DNA of 64,000 nt. It comes from Methanoregula boonei 6A8 (lineage in GTDB: Archaea; Halobacteriota; Methanomicrobia; Methanomicrobiales; Methanospirillaceae). Below, one piece after another: positions 1 through 64,000 of this stretch (position 1 is its first letter; every line of letters begins with the position of its first letter). Below the pieces are notes generated by a model. It saw nothing but the letters and a program-made list of their open reading frames with translations. It was not told where the DNA came from and did no database searches. The stretch covers positions 930,001 to 994,000 of the forward strand of contig NC_009712.1 of assembly GCF_000017625.1 (NCBI RefSeq). Reading direction: 5' to 3'. The position numbers were made by a program, and so were the translations under genes.

Positions 1-177
1 TTCAACGTCTGCCATACGTGATATTTCATCATCTATGACAACGCTGCCGACAAGCTCCCAGTCATGGCTGCACCGGTCAAGAATTGCGAGAATGGCCTCG
101 CCCTCCAGTTGTATTTTCCGGTTCTGGAAATCATCAAACGGCCTGCACAAACAACAGACATCCATGTAGATTTTCAT
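1..177 (-). CDS. PIN-domain ribonuclease (toxin family), partial at left edge
   Basis: The first 59 codons of a minus-strand gene that leaves the window at base 1. The start MKIYMDVCCLCRPFDD, with an acidic residue at position 6 and the charged stretch QLEGEAILAILDRC, is typical of stand-alone archaeal PIN-domain proteins, which are metal-dependent RNases usually acting as toxins. Its ATG lies inside the stop codon region of the short HEPN ORF upstream (ATGA overlap), so it is the third cistron of a MNT-HEPN-PIN run. Only the N-terminal acidic residue of the active site is visible; the other catalytic acids lie outside the window. Confidence 0.75.
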   Translation of the reverse strand, partial: MKIYMDVCCLCRPFDDFQNRKIQLEGEAILAILDRCSHDWELVGSVVIDDEISRMADVE

Positions 178-332
178 TTTCCTACCTCACCGATGATGAT
201 CATTTTGTCCCGTACGGCGCTGATGGTTTTTTCATCGGAAGAGAATTGTTCATAGGACATATCCTGTAAAAAGAGGCCGATCTTTTCCATCGCATCGAGA
301 ATATCTGTGAGATAAATGCCGGAATCCCTCAT
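174..332 (-). pseudogene. HEPN (DUF86/HepT-like) protein, C-terminally truncated
   Basis: A 52-codon ORF reading MRDSGIYLTDILDAMEKI and ending IIIGEVGK. It matches the first half of HepT-type HEPN proteins, which normally run to about 110 residues. The missing half carries the RX4-6H ribonuclease motif, so as drawn the protein should be inactive as a toxin. Its ATG overlaps the stop of the nucleotidyltransferase gene (ATGA), the standard MntA-HepT arrangement. Its stop overlaps the ATG of the PIN gene. A deletion joining a HEPN gene to a neighbouring PIN locus would explain this. Reuse of the stub as a small antitoxin-like partner for the PIN protein is an alternative. Confidence 0.7.
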
Positions 333-622
333 GCGTATTTCACATCAGCAAGAACGGATTTTTTGAGTTCGTTCCGGAGTGCACGCTCAGGCACAATATC
401 GACCCAGTGGCCAAGGCGCTCTTCAAGAAAATATTTGAGCCGGGCAAGATCGAAGAGGTCTGCCCCATCAGCAAATGCCACGAGAAGATCGATATCGCTC
501 CCTGGCCGCTGCTCGGACCGTGCATAGGATCCAAAGAGCCCGATTCGCTGCACCTTGTAATCCTTCACACGTTCGCGGTCCAGGAGTGACAGTGTCTCCA
601 GGATCTCCTTCTGGGTGGTCAT
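329..622 (-). CDS. MNT-type minimal nucleotidyltransferase (MntA-like antitoxin)
   Basis: About 97 residues. The pol-beta nucleotidyltransferase signature GSYARSEQRPGSDIDLLV contains the paired aspartates that bind metal. In MntA-HepT modules this protein AMPylates and neutralises the HEPN toxin. I took the start at MTTQKEIL (622); an ATG three codons upstream (631) is possible, and the longer open frame further upstream is not conserved in type. The downstream HEPN partner is truncated, so the enzyme may have lost its normal substrate. Confidence 0.85.
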   Translation of the reverse strand: MTTQKEILETLSLLDRERVKDYKVQRIGLFGSYARSEQRPGSDIDLLVAFADGADLFDLARLKYFLEERLGHWVDIVPERALRNELKKSVLADVKYA

Positions 623-631
623 TATCTGCAT

Positions 632-1423
632 CCGGTGTTTTTTTCCTACGCTGTTTTTCGTCCGGGATCTCATAAGGGTATGCACGGACGGGCAATTATG
701 CCCGGGTTCTTCCTCCGAAAAATCCCGGCCATTTCGTTGTAACCTCACCTCTTCTCCAGCGCTTGCCTCTGCTTTGGGCATCTCCGGATCCATCCGTTTT
801 CCCCCATTTGGGTCTCACTTACAGACCTTATCCCATCCGGGCCCAAATTGAGCCCGGATGACCTTTTTAGGATCCCATCGGAGCCCGTATCGGGCTCCGT
901 TTCCCCACTTTCCAAAATAAGCCCAAATAAGCCGTATTTTTGCAATCGGACGATTTTAAAGGATCGCATAAAGGCCCTTTCCTGCCCTGATCTCTCTTCA
1001 ATCGGGCATTTGTTCATTCCTGGAAAAAGGTGCCAAAAAAAGGCCTCTATGGGCCGTTAATGGGCATTATATGGGGCTCAATTTAGGCGTATTTCTGCAA
1101 ACAGGGCTCAAATTGAGAGTATTTTCCACGCGAACCCAATCGGAGCGTTTTACGGGCTTTCCCTGGAGGGGCCCGGATCGGGAAAAGGGAATCCGGGCTT
1201 AATTTGGGCGTGTTTTTCCCGTGCAGGATGTGTCTTTTTCCCACTCCTCCGTCGGTAATGTATCCTTTACAGAATGGAAAACCAAGAGATCAAACCCCGT
1301 ATCTTCCTGGAAAAAGGGTGGGTGGGAGGGGGGAAATGCCTGCCGCCCCTCACCTCCAATACCCGTTTTTCACAACCGCACACATACCATTTATGAGCGA
1401 ATAATTGTGTAATTAAAAACAGC
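632..1423. other. Long noncoding stretch with repeat copy
   Basis: No convincing gene between the nucleotidyltransferase and the small membrane protein. The open frames here are GC-driven shadows. The stretch is full of short GGGCTC/GAGCCC-type words and contains one copy of a dispersed repeat (see 1086-1224). A near-identical short element, CGGGCCCAAATTGAGCCCGG, around 838-860 has a counterpart near 40390. Confidence 0.5.
1086..1224 (+). repeat. Dispersed noncoding repeat, copy A
   Basis: This 139-base segment aligns end to end with 40741-40881 in the same orientation. By eye about three quarters of the bases match. The best-conserved core is CGAACCCAA..CGGA..GTTTTACGGG (from 1131 here, 40786 in the other copy), and further shared blocks lie at both ends. 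Neither copy lies in a gene. The copies are too diverged to be a recent duplication. Function unknown. Confidence 0.7.
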
Positions 1424-1621
1424 ATGACGCAAAAGAAGCGTAACTTACCTCTGATGGTAGTCCTCCTTGCCCTTATAGAGGGACTGGCGATCTACCTCAA
1501 TATGGTGGCACATCCTGACAGCCAGCCCACCCTCACCATCGTTATCGTTATTCTTTTTGCCGCGGTAAGCGGACTCGGGGTATGGTATGCCACACGAGTC
1601 CGTGGCATGGAATGGTCCTGA
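1424..1621 (+). CDS. Small two-helix membrane protein
   Basis: 65 residues: a short basic start (MTQKKR), a hydrophobic helix at about 8-28, a polar loop with PDSQPT, and a second helix at about 36-56. I do not recognise the family. An A/T-rich TATA-like element (TTTATGAG, about 1390) sits roughly 30 bases upstream of the ATG, consistent with a leaderless transcript. It is isolated between decayed toxin-antitoxin loci. Confidence 0.6.
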   Translation: MTQKKRNLPLMVVLLALIEGLAIYLNMVAHPDSQPTLTIVIVILFAAVSGLGVWYATRVRGMEWS

Positions 1622-1640
1622 CTGCCGATCCCTAACCCGT

Positions 1641-1971
1641 TCAGATCGTAAAGATCCGGCTCAGCACGGCATTGCATTCGCGGGCAAGCTCTTCATTGAT
1701 CTCCCCAATCCCGCCTTCGATAAGATCCCGCGAAACGGTTGCCACCTTATCGAATTTTATCACCGATGCTCTCTTGAGCCCGGTGCCGGCAAAGGAAGGA
1801 TTATCGGCGGGAATGAGAAGATCTAAAGTCTGCCGGGTGTTTTGGGATCCTTAATGAAATAAACGCCACGACAACATCCTGGTCGCTTTCATGGATGATA
1901 AGAGCAGGCCGCAGTTTTAACGCGCTCATGTCCGTGAAAGGAAAATGGATCAGGACTATTGCGCCTTTCAT
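1641..1971 (-). pseudogene. MazF/PemK-type toxin broken by a frameshift
   Basis: The first frame from the ATG at 1971 reads MKGAIVLIHFPFTDMSALKLRPALII and then DVVVAFISLRI, the typical N-terminal half of MazF-family endoribonucleases. It then ends out of frame near 1815. Shifting by one base near 1826-1832 restores a good C-terminal half (DLLIPADNPSFAGTG, then KVATVSRDLIEGGIG), ending at a TGA at 1641. Total length, 331 bases, is not a multiple of three. The toxin is therefore inactive unless the base is a sequencing error or the frame is shifted during translation. Confidence 0.8.
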
Positions 1972-1976
1972 TGGTA

Positions 1977-2186
1977 TCACACTTTGACGTCGGCAACCGT
2001 ATAGAGATCAGGTTCGTTCTCAAGAAATCCCGAGAGCGAATGTTCCTCTACTGCATACAGGGCGTCCTTTGCGTCTCCCTCTTTTTTGGGAGATTTCACC
2101 ATCTTTTTTGTGGGAGGATGACCTTTTGCCACCCGGGATGCGGCCTGCGCAGTCATGATACAGTGTTGTTGTTCCTGTGCCTCCAT
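1977..2186 (-). CDS. Small ORF upstream of mazF, possible antitoxin
   Basis: 69 codons ending 5 bases before the mazF-like ATG. The C-terminal part (ALYAVEEHSLSGFLENEPDLYTV) is acidic, as in many antitoxin tails, and the position directly before a mazF is that of an antitoxin. No DNA-binding fold is recognisable, and a competing frame overlaps it. The N-terminus may be at an internal ATG (MTAQAAS). Assigned by position only. Confidence 0.4.
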   Translation of the reverse strand: MEAQEQQHCIMTAQAASRVAKGHPPTKKMVKSPKKEGDAKDALYAVEEHSLSGFLENEPDLYTVADVKV

Positions 2187-2354
2187 TAGGATTTCGGATC
2201 CGGCATATGCCGCTGCAATCCCGGGTCACCAAATTCCAAAAAGTCCAGGTCAGTCCCCCGAAAATATCCTCAAAACTCATCGAATCCAACGGGATTGGAA
2301 TATACGAATTTGCAGGATTTTCCCGGGACTGATCAATCATTCAGCACGTATGAG

Positions 2355-2807
2355 TTATTCTTCCCCGATATCTTCGTTCCACAGTTCCGGCTTTGATCCT
2401 ATGAAATCCTTCATGAGTTGTTTGCATTCGGGATTATCCAGGTTCAAAATTTTCACGCCCCGGGAACGCAGGTACTCCTCAGGTCCCTTGAAAGTCGCGT
2501 TTTCACCAATGACCACTCTGGGAATTTTATAGAGAAGAACAACCCCGCTGCACATATCACAGGGAGAGAGCGTGGAAAATAATGTCGCACGCTTATATTC
2601 TTTGGGCGTACGCCGGCCTGCATTTTCAAGACAATCCATCTCGGCATGCAGGATCGCGCTGTTGTTCTGCACCCGGCGATTATGTCCTCTCCCGACAATC
2701 TTCCCGTCAATCACAAGAACCGATCCAATAGGGATACCCCCTTCGGCAAGCCCTTTGCGTGCTTCGAGAATTGCTTCCTGCAGGTTCTGTTCCAGGAACT
2801 GGTCCAT
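2355..2807 (-). CDS. Cytosine deaminase, yeast Fcy1 type
   Basis: 150 residues of the CDA/deaminase fold. Zinc ligands and catalytic glutamate are in HAEMDCLENAGR and SPCDMC. Similarity to yeast cytosine deaminase extends over the whole protein, including GRGHN, the LSPCDMCSG block, the IPRVVIGENATFKG stretch and the end ..PELWNEDIGEE. This points to cytosine-to-uracil (salvage) deamination rather than tRNA or guanine deamination. Start MDQFLEQ chosen because the upstream extension overlaps the regulator gene and is low-quality sequence. A T-tract for the upstream gene lies between them, so it is probably transcribed on its own. Confidence 0.85.
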   Translation of the reverse strand: MDQFLEQNLQEAILEARKGLAEGGIPIGSVLVIDGKIVGRGHNRRVQNNSAILHAEMDCLENAGRRTPKEYKRATLFSTLSPCDMCSGVVLLYKIPRVVIGENATFKGPEEYLRSRGVKILNLDNPECKQLMKDFIGSKPELWNEDIGEE

Positions 2808-2934
2808 AGGTTGAACTCTGCGCTTCCTGGGTTTTAATTTTCCGCCGTGTCTTTTGTCGCAGCGTTGTGTAAGGGTATCCCCCTGCAAAATATCGTTTTG
2901 TGGGGAACCATACCAGGTACAATTTTTAAAAATT

Positions 2935-2944
2935 AAAAAAAAAA
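2935..2944 (-). terminator. T-tract terminator after the HxlR gene
   Basis: Ten consecutive A on the plus strand (T on the coding strand), about 45 bases beyond the stop of the minus-strand HxlR gene. Runs of U are the usual archaeal termination signal. Confidence 0.5.
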
Positions 2945-2988
2945 GGTTTTCCCGGACGGCCGGAAGCGGTATACAAGGGCAGTACCCG

Positions 2989-3342
2989 CTATTCTTCGCA
3001 TGTGAACTCGATGTCATCCCCCATATGCTCGGAGCCCCAGTCGCAGAGCTCATCGAGGATCGGGATCAGGGATTCTCCCTTTTTTGTAAGCGAATATTCA
3101 ACCTTTGGCGGGACCTGTGCGTACACTTTTCTTTTAACGAGCCCGTCTTTTTCCAGTTCACGGAGTTCTTTGGTGAGCATCCTCTGGGTGATCCGGGGCT
3201 CGACCTTGTCCACGATCTGGCTGAACCGGAGCGTCCCCTCCTTAAGCGTGTAGATGACCAGCGGCTTCCACTTGCCCCCGATCACGTCAAGGGTAGCCTC
3301 GATCGGCCAGCTGTATTTGTATTTTTTCGGTGGGATTTTCAT
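2989..3342 (-). CDS. HxlR-family winged-helix transcriptional regulator
   Basis: 117 residues from MKIPPKK (an upstream ATG at 3369 gives 126). It has the full HxlR pattern: [38 protein letters not shown] for the recognition region, then the wing and [13 protein letters not shown]. Family members respond to electrophiles, thiol oxidation or aromatic ligands. It is divergent from the MFS exporter and redox genes at 3522-8003, so control of that block is the natural inference. The divergent promoters lie in 3343-3521. Confidence 0.88.
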
Positions 3343-3521
3343 AGTATCAAACCTGTCAGTAGGTAACATGTTTGTTTGTACGCACTATTTATGTCATACT
3401 CACTTGATATATACCACAGGAACACTGGGGATACTGCCCGGAGCAGTTGAAGGATCATCTCTATGGAAATTATTTCCGCACGGTTCGTGACTGGTAAATT
3501 CATGAGGGAGAGTGCGTAGCC

Positions 3522-4973
3522 ATGCCCGCTGCAGCAAGGGCCGGGAACCGTTCTCGCCCCAATGCCGTGCTCGTGCTCATCCTTGCCGGCTACCTGATGA
3601 TCGTCCTCGACATCGCGATCGCCATCACTGCGCTGCCGCAGATCCATACTTCTCTTGGCTTCTCGGACACCGGGCTCTCCTGGGTACAGAATGCCTATAT
3701 GCTCACGTTCGGGGGGCTGCTCCTGCTCGGGGCACGGTCCGGCGATATTCTCGGCCGGCGCCGCATGTTTGTTCTGGGGATTGGTATCTTTACGGCAGCC
3801 TCGCTTGCGGTTGGTCTGGCACCATCTGCTGTAGTTCTTGTTGGGGCCCGTGCTCTTCAGGGAGTGGGTGCAGCTATCCTTGCCCCGTCAACCCTCGCGC
3901 TTCTCATGGCAAACTTTCCCGAGGGACGCGAACGCACGCGTGCAGTGGCATACTATGGCGCCGTTGCCGGGGTCGGGGCAAGTCTTGGTCTTGTGCTCGG
4001 CGGTATCCTCACTACGTGGATCTCCTGGCGTGTTGCGTTCTTCGTGAACGTGCCCATCGGGATCGCCATGATGCTTGCTGCACCGTATTACCTCACCGAA
4101 ACGGAGCAGCGCCCGGGCCGGTTCGATCTTGCCGGCGCCATCACCTCGACCCTGGGGATGACGGCGCTCGTGTACGGCATTGTCAATTCCGCGACCGCCG
4201 GCTGGGGCGATCCCACAACAATCATGGCCCTTGCTGCAAGCGTCCTCCTGCTCGCGTTCTTTATCTTTAATGAATGGCGGGCAGATCAGCCGATCATGCC
4301 GCTGCGCCTGTTTGCAAGCCGCGAGCGCACGGGGGCGTACGCAGCCCGTATCCTCTTTCTTGGGGCAATGCTTGGCTTCTGGTTTTTTATCACCCAGTTC
4401 CTCCAGGTCGTGGACGGCTTTTCCCCAATTGAGGCCGGCCTTGCCTTTTTCCCGATGACCGTTGCAAACTTTGTCGTGGCGGTCTATGTCCCGCAGATGA
4501 CACGGCGGTTTGGCAACGGGCGCCTGCTTGCCGGGGGTCTTGCCATCACTCTTGTGGGAATGTTCTGGCTGAGCCGGCTCTCTGCCGACAGCGCCTACGG
4601 TACCGGCATAGCGCTGCCAATGATCCTGATCGGCATCGGCCAGGGTGCATCCCTTGCCCCGCTCACGGCATCCGGTATTGCCGGGGTCACAAAAGAAGAT
4701 GCAGGCGCGGCATCAGGGCTCGTCAACGTTGCCCACCAGCTGGGCGGTTCGCTCGGGCTTGGTATCCTTGTGACGGTGTTTGCCGCTGCCGGTTCCGCTG
4801 CGCTTGCCGGACCCCAGCTCCTCGCGGTCCGCGTGGCGGCATCGCTGTCGGGCGGGACGATGATGCTCGGGATCGCCTTTGTCATCGTCATGCTCTTGAT
4901 CGTATGGCCCGGTACCGTACCCGGGAATCAGAACGTACCGGAGAAAATGAACTATCCGGAGGTACAAAAATGA
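3522..4973 (+). CDS. MFS drug exporter, DHA2 (14-TM) family
   Basis: 483 residues, almost entirely hydrophobic helices, with the drug/H+ antiporter motif A region (ARSGDILGRRRMFVLG) and motif B-like LVGARALQGVGAAIL. Length and helix number fit the EmrB/QacA-type DHA2 family. Start supported by GGGAG upstream. Its TGA overlaps the ATG of the flavin reductase, so the two are co-translated. Likely exports a toxic organic compound sensed by the divergent HxlR protein; the substrate cannot be told from sequence. Confidence 0.88.
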   Translation: MPAAARAGNRSRPNAVLVLILAGYLMIVLDIAIAITALPQIHTSLGFSDTGLSWVQNAYMLTFGGLLLLGARSGDILGRRRMFVLGIGIFTAASLAVGLAPSAVVLVGARALQGVGAAILAPSTLALLMANFPEGRERTRAVAYYGAVAGVGASLGLVLGGILTTWISWRVAFFVNVPIGIAMMLAAPYYLTETEQRPGRFDLAGAITSTLGMTALVYGIVNSATAGWGDPTTIMALAASVLLLAFFIFNEWRADQPIMPLRLFASRERTGAYAARILFLGAMLGFWFFITQFLQVVDGFSPIEAGLAFFPMTVANFVVAVYVPQMTRRFGNGRLLAGGLAITLVGMFWLSRLSADSAYGTGIALPMILIGIGQGASLAPLTASGIAGVTKEDAGAASGLVNVAHQLGGSLGLGILVTVFAAAGSAALAGPQLLAVRVAASLSGGTMMLGIAFVIVMLLIVWPGTVPGNQNVPEKMNYPEVQK

Positions 4974-5605
4974 AGGTATTACTGGTAAACGGCAGCCCGC
5001 ACAAGAAGGGCTGCACATGGACTGCTCTTTCTGAAGTTGCAAAAACCCTGAAGAAAGAGGGTATCGAATCTGAAATTTTCTGGATTGGCATAAAACCGCT
5101 CGCGGGTTGTACCGCGTGCAGGACATGTGTCAAAACCGGGCGCTGCATGTTTGACGACACGGTAAACGAGTTCCTCGATATCGCAAAAGATGCGGACGGC
5201 TACATCTTCGGATCGCCGGTACATTATGCTGCTGCATCCGGTGCATTGACGTCATTTATGGATCGTGTGTTCTATACTGACATGCTGGCCGGCAGACAGA
5301 TATTTTACTTAAAGCCGGCAGCGGCAGTTGTCTCTGCCCGTAGAGCGGGGACAACGGCCACCTTTGACCAGATCAACAAGTATTTCACTATCTCGGAGAT
5401 GCCCGTGATCTCGTCCCGGTACTGGAACATGGTCCACGGGGCACAACCGGCTGATGTGGAAAAGGATGAAGAAGGCCTGCAGACCATGCGGGTGCTTGCA
5501 CGGAACATGGCGTTTTTCCTCAAATGCAAGGAAGCTGGTCTTAAGGCCGGTGTACAGCTCCCGGTGCGTGAAGAGAGAGTCTTCACGAATTTTATCCGGG
5601 ATTAA
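4970..5605 (+). CDS. NADPH-dependent FMN reductase / flavodoxin-fold protein
   Basis: 211 residues. The flavin phosphate loop LLVNGSPHKKGCT at the N-terminus, the cluster CTACRTCVKTGRC (an iron-sulfur flavoprotein-like Cys motif), and FGSPVHYAAASGAL all fit the iron-sulfur flavoprotein/FMN-reductase group common in methanogens. Start at 4970 rather than 4904 because GGAGG precedes it and because it gives the ATGA overlap with the exporter. A short remnant of a paralogue lies at 8000-8083. Confidence 0.85.
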   Translation: MKVLLVNGSPHKKGCTWTALSEVAKTLKKEGIESEIFWIGIKPLAGCTACRTCVKTGRCMFDDTVNEFLDIAKDADGYIFGSPVHYAAASGALTSFMDRVFYTDMLAGRQIFYLKPAAAVVSARRAGTTATFDQINKYFTISEMPVISSRYWNMVHGAQPADVEKDEEGLQTMRVLARNMAFFLKCKEAGLKAGVQLPVREERVFTNFIRD

Positions 5606-5710
5606 ATTCAGAAGACTGACGCGGGACTGGGGGAGATACTGACGCAATCTCAGAAAAATCCGCTGAAGAGCAGTGAACTCATGAAAGCAGAGAGATAAGG
5701 AGGAAAGAAC

Positions 5711-6142
5711 ATGGATTCATCAAAAGAGATGCCCGTACCGGCAATCTTCCCGAAAGGGGAGAAGATCTCCGGGGGAGGCATCGTAAATGACCATTTCACC
5801 GGGACGGCATGGCTTTCCATGCTTGTTCCCGATGACGGGACCTATCACTGTCCCATCTACAATGTGACGTTTGAGCCGGGTGCACGGAACAACTGGCACA
5901 AACATCCCGGCGGACAGATCCTGCTGGTCACTGGAGGCAGGGGGTACTACCAGGAAGAGGGAAAACCTGCACGAGAACTGCATGCCGGGGATGTGGTAAC
6001 CATCCCCCCTCAGGTAAAACACTGGCATGGCGCTGCGCCGGACAGCGGCTTTGTCCATATCGGGATCACGGCAAACCCCGGGCTCGGAGATGCCCGGTGG
6101 CTGGAGCCCGTAACTGATGAGGAATATCAGAAACTTGACTGA
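5711..6142 (+). CDS. Cupin-domain protein
   Basis: 143 residues with both cupin motifs: PGARNNWHKHPGGQILLVTGG (metal-binding His/His and partner) and PPQVKHWHGA with a further His. This small cupin type often sits next to carboxymuconolactone decarboxylase, flavodoxin and aldo/keto reductase genes, as here, and is presumed to act in quinone or carbonyl detoxification. AGGAGG precedes the ATG. The substrate is unknown. Confidence 0.85.
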   Translation: MDSSKEMPVPAIFPKGEKISGGGIVNDHFTGTAWLSMLVPDDGTYHCPIYNVTFEPGARNNWHKHPGGQILLVTGGRGYYQEEGKPARELHAGDVVTIPPQVKHWHGAAPDSGFVHIGITANPGLGDARWLEPVTDEEYQKLD

Positions 6143-6176
6143 TAGATCAAACCAGATGTCTGGGGAGAGATAGATC

Positions 6177-6719
6177 ATGAACGTTGAGGGGTCAAAATGC
6201 CTGATCGCGTATTTCTCGCGTGCAGGATACAACTATGTCGGCGGGCAGATCGTTAACCTGCCGGTGGGTAACACTGAAGTTGTTGCAAAAATGATCCGGG
6301 AACTGAACGGAGGCGACCTGTTTCACATAGAACCGGTGAAAAAGTATCCTGCGGATTATACAGAGACCACTGATGTAGCAAAAGAGGAGCTCCGCACCAG
6401 TGCCCGGCCAAAGCTTGCCGGCCATGTGGAGACCGTGGCAGCGTATGATGTTGTTTTTCTCGGCTACCCCAACTGGTGGGGAACAATGCCGATGCCGGTG
6501 TTTTCCTTTTTAGAGGAATGCGATCCCGCCGGAAAGACCATTGCCCCGTTCTGCACGCACGAGGGAAGCGGTCTCGGGCACAGTATTGCGGATATCAAAA
6601 AAACGTGCCCGCAGTCAACGGTCCTCGATGGTCTTGCCATCCGGGGTGGCACGGTGAAAAACGCCCACGACAACGTGGCCGGGTGGCTGCGTGAGATCGG
6701 GATGACTGCAAAAAAGTAA
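6177..6719 (+). CDS. Flavodoxin
   Basis: 180 residues. LIAYFSRAGYN is the FMN phosphate-binding loop; VVFLGYPNWWGTMPMPV and FCTHEGSGLGHS are the aromatic and third FMN-contact loops of the long, flavodoxin_4-like family. Cytosolic electron carrier or quinone reductase partner. In the same plus-strand run as the cupin (34-base gap) and aldo/keto reductase. Confidence 0.88.
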   Translation: MNVEGSKCLIAYFSRAGYNYVGGQIVNLPVGNTEVVAKMIRELNGGDLFHIEPVKKYPADYTETTDVAKEELRTSARPKLAGHVETVAAYDVVFLGYPNWWGTMPMPVFSFLEECDPAGKTIAPFCTHEGSGLGHSIADIKKTCPQSTVLDGLAIRGGTVKNAHDNVAGWLREIGMTAKK

Positions 6720-6782
6720 GACCGTTGTCTCGAAAAGAATGTTGATCGTTAAAAAAATCTACACAAAACCGGTGAATGAACG

Positions 6783-8003
6783 ATGTTATACAGAAAAATG
6801 CCCAAAAACGGGGACAACCTTTCCATCCTCGGGTTCGGATGCATGCGCCTCGCCGCGAAAGCAGATGGTTCGATCGATGAAGAGAGGGCAACAAAGCAGC
6901 TGCAATATGCCATTGATCACGGAGTAAATTATGTTGATACGGCCTGGCCTTATCACATGGGAGAGAGCGAGCCATTTGTAGGCCGTGCCCTTACGGGCGG
7001 ATACCGCAGGAAGGTCAAAATCGCAACAAAACTCCCCTCGTGGCTTATCGAAAAGCGCGAGGACATGGACAAATTCCTGAATGCCCAGCTGGCAAAACTC
7101 CAGACCGATCACATCGACTATTACCTGGTTCACGCCCTTGTCGGCGAGCTGTGGGACAATGTCGAAAAGCTGGGTGTGGCGGATTTCTTAGACAAGGCAA
7201 AAGCCGACGGCCGGATCAAAAATGCCGGCTTCTCCTTCCACGGGGCCGGCGAAGATTTCTCCCGGATCGTTGACGCGTACCCCTGGGATTTCTGCCAGAT
7301 CCAGTACAATTTCCTTGACGAGAAGAACCAGGCAGGTACCAAAGGTCTTGAATATGCTGCCTCAAAAGGCCTTGGCGTTGTCATCATGGAACCTCTGCGG
7401 GGCGGCAACCTGACAAGGACCGTTCCTGCGGCAGTTCAGGAGATCTGGAACGAAGCCCCGGTGAAACGATCGCCGGCGGAATGGGCCCTGCGCTGGATCT
7501 GGAATCATCCTGCGGTTACGGTTGTCCTTTCCGGGATGAACGATGAGTCACACATCAAAGAGAACCTTGCAATCGCAGATACGGCAACTCCCGGTTCGCT
7601 CACCGCGGCAGAACTCAGTCTTGTCCAACGGGTGGAAAAAAAGTACCGCGAGCTCTTGAAAGTGGGCTGTACCGGCTGCCAGTACTGCATGCCCTGCCCG
7701 CAGGGCGTCAATATCCCGCTCTGTTTTGAGCAGTACAACAATCTGTACCTGACCGGCAATACCGATGGGGAAAAATTCATGTACGCCGCACGGCTGGGCG
7801 GTGCGGTCGGGCTTGGGACGCCCGCGTATGCATCGTTGTGCGTGCAGTGCGGAGAGTGCGCTGAAAAATGTCCCCAGCACCTTGAGATCCCAACGCTTCT
7901 TGAATCCGTGGTAAAAGAGCTCGAAGGGCCTGGGTTTGAGGAACGGGTGGCCATGGCACGGCAGATGTTCAAACAGGCAGGTCAACAGGAGGTAAAAGAA
8001 TGA
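6783..8003 (+). CDS. Aldo/keto reductase with C-terminal 4Fe-4S ferredoxin domain
   Basis: 406 residues. The N-terminal TIM barrel carries the AKR catalytic set (VNYVDTAWPYH with Asp52 and Tyr57, KIATKLP with Lys83, and a His near 117). From about residue 300 come two cysteine clusters, CTGCQYCMPCPQG and CVQCGECAEKCPQ, predicted to bind iron-sulfur clusters. This is the MPL-type oxidoreductase common in anaerobes; the clusters probably let it use ferredoxin or flavodoxin electrons. Its TGA overlaps the ATG of the remnant ORF at 8000. Confidence 0.9.
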   Translation: MLYRKMPKNGDNLSILGFGCMRLAAKADGSIDEERATKQLQYAIDHGVNYVDTAWPYHMGESEPFVGRALTGGYRRKVKIATKLPSWLIEKREDMDKFLNAQLAKLQTDHIDYYLVHALVGELWDNVEKLGVADFLDKAKADGRIKNAGFSFHGAGEDFSRIVDAYPWDFCQIQYNFLDEKNQAGTKGLEYAASKGLGVVIMEPLRGGNLTRTVPAAVQEIWNEAPVKRSPAEWALRWIWNHPAVTVVLSGMNDESHIKENLAIADTATPGSLTAAELSLVQRVEKKYRELLKVGCTGCQYCMPCPQGVNIPLCFEQYNNLYLTGNTDGEKFMYAARLGGAVGLGTPAYASLCVQCGECAEKCPQHLEIPTLLESVVKELEGPGFEERVAMARQMFKQAGQQEVKE

Positions 8004-8083
8004 AAGTAATCCTCGTTAACGGGAGCCCCCACAAGAAAGGATGTACCTATACAGCACTGGACGAAGTGGCAAAAACGCTCTGA
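8000..8083 (+). pseudogene. 5' remnant of a second flavin reductase gene
   Basis: 27 codons starting MKVILVNGSPHKKGCTYTAL and stopping after AKTL. They match codons 1-27 of the complete gene at 4970 almost residue for residue, including the overlapping ATG and the GGAGG site. Downstream sequence has no similarity to the rest of that gene. A paralogue once ended this operon and everything after codon 27 has been lost. Whether the 27-residue peptide is made is unknown. Confidence 0.8.
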
Positions 8084-8420
8084 ACTGCCACCCGCGCCCA
8101 GATGTCATGCTCCTTTTTTCTTCTTGCAAAAGATCGCAGATGGCTCTAAACCACTATAACTCTTCTTTACCCCGGGTGCAATCGATATCCTGATCACAAG
8201 AGGCAGACCGGATTGTGGTACCTGAACCGGCACGCTGCATCGGGCCAGGACCGGGAAAATTTTCCGGAAACGCGGTAGGCGGCATGGTACGAATGGTGGC
8301 GGAGAAGTGGGAAGACAGGCTGAATGCATGATCCGGCCTGACAACCTTTCCCGGAATCCTCCAAAGGTACCGCGACCCGCAGCGCGAATATTTATATTGT
8401 CAACATGCAGATATTGACTC
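8084..8420. other. Noncoding stretch after the redox operon
   Basis: About 340 bases with no supported gene. The long minus-strand frame covering it is antisense to the HTH gene. It holds the breakpoint of the lost flavin reductase and, at its right end, the promoter of the next gene. Confidence 0.5.
8391..8398 (+). promoter_or_regulatory. TATA box of the HTH gene
   Basis: TTTATATT centred 27 bases upstream of the ATG at 8421, the spacing expected for a leaderless archaeal transcript starting at or just before the start codon. Confidence 0.6.
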
Positions 8421-8855
8421 ATGCTTCTGCAGACCAATGAGAAGCAGTTTGAGTTCTGGAAGATGCGGCGCAACGGCGTGGCCAATATCCGGATCGCCGA
8501 TCTCTTTGGGATCTCACGCCAGGCGGTCTCCCGGGCACTCCAGCTTATGGACGGTAAGATCGAATCAACCCTGCGGGAGATGGCGCTCGCAAACCAGATC
8601 GAGATCGAAAAAATTGATCTGGAACGGGGAGTCCTTATCGGGAAATCAATTCCCTTCCGGACTGCTGCGGTTGTCTTTATCTCCGCACGGCATGGTGTCC
8701 AGGTCTGGTACGAGCATGACGGCAACTGCGGGACCTGCCCGAGATACACCCGGTGCATCGAACTCATCTGGGATTATGCCACGGAACTCGGTATCAGGAT
8801 CGAAAAGACTGCCGATCCGACAAAGATGGCAGAGGAACTCTTTGCAAAACTCTAA
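8421..8855 (+). CDS. HTH transcriptional regulator with C-terminal cysteine motif
   Basis: 144 residues. Residues about 8-45 form a helix-turn-helix (NIRIADLFGISRQAVSRALQ), followed by a helical linker and a small alpha/beta domain. The C-terminal domain carries CGTCPRYTRC, a CX2CX5C arrangement that could bind zinc or an iron-sulfur cluster and act as a redox or metal sensor. I do not recognise a named family. The next gene starts 9 bases downstream of its stop, suggesting co-transcription with that membrane protein. Confidence 0.7.
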   Translation: MLLQTNEKQFEFWKMRRNGVANIRIADLFGISRQAVSRALQLMDGKIESTLREMALANQIEIEKIDLERGVLIGKSIPFRTAAVVFISARHGVQVWYEHDGNCGTCPRYTRCIELIWDYATELGIRIEKTADPTKMAEELFAKL

Positions 8856-8864
8856 GGTGAACGG

Positions 8865-9389
8865 ATGATCACACGGATTTCTGATTATATCCACGAACGG
8901 TTGGGCTGGTGCCCGAATGTACAGTTATCCCAGAATATGCCGGTGCCTCCGGTTGCAGCACCTGTCCCCATGCAGAGTGCTCCCTCCGGGGGGAGAGGAG
9001 ATGCGGGATCAGATCGGGACAGCCGGCGCCGGCATCGCGGCAGGCACATGGGCCTGATCCCGGCCGGGCTCCTTATTGGCCTTGGTATCGGCCTTCTTCT
9101 CGGCCATCCCGTATCTGCCCTGTTCATCGGGCTTGGGCTTGGGTTTGTAGCAACGGCATTTGTGCGCCAGGCCGGATGCACAGGGGAAAACGGCACCCCG
9201 GCGGTACATTCCTGCGAAAGGCGCTCCTGGTGTGCGCTTATCGGTGTATTTTTTATCCTGTTTGGGATCTGTTTTGTCTGGATCCCCGGGCTCCTGTGGC
9301 CGTATCTCCTCGCCGCATTCCTGATCCTTTTGGGGATCGGCATCCTTATCCACAGTTATTTCCATAATGGCCGGTTTGTGGACCCCTGA
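8865..9389 (+). CDS. Membrane protein of unknown function
   Basis: 174 residues: a soluble N-terminus (ITRISDYIHERLGWCPN), a proline-rich then very basic stretch (SRRRHRGRH), then four hydrophobic segments in two hairpins (about 63-80, 83-100, 120-138 and 142-160). The N-terminal motif resembles a short family seen in methanogens next to regulators, but I cannot name it. Follows the Cys-HTH gene by 9 bases. Confidence 0.65.
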   Translation: MITRISDYIHERLGWCPNVQLSQNMPVPPVAAPVPMQSAPSGGRGDAGSDRDSRRRHRGRHMGLIPAGLLIGLGIGLLLGHPVSALFIGLGLGFVATAFVRQAGCTGENGTPAVHSCERRSWCALIGVFFILFGICFVWIPGLLWPYLLAAFLILLGIGILIHSYFHNGRFVDP

Positions 9390-9510
9390 ATTCTTTTTGG
9401 TACGAAAAAAGTTCCGGATACATCCCGCAAAGGAGGAATTTTTCTCCTTTACACTGTAGATCTTCTGTGGCCCCGTTTTTGCCGGACTTTTCCCGGGGCC
9501 CGGACGAACC

Positions 9511-9518
9511 AAAAAAAA
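9511..9518 (-). terminator. T-tract terminator immediately after flavin reductase
   Basis: Eight T on the coding strand directly following the TAA stop of the 9519-10073 gene, which closes the katG-ahb run. Confidence 0.5.
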
Positions 9519-10073
9519 TTATTTCACGAGAGATTTTCCCAGTGCCTCAGCTTCTTTGAGTTTTTCCGGGAATTTTTTAATATCCTTGGGCTTGATGCAT
9601 TCGTTCTGCCAGATAAATCCGCCATCGACACATCCCAGGTACCCAAAGACATTTTTCACGTACGCATTAATGGGAAGAAGACCCTCGGGCGGCATGCCTC
9701 CGCAGGTGAGCGCAAGAACGATCTTTTTGCCCCGGGGAAAATCAATGGTGAAATCCGGCTTTAAGTGCGCATAGAACCGGTCGATGAACGGGTATGCCTG
9801 TGCATTGAGCCGGCCCCAGTATACGGGCGAGCCAAAGACTATGGCATCCGCGTTTGCCATCGTATTCCAGAGCTCTTCCATATCGTCATCGATGATGCAG
9901 CCATCCCCGCTCTTGCAGCTCTCGCATCCGGTGCAGGGCGAGATCTCTTTTTCCGTGAGCCGGACAAGTTCGGTTGCTGCCCCGGCCTTTTTTGCCCCTG
10001 CAAGGATGTGTTCCACCAGGGTCTGGCTGTTTGCGCCTTTTCTGGGGCTTGTTGCAATTCCTAAAACTTTCAT
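9519..10073 (-). CDS. Flavodoxin-fold NAD(P)H-FMN reductase with Cys cluster
   Basis: 184 residues: GIATSPRKGANSQT (FMN phosphate loop), CTGCESCKSGDGC (Cys motif of iron-sulfur flavoproteins) and FGSPVYWGRLNAQA. It lies 67 bases downstream of ahbC on the same strand, last in the katG-ahbDABC run. A role in supplying electrons to heme synthesis (the radical SAM steps need low-potential electrons) is possible, but it may equally be a general iron-sulfur flavoprotein acting against oxidants. Confidence 0.85.
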   Translation of the reverse strand: MKVLGIATSPRKGANSQTLVEHILAGAKKAGAATELVRLTEKEISPCTGCESCKSGDGCIIDDDMEELWNTMANADAIVFGSPVYWGRLNAQAYPFIDRFYAHLKPDFTIDFPRGKKIVLALTCGGMPPEGLLPINAYVKNVFGYLGCVDGGFIWQNECIKPKDIKKFPEKLKEAEALGKSLVK

Positions 10074-10140
10074 ACGGGAAGAGGTGACGTAAGGGAAAAT
10101 AAAATCTTTCCTGCAATGCCGTTACCGGGGCTGATGGTTT

Positions 10141-11316
10141 TTAAGGACCGTTCACAGAGCAGAACGGGTCCTCGGCCGTAACGTCTCCCATAAGAGCCCG
10201 GGCCCGGACCCGGCATCCGCCACCGCAGAGGGAAAGGTACGTGCACGAGCCGCACTTCCCGCCAACTACGGCAGGCCGGGTGCGGAACCGGGCAAGCACC
10301 GGATTTTTCTCATCGTTCCAGAGAAGAGAAAACGGCCGGTCCCGGATATTTCCCACAAGAAACTCCGGCGACCGGGCAAACTGGCAGGGGTACACGTTCC
10401 CGCGTGGATCCACGTTTGCCACCCGGTCGCCGGCGCTGCATCCCCCGTTGAGCGAAGACAGGAGTTCCTTGGCCTCGGCAAGGTCCGGTGAGTTGTCGCG
10501 CTCCATGGAGTGGATCAGGTGGATGCAGTCCTGCGGGGCATCGACCGTGAGAAATTCCATCTGGTCCGGTGGGATTTCCTGCGCCGTGTGGTACAGGAGC
10601 GTAAGCGCCTGCGTGACCTCCTCTGCGCCCAGCTGGAGCCGATAATAAGCATCGCTCCCCCGCCCGCAGGGCACCAGCCAGTACAGGCAGAACCGCGATG
10701 CCCCTAGATCCTGCGAGAGCTGCACAAGGGATCCGAGTTCGGCAAGGTTCTCTTTTGTCAGCGTTACCCGCACGCCGCACCGGACCCCGGCCTTTTTGCA
10801 CCGGGCAAAGGCGGCGGTGGCCCGGGCAAACGCTCCCGGCGTGTTCCTGAACCGGTCATGGGTCGCGGCAGTTGCACCGTCAAGCGAGATCCCCGCGTAC
10901 TCGATCCCGCTTGCCTTGATCTTTGCTGCCACTTCATCGGTGATGAGCGTACCGTTCGTGCTGAGCGCGGTCTTGATCCCCTTATCCCGGCAGTGCCCTG
11001 CCAGCTGCCAGATATCGGGACGGACCAGCGGCTCCCCGCCGGTAAAGATGACAAGCGGGATGCCGGCCGCAGCGAGATCGTCGATGAACGCGAGCGCTTC
11101 ATTTGTCGACAGTTCTCCCTGTGTCGGGCTGTCCGGGGCCGAGCGGCTGTAGCAGTGCGTGCAGGAAAGATTGCAGCGGTCGGTGAGGTTCCAGAAAACA
11201 ACAGGTCTTCTCATCCCGGAAAATGCGAGGTACCGGGCCGGGACATCGCCATGCCGGTGTTTCATCACGGCACTCACCGTTCCCTTCCCGTGCAGGCACT
11301 GGGTGATCCGGTTCAT
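10141..11316 (-). CDS. ahbC: AhbC, radical SAM 12,18-didecarboxysiroheme deacetylase (Fe-coproporphyrin synthase)
   Basis: 391 residues. The SAM-cluster motif is CNLSCTHC (Cys48, 52, 55), preceded by RPVVFWNLTDR, the AhbC-type lead-in. IFTGGEPL is the GGE SAM-binding motif. The C-terminal region has the SPASM-like set GGCSAG, NVYPCQF, CGSCTYLSLCGGGC for auxiliary clusters. In the alternative heme pathway AhbC removes the acetate side chains of 12,18-didecarboxysiroheme, leaving methyl groups and giving iron-coproporphyrin III. ATG overlaps the ahbB stop. Confidence 0.85.
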   Translation of the reverse strand: MNRITQCLHGKGTVSAVMKHRHGDVPARYLAFSGMRRPVVFWNLTDRCNLSCTHCYSRSAPDSPTQGELSTNEALAFIDDLAAAGIPLVIFTGGEPLVRPDIWQLAGHCRDKGIKTALSTNGTLITDEVAAKIKASGIEYAGISLDGATAATHDRFRNTPGAFARATAAFARCKKAGVRCGVRVTLTKENLAELGSLVQLSQDLGASRFCLYWLVPCGRGSDAYYRLQLGAEEVTQALTLLYHTAQEIPPDQMEFLTVDAPQDCIHLIHSMERDNSPDLAEAKELLSSLNGGCSAGDRVANVDPRGNVYPCQFARSPEFLVGNIRDRPFSLLWNDEKNPVLARFRTRPAVVGGKCGSCTYLSLCGGGCRVRARALMGDVTAEDPFCSVNGP

Positions 11317-11801
11317 GATCCCCTCCCGTTCCCGTTGATCCGTACATGGGGGACACGCTTGAACTCCTCGGTGCTAAAGAGGACAAGATAATCCGAAAGG
11401 CCGGCTGCACCGGCCAGTTTCCGGATCTCGTCTTCGACAGCTTCACGGGAGCGCCCGTGGTGAACGGTATAGAGGGAGTACTCCCACCGCCCCGGCACGG
11501 GCCGGCGCTCATAGCAGTGGGTGACCGACGGAAAGGAGGCAAGGATAGCGCCGGTCTTTTCGGCAGGTTTTTTGTCACAGCGCCAGGCCACAAGGGCATT
11601 TGCAGAGATACCGAGCTTTCGCTGGTTGATCCGGGCCCGGAACCGCCGGATCACACCGGCCGCATGAAGTTTTTGTGTTCGTGCGAGCACTTCCTCAGCC
11701 GAAAGCCCGAGACGTTTCCCGATCTCTGCAAACGGCTCGGGAACGAGCGGGAGCCCGTCTTCGAGGGCTGCAAGGATCTGTATATCGATGGGGTCCATCA
11801 T
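11313..11801 (-). CDS. ahbB: AhbB, siroheme decarboxylase subunit B
   Basis: 162 residues of the Lrp/AsnC-like siroheme decarboxylase family: an N-terminal winged helix (DGLPLVPEPFAEIGKRLGLS, then GVIRRFRARINQRKLG), then a RAM-like domain with VTHCYERRPVPGRWEYSLYT and HGRSREAV. The VTHCYER signature separates AhbB from AhbA. With AhbA it decarboxylates the C12 and C18 acetates of siroheme. It overlaps both neighbours by ATGA, so the subunits are translationally coupled. Confidence 0.85.
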   Translation of the reverse strand: MMDPIDIQILAALEDGLPLVPEPFAEIGKRLGLSAEEVLARTQKLHAAGVIRRFRARINQRKLGISANALVAWRCDKKPAEKTGAILASFPSVTHCYERRPVPGRWEYSLYTVHHGRSREAVEDEIRKLAGAAGLSDYLVLFSTEEFKRVPHVRINGNGRGS

Positions 11802-12295
11802 GAGTCCTCCTTTTTGCCCGGCGCCAGTGGGAACCGGACATCGATCTTGATCTTTTTTACGGTGGGCAGGTCGAGGCAGTCGTCCCGGGAGAACCCGGTC
11901 CGGGTAAGGATCCCCGTAAGGATCTTTTCAAGCGCCCCCTCATTTTCTGCCGAGAGCGTAAACCAGAGCGAGTACTGGTGGTCCCGCTGGAAATTGTGCG
12001 ATACTTCCGGGTACTGGTTGATCAGTTCTGCCACCCCATGGATCCTTTCCGCCGGGACCGGGAGGGCAACAAGCGTTGCAGCCGTAATGCCGAGCGCCCG
12101 GGATTCGATGATGGGCGAGATCCCGCGGATCACACCCTTCTCATACAGGTATTTGAGCCGTTCGAGCAGGAGCGGTTCCGGGATATTCAGCCGGGATGCA
12201 ATAGCCGCAAAGGGCCGGGCCACGAGCGGAATGTCCTGCTGGAGTTCGTCAAGGATGTTGAGGTCGAGTGTGTCTGTTGCTGTGTTGTCGTTCAT
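11798..12295 (-). CDS. ahbA: AhbA, siroheme decarboxylase subunit A
   Basis: 165 residues, paralogous to AhbB. It shows the AhbA-type features QQDIPLVARPFAAIASRL, GISPIIESRALGITAATLV, PEVSHNFQRDHQYSLWFTL and the end LPTVKKIKIDVRF. Forms the siroheme decarboxylase with AhbB. Starts directly after the ahbD stop. Paralogous Nir proteins act in heme d1 synthesis, but no other heme d1 genes are here, so the heme b route is favoured. Confidence 0.85.
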   Translation of the reverse strand: MNDNTATDTLDLNILDELQQDIPLVARPFAAIASRLNIPEPLLLERLKYLYEKGVIRGISPIIESRALGITAATLVALPVPAERIHGVAELINQYPEVSHNFQRDHQYSLWFTLSAENEGALEKILTGILTRTGFSRDDCLDLPTVKKIKIDVRFPLAPGKKEDS

Positions 12296-13366
12296 CTAGC
12301 TGCCTCCCGGTTCGTACGGGCACCACGGGTCTTCTGCACAGAGTTCTCCCGCGATCGCTGAGGGTTTTAGAAGGCCGTCGCACCAGCGGGACGAGAATGC
12401 CTCTGCCCCCCGGTAGGCCCGGGCCCGGCATCCGCCGCAGGTGGTCTTGTATTCACATCGCCCGCATTTCCCGGTGAGCCGGTTCGGGTCGCGCAGTGCG
12501 TGAAACAGGTGCGATTCGTTCCAGATCCGGTCAAAGGGAATATCCCGGACATTGCCGGCACTCACCGGCAGGTACGGGCAGGGGGTTACATCGCCGTTTG
12601 CATAGATGCGGCAGTAGCTTATCCCGGCAATGCAGCCCCGGCCCCAGTCGGGTTTTGTAACTCCGAGGTCTGCGGCAATCCTCCGGAACTGCGGAGCGCA
12701 GGTAGGACGGAGGTTTACGTTGCTGTCACAGTACTTCAGGAGTACCCGCCGGATCACATCCTCATACTCGCGGGGATTTTCCGGCCCGGTCCCCCCGGCC
12801 CTCCCGGTCGGGACGGGAAAGAAAACCTGGTAGTCCCGGACCCCGAGATTTTTGCCGAGCGCCACCACGGATTCTATGTCTCCTGCAGCCGGCCGCACCG
12901 CGGTCATGTTGATCTGCACCCCGATCCCTTCCTCTGTGCAGTTCTTGATTGCAGCAACGGCCCGCTCCCATGCGCCGCTCACCCCGCGGAACGAATCGTG
13001 CACTGCCGGATCTGCCGAATCAAGGCTGATGGCCGCAGCCCGGATCCCGGCCTCTTTGAGCCGGGCAGCCATGGGACGGTCGAGGAAGTACCCGCTTGTC
13101 CCCATCACCATCCGCAGGCCCCGGTCGGTCCCGTACCGGGCGATCGTGCAGAGATCGTCACGCATGAGGGGCTCGCCGCCCGAGAGTACAACCACCGGCG
13201 TCCCGGTGGCCCGGATCCGGTCAAGGACCCCGAGTGCCTCATCCGTGGAGAGCACGCCTGGAGCCTCTCTTGTGCCTGCATCCACGTAACAATGGGAACA
13301 TTTCAGGGGGCACCTGAGGGTAAGGTTCCATGAAATTATGCGAGGTGCGCCTGACGTATCGTTCAC
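12296..13366 (-). CDS. ahbD: AhbD, radical SAM heme synthase (Fe-coproporphyrin III decarboxylase)
   Basis: 356 residues with a GTG start. RIISWNLTLRCPLKCSHCYVDAG carries the SAM-cluster cysteines (19, 23, 26). VLSGGEPLMR is the GGE motif. The C-terminal set GKCGRCEYKTTCGGC and AEDPWCPYEP is typical of AhbD, which binds a second 4Fe-4S cluster. It oxidatively decarboxylates two propionates of iron-coproporphyrin III to the vinyl groups of heme b. First gene of ahbDABC, 59 bases downstream of katG on the same strand. Confidence 0.87.
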   Translation of the reverse strand: MNDTSGAPRIISWNLTLRCPLKCSHCYVDAGTREAPGVLSTDEALGVLDRIRATGTPVVVLSGGEPLMRDDLCTIARYGTDRGLRMVMGTSGYFLDRPMAARLKEAGIRAAAISLDSADPAVHDSFRGVSGAWERAVAAIKNCTEEGIGVQINMTAVRPAAGDIESVVALGKNLGVRDYQVFFPVPTGRAGGTGPENPREYEDVIRRVLLKYCDSNVNLRPTCAPQFRRIAADLGVTKPDWGRGCIAGISYCRIYANGDVTPCPYLPVSAGNVRDIPFDRIWNESHLFHALRDPNRLTGKCGRCEYKTTCGGCRARAYRGAEAFSSRWCDGLLKPSAIAGELCAEDPWCPYEPGGS

Positions 13367-13425
13367 CGGTTTCAGCCCTTTTACTAATATCCAGCCCGGT
13401 TATTTATCTGCCCTTTTTTGTCTGC

Positions 13426-16119
<2,694 letters not shown>

Positions 16120-18231
16120 TTACCACTTCTGCTGCCGGTAACGCCAGACGAGCGTGATCAGCGCACCCCCTGCAATGAGGCAGACTGCTGCGATTGCGAG
16201 GATAATCCGGTTCTTCAGGAGAATTTCTCCAATGATCCCGGATACAGATTCCGGGGGATGGGGTAAACCGGTCTCGGGTTCTTGGCCGGCGGTTCCCGGC
16301 GATCCAACCGAGACAAGACCAAATTGGGATAGCCCGTGGGGGGAATTTCCCGCAAAGACAAGAAGACCCTGTGCATCTGTCCCCTGGTACGAGGTATCGA
16401 GCATATCAGCGGACTGGTCATCACCGATCCGGCCGATAGATATGGATTCGATTCCCCCATGATTCCCCACCCAGCCGGGGCTGATCGCCAGGCTTACCGT
16501 AGCCGGCCCGGTTGCTGCAAAGTTGGTTTTTGTAATGGTTACAACACAGGCAATTGAATTGAGCTGCCGGCCGTCATTTTCAGCTGCCTGCCGGAGCGCA
16601 CTGGCAACATCAGAAGTCACCACCTCTGATATGGTGGTCGTGATCGCGGCATTTTGGGGGATCGAGGCCAGCGATGCATTGACCGCTGCCGAGACATTGC
16701 CAAAACTTAAGGACGCGGGGGATGGCGCCGTGGTTATGCTGACCGATTGTACCGTACCTGAAATCACGCTGTTTTCAACAGATGGGCTGCCGTTCGTGAC
16801 AATGACCATGGCAAGACCGGGCTGGTTAAGCGAAAGGGAGGTATTCCCGAGCGTTGCGGAAACGCCGGACTGCGCCGCAAGGGTGGTATTAAACGTAAAG
16901 GTCTGGATCCCGGAAGGTCCCGTGGAGGCACTGAGCCCGGCAAAGGTAAGTGACTGCGTTGTTGTCGCGGCGTTTTCCGAAGGTCCCATCTGTTGCGGCT
17001 GGCCCTGTGGGACTGCCGGGGGGGCTGCGGGAACGGCTGCCACAAAGAGACCCCCGGCACCACCACCGCCTCCGGAGGGACTTTGGCCACCCCCGGATGA
17101 GCTGGTACCTCCCCCGGAAGAGGTAACGGCAGTCACCGCAGCGATTCCGAACAGGGAAATCCCGTGGGGGGATACGACCTCGAACGTATCGGTAGTTCCC
17201 TGGCGGCCCACAAACGTTGTGCTCAGAACTTCTTTTGTCCCGTCGTCGCCAAACCGGATGACCCGGATATTGTTTACATCGCCATTCGCATTCGCGGCCA
17301 CCCATGCATCGTCAAGGCTCAGGTTCATTTTGACACCTGCAGAGTTCAGGCTGGCATCAAGAGAAGCAGCGTTCTGGAACTCCACGGTATAGGCAACAGC
17401 CTGGACATTGAGATTATTGTTTGCTGCTGCTACCTGGAAGGCGTTGGTTGCCGACGCAGTTGCCCCCTGGATAATGCTCTGCTGGAGTGTCACATCTGGG
17501 ACGAGCTGCGTCAGGCCAATCTGGACCTGCGTGCTGACCGTTCCTATACTACCTCCGAGGGATGCCGTTACGGGAGCGCTCTGCATGCTTACGCTCTGGA
17601 TCTGCCCGAGCGTGATGTTGCCGTCCTGTGTGGTAATCCCCGAGCTGACATACTGTACCTGGGACCAGCCGGTTGCGGGGTTCTGCAGGGTTACGGTGTT
17701 TCCGGAAACCTGGGGTGTCCCTGCAAGTGAGGTAAGATTGAGGCTGACCTGCTGGACGCCGTTAACAGTTTGGACCGTTGTCCCGGCAAAGGTGGTTGAA
17801 ACCGTGGTTGTATTTGCCACAGTCCCCTGTGAAAGTGCCGTTGTGTTAAAAGTCGCATCGGTGCCGGCTGCACGGTTGCCGGCAAGATCAATCGAGACAA
17901 CCTGGTAATGGTACGTGGTGGCCGGGGAGAGGCTGTGCAGGGACAGCACGTGGTCTTCGGTCATGACCCCGTCTGTGCTGACGGACCCGTAGCCCGTGGT
18001 CGTGCCATAGAGAACCGTGCTGTTACCAAAAAAATTGGTGTTCCAGGTGATCGTGGCGTTGCCGGTGTCGATACCGGAGACTGATATATTATAGATAACC
18101 CGAGGGATACTGCCAGATATGGCAACCGTTGCAGAATTTGTCGCACCTGCGGGATCGGCAAAGACAACCAGTACGGTAAGAATACAACATAAGACAAGGA
18201 AAAAAACAGGAGTGTTTTTTTTGCCAATCAT
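16120..18231 (-). CDS. Large secreted, C-terminally anchored surface protein with two homologous modules
   Basis: 703 residues. Signal peptide at about 8-30, then a fibronectin type III-like domain (about 40-130, SPATTYHYQVVSIDLAGN). Two related modules of roughly 200 residues follow, each ending in SPHG(I/L)S.FG, the pattern of PGF-pre-PGF type archaeal surface domains. They are separated by a Gly/Ser/Pro linker (about 375-400). A TM helix near 676-696 and basic tail RYRQQKW anchor it. Rich in NxS/T sites, so probably N-glycosylated. Starts inside the stop of the 18228 gene; last of four co-oriented secreted proteins. Confidence 0.75.
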   Translation of the reverse strand: MIGKKNTPVFFLVLCCILTVLVVFADPAGATNSATVAISGSIPRVIYNISVSGIDTGNATITWNTNFFGNSTVLYGTTTGYGSVSTDGVMTEDHVLSLHSLSPATTYHYQVVSIDLAGNRAAGTDATFNTTALSQGTVANTTTVSTTFAGTTVQTVNGVQQVSLNLTSLAGTPQVSGNTVTLQNPATGWSQVQYVSSGITTQDGNITLGQIQSVSMQSAPVTASLGGSIGTVSTQVQIGLTQLVPDVTLQQSIIQGATASATNAFQVAAANNNLNVQAVAYTVEFQNAASLDASLNSAGVKMNLSLDDAWVAANANGDVNNIRVIRFGDDGTKEVLSTTFVGRQGTTDTFEVVSPHGISLFGIAAVTAVTSSGGGTSSSGGGQSPSGGGGGAGGLFVAAVPAAPPAVPQGQPQQMGPSENAATTTQSLTFAGLSASTGPSGIQTFTFNTTLAAQSGVSATLGNTSLSLNQPGLAMVIVTNGSPSVENSVISGTVQSVSITTAPSPASLSFGNVSAAVNASLASIPQNAAITTTISEVVTSDVASALRQAAENDGRQLNSIACVVTITKTNFAATGPATVSLAISPGWVGNHGGIESISIGRIGDDQSADMLDTSYQGTDAQGLLVFAGNSPHGLSQFGLVSVGSPGTAGQEPETGLPHPPESVSGIIGEILLKNRIILAIAAVCLIAGGALITLVWRYRQQKW

Positions 18232-19232
18232 TTCCTCCGCCCGACCGTGGCGCCAAAGATGATTGTTGCGGCAGCAAAAGATATGGTGCTGAGTGCCACA
18301 GGAAGGGATGCTTTTGTGGGCGTACCGGTGGGAGAAACCGTACTTCCCGGTGACTGCGTACTCACTCCTGCTGACGGCGGGGCGTTTGTGGATGTGATTA
18401 CCGGTGATGACGGTTGCTGAAATACGAACTGAGTAGTTTTCTCATCAAGGACCTGTCCACCGGGAAGGAGCACGTCCGATTTTATGGTATAATTGCCATA
18501 TGGCAGGTTTGTCACATCTGCTTTGGCGGTATAATTGATGGTACTTCCCGGGATGATGGCAAATACGGATGGTGCCAGGGATACGTTGGCGATGAGATTT
18601 CCCGCTATGTTGGTAATGGTTACCTTGTTGACCGTGGAGTAGTAGTGAACATTACCGGTATTCTGGAATCCTGTTGTGACAACGAGCGGCTCACCACCTG
18701 TCCCTCCTGAGGCATCGATAGTTGTAATGCTGCCGGTCAGGGTCTGTGTGCTTCCTGCTATGGTAACAAGAACCGGCACATTTACCGCAGTAGAAATTGG
18801 CGCCCCGTTTTCGGGAACGGCATGGATGTAGATAATTGCGTACCGTCCTCCAGTACCCACGTTCTGGGGCAGGGTAATGGTTGCAATAATATCCTGTTTT
18901 GTTCCAGGCCCCAGATGAAAGGAGGTATTGTCAAGGGAAATGAAATTCCGCGCCGAGTACGGGCTTGTGTCTTTTGCCGGATCAAGGGCAAAATAGCCCT
19001 GATCTGCACCCTGGCCAAACCCCATCACGCCTGCCTGGATATCCACGGGATTTTCCCCAGCCCCGTTTACTACGGTCATTTTAAAGCTGTCCGTCCCCCC
19101 CGGGGGGATACTGCCTTTGTAAATTGCACCAGATACACCGATTGCGGTCACCGGTGCGATGCAGGATACGACGAGCAGGAGCAGCACTGCCAAACCGGCA
19201 TGTCTCCATGACTGTAAAAGAAAATCTCTCAT
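18228..19232 (-). CDS. DUF916/DUF3324-like membrane-anchored surface protein
   Basis: 334 residues from MRDFLLQS (GAGAGGT five bases upstream favours it over 19259). Signal peptide at about 12-31. A first beta-sandwich holds ..NFISLDNTSFHLGPGTKQDIIATITLP and GGRYAIIYIHAV. A second holds FQNTGNVHYYSTVNKVTI and NLPYGNYTIKSDVLLPGG. A Ser/Thr/Pro stalk, a C-terminal TM helix and GRRK follow. This is the layout of Gram-positive WxL-interacting proteins (DUF916-DUF3324-TM). I infer the same job: an anchored receptor for the small secreted proteins encoded just upstream. Confidence 0.65.
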   Translation of the reverse strand: MRDFLLQSWRHAGLAVLLLLVVSCIAPVTAIGVSGAIYKGSIPPGGTDSFKMTVVNGAGENPVDIQAGVMGFGQGADQGYFALDPAKDTSPYSARNFISLDNTSFHLGPGTKQDIIATITLPQNVGTGGRYAIIYIHAVPENGAPISTAVNVPVLVTIAGSTQTLTGSITTIDASGGTGGEPLVVTTGFQNTGNVHYYSTVNKVTITNIAGNLIANVSLAPSVFAIIPGSTINYTAKADVTNLPYGNYTIKSDVLLPGGQVLDEKTTQFVFQQPSSPVITSTNAPPSAGVSTQSPGSTVSPTGTPTKASLPVALSTISFAAATIIFGATVGRRK

Positions 19233-19283
19233 AGGGTACCTCTCAATATTTTTTACCACGAAAGTGATGCCGTCTTTTCACGG

Positions 19284-19823
19284 CTATTCCAGTACCGTTC
19301 CTGTAAACAGGATATCGATCCTGTACTTGTTCCCATTGGTCAGGCGAGGATCAGTGAGCGTAACGGCCTGACTGAATATGATCGGGAGTGTTACCGTGCC
19401 TGGACTTTTTGATCCGGAATACACCAGAAGAGTACCTGCGCCCGGCGTCCCGTTATAGCCGGTTATGCCAGGATCCGGGTCAGGTGACGTGTTCATACCG
19501 AAGGGATCGGAAAGCACCTTAAATGCGGGTGCAGCGATATAGCGTGCATCCGTATCGTTGTACTCCGTCATATATCCACCAGTTCCGGTGGGTTTTCCCA
19601 CAAGGGGATCCGAAGCAGTTACGCTCCAATTGCCGGCATCGGTTGTTACCGTAAGGGATATGGATGAATCCTGGTTTGTGGTCCCTGGTGTAAGCTGCAT
19701 ATCCGCAATAGTACCAGATACGCTAAGCCCGATCGATTGTGCGGGTACTGGCAGGGAGTACAGCAGCATGAAGAGTACCGCTGCTGTCAATATCTTGATG
19801 CAGATTCTGTCAGGATCCTGCAT
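19284..19823 (-). CDS. Small secreted beta-rich protein
   Basis: 179 residues: signal peptide (about 8-29), then a beta-rich domain with no cysteines, ending GNKYRIDILFTGTV. Placement upstream of the DUF916-like gene (51-base gap) and the final beta-strand pattern shared with the 19905 protein suggest a WxL-like secreted ligand, but no WxL motif is visible. Family not recognised. Confidence 0.6.
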   Translation of the reverse strand: MQDPDRICIKILTAAVLFMLLYSLPVPAQSIGLSVSGTIADMQLTPGTTNQDSSISLTVTTDAGNWSVTASDPLVGKPTGTGGYMTEYNDTDARYIAAPAFKVLSDPFGMNTSPDPDPGITGYNGTPGAGTLLVYSGSKSPGTVTLPIIFSQAVTLTDPRLTNGNKYRIDILFTGTVLE

Positions 19824-19904
19824 GCTCTCTCCGGCAATTACTCACGGAAATACAAAGGATACATGACCGGCATTTCTGGTTCATGCGGATAACCAAAAAG
19901 AAAA

Positions 19905-20462
19905 TTATCCCCCTGTTGCCGCTATCGTATAGGTCAGCTGGATCCAGTAATTGTACCCTGTCGGCAGCTCAAGATCCGTATAGGCAACCGGCTGGGTGAT
20001 CGTATTTGTGAGCAGTACCGGATTGGTGTTTGCCGATCCCGTGTAAACGGTTCGACTAGCGGTTAAGTCCTGGATACTGGATCCCGTCGCGCCATAGGTC
20101 GAATTACTGTTCCCGGTGAACTGCAGGGGCGAGGTAAGGGCTGCATGAACCGGCGAAAGCGTTCCCGACGTTGTGGCATTTACCAGGTGACCGGTGTTAT
20201 ATGTTCCAGACGTGGTATCTGCAACAGTAATCTGATATCCCGTATTTACCGTGGCAGTTATCCCAAGCGATGTATTTGATGCCGGTGAGGCTTGCGGATC
20301 AAGAGGCAAATAAAGGGAGGTCTGGTTTAGAGAAATCGCAACATACGATGCCGGATTTCCCTGAATAGATACCGGCGTGGTTTCATCAGCCATAACCGGT
20401 GCAATCATCATGCATGCAATGGCCAGGAGGCCAGCAATAACGAGCAATTTCAGATTCATCAT
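19905..20462 (-). CDS. Small secreted beta-rich protein (second)
   Basis: 185 residues: signal peptide MNLKLLVIAGLLAIACMMIAPVMA, then a Ser/Thr/Asn-rich beta domain. Its last strand, GYNYWIQLTYTI, parallels GNKYRIDILFTG in the 19284 protein, so the two may be distant paralogues. First gene of the surface operon; an SD-like GGAG precedes the ATG. Function unknown; likely secreted and assembled on the cell surface with its neighbours. Confidence 0.6.
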   Translation of the reverse strand: MMNLKLLVIAGLLAIACMMIAPVMADETTPVSIQGNPASYVAISLNQTSLYLPLDPQASPASNTSLGITATVNTGYQITVADTTSGTYNTGHLVNATTSGTLSPVHAALTSPLQFTGNSNSTYGATGSSIQDLTASRTVYTGSANTNPVLLTNTITQPVAYTDLELPTGYNYWIQLTYTIAATGG

Positions 20463-20741
20463 TTTTCTCCGGTTCGATCACAAGGATCGTTACTGGCGGG
20501 TGACTTCACTATAACGATAAAGGTAAAGAAAATGCTCAGCAATGGCCGGTTCTCTCATATCAGAAAAAAACCCGGCATATAAAATAAGGGAAAACGCTCA
20601 GCAATAATCTAACTCTTTTTTAGGAAGAAAAGAATTTATTTTTGGGGAAATTTCCCCGGAAACAACCATAAAAACCTCCATGTACGTGCAGGGAATACCA
20701 GTTCATTTTTTTTGAAGTTACAGAAATCAGGGACGGGATCA

Positions 20742-21980
20742 ATGAACAGGAAAATATTGTACTGGGGAGGGATTTTTGCGTTTTTTTGTCTGGGGCTGGT
20801 CCTGACTCTCTCCGGTATTTTCTTTTTCTTGGGCATCACCGCGGCGGGCTCGCGCGCCTCTGCTGCTCCTCCCGTCCTCCTGTCGCAGGGAGGCCCGGTT
20901 CCCGTTCCGGCACAGACCCTGGGTACATCTCCCGTCCAGAAAGGTCCCGACCAACCGCCGGGCCAGTATGTCCGGATCCTGACGATCGATGAGAAAACCA
21001 ATACCCCTCTTCCCGCAGTCTTGCTCTTTATCAATGGTCTTTACGCAGGCATGACCGCGGAAAACGGGTCCTTTGACCTCCTGATCACCGGTCCCGGCCC
21101 AAACAGCAGTACTATCCGTGCGGTAAAAGATGGCTACCAGGATATAACCATACGGTCTGATCTCATCAGGCCGGGTGAGGTGCTGCTAAACCTTACCCCC
21201 GGTGATATAATTCCGGTGGAAATTAACGGCCCTCGCGAATCAGAAATAAATATCGTATTTGTTCCCTCCCATACCTCGTTTAACGCCACGGACAACACCA
21301 AAACTGAATTGGATGGATATCCCGGGGGAGAAACGCAGTTTGCATCTGATGTCCGTACGTTTATCAACCAGACGTTTCTGGCATACCCGGCAATCACCTC
21401 GCCCTCGTACCCCCTCCCCCGGGATTACAGACAACGCTTTGATTTTTATTATTTCTGGGACGGTACGACCTATGCAGATGCTTTCGACAGCTGTGCAGGA
21501 ACAATCCCGCAGGACTACTGGGACAATGTCACATTCAGTGACCTGACGATTATACTGTACCCCTCGTACCAGGGCGTGTACTCAGGACCTCCCGGTCAGC
21601 CGGTGGGGTGTACCAATCCCAACGGGCTTGGCAGGGTATACCTCAAGATCTCTGCGGATATGCCTTCCCTTGCGATGCACGAGATCGGCCACGGTCTTTA
21701 TGGCCTCATGGACACCTACTGCGGGGACACCTATTATGCCCAGAATGATCCTGATCCGAATCTCTGGAGCTCCAAGGATGGCTGCAGGGAATATGCCGGT
21801 GGGAATGGCTGGGATCCGGATGCCTGCAGGCAGGTCTCCTCCGGTGTCCCGGGCGGTTGCACAAAAGAGTTCTGGCGCTGGGACCCGGACCCGGATATCA
21901 TGTATTACGGGTACGCGGGCACGTTCGGTAATGCATCGACCAAAAGGATAGTATCCACGCTCATGAGGGTATCTCCCTGA
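20742..21980 (+). CDS. Membrane-anchored HEIGH zinc metalloprotease-like protein
   Basis: 412 residues. N-terminal TM at about 5-30, then a CarboxypepD_reg-like beta domain (about 85-165: TPLPAVLLFINGLYAGMTAENGSFDLL..). A peptidase-like domain follows with SLAMHEIGHGLYGLMDTY: HExGH with a downstream acid, as in M64/metzincin-like zinc peptidases. The C-terminus ends RIVSTLMRVSP. A TTG 30 bases upstream is an alternative start. Extracytoplasmic. Divergent from the surface operon (280 bases apart) and followed closely by the membrane response regulator. Processing of the surface proteins is a reasonable inference. Confidence 0.7.
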   Translation: MNRKILYWGGIFAFFCLGLVLTLSGIFFFLGITAAGSRASAAPPVLLSQGGPVPVPAQTLGTSPVQKGPDQPPGQYVRILTIDEKTNTPLPAVLLFINGLYAGMTAENGSFDLLITGPGPNSSTIRAVKDGYQDITIRSDLIRPGEVLLNLTPGDIIPVEINGPRESEINIVFVPSHTSFNATDNTKTELDGYPGGETQFASDVRTFINQTFLAYPAITSPSYPLPRDYRQRFDFYYFWDGTTYADAFDSCAGTIPQDYWDNVTFSDLTIILYPSYQGVYSGPPGQPVGCTNPNGLGRVYLKISADMPSLAMHEIGHGLYGLMDTYCGDTYYAQNDPDPNLWSSKDGCREYAGGNGWDPDACRQVSSGVPGGCTKEFWRWDPDPDIMYYGYAGTFGNASTKRIVSTLMRVSP

Positions 21981-22001
21981 TTGTTATCCGGTGGCGGGCC
22001 C

Positions 22002-23237
22002 ATGGAGATAAAAAAGTATGCCGGATTCGTGCTTCTGCTCCTCCTCGTGTACCCGGCAGCTGCCGCAGTGGATAACCCCTATCAGAAAATTGCGGTCATC
22101 AGTTTTTCCTTTGCCGATACCGGCGTAAACGAGATCTCATCTGAAGTCCGGTACGGGACTGCGCCAAACCTGGATATCCAGACCGGCACCATAAACGGCC
22201 TTCTCCTTGACAGTCAGCACAGGACAATCGATGAATTTTCTATCAGGGACCCCCGCATACAAATCGGGGAGGGTGACGGTAGCGGGGGAGGCCTGACCGG
22301 AGATGCCCAGTATTCCCATAACGGGGAATTTGGCATAATTGTTCCGTTTATCCCGGATCTACGGTACGTTACCCTTGAGGATACTGCCACCGGGGCCACT
22401 CTTGCCACAGTCGATCTTTCTCCCGCGATAGCAGCCTTTCAGCAGCTCTATCCCCAGGATCCCGATATGCAGTCTGCACAGAATACGGCAGTACCGAATC
22501 AGTCCCTGATGATCGATGAAATCCTGCTGGTGGCAGGAATCATGGCCATGGCAGTCTCCGGGATTGCCTATTATATCGTATTCCTTTACCCCCGGGCAGA
22601 ACGGATTCTTATTGTCGATGATGAAAAAGAGATCGCAGAAGTCTTTTCCCTCCTGCTGGAAAAGAAAGGGTACGTCACGATGAAGGCAAACAGCGGGAAG
22701 GAATGTCTCCTGCTCCTGAAAGCCTGGTGGAAACGTCCCGACATTATTCTGCTCGATATCATGATGTCCCCCATGGACGGGTGGGAAACTCTGGAGAAGA
22801 TCAAGAGCGATCCCCGGTCAAAGATGATCCCGGTGCTGATGCTGACCGGATTTACCCCCACTCCTGATCAGGCACACCGGTACGGGTTATGTATCGACGA
22901 TTATATCTTAAAACCGGTCAATGCACAGGGCCTGTATGATGCTATAGGGAATGTGCTGGAACGCCGCAGGCTCATCCGGGAGGCTGTACGTGCCGCTATG
23001 AGGGCAGGCTATGAAAAAGAGACCGTATGTGCGTATGCCCGCCTCCGCAGGAGAGTTGAGGTGGACAAAAAGCTCCTTGGGATAATCAGTACAGCTTCTC
23101 CGGGAGCCGAATCGGGTCGGGATGCATCCTTTAAGGATATTGCTGCGGTAAACCGGGAGCTTCAGTCGGACCAGGAGACACTCCGCCAGTTGCAAAGGAA
23201 ACTTGAACCGGTACTTTCACCGTTCTTCCCTGCATGA
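22002..23237 (+). CDS. Membrane-anchored response regulator with extracytoplasmic domain
   Basis: 411 residues. Signal peptide/TM (about 4-22), an extracytoplasmic domain of about 150 residues without recognisable family, and a TM at about 175-197 (ILLVAGIMAMAVSGIAYYIVFL). A receiver domain runs from ERILIVDDEKEI with phosphoacceptor Asp in IILLDIMMSPMDGWE, MLTGF and LKPVNA. The C-terminal tail is helical and charged. Receiver domains are normally soluble; one tethered behind an outside sensor is unusual. Twenty-one bases after the metalloprotease stop, so probably one operon. Confidence 0.75.
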   Translation: MEIKKYAGFVLLLLLVYPAAAAVDNPYQKIAVISFSFADTGVNEISSEVRYGTAPNLDIQTGTINGLLLDSQHRTIDEFSIRDPRIQIGEGDGSGGGLTGDAQYSHNGEFGIIVPFIPDLRYVTLEDTATGATLATVDLSPAIAAFQQLYPQDPDMQSAQNTAVPNQSLMIDEILLVAGIMAMAVSGIAYYIVFLYPRAERILIVDDEKEIAEVFSLLLEKKGYVTMKANSGKECLLLLKAWWKRPDIILLDIMMSPMDGWETLEKIKSDPRSKMIPVLMLTGFTPTPDQAHRYGLCIDDYILKPVNAQGLYDAIGNVLERRRLIREAVRAAMRAGYEKETVCAYARLRRRVEVDKKLLGIISTASPGAESGRDASFKDIAAVNRELQSDQETLRQLQRKLEPVLSPFFPA

Positions 23238-23501
23238 ACAACAGGGATGGACAAAAGAGGCCTTCACCTGTTGATGCCGAAGTGTCTGTACAGGGCAGCG
23301 CCCGGGATCGGGACGATGATACGGTACTGAGGGGTATTCGCAGTTTCGCTTGTGGCGTGGCCCCATAAAAACCCGGGGGCGTATGAGAATAAAAAAATAT
23401 TTTGCCCGGAGGATCCCGCAGGGCCGGCACAGTCAAAGATCGGAAGGGGGTGCCATTACTCCTTTTCATGAGGAGGCAAAAGCTGCCGGCGATTGTTCCC
23501 C

Positions 23502-23744
23502 TTACTGTTGTGTACAGAAATGCCCGAGGGCCATGTGGTGCTTTGTGAAGAGTTCGCAGGCAAGGCAGAAGCAGCGGTCCTCTTTTTTCTCCTCAAAACA
23601 GGACATCCCGCGGGAACAGAACAGGGAATCGGGCTGGTACTTTCCCATGTTGTTCTTCCGGTAGCTCGGGCAGATACCGCAGTACTTCATGCAGATCTGC
23701 CGGTTCTCATCGGTATCTTCAACAGCAACCGCAGCGTTTTTCAT
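23502..23744 (-). CDS. DUF2769 small cysteine-rich protein
   Basis: 80 residues from MKNAAVAVE (a GTG at 23795 gives 97). Nine cysteines in the pattern C..YCGICPSY, LFC, SC, CFCLACELF, HFC, typical of DUF2769 proteins of methanogens; predicted to bind metal (zinc or iron-sulfur). A paralogue with the same spacing is at 40990. Function unknown. Confidence 0.75.
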   Translation of the reverse strand: MKNAAVAVEDTDENRQICMKYCGICPSYRKNNMGKYQPDSLFCSRGMSCFEEKKEDRCFCLACELFTKHHMALGHFCTQQ

Positions 23745-23835
23745 GGAAAGGTGATAGGTCCCTTTGGGATAAGAGGTTTCCCCATTCGGTGACACAAAAA
23801 TGTTGTGCCCGGTACATTATCCCGGGCTTCTCCTG

Positions 23836-24183
23836 CTAATTGATGGTTGTCCCGTTAAGGACTGCCGATTCCTGCACTTCGAATGTGGTGGAAGTATTCT
23901 CAATGCGGTACGGACCGGTTGCCTGTACCGGGTACGTGTTGCCGCTCGTTGCATAGGGCACGACAAATTCGCCGTTGACGCTCTCCTGGCGGTACGTGAA
24001 GTTCCTGCCCTGGTTTGTGACCAGCGGGAGATCGATGATACCGGCACCTTTGATACGGGCTCCCTTGACATACTCAAAGATCTTCACGTACTTGAGACCG
24101 ACCGTCCCTGCCGTTGCATCTGACGGGGACTCGTAGATAAGGTCCCTTCCTTGAATCGGGGAAGTGCGGTTGCGGATAACCTG
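23836..24183 (-). pseudogene. C-terminal remnant of archaeal oligosaccharyltransferase AglB (STT3)
   Basis: 115 codons open from just after an in-frame TGA. There is no good start; the first GTG lies deep in the conserved part. The sequence LKYVKIFEYVKGARIKG, then VTNQGRNFTYRQESVNGEFV and the end AVLNGTTIN is the conserved C-terminal tail of methanogen AglB, which is normally 800 or more residues. The membrane part and the WWDYG catalytic region are absent upstream, where unrelated sequence begins. A decayed copy. Confidence 0.8.
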
Positions 24184-24324
24184 TCAGAAACCGGGTTAAT
24201 TGGCCCCCGCCATTCCCTCGGCAGGCTTTGGTGATTTTAAGGCTTTATTGCTTCCGGGTACCGCCACCGTATCCGAATCGCTGCACGTTACACCATCAGG
24301 AAATGGAACAGCCGGACAAAGAGC

Positions 24325-24615
24325 CTATGAGCCATCCGTATTTTGTATAAGGTACTCCCCTTTTCTGGTCAGGACAAACCGGACGGGAAAACAGGATTCC
24401 GTCTGATTATTGCACAATGCACAGGAATGTCCGCAAAGACTGCCGGACTCCGGGGGAGTTACGTCCTTTACCCTGGCAAGGTAACCCTGGTGTTCCATCT
24501 GGAGCAGCCGGCCTTCCAGCTGATTTTTTGTGATTCCCAACCGCTCTGCACATTCTGCGGTGGTCAGATTTCCGTCACGGATCATCCGGGCTATCATCAC
24601 AAATATCCCTGTCAT
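24325..24615 (-). CDS. FeoC-like HTH regulator with iron-sulfur cysteines
   Basis: 96 residues: a winged helix (LTTAECAERLGITKNQLEGRLLQMEHQGYL) followed by CGHSCALCNNQTESC, a Cys cluster like that of FeoC proteins, which bind iron-sulfur clusters, then a basic C-terminal strand region. Last gene of the feo run, 1 base after the preceding stop. Start could also be MIARMIRDG at codon 7. Likely senses iron or oxygen and modulates FeoB or feo transcription. Confidence 0.75.
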   Translation of the reverse strand: MTGIFVMIARMIRDGNLTTAECAERLGITKNQLEGRLLQMEHQGYLARVKDVTPPESGSLCGHSCALCNNQTESCFPVRFVLTRKGEYLIQNTDGS

Positions 24616-24616
24616 A

Positions 24617-25057
24617 TCAGGCCTCAGTCAGATCGCTGAAAAATTTTCGGCCCCATGCATAGGATCCGATGACTGACGGGACGGCCATATAGATTATGGG
24701 TATGATAACCTGTGTCAGGGGCCATGAGGATCCTCCATCTCCCCCGAAAAGAACGGCATTGGCTCCCTGCGCCCCCAGATCGATCAGCGTAATCACACAA
24801 AAGATGAGGGAGAGTAGCATTCCGACATAGAGAAAGGCCTCTGCGCCGGGCCGGTTCTGATGAATCTCTGCAGCCCCGTACAGGAATACCGCGCCGATCA
24901 GGCATAAAACAAAACCCTGGATGATATCCGCCGGAATAAAAAGTACATTCAGGGATACGGCTAAACCCGGAACGATCCCGCCAAGGATCTGAACGATACC
25001 CAAAATAGGATAGACAATCCCCATTCCCAGGGAAAAGACCAGCTTTCGGGTTGACAT
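24617..25057 (-). CDS. Four-helix membrane protein of the feo operon
   Basis: 146 residues from MSTRKLVFS, with four or five hydrophobic helices (GMGIVYPILGIVQILGG, VLFIPADIIQGFVLCLIGAVFL, AFLYVGMLLSLIFCVITL, VIIPIIYMAVPSVIGSYAWG). Not a known Feo component. Its position between feoB and the FeoC-like gene with 1-base gaps on both sides argues that it works with the ferrous iron transporter, perhaps as an accessory subunit. Family not recognised. Confidence 0.65.
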   Translation of the reverse strand: MSTRKLVFSLGMGIVYPILGIVQILGGIVPGLAVSLNVLFIPADIIQGFVLCLIGAVFLYGAAEIHQNRPGAEAFLYVGMLLSLIFCVITLIDLGAQGANAVLFGGDGGSSWPLTQVIIPIIYMAVPSVIGSYAWGRKFFSDLTEA

Positions 25058-25058
25058 A

Positions 25059-27059
25059 TCAGGCACCCCCGATAAAAAACGGTGCGATATGTACCACAGC
25101 CAGCGCTGCGAGGTAAGCGATAACAAGCCCGTACAATACGGAAAAGACCGTCCATTTCCATGAGCCGGTCTCTTTTTTAATAACTGCAACCGAGGACATG
25201 CACGGAACATAGATCAATACAAAGACAAGCAAGGCCAAAGCCGTGACCGCACTCAGCGTAGGATCGGCGTGAAGCGCACTTCCCAGGGCCACGTGGTTTT
25301 CGCCAACACCGTAGAGGACGCCAAGCGATCCTATCACCACTTCTTTTGCCATAAAGCCGAAAATGAGGGCAACAGTGATCTTCCAGTTAAACCCGAGTGG
25401 GGCAACAACGGGCTGGATGACGTGCCCGAGAATTCCCACATAACTTCCCTCACTACCATATGCAACGCCCAAGGGAAGGGATGCCAGGCCCCAGACAATG
25501 ATGGCGATACCAAAGATGACAAGTCCGGCTTTCTGGAGGTACATTGAACCCCGGTCCCACATATGGACAAGCGATGTCCTGCCTGTCGGGAAACGGTAAG
25601 GCGGCATTTCCATCAGGAATGGTGCCGGCTTACCAGGAAGGATCGTTAACCTGAAGAGTTTTGCCGACAGGATTGCAATCACGATGCCAAGTACATACAG
25701 GAAAAATATTACCGTTCCGGCACTGTGCGGGAAAAAGACCCCGGCAAAGAGCACGTAAACCGGGAGACGCGCTCCGCAGGACATGAACGGGTTAATCAAG
25801 ATCGTAATGAGCCTGTCTTTCCTGTCTTCGATGGTCCGGGTAGCCATAATGGCCGGCACGTTGCAGCCAAATCCGATGAGCATCGGAATAAATGATTTGC
25901 CGGGCAAACCGATGGAATACATCAGCCGGTCCATGACAAAAGCGGCACGGGCCAGATAACCGCTGTCTTCAAGAATTGCAAGGATCAAAAACAGGATAAA
26001 AATATTGGGAACAAACCCAAGAACCGTCCCGACGCCGCCAATAATGCCATTGTTGATAAACGATGCAAGCCACTCCGGCCTGATCCCTGCGGTAACTGCA
26101 GAACCAAGAGCATTCATCGCGAAATTGATGGCAGATGTAAAAGGCGCAGCGAACGCAAAGGTAAGCTGGAAGGCGCCCCACATAAGTGCAAGGAAAATCG
26201 GGATACCCAGGTAACGATTCGTTGCAACATGATCGATGAGGTCAGATGCAGACATTCCCCGGACGCAGGTCGGGCAGACCTGTGGCATGAATGCAGCGAT
26301 CAGTTCATACCGCCGGTCAGCCATAGCGGCTTCGGTAAGCGTAAGATCAATTTTGGCAAGCTCTCTGGTTATTGCATCAAAGGCCGGGCTGGATCGAATC
26401 TCATCAGAGATCTTCTCATCGCCTTCAAGAAGACGAATAGCCATCCATCTCGGGGGATAATGGGCAGTAAGAACGGGATCAGTCTTGAGCGCGATGATGA
26501 GATTTGCAATATGCTGCTCGATCTCGTTCCCGTACCCGATGGAATGCTCATGGTGAGGAGAAGTCCCGGCTTCGGCAATAGCCGTCCGGAGAAGTTCATT
26601 AAGACCTTCTCCCCGGCTTCCCACAGTTTTTACTGCAGGTATTTCGAAATATTCCTTGACCCGGGAGGGGTTGATAGTTACGCCCTTTTTCTCTGCCTCA
26701 TCAGACATGTTCAAAGCCATAACCAGCGGTACGCCAAGTTCCATGAGCTGGGTAGTGAGGTACAGGTTTCGTTCGAAGTTGGTGGCGTCAACGATATGGA
26801 TGACTACATCAGGCCTCTCTTCGATAATATAATCACGGGCAACAACTTCGTCAACACTATATGCCGTCAGGCTGTAGGTCCCGGGGAGATCAACGATCTC
26901 GATTTCAGTATTTCCAACCGTGGCAAAGCCGCTCTTTTTCTCTACGGTGACACCCGGCCAGTTGCCAACGTGCTGCCGGGATCCGGTCAGGGTATTGAAA
27001 ATCGTGCTTTTGCCTACATTCGGGTTCCCGGCAAGGGCGATACGTATCCTGTTTTTCAT
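25059..27059 (-). CDS. feoB: Ferrous iron transporter FeoB
   Basis: 666 residues. N-terminal G domain with G1 GNPNVGKST, G2 region GNWPGVTVEKK, G3 DLPGTYSL and G4 ALNMSDE. A helical GDI-like region follows, then a polytopic membrane domain with two Gate motifs (IMATRTIEDRKDRL, with LINPFMSCGARLPVYVLFAG; and CMSSVAVIKKETGS). GTP-gated Fe(II) uptake across the cytoplasmic membrane. Its ATG overlaps the upstream feoA stop. Confidence 0.95.
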   Translation of the reverse strand: MKNRIRIALAGNPNVGKSTIFNTLTGSRQHVGNWPGVTVEKKSGFATVGNTEIEIVDLPGTYSLTAYSVDEVVARDYIIEERPDVVIHIVDATNFERNLYLTTQLMELGVPLVMALNMSDEAEKKGVTINPSRVKEYFEIPAVKTVGSRGEGLNELLRTAIAEAGTSPHHEHSIGYGNEIEQHIANLIIALKTDPVLTAHYPPRWMAIRLLEGDEKISDEIRSSPAFDAITRELAKIDLTLTEAAMADRRYELIAAFMPQVCPTCVRGMSASDLIDHVATNRYLGIPIFLALMWGAFQLTFAFAAPFTSAINFAMNALGSAVTAGIRPEWLASFINNGIIGGVGTVLGFVPNIFILFLILAILEDSGYLARAAFVMDRLMYSIGLPGKSFIPMLIGFGCNVPAIMATRTIEDRKDRLITILINPFMSCGARLPVYVLFAGVFFPHSAGTVIFFLYVLGIVIAILSAKLFRLTILPGKPAPFLMEMPPYRFPTGRTSLVHMWDRGSMYLQKAGLVIFGIAIIVWGLASLPLGVAYGSEGSYVGILGHVIQPVVAPLGFNWKITVALIFGFMAKEVVIGSLGVLYGVGENHVALGSALHADPTLSAVTALALLVFVLIYVPCMSSVAVIKKETGSWKWTVFSVLYGLVIAYLAALAVVHIAPFFIGGA

Positions 27060-27298
27060 CGTGTGCCTCCTGTATCCGGGTTGACCATTATTTTCATGGC
27101 CATACCTTTTGAGAGCGCATAACGGCTGCCGGCTACGGATACGATAAGTGAACCACGGTCAGCACAGATCACCGTAACCCTGCTTTCAGGGCGCAGGCCC
27201 ATGGCAGCGAGCCGCCGCACAAGGCCATCTGTCGCCTGGATTGCGGTAACCGCAGCTTCGGACCCGGGAGGAATAAAGGAGAGAGGAACTGTGGTCAT
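27056..27298 (-). CDS. feoA: FeoA-domain protein (distal copy)
   Basis: 80 residues of the SH3-like FeoA fold: LSFIPPGSEAAVTAIQA, then RRLAAMGLRPESRVTVI and SLIVSVAGSRYALSKGMAMKI. Binds or stimulates FeoB. Overlaps both flanking genes by four bases (ATGA). Confidence 0.9.
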   Translation of the reverse strand: MTTVPLSFIPPGSEAAVTAIQATDGLVRRLAAMGLRPESRVTVICADRGSLIVSVAGSRYALSKGMAMKIMVNPDTGGTR

Positions 27299-27579
27299 GC
27301 CTGGTCTGCCTCCCGTTTAACCGAGATGAAACGCGCATCTTCTTTCCGGAGAGAGAGGTAGTAACCTTTGATCCTGTATTCTATCGGATCACCCAGAGGT
27401 GCCACCCGTACTGATTCGATGAGAGTTCCGGGAACAAACCCAAGGGCAAGCAGGCGCCTCCTGAATGAACCGGTTGCAGTTACCGAAACAACCCGACAAT
27501 TTCCCGGTGGGAGGATCCGGTCGAGCGTGGTAACGTCTCCATCAACTGGTTCGTTCTGGTTGTCCCTTGATTTTTCCAT
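27295..27579 (-). CDS. feoA: FeoA-domain protein (promoter-proximal copy)
   Basis: 94 residues: a short polar N-terminus (MEKSRDNQNEPVDGD), then a FeoA domain with TLDRILPPGNCRVVSV, FRRRLLALGFVPGTLIE and YYLSLRKEDARFI. Two separate FeoA proteins in one operon are common in archaea; they probably form distinct contacts with FeoB. First cistron downstream of the palindromic control region. Confidence 0.88.
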   Translation of the reverse strand: MEKSRDNQNEPVDGDVTTLDRILPPGNCRVVSVTATGSFRRRLLALGFVPGTLIESVRVAPLGDPIEYRIKGYYLSLRKEDARFISVKREADQA

Positions 27580-27596
27580 CTGGTACTCTATTGGAA

Positions 27597-27720
27597 ATTA
27601 GGTTAGGATAACTGAAATCCAAAAAAAATTCGATTCAGTTTTGCATCCCTAAAAAAGTGAGGTTTTATTTTGGAATCCTAATTTTTTGATCGGGATTTTG
27701 GTTAACCGAACCTTTACATT
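27597..27720. promoter_or_regulatory. Divergent feo / DtxR control region with inverted repeats
   Basis: Three features stand out. First, ATTAGGTTAGGATAAC near 27597-27612 resembles a DtxR/IdeR half-palindrome and recurs inverted as GGAATCCTAAT near 27671-27681. Second, AACTGAA at 27610 is mirrored by TTCAGTT at 27634. Third, TTGGTTAACCGAACC at about 27698-27712 is a near-palindrome next to a TATA-like TTTACATT 25 bases before the regulator ATG. Together they suggest iron-dependent repression of feo and autoregulation of the regulator. Confidence 0.6.
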
Positions 27721-27744
27721 TCCAGGCCTCCAAAAGAATGGATC

Positions 27745-28173
27745 ATGCCAGAGATCAGCCGGAAAACGGAAGACTACCTTGAGGCGATCTTAAATATATC
27801 CCTGGTGAAAGGATATGCCCGGACAAAGGATATCGCCGAAGAACTTAATATCCAGCCGCCCTCTGTCGTCGAGATGATCCAGAAACTCAGCCAGACGGGT
27901 TTTGTTACGTACCGGAAATACGAAGGGGTTACCCTGACAGATAACGGCAGGAAGATTGCTGAGGTGGTAAAAGACCGGCATGAGACATTGCGATCATTTC
28001 TCGAATTATTCCGGGTACCAGAAGCCATTGCAACAAAGGATGCCTGTAAGATGGAACATGAACTGAGTCCTGAAACCCTTGCTCAGATCCGCCTTTTCAG
28101 TGCGTTTCTCAAAGAGTCGCCGAAGGCTGCTTTGATCCTGAATGATTTTGAAGAATTCCTTGGCGGGCGCTGA
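27745..28173 (+). CDS. DtxR/MntR-family metal-dependent regulator
   Basis: 142 residues. The N-terminal winged helix (SRKTEDYLEAILNISLVKGYARTKDIAEEL, then QPPSVVEMIQKLSQTGFV) is classic DtxR. The dimerisation domain with metal-ligand region follows (KDACKMEHELSPETL, corresponding to the C.xEH..s motif). No SH3 domain, so MntR/short IdeR type. Divergent from feo and 124 bases of palindromic DNA away, so iron control of feo is the likely job. Confidence 0.88.
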   Translation: MPEISRKTEDYLEAILNISLVKGYARTKDIAEELNIQPPSVVEMIQKLSQTGFVTYRKYEGVTLTDNGRKIAEVVKDRHETLRSFLELFRVPEAIATKDACKMEHELSPETLAQIRLFSAFLKESPKAALILNDFEEFLGGR

Positions 28174-28424
28174 TAACGGTCCGGACCCGGGTTACCGATC
28201 TTTACGCAGAATAATTGAGACTATTCTGGTGCTGGGGCTCCCAGGCCCGTCACCATATCGAATCCATAAAAAAACGTTACCTTATTGTTTCCTGAGTGGA
28301 TCAGCATCCTCTTATTATAATCGCGGTCCTTCAGGAATGTATCTGTACAGCATGAGGTCATGCAACGTGAAAAGTAAACCCTATGACACGGTGGTACACC
28401 ATGGAAAAAACACTGAAATCCGTT

Positions 28425-28616
28425 TCAGCTGCTCCGCCCGAGAATTTTCCCGATATCCGGAATAAAAAATGTAAGTATACCGATAATCAGAAAGACCCCA
28501 CCTGCTGCGAAAAAAACAAAACCCGCCAGATAAGATGCACAGAGGTGTACTGCCGCCCATCCAATACAGATCAAAACCAGGCCTGCAACGAGTGCAACCT
28601 GGCTCTTACAGACCAT
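28425..28616 (-). CDS. Small two-helix membrane protein
   Basis: 63 residues: MVCKSQ, a helix (VALVAGLVLICIGWAAVHLCA), a short turn, a second helix (LAGFVFFAAGGVFLIIGILTFFI) and tail PDIGKILGRSS. A strong TATA (28664-28676 on the minus strand) and AGGAG just before the ATG support a real gene. Family and function unknown; isolated between the DtxR and nickel transporter genes. Confidence 0.6.
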   Translation of the reverse strand: MVCKSQVALVAGLVLICIGWAAVHLCASYLAGFVFFAAGGVFLIIGILTFFIPDIGKILGRSS

Positions 28617-28663
28617 GACTCCTGCACCTCACCATACCAGTAAAAGGCTAATGGCTGTGCAGG

Positions 28664-28676
28664 TATTTATATAATG
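28664..28676 (-). promoter_or_regulatory. TATA box of the 28616 small membrane protein
   Basis: ATTATATAAATAC on the minus strand, about 50 bases before the ATG, leaving a short leader that contains GGTGAGG and AGGAG. Confidence 0.5.
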
Positions 28677-28875
28677 ACAGATTGTTGCACGCCTCCCACA
28701 GTGACGAAAACTCCAACATGCCGTATGCGTCGCGGGACTCCGATGGAAAAATCCGGTTTTTGTGGAGGTAAGAAAAAAACAGGCACTGCCCGTCATTATC
28801 CGGGATCCCGGAACGATCAGGATACCATCAAAAAATGAAACAGGAAACAGCTAAAAATTTCTTATCGGGGAAGAG

Positions 28876-29967
28876 TTATTCCCAGAATCCCTGTGAGGGG
28901 ATACAGTCTCCCCCAAGGGTCTTGTCAAACTCTTTTTCGTATCCCTTGTACCGGTAATAAGCTATGGACGTGAGCCAGGAGATAAGGAAAATGGCAATGA
29001 TCCCAAATCCGAGCGTCTCAAAGTCGAGGGCATTAAGGCCAGCCCAGAGCGGTCCGCCCCAGTTCATCTCCGTAGAGATCACCTGGAGAAGTTCGATCCC
29101 CCCGATAACGAAAGCCACAAGGACCGACATGATGGTGATTGTCAGGTTGTAGTACACCTTGCGGATCGGGTGCTGGAAAGCCCAGCCGTAGGCAAGGCGC
29201 ATGGAGATCCCGTCCGTGGTATCGGTTATGATCATACCGCAGGCAAAGGCAAACGGCAGCGTCAGTATTGCCCACAGAGGGACGTTGGATGAAACCCCGG
29301 CGCCCACGCTGACACCAATAAGCATCATTTCGGTTGCGGTATCAAAACCAAGGCCGAAGAGAAACCCGACCACAAACATCTGGTAGGGCTTTTGCACGAT
29401 CTTAAAGAGCCAGCCGAAGTGAGTGTTCATGAACCCGTTCTTGCTGAGCTCGCAGTCCAGCTCGGCCTGTTTGATCGTACCGTTCTTGAGGCCTTTGAAG
29501 ATCCGGTAGGTGTCAAGAACAATGATCACGTTGATGATACCGATGATAAAGAGGAAAGCGCCGGAAATCAGGGTACTGAGATTATCGGTACCGCTCTCAA
29601 GATACGTGCCAAGGATGGACTTGGCTGCAAAGACAAGCGAGAGTACCATGACGCCCACGACCACCGCGTGACCGATGGAGAACCACATGCCGACCGTGAT
29701 CGGTTTCTTTCCTTCCTGGAGCAGCTTCCGGGTGGTGTTGTCTATTGCGGCAATATGATCGGCGTCTACCCCATGGCGGAGGCCCAGCACAAAGGCCATA
29801 ACCCCAAGTCCGCCAAGGACAAGGTACATCTGCCCTATCCATGCAGTAAGGAGAAACGCGATAATGCTTGCCACCGCGAGAATGACATAAATGGAAATGA
29901 TGGTGAGCTTCTCTTTCCCTGAGAGGCTGATGATCGCTTTCATGTACCCCTGATTCTGATCAGTCAT
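28876..29967 (-). CDS. Nickel/cobalt permease, NiCoT family
   Basis: 363 residues, about eight TM helices. The signature GLRHGVDADHIAAIDNTTRKLL (HX4DH in TM2) and GLGFDTATEM identify the NiCoT (HoxN/NixA) family; GMWFSIGHAVVV is the third conserved block. Imports Ni(II) or Co(II), needed by methanogens for F430, hydrogenase and cobamides. Divergent from the HTH gene at 30333 with 365 bases between; that protein is a candidate regulator. Confidence 0.93.
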   Translation of the reverse strand: MTDQNQGYMKAIISLSGKEKLTIISIYVILAVASIIAFLLTAWIGQMYLVLGGLGVMAFVLGLRHGVDADHIAAIDNTTRKLLQEGKKPITVGMWFSIGHAVVVGVMVLSLVFAAKSILGTYLESGTDNLSTLISGAFLFIIGIINVIIVLDTYRIFKGLKNGTIKQAELDCELSKNGFMNTHFGWLFKIVQKPYQMFVVGFLFGLGFDTATEMMLIGVSVGAGVSSNVPLWAILTLPFAFACGMIITDTTDGISMRLAYGWAFQHPIRKVYYNLTITIMSVLVAFVIGGIELLQVISTEMNWGGPLWAGLNALDFETLGFGIIAIFLISWLTSIAYYRYKGYEKEFDKTLGGDCIPSQGFWE

Positions 29968-30332
29968 GATATCGCAGGATCATGATTACTTGATAATGGT
30001 AAATATAACTTGCTTTTTTTGTACTGTAAATCATTCTTCCTGTCGAAAATTCCCGAACAGATTGATAAGTAAACTTTTCAGAAACTGTGTCAGGGCTGAC
30101 ATCCTGCTCCGGGGTAACACCGGGAAGACAAAGGAATGAAGAAGCGTGGAGAAAATCAAAAAATGTATCCGGACAGACAAACACACTCCGGGAAAGCCTC
30201 GCGCATATCCCGGTATGAGCATCCTTTCGAAAGAATAATCAGCTCCCGGCCGTCACTCTTTTTCCTGATACAACAAGACGCCGGAGCTGATGCAGCCTGA
30301 CCCAGGATACAAAGGGAGCCTTACCTTTTCTT
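29968..30332. other. Divergent promoter region between NiCoT and HTH genes
   Basis: No gene. On the minus strand GTTATATTTACC near 30000 is a likely TATA for the permease, followed by AT-rich imperfect repeats (ATCATGAT words near 29970-29985) that could be an operator. On the plus strand TTTTCTTATG immediately precedes the HTH ATG. Confidence 0.4.
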
Positions 30333-31124
30333 ATGCGGAGCAAGGGCGATGTCTCGCGCTTCCAGATCCTTGTAGAGATTGCCGAACGCCAGCCGGCGGT
30401 TCGCCAGCAGGAGATTGCCGAAAAGATTGGCATGACCCCTCAGGCCGTCTCCGAATACATCCGCGACCTGGTTGACGACGGCATGGTGGCCGTGAGCGGC
30501 AGGAGCAATTATGCGGTGACCAAGACCGGGATGGCATGGGTCATGGAGAATGCCGCTACCCTGGAATTATATCTCCGGCATATCCGGCGCGACATCATCA
30601 AGCATGTCTCGGTCTGGACGGCAATTGCTGCCGATGACCTGAAAAAAGGAGAGATCGCCGGTCTTTACATGAAAGACGGGTATCTCTATGCGGGGAAGAA
30701 CCCGACGTCGGCGACAGCAACGGTCTATGCGGACGCAAGGAAGAACAATGACGTGGGAATTTTCGATGTAAACGGGATTATCGAACACCACGAAGAGATC
30801 ATCCATGTCTGTATAGTGCCCCGGATCCAGCGCGGGGGTTCTCTCAACGTCAGGATTGACAAACTCAAAAAGATCGTTGCAACGGTCGGATTAGTCGCGG
30901 CTGTGGGGGTAGAGTCGTCGATCGCGCTGAAATCCATTGGCAGAAACCCGGATCTCTTCTTTGGGGCATCAGAAGGCGTCATCGATGCCGCATACCACGG
31001 AATTAGGTGTGCGATCGTTATTGTAGACGACGAGTCAGCAAATTTTGTCAAGCGCCTGGAGAACACCCCGCTCGAGTATAAGATTCATGATTTGATCCTC
31101 CCCGATGATCAAAAATCATTGTAG
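30333..31124 (+). CDS. MarR-like HTH regulator with conserved archaeal effector domain
   Basis: 263 residues. N-terminal winged helix (RFQILVEIAERQPAVRQQEIAEKIGMTPQAVSEYIRDLVDDGMV), then a small alpha/beta domain and a C-terminal half (VATVGLVAAVGVESSIALKSIG, DLFFGASEGVIDAAYHG). This two-part protein is widespread in methanogens, where it is annotated only as a HTH regulator. Divergent from the nickel/cobalt permease; a metal or cobamide sensor role is inference from position. Confidence 0.75.
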   Translation: MRSKGDVSRFQILVEIAERQPAVRQQEIAEKIGMTPQAVSEYIRDLVDDGMVAVSGRSNYAVTKTGMAWVMENAATLELYLRHIRRDIIKHVSVWTAIAADDLKKGEIAGLYMKDGYLYAGKNPTSATATVYADARKNNDVGIFDVNGIIEHHEEIIHVCIVPRIQRGGSLNVRIDKLKKIVATVGLVAAVGVESSIALKSIGRNPDLFFGASEGVIDAAYHGIRCAIVIVDDESANFVKRLENTPLEYKIHDLILPDDQKSL

Positions 31125-31265
31125 AATGACCAGCGACACGACAAGGTCCTGGACATTCTGAATTCTGCCCGCACGGTCAGTGTATGTCTTTTGGAACAGA
31201 CCAGGAAAGAAATCATCCCCGGTAAGAACGCCCGGAGCAAATGGAACGGGGTATATTCCTGCCGG

Positions 31266-31640
31266 TCACTGTTCTTTTCGCATCCGGACCGGGCAGCCGG
31301 GGAGGTCCTGCGCACCCCGCTCGGACACCCGGAGAAGCAGCGGGATCAGGTGTTCCCGTAACTCCTGTCCGTCACCGGTCAGCGAGTACTGTGTTGTCGG
31401 CGGCGAGGTGGTAAGGATCTTCCGGTCTACAAGCCCGATCCGCTCCAGGTTTTTGAGCGTCTCCGAGAGCGTCTTGGGGCTGATCCGGCCGGGCTCGTTT
31501 TTTAATTCGTTGAATCCCTTTGCCCCTTCGTTTCCCAGTATCGCAATGATTAAAAACGCCCATTTCTTTGCCACCACGTCAAGCAGGCCAAAGAGGGGGC
31601 AGAGGCAGATATTGCCCCCTGTTGCCGCAGGTTTATTCAT
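31266..31640 (-). CDS. HxlR-family transcriptional regulator
   Basis: 124 residues: LLDVVAKKWAFLIIAILGNEGAKGFNEL, RISPKTLSETLKNLERIGLV and TTQYSLTGDGQELREHLIPLL give a complete HxlR domain. Cysteines near the N-terminus (ICLCPL) and C-terminus (LPGCPV) could bind metal or respond to thiol stress. Divergent from the CDF exporter; likely its regulator. Confidence 0.85.
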   Translation of the reverse strand: MNKPAATGGNICLCPLFGLLDVVAKKWAFLIIAILGNEGAKGFNELKNEPGRISPKTLSETLKNLERIGLVDRKILTTSPPTTQYSLTGDGQELREHLIPLLLRVSERGAQDLPGCPVRMRKEQ

Positions 31641-31760
31641 GGATACTACCTGTTCCTGCCGCTACGTTCCGGCTTATTTCCTATTAAATAAATACTACCT
31701 GTAAAAAGGATACCTGCTATATCCCGGCCATATCCAAAGGATATGCCGGTGGAGGATCTC

Positions 31761-32714
31761 ATGGACTGCCCCGATCATACCCACGATCATTCACAGGATC
31801 ATTCCCACACCCACAACTCCAGAAAAAAGCCGCTGAAACTTGCCATCGCCCTGACCGCACTGATCTTCGTTGCGGAAATTATCGGGGGATATCTCTCCGG
31901 ATCCCTCTCCCTTTTGGGCGATGGCGCCCATATGCTCCAGGATGTTGTTGCGCTTGGGCTGTCGCTTGGCGCCATGACCATGGCTGAACGCCTGCCAACG
32001 CCGACCCGTACTTTCGGGTACCACCGGCTTGAGATTGCAGCTGCGGTGATAAACGGCCTGCTCCTGATCGGTGTCTCTGCCCTCATTATCCTGGAAGCAC
32101 TGGCACGATTCTCCCATCCTTCACCGGTGAACAGCACGCTTATGCTTGCGGTTGCACTGGTCGGGCTTGTGGCAAATGCCATCTCCGCATTCGTGCTACA
32201 CGGCAGCCACGATCTCAACACAAGGAGTGCATTCCTGCACGTGATCGGGGACCTCCTGTCTTCGCTCGCCGTTATCGTGGCAGCGCTGTGGATCGCGCTC
32301 ACCGGCCAGACCGTGGTCGATCCCCTGCTTGGCCTTGCGATCTCTGTGTTGATCCTGTTCTCTTCGTTCTCGATCCTTGCCGAATCCTTCCGGATCCTGC
32401 TCCAGTTCGCCCCCCGGGACGTTCCCATTGAAGACGTGATAGCAGCGATGGAGTCCGTGCCGGGCGTATCCGGTGTCCACAACGTCCATCTCTGGACGCT
32501 CTGCTCAAACATCAATGTGCTCGACGCCCATGTGTACTGCTGCGAGAACGATCCCGAAACACGGGAGCAGATCAAAGAAGAGATCAAGCACCGGCTGGAA
32601 CATTTCCGGATCGGGCATTCAACGCTGGAGTTTGAGTGCCGCGAATGCAGCGACTGCAGGGTGCTCCGGGAGCTGCACGATGAACCGGGGGAAGGACACC
32701 GGCACGACGGGTAA
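31761..32714 (+). CDS. Cation diffusion facilitator (zinc/cadmium/cobalt exporter, CzcD-like)
   Basis: 317 residues from MDCPDHTHD, because GGAGG lies five bases upstream (an ATG at 31743 is in frame). His-rich N-terminus (HTHDHSQDHSHTH). Six TM helices with the metal site SLLGDGAHMLQD in TM2 and HVIGDLLSS in TM5 (H/D quartet). The C-terminal domain has VHNVHLWTL and a Cys-rich end (ECRECSDC). Exports divalent metals in exchange for protons. Divergent from an HxlR regulator. Confidence 0.92.
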   Translation: MDCPDHTHDHSQDHSHTHNSRKKPLKLAIALTALIFVAEIIGGYLSGSLSLLGDGAHMLQDVVALGLSLGAMTMAERLPTPTRTFGYHRLEIAAAVINGLLLIGVSALIILEALARFSHPSPVNSTLMLAVALVGLVANAISAFVLHGSHDLNTRSAFLHVIGDLLSSLAVIVAALWIALTGQTVVDPLLGLAISVLILFSSFSILAESFRILLQFAPRDVPIEDVIAAMESVPGVSGVHNVHLWTLCSNINVLDAHVYCCENDPETREQIKEEIKHRLEHFRIGHSTLEFECRECSDCRVLRELHDEPGEGHRHDG

Positions 32715-32934
32715 CTCCATAATATTACATTTTTAAAAAATTTACATATCTGTTGCTACAAAAATAAAAATTATTATTAACCTGGCGGTTCCATGTTCCC
32801 TGTGGAGATGTCCTGACATCAGGGAAATCTCCTCATTCTTCGACAAGATATCGCCAAGGGCTGTGCTGTTTGTCAGCCCCAAAACCGGGATCATTGGGGA
32901 ATGATCCCGGAAAAACAGCAGACGGGTGATTACC

Positions 32935-33276
32935 ATGAAACAGACACTATATGATGGCAGCCGGAAGATGACGGTGAATACGAGATATGACGAATGCCTC
33001 TATCTCGCACCACGGCCGGTTTCTGACCAGCCGGATGTTAAGATAACCGGAAAAGATCTCTACATGCATATAGCAACCTCCCAGAACAAGAGTGTCACGT
33101 ACTATCTCCATCTCTGGTCAACCAGCCGCACAGTCAAAGAAAAGATTCTGCCGCTGTCGCCTTCTATGGCAGACCGGTTCCTGAAAACCAAAGGACTTAT
33201 CTGTAATCTCTTCCCGAAGAACGATCCTGTGGCAAACCTGTATGCATGGGGGTACGGGATCGCGGAAGAGTTCTGA
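32935..33276 (+). CDS. Hypothetical protein
   Basis: 113 residues, soluble, no signal or TM. Contains YDECLYLAPRP, GKDLYMHIATSQNKSVTYYLHLWS and the end YAWGYGIAEEF. I do not recognise the family. ATG at 32935 chosen because GGGTGA precedes it. Confidence 0.55.
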   Translation: MKQTLYDGSRKMTVNTRYDECLYLAPRPVSDQPDVKITGKDLYMHIATSQNKSVTYYLHLWSTSRTVKEKILPLSPSMADRFLKTKGLICNLFPKNDPVANLYAWGYGIAEEF

Positions 33277-33442
33277 GAATCAATGTATGCACATCCCGGT
33301 CCTGATAGATTCTCGGGACTTGGGGTAATTCCCGTAAATCGTTATGTCGTGAAAACTCACATTTTTCAGGATTTTCCCTACAAAGTCCCTTCAACTTATC
33401 AGAACCGCTCGTGATATGTCCCATGATTTGAGAGAAGTATTG

Positions 33443-33614
33443 TCACTTTTCAACAGTAATCGTTGTCAGTTTTACCGACTCGACTCCTTTCTGGGCCATC
33501 AGTTGTTCGGCCAGCATCTTGAGCAGTCCTCCCTCAGGCTCTGTAAAGTCTTCGGCAGGTTGTCAATCCTCTTCGGAGTGGTAATCTTTAGAATTGCCGA
33601 CAACTTGACAGAAC
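33443..33614 (-). pseudogene. Possible C-terminal remnant of a NikR-type regulator
   Basis: A minus-strand frame ending at the TGA at 33443 reads LLKMLAEQLMAQKGVESVKLTT, which resembles the end of NikR C-terminal (ACT-like) domains, where a helix is followed by a KGV..VKL strand. Upstream the frame carries a TGA within about 40 codons and no ribbon-helix-helix domain is found. Similarity is short and judged by eye. Confidence 0.3.
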
Positions 33615-33813
33615 CCGTTTTAACCTAAACATACTATCCCGCTCCTATTAAAAAAGATTATTTGTTTTAACGCAAACAAAAATGATCAATTAAAATAGTA
33701 CTAAAACAAGTAAATTTGTCAATCGCTATCCGGACGAACCGGTGCCTCTCCGTGGACTTCTCACCAGGTACTGTCAGGGCTTCAGTGCACCGGGTAACGA
33801 TGCAGAGGTTTTG

Positions 33814-34446
33814 ATGATGAAAAAAACAGAGCAGAACGAATCCGCAGTATCACCGGTTGTGGGTGTGATGCTCATGCTCGTGGTGACGATTATTATTGCA
33901 GCTGTTGTCTCCGCGTTTGCGGGGGGACTTGCCGGTACAAAGCAGGCGACGCCTCAGGCGTCAATTGATGTACAGATCCTGACTGGAGCCGACAACGGTA
34001 TGGGTGGAACGACTGACAAGATGACCTTTACCGAACTGAGCGGGGATCCCATCCCGACAAAAGATCTCGCAATTGTTACGTACTACGTGAACAAGAGCGG
34101 AACGGTGTACCAGAACAAACAGACTCTGACAAGCCCCGGCTCTGATATTAATGGTTATGGGGATCTGTCCCACCTGGCCCGGGTTCCTGTCCTCAATGAT
34201 ATGAAATTAGGTTACGCCGGGGGCAATCCCGCTGTAGATTTCGGAAATTATACGTGGAGTACCGGGGAGATCATGAGCACGGTAGATACTGCAGGTACTG
34301 CGGATTTACTCGCAATCAATGACACGGCATCTTATGGACATGGAATCCGGGATCCTGATTTCGGAGCCGGTAGCGAAGTCCAGGTAAAGATCATCCATAT
34401 CCCCAGCGGTCAGGTAATCTTCAACAAAGAGGTGATCGTCCAATGA
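33814..34446 (+). CDS. Archaeal type IV pilin
   Basis: 210 residues from MMKKTEQNES (ATG at 33817 equally possible; GAGGT upstream). The class III prepilin motif NESAVSPVVGVMLMLVVTIIIAAVVSAFAGGLAG is the archaeal pilin N-terminal (PF07790-type) segment, normally cut by EppA/PibD before the hydrophobic helix. The remainder is a beta-rich head. Overlaps the second pilin by ATGA. Extracellular pilus subunit. Confidence 0.88.
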   Translation: MMKKTEQNESAVSPVVGVMLMLVVTIIIAAVVSAFAGGLAGTKQATPQASIDVQILTGADNGMGGTTDKMTFTELSGDPIPTKDLAIVTYYVNKSGTVYQNKQTLTSPGSDINGYGDLSHLARVPVLNDMKLGYAGGNPAVDFGNYTWSTGEIMSTVDTAGTADLLAINDTASYGHGIRDPDFGAGSEVQVKIIHIPSGQVIFNKEVIVQ

Positions 34447-35114
34447 TCCAGCAAAAGGATGCAGCAGTATCACCGGTTGTGGGCGTCATGCTCATGCTCG
34501 TCGTTACCATTATCATTGCAGCGGTTGTTTCCGCATTTGCCGGTGGACTGGCAGGAGACCAGCACAAGACACCTCAGGTGAACCTTGCAGTGACCAGTGT
34601 TATACAGAGTATCGAGGGAACAATCGATCCAGCTACCTATGCTCTTACTTACCCATCGGGCTATTATGCAGCTAACGGGCTGAAGTTTGAAAACAACGGA
34701 GGAGATACCTTCTCCCTCAATGACATCGCGATCCAGTTGCAGAGCGAAGATACCACGTATACGATCCAGCCTACAGATGCACCAAATACCACTGCAACCG
34801 CGACGTATCCCGGGAGCATCCTGACACCGGGAATCACGAACGGAGGGTACTTCCAGAAGATTGGAAACACCTCCCTATCGGATACAACCATCGCACCGGG
34901 CGACGCTTTCATGCTTTATGCCGATGGCAATGCACAGGCTGTCACCTACACCTGGAGTGGTGGATCGTCTTCTTATTCTCCGGAAATTACCTGGGAGCCG
35001 GCTGGTGCGGTACATGGTTTTGGTGTATATCTCGGCACCAAACTTCAGTACAAAGTCATTGACAAAGCCAGCAGCCGGGTTATCTCAAGCGGGGAGCTGT
35101 TCCTGACACAGTAG
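34443..35114 (+). CDS. Archaeal type IV pilin (second)
   Basis: 223 residues. The N-terminal segment from AAVSPVVGVML to GGLAG is identical in protein to the first pilin and nearly so in DNA, while the head domains differ (here YTIQPTDAPN.., YLGTKLQYKVIDKASSRV). Likely co-assembles with, or is an alternative to, the upstream pilin. Translationally coupled to it. Confidence 0.88.
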   Translation: MIQQKDAAVSPVVGVMLMLVVTIIIAAVVSAFAGGLAGDQHKTPQVNLAVTSVIQSIEGTIDPATYALTYPSGYYAANGLKFENNGGDTFSLNDIAIQLQSEDTTYTIQPTDAPNTTATATYPGSILTPGITNGGYFQKIGNTSLSDTTIAPGDAFMLYADGNAQAVTYTWSGGSSSYSPEITWEPAGAVHGFGVYLGTKLQYKVIDKASSRVISSGELFLTQ

Positions 35115-35184
35115 TATGGAAAATGGGGAGAATATTCGTACACACTCCCTTTTTTTATCAAATCTGGAAAAAGGTCAATAATCC

Positions 35185-35550
35185 ATGCCAAAATTCTTCG
35201 GATACAAACCGGCCGGCCCGACCCGGCAGGCAGTTGAGAAGTTCGAGAACGAGATCACGATCCGGCACAACAGCCAGCGGCTGGTCGGATCGGTGTATCT
35301 CGATATGCAGGACAATACCTGGGCAGTTGCCATTGCCTACAACCACTCCCGTGCCCCGGGACTTCACGGCCACGAGAACGCTCTTGAGGTGAGGTACTCG
35401 TACGCACCCGGGACCGGGAACACGGCGCAGATGTTCCGTTCCGACCCGCACGCAGTTATGGCACTCGATGCCGGACAGTTTGCCGATCCGGATAAATTTG
35501 CGATCTATGCCCTCGACCATGAACGGGGAATTGTCACCCATGCCGGCTGA
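35185..35550 (+). CDS. Hypothetical soluble protein
   Basis: 121 residues: KFFGYKPAGPTRQAVEKFE, then a beta-rich centre and HAVMALDAGQFADPDKFAIYALDHERG. No signal, TM or cysteine motif. Family not recognised. Separated from the pilins by about 70 bases with a T-rich stretch, so probably a separate unit. Confidence 0.55.
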   Translation: MPKFFGYKPAGPTRQAVEKFENEITIRHNSQRLVGSVYLDMQDNTWAVAIAYNHSRAPGLHGHENALEVRYSYAPGTGNTAQMFRSDPHAVMALDAGQFADPDKFAIYALDHERGIVTHAG

Positions 35551-35736
35551 AAAGAGGAGGAAAAAAGGCGTGTTGTCCCTTTTTACCGGTAATGCTGGTA
35601 TTCACCGGGGAGATTGTTTCGGGGAGCCGGTTCTCATCCGGGGGGATGACGCTTCTGTCCGAATGAAAAAAACGTGCGGCGCTGCGAAACAGAACCGGCA
35701 TGCGGAGATTTTAAGAATTCTTTATGGCCCGCGATA

Positions 35737-36792
35737 ATGGATCTGATAGAAATGAAACATCCTTATGTATTCGCCATCCTTTTTCTCGCTCTTCTCTGTC
35801 TTGCAGCGGTACCGGCACTTGCTGCCATCCCCGCAAACCAGAACTCCACATTTGAACGTACCATAACCGACGATTCCGGCGCCGCGGTCACCATCCATGG
35901 CGAGCCGCAGCGGATCGTATCGCTTGCCCCGGCAAACACCGAGATCCTCTTTGCGCTCGGTCTTGGAGATCGCATTGTCGGGGTGACCGATTACTGTAAC
36001 TATCCCCCGGCGGCAAAAACCAAGCCATCGATCGGGGGATACAGCACGGTCAGTGTTGAAAAGATAATAGCACTAAAGCCCGACCTGATTGTGGCATCGT
36101 ACGGGAACGGTGCCGATGCGGTCCACCGGCTTGATACGCTCAACCAGACCGTGATCACGTTAAACCCGGCAAATATCACCGGGGTCCTTAATGACATTAC
36201 CCTGGTGGGTTACGCAACGGGGACAGAAGATAATGCCACCTCTCTTGTAACTTCGCTGCAGGCGCGGATCGATGCGGTCGAACAGAACGCTTCGGCTATG
36301 GCCACGCACCCGAAAGTTGCCCATATTGTCTGGAATGATCCGCTGTACGTGAGCGGGAACGGGACATTTCAGGACGAGCTCATCACCATGGCCGGGGGTA
36401 CCAATGCATTTGCCGACAAGCCGTACTGGGCAACCGTAAGCGCCGAGGAGTTTGTCGCAGCAGACCCGGATATCCTGATTGTCAACTCCGGCACGGGGAT
36501 GGGTGGCAGCGAGGATGCAATTGCGCTTGCCCTGGAAAACGATACCCGGTTTGTCAATGTTGCGGCTATCAAAAACCACCACGTGTACGTGATCGATTCG
36601 GATATGGTTGATCGGGGCGGGCCACGGATCGTTGACGCCCTTGAGATCGTTGCCTCAGACATCCACGATGCAGAAGGAACCGGGGCGGGGGCCGCAGCAA
36701 CGCCGACGCAGAAATCACCGGGCTTTGATGACATGCCGGCAGTTGCCGCTCTTGCAGCCGGGATGGTTGTTGCCCTGCGGCGAATGCAATAG
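35737..36792 (+). CDS. ABC transporter periplasmic-type binding protein (BtuF/FecB family)
   Basis: 351 residues from 35737 (ATG at 35752 also in frame). Signal peptide (about 8-30), then the helical-backbone metal receptor domain: QRIVSLAPANTEILFALGLGDRIVGVT, SVEKIIALKPDLIVAS and a second lobe. The end SPGFDDMPAVAALAAGMVVALRRM is a PGF-CTERM-like sorting tail, so the protein is probably processed and lipid-anchored by an archaeosortase. Ligand is a cobamide, heme or siderophore. Permease and ATPase follow after the VapBC insertion. TTTAAGAATTC about 25 bases upstream looks like the promoter. Confidence 0.88.
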   Translation: MDLIEMKHPYVFAILFLALLCLAAVPALAAIPANQNSTFERTITDDSGAAVTIHGEPQRIVSLAPANTEILFALGLGDRIVGVTDYCNYPPAAKTKPSIGGYSTVSVEKIIALKPDLIVASYGNGADAVHRLDTLNQTVITLNPANITGVLNDITLVGYATGTEDNATSLVTSLQARIDAVEQNASAMATHPKVAHIVWNDPLYVSGNGTFQDELITMAGGTNAFADKPYWATVSAEEFVAADPDILIVNSGTGMGGSEDAIALALENDTRFVNVAAIKNHHVYVIDSDMVDRGGPRIVDALEIVASDIHDAEGTGAGAAATPTQKSPGFDDMPAVAALAAGMVVALRRMQ

Positions 36793-36877
36793 GTCCGGGG
36801 ACCGGCTGTTCAAACGGGGAAGGATACCCTACCACCCTCACACAAAATTAAATACACATACATACACAGAACTCCGT

Positions 36878-37105
36878 ATGTCTACGAAAACCATCAGCAT
36901 CACGGAAGAAGCATACGAGCGGTTAAAGAGCCTCAAAAATGACGAGGCCACCAGTTTCTCCGAGGTTATCGTAAAGTACTATCCGATCCGCAGGAAACTG
37001 TCCGATGTCCTTGAAGAGCTGGGGGACTGCACCGCCTTTGCAGATACCATAGGCAGGGTATCAAAGGAGATGCGGAAAACAAAAATACGAAACGTCAGGT
37101 TGTAA
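36878..37105 (+). CDS. VapB-type antitoxin
   Basis: 75 residues: KTISITEEAYERLKSLKNDEATSFSEVI then a charged, toxin-binding tail. This is the DUF217-like archaeal VapB family. TTAAATAC about 27 bases upstream fits a TATA box for a leaderless transcript. Two bases before vapC. Confidence 0.85.
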   Translation: MSTKTISITEEAYERLKSLKNDEATSFSEVIVKYYPIRRKLSDVLEELGDCTAFADTIGRVSKEMRKTKIRNVRL

Positions 37106-37107
37106 CA

Positions 37108-37497
37108 ATGCCGATAGCGGATACCTCGTTCATTGTTGACCTGATGAGAAAAGATCCCGGTGCGCTCGCCTGTTACCGGGCATATGAAGAGCAGGGGATA
37201 ATCCTTTTTACAACCGGTATAACCGCTCTCGAACTCTACAAGGGAGCGTTTGTCTCAAAAGACGACCATAACCGGACCAGAGTACAGACTATCCTGGAAT
37301 TGTTCATCGTGCTCCCGGTGGATGAATCGGTGTACGAGGCTTTTGGCAGGATTTCTGCAGGATTGTGCATAACAGGAAATCCTATCGGCGATTTCGATGA
37401 AGTGATCGCGGCACTCGCGCTCTGTAATGACAAAGAGATCATAACAAGGGATCATCATTTTGAAAAGATCCCTAACCTTTCCGTTATATCGTACTGA
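37108..37497 (+). CDS. VapC-type PIN-domain toxin
   Basis: 129 residues. ADTSFIVDLM (Asp4), TALELYKGA (Glu42), DFDEVIAALAL and ITRDHHF supply the four conserved acids of the PIN nuclease. Full length and intact, unlike the toxin loci at the left end. The pair sits between the btuF-like and btuC-like genes. Confidence 0.88.
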   Translation: MPIADTSFIVDLMRKDPGALACYRAYEEQGIILFTTGITALELYKGAFVSKDDHNRTRVQTILELFIVLPVDESVYEAFGRISAGLCITGNPIGDFDEVIAALALCNDKEIITRDHHFEKIPNLSVISY

Positions 37498-37591
37498 CGT
37501 TTTTTTAAGGGTCTCCCGGGAGACAGTCCGGTCCTTTAGGGTATCCCAAAAATACAAGAATATTTTACTTAAATCAACTAAAACATAATTT

Positions 37592-38539
37592 ATGCATAAG
37601 GGGTACGCGGTGATCCTAGGGCTGGCACTGCTTGCTGCTGCGGTGCTTGTGGTGAGCACCGGTTTTGGGCCGGCGGGCATCCCGTTCCTTGGCATGCCGG
37701 GCGGCGACACGGCATCGCTCATCCTCTTTGACATCCGGCTCCCGCGGGTAATTGCCGCAATGCTTGTGGGCGCCGGACTTGCCGCGGCCGGTGTGGTCAT
37801 GCAGGCAATGTTCCGGAACTCCATGGCTGACCCGTACCTCCTTGGCACATCATCCGGCGGGGCGCTCGGGGCAAGCCTTGCCATTGTCCTTCTCGGCGGG
37901 GCATTCCACAGCGTCTTTGCCTTTGCCGGCTGCCTGATTGCATCCTTCCTCGTGTACGGCATTGCGCAGAAAGGAGGACGGGTAAAAACCGAACAGCTGC
38001 TCCTTACCGGGATCGCGATCTCGATGTTTTTCTCTGCAATCCTCTCCGCAGTCATGTATTCCTCGGGCCAGAACCTCCACCAGATCCTCTTCTGGCTCAT
38101 GGGAGGGTTCTGGAATATCTCGTGGAGCGATGCGCTGCTGGGTCTTGCCGTCATTCCCGTCTCCCTTGTCCTGCTTCTCTACTCCCGCGAGCTCAATATC
38201 TTCTCCATGGGAGAAGACGACGCGATCCACCTTGGGGTGAACGTTAATCGGCTCAAGATCATTCTCCTTGCCCTCAGCTCGCTTGTCACCGGGATCTGTG
38301 TTGCCATTGCCGGCTGCATCGGGTTTGTGGGCCTCATTACACCCCATATTGTCCGGATCGCTGTCGGCCCGGACCACCGCTTCCTCCTCCCGGCCTCGAT
38401 GCTTGCCGGCGGGATCCTCCTTGTCCTTGCAGACACCGTGGCCCGGACGGTGGGTAACGAGGTTCCCGTAGGTGTTGTCACTGCATTTATCGGAGCGCCG
38501 TTTTTCATCTGGCTCCTCAGGAAGAGGTACTCTGCATGA
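37592..38539 (+). CDS. ABC transporter permease, BtuC/FecCD family
   Basis: 315 residues, about nine or ten TM helices. Family motifs: RLPRVIAAMLVGAGLAAAGVVMQAMFRN, DPYLLGTSSGGALGA and the ATPase-contact loop GFVGLITPHIVRIAVGPDHR. Imports cobamide, heme or iron-siderophore with the binding protein at 35737. Overlaps the ATPase gene by ATGA. It has its own A/T-rich upstream region (TTTACTTAAATCAAC) after the VapC gene. Confidence 0.92.
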   Translation: MHKGYAVILGLALLAAAVLVVSTGFGPAGIPFLGMPGGDTASLILFDIRLPRVIAAMLVGAGLAAAGVVMQAMFRNSMADPYLLGTSSGGALGASLAIVLLGGAFHSVFAFAGCLIASFLVYGIAQKGGRVKTEQLLLTGIAISMFFSAILSAVMYSSGQNLHQILFWLMGGFWNISWSDALLGLAVIPVSLVLLLYSRELNIFSMGEDDAIHLGVNVNRLKIILLALSSLVTGICVAIAGCIGFVGLITPHIVRIAVGPDHRFLLPASMLAGGILLVLADTVARTVGNEVPVGVVTAFIGAPFFIWLLRKRYSA

Positions 38540-39330
38540 TCGACATTGCCGGCCTTGACGTAAAGTACGGGGCAAAGAAAGTGCTCGATGCGATCACGTT
38601 AGCTGCGGACAAGGGCCGGTTTGTTGGGATCATCGGGCCAAACGGTTCCGGGAAGACAACGCTGTTGAAAACAATAAGCCGGGTACTTGAACCTTCAGCC
38701 GGGATAATAACCCTCGATACAATCCCGCTTGACCGGATGAAAAGCCGGGATCTTGCCCGCTCGCTTGCGGTTGTGCCGCAGGAGACCGGGACCGGCTTTG
38801 ACTTTTCTGTCAGGGACGTAGTGCTGATGGGCCGGTATCCCTATATCGGCCGGTTCTCAAAAGAGACCGCTGAAGACGACCGCATCTGCTGCAGGGCCAT
38901 GGAACTGACCGGGATCGCGCACCTTGCAGACCGCCCGATCACTGAGATCAGCGGCGGCGAACTCCAGCGAACCATCATCGCCCGTGCACTCGCCCAGCAG
39001 CCCCGCCACCTCCTGCTCGACGAGGCGACCTCACACCTGGACATCAGCCACCAGGTAGATATCCTTACCACCATCAAAAAACTCTCCAAAGAGATCGCGG
39101 TGATCGGCGTCTTCCACGACCTCAACCTCGCTGCGTACTTCTGCGACGAGATCATGGTGATACAATCGGGAAAGATCGTTGCGGCCGGTCCACCGGAGGA
39201 GATCCTGACCCCGGCGATGCTGCAGAGCATCTTTGATCTCGATGCATCGGTCAGCATCCACCCGGTCACCCACAAGCCGGTAATCGTTCCGCTCCCCAAA
39301 GGGATGTATAAAACCGGTGAAGATCCATGA
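38536..39330 (+). CDS. ABC transporter ATP-binding protein, BtuD/FecE family
   Basis: 264 residues. Walker A GPNGSGKTT, Q-loop VPQETG, signature ISGGELQR, Walker B HLLLDEATSHLD and H-loop GVFHDLNLA. Powers the permease upstream (overlap ATGA) and overlaps the next gene by ATGA. Confidence 0.95.
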   Translation: MIDIAGLDVKYGAKKVLDAITLAADKGRFVGIIGPNGSGKTTLLKTISRVLEPSAGIITLDTIPLDRMKSRDLARSLAVVPQETGTGFDFSVRDVVLMGRYPYIGRFSKETAEDDRICCRAMELTGIAHLADRPITEISGGELQRTIIARALAQQPRHLLLDEATSHLDISHQVDILTTIKKLSKEIAVIGVFHDLNLAAYFCDEIMVIQSGKIVAAGPPEEILTPAMLQSIFDLDASVSIHPVTHKPVIVPLPKGMYKTGEDP

Positions 39331-40088
39331 AACCCATTCTTTCCTACGGCTGCTCAACATTCTGCTGCATGGACATGCCCCTTTCCGAAGCGCTGGCATT
39401 TGTGCGCACCAAGACCGATAGGATCGAGATCATTTCAGAGGGACTCCACGATCTCTTCCGGTACCACGAAGCCTGTGCGTCTGTGGATGCCCGGTACTCG
39501 GTCCATGCGCCGCTCTCGGATATCAACCTGGCAAGCACCAACGACCGTATCCGTACGGCCGGGCTTGCCGTAATCGACGATCTTTGCAGCATTTGTGATG
39601 CCATCCGGGCAGAGACCCTCGTGGTTCACCCCGGGTATTTTCCGTGGGAGAACATGTTTGGGATTTCGTATGCGGCACTCATGCACTCGCTGGATGATAT
39701 TGCCGTACTCCAGAAGAAGCACGAGGTCCGGATCGGGATCGAGAACATGGGATCATGGGAGTGCCTTCACTTCCGGCAGCCGGATCTTCTTCCTGAACTC
39801 GAACGCCGGGACATCGGGTTTGTGCTGGACATCGGCCACGCCCGGCTCAACCATGCCCTCTGCATGTTTGCGGGAAAAAGCCGGCCCTGCCACATCCATC
39901 TCCACGATAATGGCGGGACCAATGATGACCATGCTGCATGCGGGAGCGGGACAATCGATTTCGCCCGGCTCCTGCCCCTTCTTCCTGCGTCGGCATCCCG
40001 GATCATCGAGTGCATGGACCCAAGGGCGTACGAGAAGAGCGTGGCGTACCTGTTGCAAGCAGAAGCAGCGATCTGCCGGGGAACATGA
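39327..40088 (+). CDS. Sugar-phosphate isomerase/epimerase-like TIM-barrel protein
   Basis: 253 residues of the AP endonuclease 2 / xylose isomerase-like barrel: YSVHAPLSDINLAS, TLVVHPGYFPWE, RIGIENMGSWE, FVLDIGHARL, HIHLHDNGGTNDDH and RIIECMD give the metal-binding His/Glu/Asp set. Translationally coupled to the ABC ATPase, so it probably acts on the imported ligand or a part of it (for a cobamide, the lower-ligand ribose phosphate; inference). The true substrate is unknown. Confidence 0.8.
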   Translation: MKPILSYGCSTFCCMDMPLSEALAFVRTKTDRIEIISEGLHDLFRYHEACASVDARYSVHAPLSDINLASTNDRIRTAGLAVIDDLCSICDAIRAETLVVHPGYFPWENMFGISYAALMHSLDDIAVLQKKHEVRIGIENMGSWECLHFRQPDLLPELERRDIGFVLDIGHARLNHALCMFAGKSRPCHIHLHDNGGTNDDHAACGSGTIDFARLLPLLPASASRIIECMDPRAYEKSVAYLLQAEAAICRGT

Positions 40089-40740
40089 GAGAATGAGCGT
40101 ATGCAGTACCACAAACCCCGCGATTGTACTATTTTGATCGGAAGATTGTCTCCACGTAAAAGAAGTGAAAGGGCAAATCAGCCAGCAAAAAATATGTTGT
40201 CAATCACTGCTGAAATTTTCGGCAGTGCACAGTTTTGAACAGCAAACAAAAAAAAATTCCCGGGCCAAACCGGATCTTTTTTTCTTCCCGGATCTTATCC
40301 GGGATCCGGTTATCTTTATCCGGTTACAAGGAGGTACACGGTGCCAGGAACCGTCCCCCCATCTCCGCAATCAGGGCTACACTTTTCCGGGCCCATATTG
40401 AGCCCGGATTGCCTTTCCGGACACCCCGTTTTCCGGTTCCACAGGAAATGGTGTCCACGCCCACGGAAAAAACGACAATTTGCCATTATTTTTTAAAACC
40501 GGCCAAAAAGAAGACTCTTCAAACCTGCAATACAGCGGGCTTTCTTTCGCCCCGGTTTTCCAGATGGGCCATTGGAGGGGGCCGGGGCAAAAAAGACCGC
40601 TATTGCGAAGAGTCTCCCGGAAAAAAGATCCTCATATTCGTGTTATTTCGGCCTTTTCGGGTGCCGGATGGGTAAATGCACAGGCCAGAATTAACCTCGA
40701 TTCCCGGGCCATTGGTGGCCATTCTCTGACATCGAAAGCG

Positions 40741-40881
40741 GGCGATTTTCGGCAAACGGGGTGCAATTGGGGCCTCTTTTCCATGCGAACCCAAACGGAC
40801 GGTTTTACGGGCTTTTCCGGCAGGGGCATGGATCAAAAAAGGGAAATCCGGGCTCAATATGGACGTATTTTCTCCCCGTCC
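40741..40881 (+). repeat. Dispersed noncoding repeat, copy B
   Basis: Counterpart of 1086-1224, same orientation, aligned over about 140 bases with only small gaps. Shared blocks include GCAAAC.GGG, TTTTCCA.GCGAACCCAA, GTTTTACGGGCTTT, AAAAGGGAA.TCCGGGCT and the terminal CCCCGT. No coding potential. Confidence 0.7.
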
Positions 40882-40976
40882 CCGATACCCCCGGATACGG
40901 GTATTTCCTGCCAGGAGACCAGGAGGAATGAGAGCTTCCGGGCCGAATGAGTACCGGGGAGATCTCCGGGAAAATT

Positions 40977-40986
40977 AAAAAAAAAA
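40977..40986 (-). terminator. T-tract terminator after DUF2769 gene
   Basis: Ten T on the coding strand, three bases after the stop at 40990. Confidence 0.5.
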
Positions 40987-40989
40987 CGT

Positions 40990-41238
40990 TTACCTTCTCA
41001 CGCAGTAGTACCCGCCGCGGAGGTGGTACTTGGTAAAGAGCGGGCAGGCGGGACAAAAGCAGCCGATCTCTTTCATGTTCTGTGCTGACGAAGCGCCGCA
41101 GCCGCAGAAGAGTTCTTTTGGCTCGTTCCTGCCAAGATCGTGCTTTTTGTAGTTCTGGCAGATGGTGCAGTACTTCCTGCAGATTTCCTTGTTCTCATCT
41201 GTTATCTCAACCGCGGGAGGCTTGCCTGATTCAAACAT
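40990..41238 (-). CDS. DUF2769 small cysteine-rich protein (second copy)
   Basis: 82 residues. Cysteine spacing KYCTICQNY, FCGCG, CFCPACPLF, YYC matches the 23502 protein, and ITDENKEICRKYC parallels DTDENRQICMKYC. Predicted metal-binding. Function unknown. Confidence 0.78.
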   Translation of the reverse strand: MFESGKPPAVEITDENKEICRKYCTICQNYKKHDLGRNEPKELFCGCGASSAQNMKEIGCFCPACPLFTKYHLRGGYYCVRR

Positions 41239-41323
41239 GCGAAAAAAGGGTAGGGCGTGATGATTAATAGATCTTACGGGGGAGTGCAGGAAGAGGTAAC
41301 TTTCCTTTTGCGAACAAAAAAGA

Positions 41324-41884
41324 TTATTTCCGGCAGAGATCGCAGAACCGTTCCACCACGCAGTCGTTTCTTACCTCAGGATGGAACATGACGCCGAAAA
41401 CCGGCCGGTCCGGGTGCCGGATGGCCTGCACGCACCGGTCCGAGATCGCGGTCACGGTCCAGCCGGGCGGAAGGTCGCAGGCAAAAGAGTGCAGTTCGTA
41501 CGCGTCAAATGAGCTGGATTCGCCAAGGAGCGGATCGGGCTCGCAGACCCGGACCGTGGTCATCCCGATCTCACATTCCTCGCGGAGCGTGCCCCCGTAC
41601 GCGATGCAGAGTGCCTGCATCCCGGCGCAGATCCCAAGGACGGGAACGCCGGCGTCTTTGAGCCACGCAAAATCCCCCGGCTGTTCTGCAAAGCAGTTGT
41701 CCCGAAGTGCGGTCCCGCAGAGGATGATCCCCCGGGCATCGCGGATGCCTGCCGTGTCTGCAGCGGAAAAATGGAGTTCATTCCACACTTCCCCGGTGCG
41801 GGAGACGATCCGTGCCACCGGGCCTACGAACTCATCGCGCGAGAGGGAGTTGGGTTTCCACGAAAGATCAATAAGGAGGATCAT
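41324..41884 (-). CDS. Class I glutamine amidotransferase (GuaA-N-like)
   Basis: 186 residues with the complete triad: nucleophile Cys86 in LGICAGMQAL, His168 and Glu170 in MFHPEV. It resembles the stand-alone amidotransferase subunit of archaeal GMP synthetase, but its start overlaps the Dph6-like ATP pyrophosphatase gene (ATGA) rather than a guaB/guaA gene. I infer that it supplies ammonia to that neighbour. A second GMP synthetase glutaminase is the alternative. Confidence 0.82.
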   Translation of the reverse strand: MILLIDLSWKPNSLSRDEFVGPVARIVSRTGEVWNELHFSAADTAGIRDARGIILCGTALRDNCFAEQPGDFAWLKDAGVPVLGICAGMQALCIAYGGTLREECEIGMTTVRVCEPDPLLGESSSFDAYELHSFACDLPPGWTVTAISDRCVQAIRHPDRPVFGVMFHPEVRNDCVVERFCDLCRK

Positions 41885-42561
41885 TTTTCCTCCAGCACGG
41901 CCTTTTTTACCCGGAAAAATCCCCGGTGGTTTGCGTACTCTTTTTCAGATTCAATGATTGCGATCCGTTTTTTGAACAACGGGCAGTCGAGCACAAGCGT
42001 CTCGTACTCTCCGCCCTCGCCGGTCAGGGTGATCCGGTGGGATCGGGCGTACTGCTGCAGGTCAAACAGGGCCCGGGCATCAATCTCCCTTCCCAGCCAG
42101 TTTTCCGGGAACGGGGCAGCAAAGACCCCGGTAATAATGGCAGTAAAGCCGGAACTGATAAGTTCCTTCATGTACAGTTCCGGGTCCACGTACCAGAGCG
42201 GGTTAAAACACCAGAGTCCGAGGTCCCGGCAGATCCGCTGGACCCGGGAAGCCTGGTACACCGACATGAGAGCGCCGGTCACCACACCTTCGATACCGTA
42301 CTGTTCTGCCGCAAGAGCGATCGCACGGGAAAGATCGGAAAGCTCGGCCTCCTCGATTCCCTCGGTCTCCACACTGACCAGCGGGAGCCCGGCAGCTTCA
42401 GCCTGGAGCGGGACAAGGTGAATGGCAGGGGTGTGGAACATGTAGCTCGCTTCGTTTCTGGAACGAACCGAGATGAGGCAGGAAACGGTCTCCTTCTGCA
42501 TGGCAAGATGGCAGGCAAACCACGAGTCTTTCCCCCCCGAGCAGAGCACACCAAGCTTCAT
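41881..42561 (-). CDS. Diphthine-ammonia ligase Dph6-like PP-loop ATPase
   Basis: 226 residues. PP-loop SGGKDSW at 9-15, then YMFHTPAIHLVPLQAEAAGLPL, VVTGALMSVYQASRVQRIC, GEGGEYETLVLDCPLF: the full Dph6/MJ0570 signature. Amidates diphthine on elongation factor 2 in the last step of diphthamide synthesis. Overlaps the amidotransferase gene by ATGA. Confidence 0.87.
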   Translation of the reverse strand: MKLGVLCSGGKDSWFACHLAMQKETVSCLISVRSRNEASYMFHTPAIHLVPLQAEAAGLPLVSVETEGIEEAELSDLSRAIALAAEQYGIEGVVTGALMSVYQASRVQRICRDLGLWCFNPLWYVDPELYMKELISSGFTAIITGVFAAPFPENWLGREIDARALFDLQQYARSHRITLTGEGGEYETLVLDCPLFKKRIAIIESEKEYANHRGFFRVKKAVLEEK

Positions 42562-42616
42562 TCCAGTTGTACTCGGCAGTCCTGCCAGATGAATCTCACT
42601 CTAAAAAAATCGTGGT

Positions 42617-43507
42617 TCAGGAGAAAAGTGCGTGAAGGTTTATCCGGGTCTGCCCGAGTTTTCCCTCAAAGTTCGAGGCACCAATGCAGCTGACCTTTCC
42701 GGTTGCCGCGGCAGCCCGGATTCCCTCACGCATTGCCCCGGCAATTGCGGCCTCATCAAAGCCGTTGATCACGATCTCGTATACCGCGCCCACGCCGTCA
42801 GGGACAAGCGAGTCCGGAATTTTATTTTTAAGCGCCGGGCACCAGCGGTGGTTCGTGCTTGCCGGCATCGGGAACCGGTAATTCTTACACCCGACTTTCG
42901 ATCCACTCCCGACAATCCCTCCGGGAAAACTTGCGATTATCCCGGGCGTGCCGGCGACCTTTGCCATCGCCGCCTCTGCCCCGGAAAGTGCCGCAGCCCG
43001 GTCCTCTGCCATGACAAGGAAGTTCCCGCCGGCAATCCCTTTCATAAGCCCGAAGCGCTCCTCGCCGGTGTACCAGCCTTCCATCACCGGGATCTTCCAG
43101 CACTGCCGGCCGCCGACCACACATCGCTCTTCGTAGGTGTCGCCAAAGTAATGCATCCGGGTGTAGAACCGGTCCTTTGCAGCGGGAAGCCCGTCGAATG
43201 CGGACGCGGTCGGGGCCGGAAGGATGCACTGGCTGACCCGTGCGGCAACCTGCGCCTTCATCTCCTTCTTCTCGGTACAGATCAGGATTGAGTATCCGGG
43301 CCGCTTGTCCGGGGTCTCGCCCCGGGCAAGGGGCCGCTCGATTCCGGCCTCACAGGGGCAGGCGATCTTCGATGTTGCAAACCCCGTTGCCTCGGCGGCG
43401 GCAGCAAGCGCCCACCCGGGAGTGTCCGCGGTCACAAGGACCCTTGAAATCCAGACCGGGAATGCCTCGGCAAAGGTGTCAAGGATAACGGCCCCGCCGA
43501 TCTCCAT
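42617..43507 (-). CDS. ftr: Formylmethanofuran:tetrahydromethanopterin formyltransferase
   Basis: 296 residues, the normal Ftr length. DTFAEAFPVWISRVL, ATGFATSKIACPCEAGIE, PIMEGWYTGEE, IAGGNFLV, SFPGGIVGSGSKVG and YEIVINGFDE are diagnostic. Second step of CO2 reduction to methane: moves the formyl group from formylmethanofuran to H4MPT. GGAGGTGA seven bases upstream fixes the start at 43507. Seven bases downstream of the cyclo-ligase gene, whose stop lies in this SD site. Confidence 0.95.
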   Translation of the reverse strand: MEIGGAVILDTFAEAFPVWISRVLVTADTPGWALAAAAEATGFATSKIACPCEAGIERPLARGETPDKRPGYSILICTEKKEMKAQVAARVSQCILPAPTASAFDGLPAAKDRFYTRMHYFGDTYEERCVVGGRQCWKIPVMEGWYTGEERFGLMKGIAGGNFLVMAEDRAAALSGAEAAMAKVAGTPGIIASFPGGIVGSGSKVGCKNYRFPMPASTNHRWCPALKNKIPDSLVPDGVGAVYEIVINGFDEAAIAGAMREGIRAAAATGKVSCIGASNFEGKLGQTRINLHALFS

Positions 43508-43514
43508 GGTCCGC

Positions 43515-44081
43515 TCACCTCCCATCGTACACAATCCCGTCTTCAGTAACGATCAGGTCCATCTTTATATCGTTCTCATCGACCGGCAGGTGCTCCATCT
43601 CCTGGCATCCGAACGCGACCCCGATCTTTACGAGATCCGGGTTCTGCGCAAGGAACCGGTCGTAATATCCTGCCCCGTACCCGATCCGGCCGCCGGTCCG
43701 GTCAAAACCGAGCATCGGGAGGACGATTACATCAACATCTTTGGGGTTAGCCGGGATCTCGCTCCCGATCGGCTCGGGCACGCCAAAAGTGCTGGGCACA
43801 AGCGCTGCCATGGTGCGGAGGTACGAGAGCCGGAGGCTCACATCCGCTTTCTGGATGATCGGCACAACCACGGGGTTTTTTTCTGCAAACAGGGCCTCGA
43901 TGAGGGGTTGTGTGTTGACCTCTTTTTCTTTTGATGTAAAGACCATCACGGTCTGGCCGGTGGCGATAAGCAGCATGAGATGCCGGGCGACAAGCTCGCT
44001 CTTTTCGAGGCGCTCCTGTTGGGTCATCGCCTCTTTTCTCGCACGCAGGATGTCCCGCACCCGGGCCTTCTCTTCGCTCAT
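43515..44081 (-). CDS. 5-formyltetrahydrofolate cyclo-ligase family protein (MTHFS)
   Basis: 188 residues: N-terminal EKARVRDILRARKEAMTQQER, VMVFTSKEKEVNTQPLI, and the nucleotide-binding VIVLPMLGFDRTGGRIGYGAGYYDRFL that defines the family. MTHFS converts 5-formyl-tetrahydrofolate to methenyl-THF with ATP. Upstream of and coupled to ftr, whose product is 5-formyl-H4MPT, so the substrate here may be a formyl-pterin of the methanogenic pathway. Confidence 0.88.
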   Translation of the reverse strand: MSEEKARVRDILRARKEAMTQQERLEKSELVARHLMLLIATGQTVMVFTSKEKEVNTQPLIEALFAEKNPVVVPIIQKADVSLRLSYLRTMAALVPSTFGVPEPIGSEIPANPKDVDVIVLPMLGFDRTGGRIGYGAGYYDRFLAQNPDLVKIGVAFGCQEMEHLPVDENDIKMDLIVTEDGIVYDGR

Positions 44082-44259
44082 GGGTAGTCAGTACCACACC
44101 GGCGTATTTATGGCTTGGGTTTGTCCCATAGGGTATATGCCGGCGAATCTGCCCTTGTTTACCCCGGGATGGGAAAAGTATTCCGGGAAAGTGATGCAGG
44201 TTCCAGCCTGCAAAAAAAAGATCGTTTTGGCCGGGACCGGATAATCCCCGGGGCGGATC

Positions 44260-44892
44260 TCATGCCTTTTTTTGTGCGGTCATAAGAAAGATAGTAAATG
44301 TCCGGGTCTTCCCATCGGCCCCGGTCTTGTGCATGACCGCCGCGGTCCGGTTCTGTACAGCAGTAAAACCGGCAGCCTCGAAATATTTCTGCATTGTGCA
44401 CCGGTCAAAGCCGTTATGGAACACCCCCTCGGAGGAATCATGGAACTTTCCCTCATCGGAATCGAGATCCGCGATCGCGATCCGGCCGCCGGGCCTGAGG
44501 ATCCGTGCCATCTCGACAAGGACCGGCACCGGATCCCGCAGGTGGTGGAAGGTCATGGAACTGGTCACCAGATCCACCGGCCCGGGGAGTTTATCGCCTT
44601 TCTCCAGATCCACAAGAGCTGTCCGCATCGCGAGGCCCTGTGCTGCAATTTTTTTGTCCAGCACATCCAGCATACCTCTCGAGCTGTCGACCGCTGTGAC
44701 AGAGCGGACACCGGGGAGGAGTGCGAGGGAGAGCAGGCCGGTCCCGCACCCGAAGTCCAGCACTTCGGTCTCCGGCCCCGGCTTTGTGGTCTCCCGGATC
44801 GCCCGCGCCACATCCTGCGCCATCTTCACCCGGCCCGGGTTCTCATCCCAGGTTGCCGCTGCTGCATCAAAATTGCGTTCCTTGCCGTCCAT
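44260..44892 (-). CDS. SAM-dependent methyltransferase (UbiE-like class I)
   Basis: 210 residues. FDAAAATWDENPGRVKMAQDVARAI, motif I VLDFGCGTGLLSLAL, acidic loop TAVDSSRGM, SSMTFHHLRDPVPVLVEMARILRPGGRIAIADL. Substrate unknown; the UbiE/arsenite-methyltransferase-like group is broad. Separated by 178 bases from the cyclo-ligase gene on the same strand. Confidence 0.85.
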   Translation of the reverse strand: MDGKERNFDAAAATWDENPGRVKMAQDVARAIRETTKPGPETEVLDFGCGTGLLSLALLPGVRSVTAVDSSRGMLDVLDKKIAAQGLAMRTALVDLEKGDKLPGPVDLVTSSMTFHHLRDPVPVLVEMARILRPGGRIAIADLDSDEGKFHDSSEGVFHNGFDRCTMQKYFEAAGFTAVQNRTAAVMHKTGADGKTRTFTIFLMTAQKKA

Positions 44893-45089
44893 GGGTTGCC
44901 GGGGAGGTAGGACTGGATAAGTGAAATAACCCGTGGGTCCCTTTCATGCCGCCACTCCGTATCCCGGCCATGAAAACAGCGGAATTACCCGGTGAGCCGG
45001 GCAAACAAAGATAAAATGGAAATTAATAAATGCGAGATTTATTCATTATCTGCTTACCAATCCCGATCCCGGATCGGGCGGTGACTTGA

Positions 45090-45629
45090 GTGACAGAAGC
45101 TGATGTCCGGCATGCCCATGAAGGCAAGGGTGTTACTGCTGCACATGAACAAGGGACGATCCGCCAGGCCCATGAGAAAGACTGCGGTGCGGTTCTGTCG
45201 ATCTTCAACCATTATGCGGTGCACGGTTTTGCAGCCTACGCGGACAAGCCGGTCCGGGAGCGGTATTTTACCGGCCTGCTCAAAAACGCCTACGCGTTTT
45301 ACGTGGTCGATTCTCCGGAAGGGGTGCTCGGCTTTGGTTTTGTCAAACCGTTCCTGCCGTTTTCAGCCTTTGCCACCACCGGGGAACTCTCCTATTTTAT
45401 CATGCCGGAGTATGTAAACCAGGGTTTTGGCTCGCTCCTTCTCTACCGGCTCATCCGCGACTCCCGCACCAAAGGGATTTCCATGGTGGTTGCACACATG
45501 GCATCCTGGAACGAGGAGGGCATCCGGTTCCACCGGAAGCACGGGTTCTATGATGCCGGCCGGCTCAAGAAGGTAGGGAAAAAGTTTGGCGAACCCTTTG
45601 ATATCCTCCTGATGCAGAAGGCCATTTAG
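45090..45629 (+). CDS. GNAT-family N-acetyltransferase
   Basis: 179 residues. Starts at GTG with GGTGA five bases upstream. IRQAHEKDCGAVLSIFNHYAVHGFAAYADKP at the N-terminus is like phosphinothricin acetyltransferases; FIMPEYVNQGFGSLLLYRLI is the acetyl-CoA loop; HRKHGFYDAGRLKKVGKKFG the C-terminal arm. Acceptor unknown. Confidence 0.85.
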   Translation: MTEADVRHAHEGKGVTAAHEQGTIRQAHEKDCGAVLSIFNHYAVHGFAAYADKPVRERYFTGLLKNAYAFYVVDSPEGVLGFGFVKPFLPFSAFATTGELSYFIMPEYVNQGFGSLLLYRLIRDSRTKGISMVVAHMASWNEEGIRFHRKHGFYDAGRLKKVGKKFGEPFDILLMQKAI

Positions 45630-45793
45630 GGAAAACAAAAAAAGCCGGCATTTTTGCCCAGGCTAATTGCATCATCCCGGGATTATTGTTTCTGGTACCT
45701 TGCGAGTATAACCCGCCGGTTATCTCCTTTATCCGTCCGGGTTGCTTTGTGGAACTTTACCTATCGGCCCAATACATAAAGGGTCCCGGGCTA

Positions 45794-45997
45794 ATGCACA
45801 AAACAGGGTATCTTACCATGACATCACCATCGGTACAGGGAAATTCTCCCTTACGGATATTCCGGTGCGAGCACTGCAGGAAACCCTGCATGCTCACCAC
45901 ACTTGACTGCAGCGAGATGAAATTCTGCCCGGTAGACCAGCATCCCGTGGACTGGCGGCAGGTGAACCGTGGGGAGACTGCGGTATGTACGCGGTAA
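45794..45997 (+). CDS. Small cysteine-rich protein
   Basis: 67 residues from ATG 45794, about 25 bases after AATACATAAAG, so probably leaderless (ATG 45818 is the alternative). Cysteines in FRCEHCRKPCML, LDCSEMKFC and VCTR suggest a zinc ribbon. Function unknown. Confidence 0.55.
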   Translation: MHKTGYLTMTSPSVQGNSPLRIFRCEHCRKPCMLTTLDCSEMKFCPVDQHPVDWRQVNRGETAVCTR

Positions 45998-46239
45998 GGG
46001 ATTTTTACAGATGCCACGTCCGTACTTTTCCGGCACCACTCATTACGGGTAAGGCATGATCTCCCGGCGCCGGAGGCCGCGGGTCACCTGTCCTTCACGC
46101 GAATATTTCCGGGAAGAACGGCTACTGCGATCCCCGGTACCGGCAAAATGCCGGGCAAAGGACCGGGACCAAAAAGAGCAATAAGGCTGCGCGCCGCGCT
46201 CTTCACCCGTACAGGATCCCCGGAACTGGTCCCGTTTAT

Positions 46240-46551
46240 TTACGGCCCCAGAATGGCGGACTGCACGCCACTGATTTCGTACACGGTCAGCCGGGTGGGG
46301 GCTGAATGGTGTGCCGCGGTCTTTGCCAAATACTCCTTCATGTGGGGCCGGGCCAGGTGTTCGTCAAGATGGCGCCGGCTCTCCCATTCCTCAATGAAAT
46401 GGCATTGGCCGGGGTTTGCCGGATCGCAAAGGAGTTCGTAGCGTGTGCACCCGGCCTCTTTTCGCACGACCGGGATAATCTTGTCTGTTTCCGACAGGAA
46501 ATCCTCCCGTCGTTCGGGCAGGATATTACAGGCAGCATCGACAAGGAGCAT
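46240..46551 (-). CDS. Antibiotic biosynthesis monooxygenase (ABM) domain protein
   Basis: 103 residues of the ferredoxin-like ABM fold: NILPERREDFLSETDKIIPVVRKEAGCTRYELL, CHFIEEWESRRHLDEHLARPHM. YgiN-like family members act as quinol or aldehyde monooxygenases. GAGGG precedes the ATG. Stands alone. Confidence 0.85.
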   Translation of the reverse strand: MLLVDAACNILPERREDFLSETDKIIPVVRKEAGCTRYELLCDPANPGQCHFIEEWESRRHLDEHLARPHMKEYLAKTAAHHSAPTRLTVYEISGVQSAILGP

Positions 46552-46780
46552 GGTTCAATTTCCCTCTTTTTTTGTGCCGGGCCCGGCAAGGGGTCCTGCA
46601 TATTTTCTTCATGTACCCTTCATCCCTGCAGGTTCATTATTCCTGCCATTTCCCACCGGTTATCCGGTCAGGGATCCGGATCTGGTGCACTTAATTATTC
46701 AAAAAGGAATAATCCTCAATCAGGTGGCTGTACATAGGGCCACCGGTATGGGTCGGGTACATGGGGCGTGAACAGGAAGG

Positions 46781-48115
46781 ATGACCGGATGCACACAACC
46801 AGGATCTCCCGGTACTACGTGTATGGTGCCGGATATCGATATTCCGGCCCTTGACCGGAAACTCTGGTGGCGGATCATCCCGTTTGCCCTGGTCCTGTAC
46901 GTGATCAGTATCCTTGACCGGGTCAATATCGGCTATGCCGCCCTTTCCATGAACGCGGATCTCGGGATCGACCCGTTCCTTTTTGGCCTTGTCTCCGGGA
47001 TATTTTTCGTCAGTTACGTGCTTTTTGAAGTGCCAAGCAACCAGATCCTCGCACGGACCGGTGCCCGGATCTGGCTCTTCCGCATCATGGTCAGCTGGGG
47101 GATCATCGCCATCCTCATGGCGTTTGTCAGGACCCCACTGGAGCTCTGCATCCTCCGGTTTTTACTTGGCGCTGCCGAAGCCGGTTTTGCCCCGGGTCTC
47201 ATCCTGTACCTGTCTTTCTGGTTCCGCAAAGAGACCCTGGCAAAGGCGCTTTGTGTCTTTTTTATGGGGATCCCGCTTGCGATGCTGATCGCATCCCCGG
47301 TATCGGCGTTCATCCTCTCGCATGTCGCATGGCTGGGGATGGCCGGCTGGCGCTGGCTTTTTGTCCTTGAGGGGCTCCCGGCACTTGTTTTTGGCTGTGC
47401 GATCCTTGTCTGTCTCCCGGAGCTGCCGGAGACTGCCGCATGGCTCTCTGCCCGGGAACGGTCGTGGCTTGCCGCACACCTTGAAGGAAAGCGGGTGCAT
47501 GATCAGACCCCAAAGAAGATCCCGTTCCGGGGGCTGGCAGCCGTTTCCGGTATGTTCCTCCTCTGCACGGCTTCAGCCCTGGTCGGGATGTTTTTAACCG
47601 GCCTTCTCTTCTGGCTCCCGCAGATCGTCCGGTCGTCAGGGTTGTCAGGTTCGATCGAACAGACCGGCTTTCTGGTGATGATCCCCTACGGGCTCTCGGT
47701 CGTTGTCATGTATGCCTGGTCACGGCATTCGGATACAACCGGGGAGAGGCATATCCATGTCGCAATCCCCTTTGTCTTTGCGGCGGTGTTCCTGGTTGCC
47801 TTTGCCTTTTTGCACGGAAGTGCCGGCCCTGCCTTTGTGATCCTCTCCGGTGCGATTGCTGCCGGTTATGCAGCCTATGCCCCGTTCTTTGCCCTGACGC
47901 TCGATCACTTCCCACCGGCGCTGCGGGCATCGGGAACTGCGCTTGTCAATACCATAGCCTCTGCGGGATCGTTTTTCGGGCCTGTTATCTTCGGCCTTGC
48001 CGGGGGCACGTTGTCCGGGCCTCTCTCTGTCCTGCTCTTTTTCTTGCTGGGCATTGCGCTTTTTCTCTGTGCAGTTATGCTCACAAAGGAAAAGAGGGTA
48101 AACACGCCAGGCTGA
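46781..48115 (+). CDS. MFS transporter, anion:cation symporter (ACS) family
   Basis: 444 residues (or 430 from ATG 46823, more usual for the family). IPFALVLYVISILDRVNIGYAALSMN is the ACS N-terminal signature; 12 TM helices follow with FRIMVSWGIIAILMAFV and a central loop rich in charge. Imports organic anions such as hydroxyaromatic acids, tartrate or glucarate; substrate not determinable here. Confidence 0.85.
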   Translation: MTGCTQPGSPGTTCMVPDIDIPALDRKLWWRIIPFALVLYVISILDRVNIGYAALSMNADLGIDPFLFGLVSGIFFVSYVLFEVPSNQILARTGARIWLFRIMVSWGIIAILMAFVRTPLELCILRFLLGAAEAGFAPGLILYLSFWFRKETLAKALCVFFMGIPLAMLIASPVSAFILSHVAWLGMAGWRWLFVLEGLPALVFGCAILVCLPELPETAAWLSARERSWLAAHLEGKRVHDQTPKKIPFRGLAAVSGMFLLCTASALVGMFLTGLLFWLPQIVRSSGLSGSIEQTGFLVMIPYGLSVVVMYAWSRHSDTTGERHIHVAIPFVFAAVFLVAFAFLHGSAGPAFVILSGAIAAGYAAYAPFFALTLDHFPPALRASGTALVNTIASAGSFFGPVIFGLAGGTLSGPLSVLLFFLLGIALFLCAVMLTKEKRVNTPG

Positions 48116-48130
48116 TGACTAAACAGAGGG

Positions 48131-49498
48131 TCACTTCCGGCCAGGGAACCGGTACGCCCCTGCAGGTACCAGGATCTCGAAACGGACGCCATGGCCCGGG
48201 GTGCCGGTCTCACGAATGGTGATGCCGGTGATCTCGAGGATCTCTTTTGCCAGAAAGAGACCAATCGCTTTTGTCTTATGGAAATCCGGCGAAAAGATCT
48301 CTTTTTTTATCTCTTCTGGGATCCCTACGCCGTCATCTTCGAAAAAGAGGGTGACCCCCGTGGGCCCTTCGGTACAGTACAGGGTCACCTGCGTTGCCTT
48401 CTGCCCGTGGAGGAGCGTGTTCTCGGCAAGGATCTGGAGCACCTGCTCCAGCAGTGGATCGGCATAGATCTCAAGGCCGTCGAGCCGGACCGAATGTTTC
48501 AGGGACAGGAAGTCCAGGTGGGAGATGGCCAAAAGAAAGACCCGGTTTGCGTCCTGCCAGACCGGGAGCGCAATCCCGAGATTCTGGTAGGCCTGGGCAA
48601 ATTTTAAGGAATTTGTGATCCTGGTAAGAAGTTCCTCTCCTTTTGCAAACGCGGGCTGCGCGGAGCTGTCCTTTACTTTCCCCCGGACAAACTGCTGGAA
48701 TCCCCAGAGGGTGAAGACCGCGTTCTGGATCTCGTTGAAGGTAACGTAGTTTAACAGGTGCAGTTTCTTCTTTGCCTGATCATGTGCCTTCTGCTCCTGC
48801 ACCCGGGCAGTGATCTCGCGGACGATATGCACAACCGAGACAATGTTTCCCCCGGAATCAAAGACCGGGTCCACCGTAATCTGGATCCAGCCGGCGCGCT
48901 GCTGCATCCCGAGCTCAAGGCTCTCCCTCTTTTTGCTTGCCAGCATCCTCTGGCGTGGGCAGGAGCTGACCGGGCACTGCGACCCGTGGACAAGATCATA
49001 ACAGTGCTTCCCGATTGCATGTTCAGGGGGGATCCCGAGCAGGGATTCTGTACCCCGGTTTGTACGGAGGATCCGACCGTCCGGGTCAATCAGGCAGATC
49101 CAGTCGGATATCGAATTGAATGTGGTCTCCCATTCGGCCTGGTTGCGGGCTAGCATCCCGTTTTGGGCTTCGAGCTCCTCATCCCTGACCTGGAGTTCCT
49201 GGTTTGCCTCCAGAAGTTCCCTGTTTTTTGCCTGCCACTGCCTGTTATAGTGACGGACAAGGAGGAAGAGAAGGATCGTGGTGATTACGATAAAAAAAAT
49301 GCCCTTTGCCGAGGATATGAAGAGAAGCTCTTTTTGGGGAACCGGAAGCGAGAGGAAGAGGTCGTCGGAAAAGATGATCCAGCAGAACCCGAAAATAAAA
49401 TAGGCTGCCGCAATCTTCACCGGCGGCATGCCAAAGAGCCGGCCCAGGGTGGAATTTTTCTGGTGGGGGGAATTTTTTCCCGGGATATCTGGTTCCAA
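48131..49498 (-). CDS. PAS sensor histidine kinase-like protein lacking the H-box histidine
   Basis: 455 residues. Two TM helices (about 27-48 and 58-82), coiled-coil (EANQELQVRDEELEAQNGML), a PAS domain (about 122-232) with a Cys set CPVSSCPRQRM as in cytochrome-less redox PAS domains, then a helix YVTFNEIQNAVFTLWGF where methanogen kinases have RHDI.N. The phospho-accepting His is Asn255 and the Asp is Glu256. HATPase_c follows with N box QILAENTLLHG and G1 DDGVGIPEEI. Probably binds ATP but cannot autophosphorylate in the usual way. Confidence 0.8.
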   Translation of the reverse strand: MEPDIPGKNSPHQKNSTLGRLFGMPPVKIAAAYFIFGFCWIIFSDDLFLSLPVPQKELLFISSAKGIFFIVITTILLFLLVRHYNRQWQAKNRELLEANQELQVRDEELEAQNGMLARNQAEWETTFNSISDWICLIDPDGRILRTNRGTESLLGIPPEHAIGKHCYDLVHGSQCPVSSCPRQRMLASKKRESLELGMQQRAGWIQITVDPVFDSGGNIVSVVHIVREITARVQEQKAHDQAKKKLHLLNYVTFNEIQNAVFTLWGFQQFVRGKVKDSSAQPAFAKGEELLTRITNSLKFAQAYQNLGIALPVWQDANRVFLLAISHLDFLSLKHSVRLDGLEIYADPLLEQVLQILAENTLLHGQKATQVTLYCTEGPTGVTLFFEDDGVGIPEEIKKEIFSPDFHKTKAIGLFLAKEILEITGITIRETGTPGHGVRFEILVPAGAYRFPGRK

Positions 49499-49623
49499 GG
49501 TACACCCGTTTTCCGGCAGTTCCTGAACTGCAGCGTAAGAGATGATGGGCCAGCGATCCCTAAAGATATTGCGATTTTTATCTATAATGGGTTTATAAGA
49601 AAAGCCCCGCGGAGTTCCCGGGC

Positions 49624-49632
49624 AAAAAAAAA
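49624..49632 (-). terminator. T-tract terminator after the TPR gene
   Basis: Nine T on the coding strand, five bases after the TAA at 49638. Confidence 0.5.
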
Positions 49633-49637
49633 GTTCG

Positions 49638-51098
49638 TTACGCCCCGCCCTTCATGCGCCGCAGTTCCCGGACTGCGTGATCATGGCCCGGGTTAAGCAT
49701 GAGTACGCGATCGTACGCAGCCATTGCATCGTCGTTCCGGTGTATTTTTTTGAGGATGAAACCCTTATACAGCCATGCTTCGATATATTCCCCGTCCTGC
49801 GAGATGGCCTGATCGCAGGAGACAAGAGCACCCTCATGATCCCGCAGCATCACCAGCACTTTTGCGTGGCTGATCCAGACGGCCGCTGTCTCCGGGTTCA
49901 GTGCAAGTGCGTGGTCATAGGCCTCACGGGCCTCGTCATAGAGGCCGCATTTTTTATGTGCATCCCCTAATGCCCGCCATGCATCGGCATCATTCTGGAC
50001 AAGTCCAAGGTAATGCTCAAACATACCGGCTGCGTCCCGGAACTTCCCGAGTTTCATGGAGAGGTTACCCAGAAGAAGCCAGCGGTCCGGGCCCGGTACC
50101 TTCTCCGGGTTTGCAGCGATCTCCCGGATCATCTCCTCGTAGGTGCTGCATCGGGGAGATGCCGGTGATGATGGTTCCGGTTCAAGAAGGTTTTCTTCCG
50201 GGAATCCACGGTGTGTGGCCGGTGCTTCCGGTGCGGTGCGTGGCTGTGCCGGAACCGTGGCAGGTACCGGCGGCATTTTTGGCATGGCCCGGGATGCATT
50301 ATGGGCTGGTACCGCAGCGGGCTGTCGCACATTCAGCACCGCGGCCGGTGAGGAGTTTGGAACTATTCGTGATTCCGCCGGTACCAGCGCCGGTGCAGGA
50401 TCCTGCCGGGAAGATAGTTTGGGGTGTGCCGGGATCGCGACCGGTTCAGGAGGCTTTTGAACCAGTACCGGCGCAGGTTTTGGAGCAAGGGGTTTCTGGG
50501 TTTGTGCGGGTGATGCTGCGATCGGGGCAGCAGGGGCAGGACGGGATTTTTCCGGGAGGTTGGTTTTGGGATGCTGGAGGATTGTGTTCTCTTTTGGCCC
50601 GGCTCCTTTTTTCTTACGGGCAACGCTTATCCCGATCAGGGCATCCACGTGCTTTGGCTGGAGGACGAGCACCCGGTCGTACGACTGGATCGCCTCGTCG
50701 TACCGTTCAAGGATGGCAAGGGTGAGTCCTTTTGCATACCAGGCCTGGATAAAGCCGGGATGGATCGCAAGTGCCCGGTCATAGAGATCAAGTGCGTGGG
50801 CATGTTTCCCAAAACCGGAGTAGATGAGTCCCTTGTATACCAGCGCATCGGGAAGGTTTGCATCAATGCCCAGCGCCTTGTCGAAATACTGGAGTGCTTC
50901 TTCAAAAGTTCCCATCTGGTAAAGGGCAAAGCCCTTGAGCTGCGAGGCCCTGAGATGATTGGGCTCCGCGGCAAGTACTTTATCGAGGATATTTACCGCA
51001 TCGGTGTAGTATCCCTGCCGGCAGAGGGTCTCGGCCTTGCAAAACTCGGTCTCTGCATTTACTCCGCTGCTTTTCAGGATTGAATCGATGAGTCCCAT
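49638..51098 (-). CDS. Tetratricopeptide-repeat protein with Ala/Pro-rich linker
   Basis: 486 residues from MGLIDSIL (an ATG 13 codons upstream is possible). Residues about 20-155 form four TPRs (e.g. ALQYFDKALGIDANLPDALV). About 165-310 is a low-complexity Ala/Pro/Lys linker (APVLVQKPPEPVAIPAHP and similar). About 330-480 are four more TPRs (AREAYDHALALNPETAAVWI, AMAAYDRVLMLNPGHDHAV). Cytoplasmic scaffold; partners unknown. Confidence 0.85.
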   Translation of the reverse strand: MGLIDSILKSSGVNAETEFCKAETLCRQGYYTDAVNILDKVLAAEPNHLRASQLKGFALYQMGTFEEALQYFDKALGIDANLPDALVYKGLIYSGFGKHAHALDLYDRALAIHPGFIQAWYAKGLTLAILERYDEAIQSYDRVLVLQPKHVDALIGISVARKKKGAGPKENTILQHPKTNLPEKSRPAPAAPIAASPAQTQKPLAPKPAPVLVQKPPEPVAIPAHPKLSSRQDPAPALVPAESRIVPNSSPAAVLNVRQPAAVPAHNASRAMPKMPPVPATVPAQPRTAPEAPATHRGFPEENLLEPEPSSPASPRCSTYEEMIREIAANPEKVPGPDRWLLLGNLSMKLGKFRDAAGMFEHYLGLVQNDADAWRALGDAHKKCGLYDEAREAYDHALALNPETAAVWISHAKVLVMLRDHEGALVSCDQAISQDGEYIEAWLYKGFILKKIHRNDDAMAAYDRVLMLNPGHDHAVRELRRMKGGA

Positions 51099-51591
51099 AG
51101 AGATCTTGTGCCAATCGCCATGGCACAGTGAGCCCACGTGCTATTATCATATAGTCTTACGCCGAACTAATATACTTTTTTAATTCTGACTATATTTTAT
51201 AAACTCACTATATACTTCAGTCAGGATGATCCCGGTACACCCGGGCTCTTTTCCCCGGGGCCCACCGCCACGGCAGTGATAAAAAAAGATCAGTTTGGTA
51301 TCGTGGAGCCGGGGAAAATAAAACCTCCTGAAATGATCCGGGAATAAAAAATGGCCGGTTGTGGCCGGATTCCGGAAGAACAAAAAAAATCATACCGCAG
51401 AAAACAAAAATCCACGGAAGCGCCGGCCCATGCGGTATCCTCGTGCGGCGACAATTGCCCGGATTTCGCAGCCGGCACCAGTCCCGGGAGCTGTCCCTGC
51501 CTGAACCCTGAACCGGCGGTTTACCCGGGGATTATCGTAAAACGCTTCCGGTAAAAAGAATCCGGGCCGGCAACCGGCCGGAGCCTCCGCA
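51099..51591. other. Intergenic stretch upstream of the TPR gene
   Basis: About 490 bases without a supported gene. Contains AT-rich promoter-like sequence near 51150-51215 (ATATTTTATAAACTC, AGTATATTAG on the minus strand) and a GC-rich remainder. Confidence 0.4.
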
Positions 51592-51888
51592 CTACTGCGG
51601 GGCGCGGGCTTTTTCTATTACCCTGCGAAGTCTCCTGACATCTTCTTCTTTTGCGGCATCGTACTTCAGGGCCTCGTTTAATGCCGCCTCTGCAATGTCC
51701 GCAACTTTCACCCGGTCGTCCGTATTTTTGATGCTGCTTAAGATCAGGCAGAGCAAGAGTCCTTTGGTAAAGAGCCCGGTGGAATTTTTGCTGTCCGTGC
51801 CAAGCGATGTGTATGCGGCTTTGATTGAGTCCTGGACATTGGGCGGCACGTTTTTGAGCGCCTGCCCGACTATTTCTTCCATGGGCAT
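51592..51888 (-). CDS. Small helical hypothetical protein
   Basis: 98 residues, predicted all-alpha and soluble: MEEIVGQALKNVPPNVQDSIKAAYTSLG, a hydrophobic centre TKGLLLCLILSSI, then ADIAEAALNEALKYDAAKEEDVRRLRRVIEKA. Family not recognised. Confidence 0.6.
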   Translation of the reverse strand: MPMEEIVGQALKNVPPNVQDSIKAAYTSLGTDSKNSTGLFTKGLLLCLILSSIKNTDDRVKVADIAEAALNEALKYDAAKEEDVRRLRRVIEKARAPQ

Positions 51889-52031
51889 GGTAGGTTCCTG
51901 CCTCGTAATTAGCCATACAGAAATATCAATGCATGGGATTTATCCCGACGGTTCTTACCCCGGTTGAGAGAAACGTCAAAAGCAGGTGATACGGTAATGG
52001 ATTAAAGAGAAAAACCGGGAACTATCCTGTT

Positions 52032-52451
52032 TTATTCCCCGGGTTCACGCCGCCGGTTCCTGAGGCTCCTGCAGCGGTTGAAGTACGTCTCGCCCCAGAC
52101 CCAGGGCTGGTACGTGCAGCACATATCGGGTTTTACCGTGTGGATCCCGCAGAGGTACCGCTCCTTTCCTGCCCGGCGCAGGAACGGGCAGACGGTTACA
52201 TATCCCCCGGTATCAGGATTGCGCATCTCAAAGACCACCACGCTCCCGAGATCTTCCGGGGATAGCGTAGTGCACGGGACCGGGCCGCTCCCGTTTTCCA
52301 CAAACGCGACAAACCAGCACAGGATATCGGACCTGTTGTTTTCCATCCAGGTAAAGACATTTGCCGCGGTCGGCGCTATCCCGGGGCCAAAGATCCGGCA
52401 GCAGAGCCCGCACTGCTCGCAGGGTTCGTCTTCAACAGCTGGGTTGTCCAT
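52032..52451 (-). CDS. YkgJ-family cysteine cluster protein
   Basis: 139 residues. CEQCGLCCRIF is the CX2CX3CC start motif of the YkgJ family, and CPFL, YLCGIHTVKPDMCCTYQPW gives the second half. Predicted to bind zinc or an iron-sulfur cluster. Function in archaea unknown. Confidence 0.85.
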   Translation of the reverse strand: MDNPAVEDEPCEQCGLCCRIFGPGIAPTAANVFTWMENNRSDILCWFVAFVENGSGPVPCTTLSPEDLGSVVVFEMRNPDTGGYVTVCPFLRRAGKERYLCGIHTVKPDMCCTYQPWVWGETYFNRCRSLRNRRREPGE

Positions 52452-52530
52452 TCTCTCTCCGGTTTTAATTCTCGCGGGAGGGCGGATAAGGGTTTGGAGA
52501 TTCGCCGGTTTTAGCGGGGGAACTCGTACG

Positions 52531-53460
52531 TTAATAGTTGGTGATCAGGAGTTCGCTTACCGTACCACGCCGGGCGCCGTTGCAGTTGATCAACCGCCGG
52601 GCCGGAACGCGCCGTATGGTAAATCCGTTGTAGAGTTCGTCAAAGAAGGCATCGTCGGGGTTTTCACTGGCCGGATCGGAGTTGCTCAGCATGACCTGTG
52701 CACCCTTCCGGTCCAGGTCCCGGAAAAAAGCTGCCAGGCGCTCCTGGTCGTTCTCGGAAAAGCCGCCCCGGGAGTATGAGGTAAACGAGGAGGTGGCATT
52801 CAGCGGACGGTAGGGCGGGTCGAGGTACACGAATGTCTGGTCATCTGCCATGCTCCTGCACCGGGTAAAATCCCCGCAGAGGATCCGTGTCCGGGAAAGG
52901 AGTGCTGCTGCACCTTCCAGGTTTTTGTAACCGGAGATCTCCGGGTTCCGGTACCGTCCAAACGGGACATTGAACCCGCCGCTCTGGTTTACCCGGAACA
53001 GGCCGTTGTAACAGGTATGGTTGAGGAAGATGATCTGGGCCGCCCGCCGGATCCACCGTTCATTGTAGCGTGTAAAATCAATCGATTTCCGCTCGCGGTT
53101 GAACGCGTCCCTGATCTCGTAATAATACGCTTCCTGCCCCGGTCCGGAAAGGGCGCGGTACGCAGACGCGATTCCTGCAAGTTCGCCGGCAAGCCGGGGC
53201 AGGGAGGTCCGGATTACGCGGTAGGTGAGAACAAGTTCCTCGTTAATATCGCAGATCACGGACTCGTTAAAAGAGCAGCGCGGGACAAGGGAGAAAAAAA
53301 CCGCCCCGCCCCCGACAAAAGGCTCGATATAGCGCGTGATTTTCCCGCCATTTCCTGCACCGGGCGGCAGGCACCGGGCAATATCGCCAAGTAACTGCGA
53401 CTTGCCCCCGGCCCATTTCAGGAAGGGTCGCACCCCTCCGTTTTTTCCGTGTCGTGCCAT
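52531..53460 (-). CDS. dam: DNA adenine methylase, Dam-type (GATC)
   Basis: 309 residues from MARHGKN. PFLKWAGGKSQLL is the D12-class SAM-binding motif I, YIEPFVGGGAVFF supports it, and VYLDPPYRPL is the catalytic DPPY. AFNRERK, LNHTCYNGLFRVNQSGGFNVPFGRY matches the Dam recognition and substrate region, so GATC is the expected site. No restriction endonuclease gene is adjacent, so it is an orphan. The following gene on this strand is YkgJ-like. Confidence 0.9.
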   Translation of the reverse strand: MARHGKNGGVRPFLKWAGGKSQLLGDIARCLPPGAGNGGKITRYIEPFVGGGAVFFSLVPRCSFNESVICDINEELVLTYRVIRTSLPRLAGELAGIASAYRALSGPGQEAYYYEIRDAFNRERKSIDFTRYNERWIRRAAQIIFLNHTCYNGLFRVNQSGGFNVPFGRYRNPEISGYKNLEGAAALLSRTRILCGDFTRCRSMADDQTFVYLDPPYRPLNATSSFTSYSRGGFSENDQERLAAFFRDLDRKGAQVMLSNSDPASENPDDAFFDELYNGFTIRRVPARRLINCNGARRGTVSELLITNY

Positions 53461-53630
53461 GCAGAAGCCCCGGATATATGTACGCACCACTCATGTTCGC
53501 GCTTTTTGGTTATGATAACTGGGATACGAAAAAAGGGGTCACGTTCCGTTCCGGCATCCCACCACCAACCTGATAACCGGTCCCGACAGAAGCAAAAAAA
53601 AGAGCAGGTTCCCGGCTGGTCTCTTATGTA

Positions 53631-54314
53631 TCAGCCGGCATCCACAAACCGGATCCGCTCAACCGGTACGACAGAGCACTGTACGTCCCGGCCGCTGCCT
53701 GCCTGCGTACAGATCTTCTCTGAGACCAGAAGCGAGAACGGGAGCACCTGCCACTCTCCCGGTCCGGCGGGAGTGCCATTTTCCCGGACCCTGCGTTCCG
53801 GAAGTACCGCGGTCTCCCCTGCCCCCGCAGCAGGCTGCCGGGTTTCGATCTGCGCAGAATACCCGGCAAGTTCCGGGAGCCGGAGATTCCCGAGAGCTGC
53901 AAGTGCCTGCCCGGCATCTGCCGGGAGCGTTGCGGGCATCTCACCGGTTCCTGCCTGATAGGAGAGCCCGTCGGTCCAGCCACAGGTTCCCGTATCCTGC
54001 CGGTAGGTAATCTGGTAGAGCCGGTTCTCTCCCTTTGGGCCGGTATAGAAATCGAGGTCTACCGAGACCGGAACCCCGTCCGGTCCGATCGTGGCCCGGA
54101 GCCGGGCAAGACGGGCGGCAGCAGTCCCCGTGTGCGTAAGGAGTGCATCCAGGTGACCGGCGAGCATCCCTCCCCCGGTTTCAGGCTGGATGCAGATCTC
54201 CTCACGCGGGAGAACGGTTTCCGGGCTGTACGCGATAAGTTCGATCCCCATTACAAAAAGGCTGAGAAGCGCCGCAGCCGCCAGGATCCGTCCGTACAAT
54301 CTCACCGGCATCAT
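53631..54314 (-). CDS. Secreted or membrane-anchored hypothetical protein
   Basis: 227 residues: N-terminal signal/anchor (GRILAAAALLSLFVMGIELIA), then a soluble extracytoplasmic domain with paired cysteines (EEICIQ, GTCGW, KICTQ, VQCSV). Family not recognised. Divergent from the ligand-gated channel gene; about 100 bases separate them. Confidence 0.6.
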   Translation of the reverse strand: MMPVRLYGRILAAAALLSLFVMGIELIAYSPETVLPREEICIQPETGGGMLAGHLDALLTHTGTAAARLARLRATIGPDGVPVSVDLDFYTGPKGENRLYQITYRQDTGTCGWTDGLSYQAGTGEMPATLPADAGQALAALGNLRLPELAGYSAQIETRQPAAGAGETAVLPERRVRENGTPAGPGEWQVLPFSLLVSEKICTQAGSGRDVQCSVVPVERIRFVDAG

Positions 54315-54417
54315 GCCGTGCCACTCCCTGATTCACCATCTCCTGCCCGGCGGATAAGGCTCGCGTTGACTGCAAAAAAACCTGCATTTAATCACCGGTT
54401 TTTTTTAACTCCTGTGC

Positions 54418-55458
54418 ATGCGGGGATACACGGGAGGAACAACTGTGCTGGTTTTATCATTCATGGCCTTCACATCATTTCCTATGCGGTTCTTTACCGG
54501 AGTGCGGCTGCGCAAAAGAGGATCCGTCCTCCTGCTCCTTCTGGTCCTTTCTCTTTTGCTCCTGATCCTCCCGGTTGCAGCCGACAGTGGCTCTTCTGCG
54601 GCGGCACCGGTCGTTACAACCGGCCCCCATGTGGTGTACATCGGCGTATATGTGGTTGATGTCAGGCAGTTTTCCGTCGGGGATGGGACATACTCGACCA
54701 ATTTCTATCTCAGCCTCCGGTCAGATGCAAATATCTCGATCAACGACCTGGAGTTCATGAACGGGCATGCAACATCGGTCTCCACTATCACGGATACTCC
54801 GGGGGAAAAGGACTACCGCGTGTACGCGGAGATGACCGCAAACCCCGACCTGCGGCGGTACCCCTTTGACAATCATACCCTCCCGATCATCATCGAGCCG
54901 ACGATCCTGACGGAAAAAGACCTGGTCTTTGTTATCGATGGGAACAATACCGGCCTTGATGACGAGGCAAATCTCCCGGGCTGGTCGCTCACCGGCATGT
55001 CCGCAGAAGTCACCAACCGGACCTATGTAGAAGGCGAAGTCCCCTATTCCCGGGTAACCTTTTCTAACGGGATAGAGCGGGATACCGCCTCAACATTGCT
55101 GAAGTTCTTTTTGCCTATTACGCTCATCATTATCGTCTCCCTTGCGTCGCTTTTGATGAAGACCTCCTCGCGCCTCGGGCTCAACGGCTCGATGTTTTTG
55201 GCTGCCGTTTTGATCCACTGGCGCATTGCCGATGCCATTCCCCTTGTGGCCTATGCGACCTTCCTTGATCTCTTTATGATCATCACGTACGCAACGCTTG
55301 TTATGGTCTGCGTCTCCGGTATCCTGCTCCTCAAGTTTACCGAGGACAAAAACTCCCGGCGGATCGAACAGGTTAACTACTGGTCGCTGCGCATCATCCC
55401 GGCGATCTCAATCTCGTTCTATATCCTGCTCTTTGTCGTGCTCATTGTCAGCGGATAG
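54418..55458 (+). CDS. Pentameric ligand-gated ion channel (Cys-loop superfamily) homologue
   Basis: 346 residues. Signal peptide (about 35-55); beta-sandwich ligand domain with VYIGVYVVDVRQFSVGDGTY, the pro-loop RRYPFDNHTLPIIIE (146-160) and LPGWSL; then four TM helices (about 227-247, 255-272, 280-305 and 325-345) joined by short loops. The loop lacks the cysteine pair, as in prokaryotic ELIC/GLIC types. TM2 as drawn is VLIHWRIADAIPLVAYATF-adjacent. ATG 54418 has a TATA-like TTTAATC 25 bases upstream; ATG 54484 is the alternative. Confidence 0.8.
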   Translation: MRGYTGGTTVLVLSFMAFTSFPMRFFTGVRLRKRGSVLLLLLVLSLLLLILPVAADSGSSAAAPVVTTGPHVVYIGVYVVDVRQFSVGDGTYSTNFYLSLRSDANISINDLEFMNGHATSVSTITDTPGEKDYRVYAEMTANPDLRRYPFDNHTLPIIIEPTILTEKDLVFVIDGNNTGLDDEANLPGWSLTGMSAEVTNRTYVEGEVPYSRVTFSNGIERDTASTLLKFFLPITLIIIVSLASLLMKTSSRLGLNGSMFLAAVLIHWRIADAIPLVAYATFLDLFMIITYATLVMVCVSGILLLKFTEDKNSRRIEQVNYWSLRIIPAISISFYILLFVVLIVSG

Positions 55459-55476
55459 GTCAGGATCTCCCTTTTT

Positions 55477-56544
55477 TTATCCTCCGCACAGGAACCTTGC
55501 CACAAACGACCCGCCGGCCATGCCCCGGATCCGGTTCATGAGGCAGGCAAAAGCGTACATCCCGAAAAGAAAGACACCGGTGCACAAGAGAAAGGCCGGG
55601 AGCGGGAGCAGGATGCCGGGTGGTTCAATGATCCACGCGATCACTGCCGAGTGGAGCACGTAGATGGCAAGAGAGCACCCGCCCATGAGCGTGAGCGGGG
55701 CCGGGATCCGGGCCGGCGGGATGCAGTCAGCGATCACAAAAAGACACAGGATCGCCCCGGCGGCAAAGACAAAAAAGCCCGGCACCGGCGGGTAGAAGAG
55801 CTCGGCATAGCCGTACCTGGCCAGCTGTGTACCGGGATATGCTGCCCAGAGCAGGATGCCGGAGCACAGTACCAGGAGCGCGATGGCTGCAGCCCTGCCG
55901 GTTGCAAAGGATTGTATACCGTCGCGGGTCCAGCGGACTGTTCCAAGCTCGGCCCCGAGGAGCGCAACACCCAGCCAGGGAAAGAGCGGGAACCAGCCGC
56001 CCGCGATCCAGTCCCCGGCTGCGGCAGGGAGAAGCCCTCCTGCGATGGCATCCCAGAAGCCGGCAAGCGGTACCTGCAGCGGGAGTGCCGGGTAGCCAAC
56101 GATAAACTCCACAAACGGGGTCAGGCAGAAGATGGCAGCTACGATCCCCCACCGGGCCGGGCGGGGGAGGCAGAGGAAGAGGTACGCCACCGGGAGCGAG
56201 ATCCCGATCAAAAACAGGACGTCCATGCTGACTCCCGGGACAACGTCCCAGACGAGCGCTTCAAGCAGGGCGGCAACAAGGATCACCATCCCGCCCCGGA
56301 TGAGGAAATAAGGGAAGGGGCGCCTTTTTTGCGTACAGGACAGGGCAACCATCATTCCCGAGAGCAGGATAAAGAGCGGGGCGGCAAGCGAGGAAAGGAC
56401 CCGGATGCCAAACGGGACCGGTGGTGCCAGAAGGTACGGGATGGTGTTTGCCCCCACCATCAGTACGATAGCAATCCCGCGGAGGAGATCGACCGGGCGA
56501 TCGCGGAATTTTTTACCGGATACCGGCCAGACCCCGGATGACAT
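55477..56544 (-). CDS. Acyltransferase-like polytopic membrane protein (heparan-alpha-glucosaminide/DUF1624-type)
   Basis: 355 residues, about ten TM helices. DRPVDLLRGIAIVLMVGANT is the N-terminal Arg motif of the acyltransferase 3/HGSNAT-like families; LFILLSGMMVALS and MGGCSLAIYVLHSAVI are later blocks. Probably transfers an acyl group to a surface sugar. The donor and acceptor are unknown. Confidence 0.75.
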   Translation of the reverse strand: MSSGVWPVSGKKFRDRPVDLLRGIAIVLMVGANTIPYLLAPPVPFGIRVLSSLAAPLFILLSGMMVALSCTQKRRPFPYFLIRGGMVILVAALLEALVWDVVPGVSMDVLFLIGISLPVAYLFLCLPRPARWGIVAAIFCLTPFVEFIVGYPALPLQVPLAGFWDAIAGGLLPAAAGDWIAGGWFPLFPWLGVALLGAELGTVRWTRDGIQSFATGRAAAIALLVLCSGILLWAAYPGTQLARYGYAELFYPPVPGFFVFAAGAILCLFVIADCIPPARIPAPLTLMGGCSLAIYVLHSAVIAWIIEPPGILLPLPAFLLCTGVFLFGMYAFACLMNRIRGMAGGSFVARFLCGG

Positions 56545-56656
56545 GGTTATCCCACATCGTTATTGCTGCACAAAAAAAGGGCTTGTGTACAGTGAAAAGA
56601 TATTTGCAGTAAATTGTTTGGGGAAGAAAACCAGGGCGGGCTTGCGGGATTTTTCC

Positions 56657-57592
56657 TTATCCGAGGACTGCACCGATAAGGTTCCCGGCGATCTGGAGTG
56701 CCTCCATCTCGCTGTCCGACCACTCGCGGCTGGTGATATCGGAGAATCCCACAAAGCCCCAGAGCGAATCGTTCCGGAACAGGGGCAGCACTGCAACAGA
56801 AGCAATCCCCCGGTCTGAAAAAAATTGCCGCTCGTGCCCGGGCAGGCTCTCCACATCGCAGGCAATGGCATTGCCGCTCCCGAGAAGCGATCGCCACAGG
56901 AGGGTTGTGAACGTGAGGTTGTCGGAGCGGGAGAACGAGACCTTCCCGCTTGCTGTCACGCCGGGATCCACCCAGAGGTACTGCACGGCCGCCCCGTCCC
57001 GCCCCCCGTTTCCCGGGTTCAACCGGAAGATGCACACGCTTGCCGCATGTACGGCAAACCCGATATGTTCGAGAATATCCATGATGCCTGCGGAGAGGTT
57101 TTTCTCGTACGCGGGATCGGCCTGTGCCACCGGGGGCTGGCGGCGCAGGAACCATTCTATGGCAAAACTGGTGGCCAAAAGCAGGGAATCGCGTTTTTTT
57201 ATCTCGCAATCAAGGCGGTACCTCTCCAGGGCAAGTTCGATTGCAAAGGCAAGTTCCCGCTCGTTGAACGGCTTGAGGATGTAGGCGTACGGCCCGGTGG
57301 CTTTTACCCGTGATAACGTCTTTTTGTCGGAATGGGCGGTGACAAAGATGACCGGGACATCCATGATCTTTGCTATTCTCTCTGCAGTTTCGATCCCGTC
57401 AAGGCCCGATCCTTCGAGCACGATGTCCATGAGGATCAGGTCGGGGCAGAGGCTGGCAGCCCGTTCTATTGCCGTGCTGCTGTCCCCTGCGGGCTCGGGA
57501 ACCTCGTACCCCATCCCGGCAAGTGCCAGGCGCAGGTTCTCGGCAACGATAAGTTCGTCTTCTACGATCAGTATCTGTGTTTTTCTCTCCAT
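56657..57592 (-). CDS. Response regulator with C-terminal GAF domain
   Basis: 311 residues from MERKTQILI. Receiver domain (about 5-120) with ILIVEDE, Asp in LILMDIVLEGSGLDGIE, VTAHS and LKPF. A GAF-like domain follows (about 165-305: ASVCIFRLN, VSFSRSDNLTF, GIASVAVLPLFRNDSLWGFVGFSD). Four bases downstream of the kinase gene, so these form a two-component pair. No DNA-binding domain: output by GAF or by protein contact. Confidence 0.85.
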   Translation of the reverse strand: MERKTQILIVEDELIVAENLRLALAGMGYEVPEPAGDSSTAIERAASLCPDLILMDIVLEGSGLDGIETAERIAKIMDVPVIFVTAHSDKKTLSRVKATGPYAYILKPFNERELAFAIELALERYRLDCEIKKRDSLLLATSFAIEWFLRRQPPVAQADPAYEKNLSAGIMDILEHIGFAVHAASVCIFRLNPGNGGRDGAAVQYLWVDPGVTASGKVSFSRSDNLTFTTLLWRSLLGSGNAIACDVESLPGHERQFFSDRGIASVAVLPLFRNDSLWGFVGFSDITSREWSDSEMEALQIAGNLIGAVLG

Positions 57593-57596
57593 GGTT

Positions 57597-58628
57597 TTAC
57601 CCCTCGCACGGGACAGTGATGACAAACGCCGTACCTTGTGTCCGGTCAAGCGTAATTGCGCCCTTGAGCTGCCGGACAAGCATCCGTACCAGGTTAAAGC
57701 CCAGGGAGGGCGTATGCTCCCAGTCGAGATTAGGTGGTATCCCCCGCCCGTTGTCCGTGATCGCAAGCGTGATCTGCGCTCTCTCTTTTTTTGCGGTAAG
57801 CGTGATCTCTCCGCAGTCCCGCCCGGCAAACGCGTACTTGAGGGCGTTTGCGATCAGTTCGTTTGCAATAAGCCCCAGAGGAATGGCAGTTGTGACCGTG
57901 ACCCGGACATCCTCTGCCTCGGTGATCACCCGGATCCCGCCCGGGTCGGTACCATAGGCAACCATGAGGTTGCCGGCAAGATTACGGAGATACCGGTCAA
58001 GGTCAACGGAAGAAAAGTCCCCGGACTGGTACAGGTTCTCGTGGATCAGCGCCATGGACTTGATCCGGGTCTGGCTGTCGAGGAGCGCGGCAGCGCAGGT
58101 GGGATCCCCGGTGGCCTTTGCCTGGAGGTAGAGCAGGCTTACGATCACCTGGAGATTGTTTTTTACCCGGTGGTGGATCTCTTTGATGAGCACGTCTTTT
58201 TCGTGCAGGATGAGTTTTAAGCGCTCTTCTGCAATCGTGCGCTGGCAGACCTCGGAGATGAGCGCGTCGTTTGAGCGTGCGAGCTCCGCTGTCCGCTCCA
58301 GGACCCGGTCCTCGAGCTGCGCAGTGAGCCGGGCCAGTTCCTCCTCGGTTTTTGTACGGTGGATGATGTCGGTCAGAATCGCAAAGAGCCCGAATACCAC
58401 AAACGCGTACCCGGCAGTTCTCAAAATAAAAAACTCAAGTCCCGGGACCTGCCCGCTTTCTGCAAGAAGGAGGACGTGGGACACTGCAAAAAGGGTATAG
58501 GCGCACCCGAAATACAGCGGGGTAAACCTTTTGATCCGAAGGTAGCCCCACACGCTCACGATAACGATGCCTATGCACATGAGCAGGTTGACTGCCACCG
58601 GGATGTCAGGATCGGAAATAAGGATCAT
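57597..58628 (-). CDS. Membrane histidine kinase, HisKA_2/HWE-type
   Basis: 343 residues from MILISDPD (TTG further upstream in frame). Two or three TM helices (about 10-30, 40-60, 70-90), a helical linker (ARLTAQLEDRVLERTAEL), then the HisKA_2 domain EIHHRVKNNLQVIVSLLYLQ with the phospho-accepting His, and HATPase_c (LIANELIANALKYAF, DNGRGIPPN, LGFNLVRMLV). Signals to the response regulator encoded directly downstream. Confidence 0.87.
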   Translation of the reverse strand: MILISDPDIPVAVNLLMCIGIVIVSVWGYLRIKRFTPLYFGCAYTLFAVSHVLLLAESGQVPGLEFFILRTAGYAFVVFGLFAILTDIIHRTKTEEELARLTAQLEDRVLERTAELARSNDALISEVCQRTIAEERLKLILHEKDVLIKEIHHRVKNNLQVIVSLLYLQAKATGDPTCAAALLDSQTRIKSMALIHENLYQSGDFSSVDLDRYLRNLAGNLMVAYGTDPGGIRVITEAEDVRVTVTTAIPLGLIANELIANALKYAFAGRDCGEITLTAKKERAQITLAITDNGRGIPPNLDWEHTPSLGFNLVRMLVRQLKGAITLDRTQGTAFVITVPCEG

Positions 58629-59002
58629 GTCGTAAACCACGGCCCCCGTCCCGTTGGCCAAAAAGGGGGCTTTTTTCTACTCCCTTTGTTGCCTCCCCAT
58701 TGCATAAATACGGCGATGAGTGAAAAAATTCCTGCAGTTTTTACGACCGGATCCCCATGTTAACGCACGATTTTCATGGATAGCCGGCAGGTATCCCGTC
58801 CGGAATCTTTTTTGATCCGGCAGGGAAAGGTTTTTTGCCGGAATTCTTGCATATTTTTGCAATCCGGCCCTGTATGGGTGAAATTATTTTTTCACTCATC
58901 CGTTTCTTTTTAAAAATGAAGGCAGAGATTACTTTTATTCGAGGGTTCTCCGGTCTCGCATCCGGTTTTACCCGGAAAAGTGCCAAAAAATCGGGGTGCC
59001 CG
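58629..59002. other. Intergenic region between kinase and permease
   Basis: About 370 bases holding two promoters in opposite directions. TTTTTAAAAATG at about 58908-58919 is an A/T-rich TATA-like candidate for the permease, whose ATG is at 59003. An open frame continues upstream of that ATG but its sequence is not permease-like. No gene is supported here. Confidence 0.4.
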
Positions 59003-60523
59003 ATGGATAAAAATTCATTCTTCAGTCATGCCATATTCAAAAAAAAGCCCATAGAACGATCCGCACCGGATCCCGAAGGGAACAAATCCCTGTCAAGGAC
59101 CCTGAGCACGTTTGACCTTGTCATGCTTGGGATCGGGGGCATCATCGGCATGGGAATCTTCGTCCTTTCGGGCCTTGTTGCCGGGCTCCATGCGGGAAAC
59201 GCTCTCCCGCTCTCGCTTGTCATTGCCGGTATCTCCTGCCTTTTTGCTGCTCTCTGTTATGCGGAATTTTCCGCCATGATCCCGCTTGCCGGGAGCGCTT
59301 ATACTTACTGCTACATGACCCTTGGCGAGATCTGGGCATGGATCATCGGCTGGGATCTCATTCTTGAGTACGGTCTTGCGGTCTCTGCGGTAGCGATTGG
59401 CTGGTCCGGGTACTTTGCTGCCCTCCTTAAGGCTGTCGGGATTGTGCTGCCCCCGGCTCTTACCAGCCCGCCGGGCGCGGGCGGGGGGCTGATCAACCTC
59501 CCTGCCGTACTTATTGTCCTTTTCCTCACCCTGCTTCTGGTACGGGGGGCCAAAAAAAGTGCACGGACAAACGCGATCATTGTTGCCATCAAACTTGCCG
59601 TTATCGCATTTTTTATTGTGCTGGGCTTGTTTTCCCTTAACCCGGCGAACTGGACACCCTTTATGCCGCCGAACGGATGGCTCGGGGTATTCTCGGGTGC
59701 TGCCCTGTTCTTTTTTGCCTTTATCGGGTTTGACGCAGTGGTCACGGCAGCCGAAGAGACAAAAAACCCGCAGAAGAGCCTGCCGCTCGGGCTGATAGGC
59801 TCCCTTCTCATCTGCATTGTCATCTATATCGTAATTGGCGTGATCCTGACCGGCATTGTACCGTTTGCAGAACTTGCCGGGCCCGATGCAATCAATGCGC
59901 CGATCGCTTACGCACTGGGCCGGATCGGGTTCTCATGGGGGGCGTTTATTGTTTCGGTCGGCGCGCTCTGCGGCATGACCTCTGTTATCCTTGTCATGCT
60001 GTTCGGGCAGAGCCGGATCTTCTTTGCCATGTCCCGGGACGGTCTCCTGCCGGCGTTCTTTTCCGATCTCCACGAGAAGACAAAGGCGCCGGTAAAAGTG
60101 ATCCTTGTTATTGGGATCGTCACTTCCTGCGTTGCCGGTTTCTTCCCCATTGAGATCGTAGCGGAGCTTGTGAACATGGGCACGCTTGTGGCATTTGCGA
60201 TCGTTGCCATCGGTATCCTCCTGCTCCGGGTAGAGCAGCCCGGTCTTTCCCGCCCGTTCCGCTGCCCCGCCGTACCCCTTGTACCCCTCTTCTGTGTGGG
60301 CACCTGTGTATTTCTGATCTTCAACCTCAGCTCCCATGCCCATCTCATGTTTGTGGCCTGGCTTGTGCTTGGTCTTGCGATCTACTTCCTCTATGGCATG
60401 CGCAAAAGTGTTGCCACATCTGTAAAAAAGACCTGTACGCTCTCCGACCCGGCCCCCGCCGGCACGGAATTTCTGGTGTCCGATACAGCACCGGCAGGCC
60501 CCGGGCAGCAGCAGGGACCGTAA
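59003..60523 (+). CDS. Amino acid permease (APC superfamily)
   Basis: 506 residues from MDKNSFFSH; the open frame upstream of this ATG is not permease-like. Twelve or more TM helices. LSTFDLVMLGIGGIIGMGIFVLSG is the APC TM1 signature (GIGGIIGxGIF), with SAMIPLAGSAYTYCY and FFAFIGFDAVVTAAEETKNP later. Probably imports amino acids, closest in style to the cationic amino acid transporter group. C-terminal tail is Ala/Pro rich and cytoplasmic. Confidence 0.88.
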   Translation: MDKNSFFSHAIFKKKPIERSAPDPEGNKSLSRTLSTFDLVMLGIGGIIGMGIFVLSGLVAGLHAGNALPLSLVIAGISCLFAALCYAEFSAMIPLAGSAYTYCYMTLGEIWAWIIGWDLILEYGLAVSAVAIGWSGYFAALLKAVGIVLPPALTSPPGAGGGLINLPAVLIVLFLTLLLVRGAKKSARTNAIIVAIKLAVIAFFIVLGLFSLNPANWTPFMPPNGWLGVFSGAALFFFAFIGFDAVVTAAEETKNPQKSLPLGLIGSLLICIVIYIVIGVILTGIVPFAELAGPDAINAPIAYALGRIGFSWGAFIVSVGALCGMTSVILVMLFGQSRIFFAMSRDGLLPAFFSDLHEKTKAPVKVILVIGIVTSCVAGFFPIEIVAELVNMGTLVAFAIVAIGILLLRVEQPGLSRPFRCPAVPLVPLFCVGTCVFLIFNLSSHAHLMFVAWLVLGLAIYFLYGMRKSVATSVKKTCTLSDPAPAGTEFLVSDTAPAGPGQQQGP

Positions 60524-60576
60524 TGTGCCGGCCTGACCGCAAGGTTCTCTAGCGCGTACACCGGAACGGTACACCA

Positions 60577-61440
60577 ATGCAGGGCGATGAGGATATCAGA
60601 CCTGGAACCATGGCGGCCGCCGGGACACCTGCGGGACACCGCCCGGCGCGTTACCTTCTCTTTTGTCTTTTTGTGCTCTGTGCAGTCTTTGGGGCGCTTT
60701 TTTTTGTGCTCCCGCTCCCGCTGTATCGTCTGGCCGGCCACTGCCTTGAAGCGGGCATTGCCCTTACCTGCATGTGCCTGTGCCTGTACGCGTACCGGTA
60801 CTGGTCGGGCCGGATCCTGCTGCTCCTTGCTGCCTTTGCCTTTGGGGAGTACGCGCTTGCCACAATATTCTGGTACCTCTTCTCAATTCTGCCGCTCACC
60901 GGGGACGGTGACCTGGCCCGCCCCTTTGTCTATACGAGCGTTGCCGAGCTCTCGTTCCTGGGATTTATGATCTTTTTTATCGCGGCCTTCCAGATCGAAG
61001 GAAAAAAGGAGCAGGAAAATCCATGGTTCCCGTGGCTTTTGCTCCTGCTCTTCCTGATTGTCCCGTTCATGGTGATCGATGAATATGGCATCACGACAAG
61101 GACTGTCATGCTTCTTGTGCGCTTCCTCATCGTGGAGCAGCTGATCGCGGTGACAATTGCCTACGGGTTCTTCCGCTACCCCCTGCTCTGGGCCGGGATC
61201 TGCATCCGGTGTTTTGCGGCAATGCTGTACGGCCTGCGCGAGACCATCCTTGTATACTACCCGTCCCTGTCCCTGTTGCCCGGTGTAACCGGCTCGACGG
61301 GAATGGTATCCCTTTACGATCTCCTCAGCATTGTCGGCCCCCTGATCGCTGCCTCCTTTACCCTGATCACGCTTGGCCTCCTCGATTACGTTGCGGTGCG
61401 GGAGCAGGACCGGGCCGGCTCCCCGGATCCCGCAGCGTAA
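60577..61440 (+). CDS. Polytopic membrane protein of unknown function
   Basis: 287 residues, seven or so TM helices (LLFCLFVLCAVFGALFFVL, GIALTCMCLCLYAY, LLLLAAFAFGEYALATIFWYLF, and more), with little soluble sequence. Family not recognised. 53 bases downstream of the permease on the same strand. Confidence 0.65.
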   Translation: MQGDEDIRPGTMAAAGTPAGHRPARYLLFCLFVLCAVFGALFFVLPLPLYRLAGHCLEAGIALTCMCLCLYAYRYWSGRILLLLAAFAFGEYALATIFWYLFSILPLTGDGDLARPFVYTSVAELSFLGFMIFFIAAFQIEGKKEQENPWFPWLLLLLFLIVPFMVIDEYGITTRTVMLLVRFLIVEQLIAVTIAYGFFRYPLLWAGICIRCFAAMLYGLRETILVYYPSLSLLPGVTGSTGMVSLYDLLSIVGPLIAASFTLITLGLLDYVAVREQDRAGSPDPAA

Positions 61441-61454
61441 CCCCCATGTTTTTT

Positions 61455-62108
61455 TTAGTTCTCTGCCGCCCGGTGGGTAAGGAGCGCCACGAGATCGATG
61501 TGGTAGCAGGCAAGGAGCATAAAGAACAGGAGGACCGGGAAGATGAGGTCTGTGCAGATCCCAGGTACGCCAAAAAATGTGGTCCCAAGAGTATTGTAGA
61601 TCGCGTGCACGGTGACTGCGAGTGTGAAAAATCCAAACACGAGAGCGGCAAACGCCCGCCGGTCGAAATGATCGGCAATCACAATCCCGTACCCGATAAT
61701 CCCGCACGTGCAGCCGTGCATGAGGGTAGTAGAGAACGAGTGGATAAGGATCTCAAAGAGGTCTGTTGAGGCAAGCAGGCCCGTCTCTACTACGGCAAAC
61801 CCGACTCCCGAGGCCATGGCGCAAAAAAAGATCTCCCGGTCTTTCTGGTATATCCCGGCAAGTGCCAGGATGAGCAGGGGCAGGGCTTTAAAAAATTCCT
61901 CTACAAGCGGCGAGATGGTAATGGAGGCGATCGCAGTGGGGATATCGGACTGGAATGCGGAAGCAAGGACCGGTTCAAGAAGAAGGGCCGGGATTGCAGC
62001 AACACAGCCCCAGAGCACAAAGAGGACAAAGCGCGTGTCGATCCTCCCGATAAATGCGGCGAGAAAAATAAACGGGAGGAGGTAGGCTGCCGCAAGTACC
62101 AGGTCCAA
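61455..62108 (-). CDS. PrsW-family intramembrane metalloprotease
   Basis: 217 residues, seven TM helices. ITISPLVEEFFKALPLLIL has the EExxK motif and AVTVHAIYNTL the downstream His of the PrsW/CPBP-type Abi family; GFAVVETGLL and LMHGCTCGIIGYG add the third site. PrsW cleaves membrane-anchored anti-sigma-like factors in bacteria. TTG is the only in-frame start; GGTGAT lies about seven bases before it. Confidence 0.8.
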   Translation of the reverse strand: MDLVLAAAYLLPFIFLAAFIGRIDTRFVLFVLWGCVAAIPALLLEPVLASAFQSDIPTAIASITISPLVEEFFKALPLLILALAGIYQKDREIFFCAMASGVGFAVVETGLLASTDLFEILIHSFSTTLMHGCTCGIIGYGIVIADHFDRRAFAALVFGFFTLAVTVHAIYNTLGTTFFGVPGICTDLIFPVLLFFMLLACYHIDLVALLTHRAAEN

Positions 62109-62783
62109 CGTGCATCACCGCGTCCGGCCGGGCACCCTGGCGCCGGCAGTACCATTCATGTCTGCGTACCGGATGTTTAGTTCTTTGATTCGGATTATGA
62201 TGCAGGAAACAGGGCAGTTTTTTTATTAAACCTTTTAGAGTGAAAGAATTTTTTTCGTTAACCGGGCATTTAACAGCCTTATTGTTCCATATTCATCTGC
62301 CAGATTCTGGCGCGCTTGAGAGAAAACCTCTGCACAAGGGAAAATTTGCTTGAATGGGGCACTATACGGACGCCGGCAAAAAATCAGGTAATGCATACTA
62401 AAGCCGGTTCACCTTGGTGTCATGATACCGGATTCTCCGGTAAAGCCCGGGCCAGCCGGGTTTACCGGATCCTCTATTATCCCCCCGGATAAAAAAAAAT
62501 TGCCGGCCCGACGGATGCGCCACGGCAGCCGGGTGCCCCCTTCATTCCCTCTCAACCGTAAGGGTACTAAAAAAAGCAGGTGCCTGTGATTTTTTGGGAC
62601 TTTCCTATTTGTCCCTGTCCACCTCAATTCCTGATAAGTGAAGATTTTTTTTCAGTTATGCATGAGTTTATTGCGGCAGTGGACTACCTAAAATCATATC
62701 AGTGGAACGCAATAAGACACCGGGAAGATTCCCGTCCGGGGATTTTCCTTTAAAAAAAAACAGTTGCGGGCCACGGGGGATAT
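62109..62783. other. Long intergenic stretch
   Basis: About 670 bases. Rich in T tracts (62217-62224, 62249-62255) and in GGATAAAAAAAAATT-like runs. No supported gene, and no match to the dispersed repeat. It should contain both flanking promoters (PrsW on minus, HTH on plus). Confidence 0.4.
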
Positions 62784-63401
62784 ATGAACGGGATACCCAG
62801 TGAACCAGGCATGGGGCCGGCGGCCCCTGCTGCAGTAGAAGAAGAGATCGTCTTTCTTGAACCAGGACAGGAAAAAGCGCAGAATATCGCAAAAGCCATC
62901 TCGCACCAGAACGCCGGCGATATCATGTCCCTTCTCTCGACCGAAGGGCCCATGAAGCTCTCGGATATTGCCACCCGGATGGATCTCTCCACCAATGCGG
63001 CAAAGTACCATGTGGAGAACCTCAAAAACGCCGGGCTTATCGAGATCGCAAATACCCGGTACAGCGTCAAGGGCAAGAAGATGAAGGTGTACCGGCTTAA
63101 AAACCAGGTCTTCATTGTAGCCCCCGGTATGGTATCCGGCCCGGCACTCCGGGCGGTGCTGTTGAAATACGCGTCCCTCTGCGGGATCTTTATTGTGGCG
63201 TTTGGGCTCTTTGTGGTCCAGCCGTTTGTCACATTCTCGCCCGGATCGCCTGGCAGCATATCCGGCTCGATCTGGCAGGGTACGACACTGCCTGCCGCAT
63301 ATCCCTCGCCCCTTGTCCCGGCCCTCGTCCTTGCCGGGATCGTAACCCTGCTTGTGTTTGCCGGTACTGAAGTGCTCGAATATGGGAAAAACCGGGCCTG
63401 A
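62784..63401 (+). CDS. Membrane-anchored winged-helix regulator (ArsR-like)
   Basis: 205 residues. Acidic N-terminus, then a wHTH (about 35-105: NAGDIMSLLSTEGPMKLSDIATRM, NAAKYHVENLKNAGLIEI, KKMKVYRLKNQVFIVAP). Two TM helices follow (about 130-150 and 180-197) with a Pro/Ser-rich outside loop. DNA-binding domain tethered to the membrane, as in several archaeal one-component regulators. Confidence 0.82.
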   Translation: MNGIPSEPGMGPAAPAAVEEEIVFLEPGQEKAQNIAKAISHQNAGDIMSLLSTEGPMKLSDIATRMDLSTNAAKYHVENLKNAGLIEIANTRYSVKGKKMKVYRLKNQVFIVAPGMVSGPALRAVLLKYASLCGIFIVAFGLFVVQPFVTFSPGSPGSISGSIWQGTTLPAAYPSPLVPALVLAGIVTLLVFAGTEVLEYGKNRA

Positions 63402-63588
63402 AATCAGTGTCTTTGGACAATACAACAATCTTCCCTTTTTCCCGGTGTAGCAGGACACGCCGCACCGGTTTTGTTTTTCGGATTGTCCTTGTGTGTGCGC
63501 CGGCACCTGCAGCCCGCGGCACCGTATGCAAAACCGTTCCCTTTTTTTAAGGTTCAGTCCCCCTCACACCCTTTCTTCATATACCCGT

Positions 63589-64000
63589 ATGACCGATATA
63601 CCGGGCAACAGGAACTCACGGGAAGCAGCCATGAGCGTATATACAAGAATCCGGGATGCCCGGTCAAGGGTCAATCTCCGGCTCTTTACCTTTTACCTCG
63701 CGATTGTCCTTATCATCCCGGCGATCACCACCCTGATCGAGTACCTGGTGACCGTTAATCCCGGGCTTCGGGCCGATCTCCGGATCGACATGCAGAATTT
63801 CCATCTCTACCAGGTGTTCACTTCATCGTTTGTCCACCTGAACTTTGATCATTTCCTTGCAAACGTAACTGCCTACCTGCTGATCGCCGTGTACGGACTG
63901 GTGCTTGCAACACTGGTCAACCGCAAGCGGCTCTATCTTGTGGCAAGCAAGATCATTGTCGTCATCTTTGTGCTCTTTGGGGCGGCATTTGCCATTTTCA
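63589..64000 (+). CDS. Rhomboid-family protein, partial at right edge
   Basis: First 137 codons. N-terminal basic stretch, TM1 (LRLFTFYLAIVLIIPAITTLIEYL), then SSFVHLNFDHFLANVTAYLLIAVYG, which has the rhomboid HX4HX3N motif of TM2, and a further helix. The catalytic Ser/His lie beyond the window, so protease activity cannot be judged. Could start at ATG 63631. Confidence 0.75.
   Translation, partial: MTDIPGNRNSREAAMSVYTRIRDARSRVNLRLFTFYLAIVLIIPAITTLIEYLVTVNPGLRADLRIDMQNFHLYQVFTSSFVHLNFDHFLANVTAYLLIAVYGLVLATLVNRKRLYLVASKIIVVIFVLFGAAFAIF

Follow-up and report, generated by a model that had tools for sequence, protein, structure and literature searches.

A WxLIP- and PapD-like protein encoded with beta-domain partners in Methanoregula boonei: a candidate strand-complementation surface system of methanogens

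The window analyzed here, a 64,000-nucleotide stretch of the genome of Methanoregula boonei 6A8 (2,542,943 bp, one contig), a methanogen of the Methanomicrobiales, contains four neighboring genes on the minus strand, which we name A1, A2, B, and C. These genes rather probably encode a strand-complementation surface system, in which the WxLIP/PapD-like protein B would capture the A-domains of its partners and N-terminal strands would then replace the strand of B. The four genes and one segment of A1 are listed below.

19905..20462, minus strand: A1, a secreted small A-domain protein of 185 aa (ORF; A-domain HMM E 1.1e-28; match in the profile search of its own genome)
After the leader of A1, minus strand: its N-terminal donor-strand-like tail, DETTPVSIQGNP (tail comparison)
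19284..19823, minus strand: A2, a secreted small A-domain protein of 179 aa with an all-beta model (A-domain HMM E 2.8e-33; match in the profile search of its own genome; AF2 pLDDT 87)
18228..19232, alternative start GTG 19259, minus strand: B, a WxLIP/PapD-like protein with two tandem Ig-like domains and a C-terminal membrane anchor (profile and fold)
16120..18231, minus strand: C, an anchored modular protein of 703 aa (ORF; sub-threshold FN3-type match; motif score)

The gap between A1 and A2 is 81 bp and that between A2 and B is 24 or 51 bp, while B and C overlap by an ATGA. B comprises 343 aa from GTG 19259 or 334 aa from ATG 19232, and the sequence GAGAGGT lies just 5' of the latter. Owing to the short gaps and the overlap, A1, A2, B, and C are likely cotranscribed head to tail as one unit; scans for sigma-70 promoters and terminators stayed at chance level. 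All four products start with a hydrophobic N-terminal leader, and a hydrophobic stretch accompanied by basic residues forms the C-terminus of B and C. The ORFs and their spacing thus bear out the original prediction of a four-gene operon with two small secreted beta proteins, an anchored B, and an anchored modular C. None of the four proteins reaches a curated Pfam or NCBIfam cut-off, and comparison of the A and B families with the named NCBIfam families gave nothing specific. Beside the operon, the product of a divergent gene (window 20712-21980, plus strand) is secreted and has a HEIGH motif like that of zinc peptidases, together with a sub-threshold carboxypeptidase-regulatory-like domain.

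B is a homologue of WxLIP (DUF916-DUF3324), a relation that is well supported though B stands outside the cut-off and the motif of the curated family. Profile comparison by hhalign of 53 archaeal-type B proteins with 12 WxLIP proteins from Gram-positive plasmids gave Prob 98.1, E 6.5e-14, and a score of 108.8 over 233 columns, collinear across both domains. Domain by domain, B1 matched PGBD with Prob 88.6 and B2 matched HBD with 94.5, against 2.1 and 0.6 for the crossed pairs. The archaeal NEW3-type Ig proteins used as controls matched B with Prob 95 and 84 (E 4e-8 and 8e-6; best score 68.7), mainly via its second domain, and matched WxLIP with Prob 7 and 2. Profile matches to B are also common among archaeal Ig proteins, which keeps the margin in sequence moderate; taken by itself, the sequence favors WxLIP by a clear, not overwhelming margin. 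Matches of B members to fn3_5 and NPCBM_assoc in Pfam were found as well. The family PF06030 (cut-off 27.3 bits) has no match in the M. boonei genome, and no B relative in the genomes searched exceeds its cut-off; the best relative reaches 21 bits (E 6.9e-4), and sub-cut-off matches occur in 12 of 23 B members (best E 1.9e-4). The N-terminal motif of WxLIP, NQIDKxxxYFDLK (PMC10599100), is absent from the 23-row alignment of B and from its consensus. B has a nearly invariant Arg in the sequence GGRYA. Outside the Firmicutes, PF06030 (WxLIP_PGBD) was matched above cut-off in the control genome of Thermotoga maritima.

The AF2 model of B (pLDDT 87.3) consists of two tandem Ig-like domains followed by a transmembrane helix, as assigned by DSSP. 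When it was compared with 350,542 PDB chains, the top three matches were chains of the Enterococcus faecium WxLIP crystal structures, 9i25_C and 9i1y (Foldseek E 6e-13), with Z 18.8 over 236 residues; the title of 9i25 describes WxLIP bound to long WxL. Single-domain matches follow at Z 13.9, and then the PapD-family chaperones FimC, SfaE, CsuC, and CfaA, which align over both domains (Z 12-12.7 over 178-196 residues) and are second only to WxLIP among the low-rmsd two-domain matches. As judged from the model, the two-domain architecture of B is PapD-like, with the reservation that a shared fold is no proof of function. The predicted structure appears to settle the relation of B to WxLIP better than the sequence does. 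The earlier assignment of 18228-19232 as DUF916/DUF3324-like is thus confirmed by profile and fold alike. The accompanying suggestion of a divergent analogue with no visible WxL motif was right about the motif and too cautious about B, which is a homologue and more than an analogue. The anchor of B is present in most genomes and matches PGF-CTERM in 3 of 39 B proteins. In the Methanothrix/Methanosarcinales group, about ten B proteins lack it and end after the second Ig domain; the anchorless B of the Methanothrix group is a soluble PapD-like protein of two Ig domains.

A1 and A2 both belong to one unnamed family of C-terminal beta domains, the A-domain, which we built by iterated HMM searches from the loci around B. 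Of its 81 A-domains, 51 occur in small proteins, and the other 30 terminate large proteins (277-1530 aa), which often contain PKD repeats. In 80 of the 81 the domain ends 0-2 aa from the C-terminus of the protein, the exception reaching the end of its contig, and none of the A-domain proteins has a hydrophobic C-terminal anchor. The original prediction that the small proteins correspond to WxL could not be borne out: W-x-L occurs in the last 20 residues of none of the 81 A-domains, the hhalign match to the WxL profile is not significant (Prob 6.5), and identity with the WxL domain is not demonstrable. PF13731 is absent from 21 related genomes and from the Pfam matches listed for A-domain proteins. 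W-x-[LF] is found in the first part of 38 of the 81, and the general plan, an early W motif and a C-terminal Y-x-h-x-T-[FW] strand, is suggestive of WxL. The model of A2 (AF2 pLDDT 87.2, all-beta) has as its best Foldseek matches the donor-strand pilins Caf1, CsuA/B, FimA/G, and CfaB, all weak (E 6e-3, Z up to 7.9); archaeal AbpA (7ueg) and the cannula protein CanA are also among its weak structural matches. The WxL chain of 9i25 is not among the 50 rows listed for this model, and the two may still share a fold. Together, the predicted folds of B and A2 would tie the pair to strand complementation between chaperone and pilin, a connection that the original prediction did not contain.

The genes for A and B are conserved together, as had been anticipated. 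For 47 of 57 B genes, an A-domain gene in the same orientation lies no more than 6 kb away, and for 40 of 54 one lies at most 200 bp upstream; a profile search of the M. boonei genome found two B loci and exactly four A-domains, two at each B locus. The second copy (G000:C1:297992-301532; L027 7945-11521) encodes a B paralogue 44% identical to the B of the window, with one small and one large A-domain gene on the opposite strand. B homologues occur in 21 of 150 genomes of the order and in 26 of 295 genomes of the phylum at E 1e-10, about 12 of them strong, and the same gene set was found again in tens of genomes. The 34 GTDB loci with B include Methanoregula, Methanolinea, a Methanoculleus MAG, Methanocella, Methanothrix, and four Dehalococcoidia genomes. 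Among the bacterial contigs, L074 carries FtsA/FtsZ and L065 undecaprenyl diphosphate synthase (ORFs judged by reading), which makes misbinned archaeal DNA an improbable source; in the tree, the Dehalococcoidia B sequences fall inside a mixed, weakly resolved group. L078 and L081 have the same length, but blastn excluded that they are one shared contig.

Several further loci differ in their surroundings. The Methanothrix-type loci (L073, L076, L079-L084) combine a B lacking the transmembrane helix with several flanking small A-domain genes; Methanothrix is sheathed, and the sheath may therefore be the destination of the product. A divergent branch of B in several Methanoregula-type genomes (L031-L034, B at about 9-10 kb in each) has a conserved neighborhood with TraB-like and KUP-like genes and no A-domain within the 18 kb fetched. 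Remote B-like proteins of other Methanomicrobiales (L046 3902-5152, L047 8596-9834, L048 8947-10140) adjoin secreted proteins of about 360 aa, which in L046 end in GTMxITADQWWGx; these are possibly another receptor-partner pair.

Protein C consists of the N-terminal motif ATVAISGSI, an FN3-like domain with a sub-threshold match to Pur_ac_phosph_N (3e-5), two internal repeat modules, and a C-terminal transmembrane segment. A C profile built without the leaders placed this FN3 family in 13 clusters. The HMM finds no A-domain in C, which is therefore not the counterpart of the large WxL protein, and this assignment was rejected. The N-terminal motif was captured by a PSSM of 9 residues (e.g. NSVTITGEV, ATVAISGSI), learned only from the small A proteins and then applied to every other secreted ORF of at least 150 aa in the B loci, at the position of the mature N-terminus. 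It is present in 32 of the 119 secreted ORFs that share the strand of B and lie no farther than 5 kb from it, against 4 of 182 elsewhere (Fisher p 9e-11, which is optimistic because the loci are related). The carriers include the C of the window, C proteins of the FN3 type, PKD proteins, and large A proteins; they have no other N-terminal domain in common, the motif is short, and some of them are related to each other. From the sequence, a strand common to otherwise different proteins at a free N-terminus would have the appearance of a donor strand. By eye, adjacent small A genes form pairs in which one member has the tail and the other seemingly does not (window, L053, L065); in the window, A1 bears the tail and A2 is apparently without it.

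Parallel insertion is a hallmark of PapD-type chaperones, and on this basis we suggest that A-domains receive the F1-G1 strand of B. Held on the outer face of the membrane by its C-terminal anchor, B would offer the hairpin strand of its first Ig domain to the groove of newly secreted A-domains, so that these stay folded and bound in the way that PapD holds pilins; WxLIP is predicted to do likewise for WxL. The A-domains would be C-terminal acceptor domains, the small ones (A1, A2) serving as subunits and the large ones of other genomes carrying PKD or other binding modules. The strand of B would then give way to the N-terminal strands of A1-type subunits, large partners, C, and PKD proteins, so that subunits would be linked into a short fiber or tied to the anchored C. 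M. boonei is not known to form filaments.

The gene layout in part resembles the WxL cluster of the Firmicutes (small WxL, WxLIP, large WxL). B is a two-Ig receptor-type protein with a C-terminal transmembrane segment and a length of 334-343 aa, against 337-365 aa for WxLIP; the gene for a small secreted beta protein lies directly upstream of the receptor; and at other loci the large modular partners bear the same C-terminal domain as the small ones, in line with the small-large-receptor logic of WxL clusters (PMC10599100, PMC9772566). The earlier comparison with the Gram-positive layout therefore stands for the order of small partner and receptor and for the A-domain at the end of large partners elsewhere, and fails for C; the window itself has small partners only. 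Unlike WxLIP, B has no NQIDKxxxYFDLK motif and stays below the PF06030 cut-off. Unlike the WxL cluster, the A partners lack the C-terminal WxL motif, the hosts lack peptidoglycan, extra FN3/PKD proteins share an N-terminal motif, and the anchor of B is missing in Methanothrix. Methanomicrobiales are not known to produce peptidoglycan, and it would not be the ligand in this order.

The likeness to chaperone-usher pili (PapD/FimC/Caf1M with FimA/Caf1/CsuA-B) lies in the two-domain chaperone fold of B, the weak resemblance of the A2 model to the subunits, the subunit domain at the protein end, the N-terminal extension-like segment, and the FimH-like layout of large proteins with a C-terminal A-domain. 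It differs from them in that B is usually membrane anchored, A has no detectable sequence similarity to pilins, and the outer-membrane usher PF00577 is absent from the M. boonei genome. Secreted all-beta subunits of pilin-like fold are also common to archaeal donor-strand filaments (Sulfolobus threads, AbpA bundling pili) and Bacillus TasA/TapA. Unlike in Sulfolobus threads, where no chaperone was recognized beside the thread gene (PMC9715654), a PapD-like gene adjoins the subunit genes here.

The mechanism can be extended or narrowed. More tentatively, the genes may represent a chaperone-pilus system that archaea and Dehalococcoidia operate without an usher. In it, B would be a tethered (in Methanothrix, soluble) PapD homologue that loads the A-domain subunits, and these would polymerize through donor strands at their N-termini on cells with an S-layer or a sheath; WxL/WxLIP would be its sister, going back to the same ancestral strand-donor module. 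Somewhat doubtful is a static display like that of WxL, in which B would be a permanent membrane receptor holding one or two A-domain proteins by strand insertion without polymerization, the large A-domain proteins and C would be the functional (adhesive) parts, and the S-layer or membrane would take the place of peptidoglycan. Fold and gene layout are indeed closest to WxL clusters, most B proteins are anchored, and 9i25 is titled as a receptor-partner complex, but the anchorless Methanothrix-type B proteins would be odd for a pure receptor, and such a display gives no role to the N-terminal strand-like motif common to A, C, and PKD proteins.

It is improbable that B is just one of many archaeal NEW3/Ig-type surface proteins, with the small proteins as S-layer or sheath accessories and the likeness to WxLIP reflecting a shared Ig fold rather than mechanism. 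The fn3_5 and NPCBM_assoc matches and the profile matches of archaeal NEW3 proteins (Prob 84-95) agree with such a reading, whereas WxLIP ranks first in the whole PDB over both domains, with Z about 5 above any other family, the profile score separates WxLIP from the best control (108.8 against 68.7), and the A and B genes are tightly paired.

No account of a comparable archaeal system turned up in a literature search, with most subscription papers outside its reach. WxL is regarded as part of the Firmicutes cell wall and as linked to peptidoglycan. If archaea and Dehalococcoidia have a homologous receptor whose partners are arranged in an equivalent way, its core function, which in that view is to capture C-terminal beta domains through a donated strand, would be separable from peptidoglycan. 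For the donor-strand filaments known from archaea, no chaperone has been identified (PMC9715654). The B/A system may assemble surface fibers of a kind new to archaea, and B would be a concrete candidate chaperone for such filaments in methanogens, the sheathed Methanothrix included.
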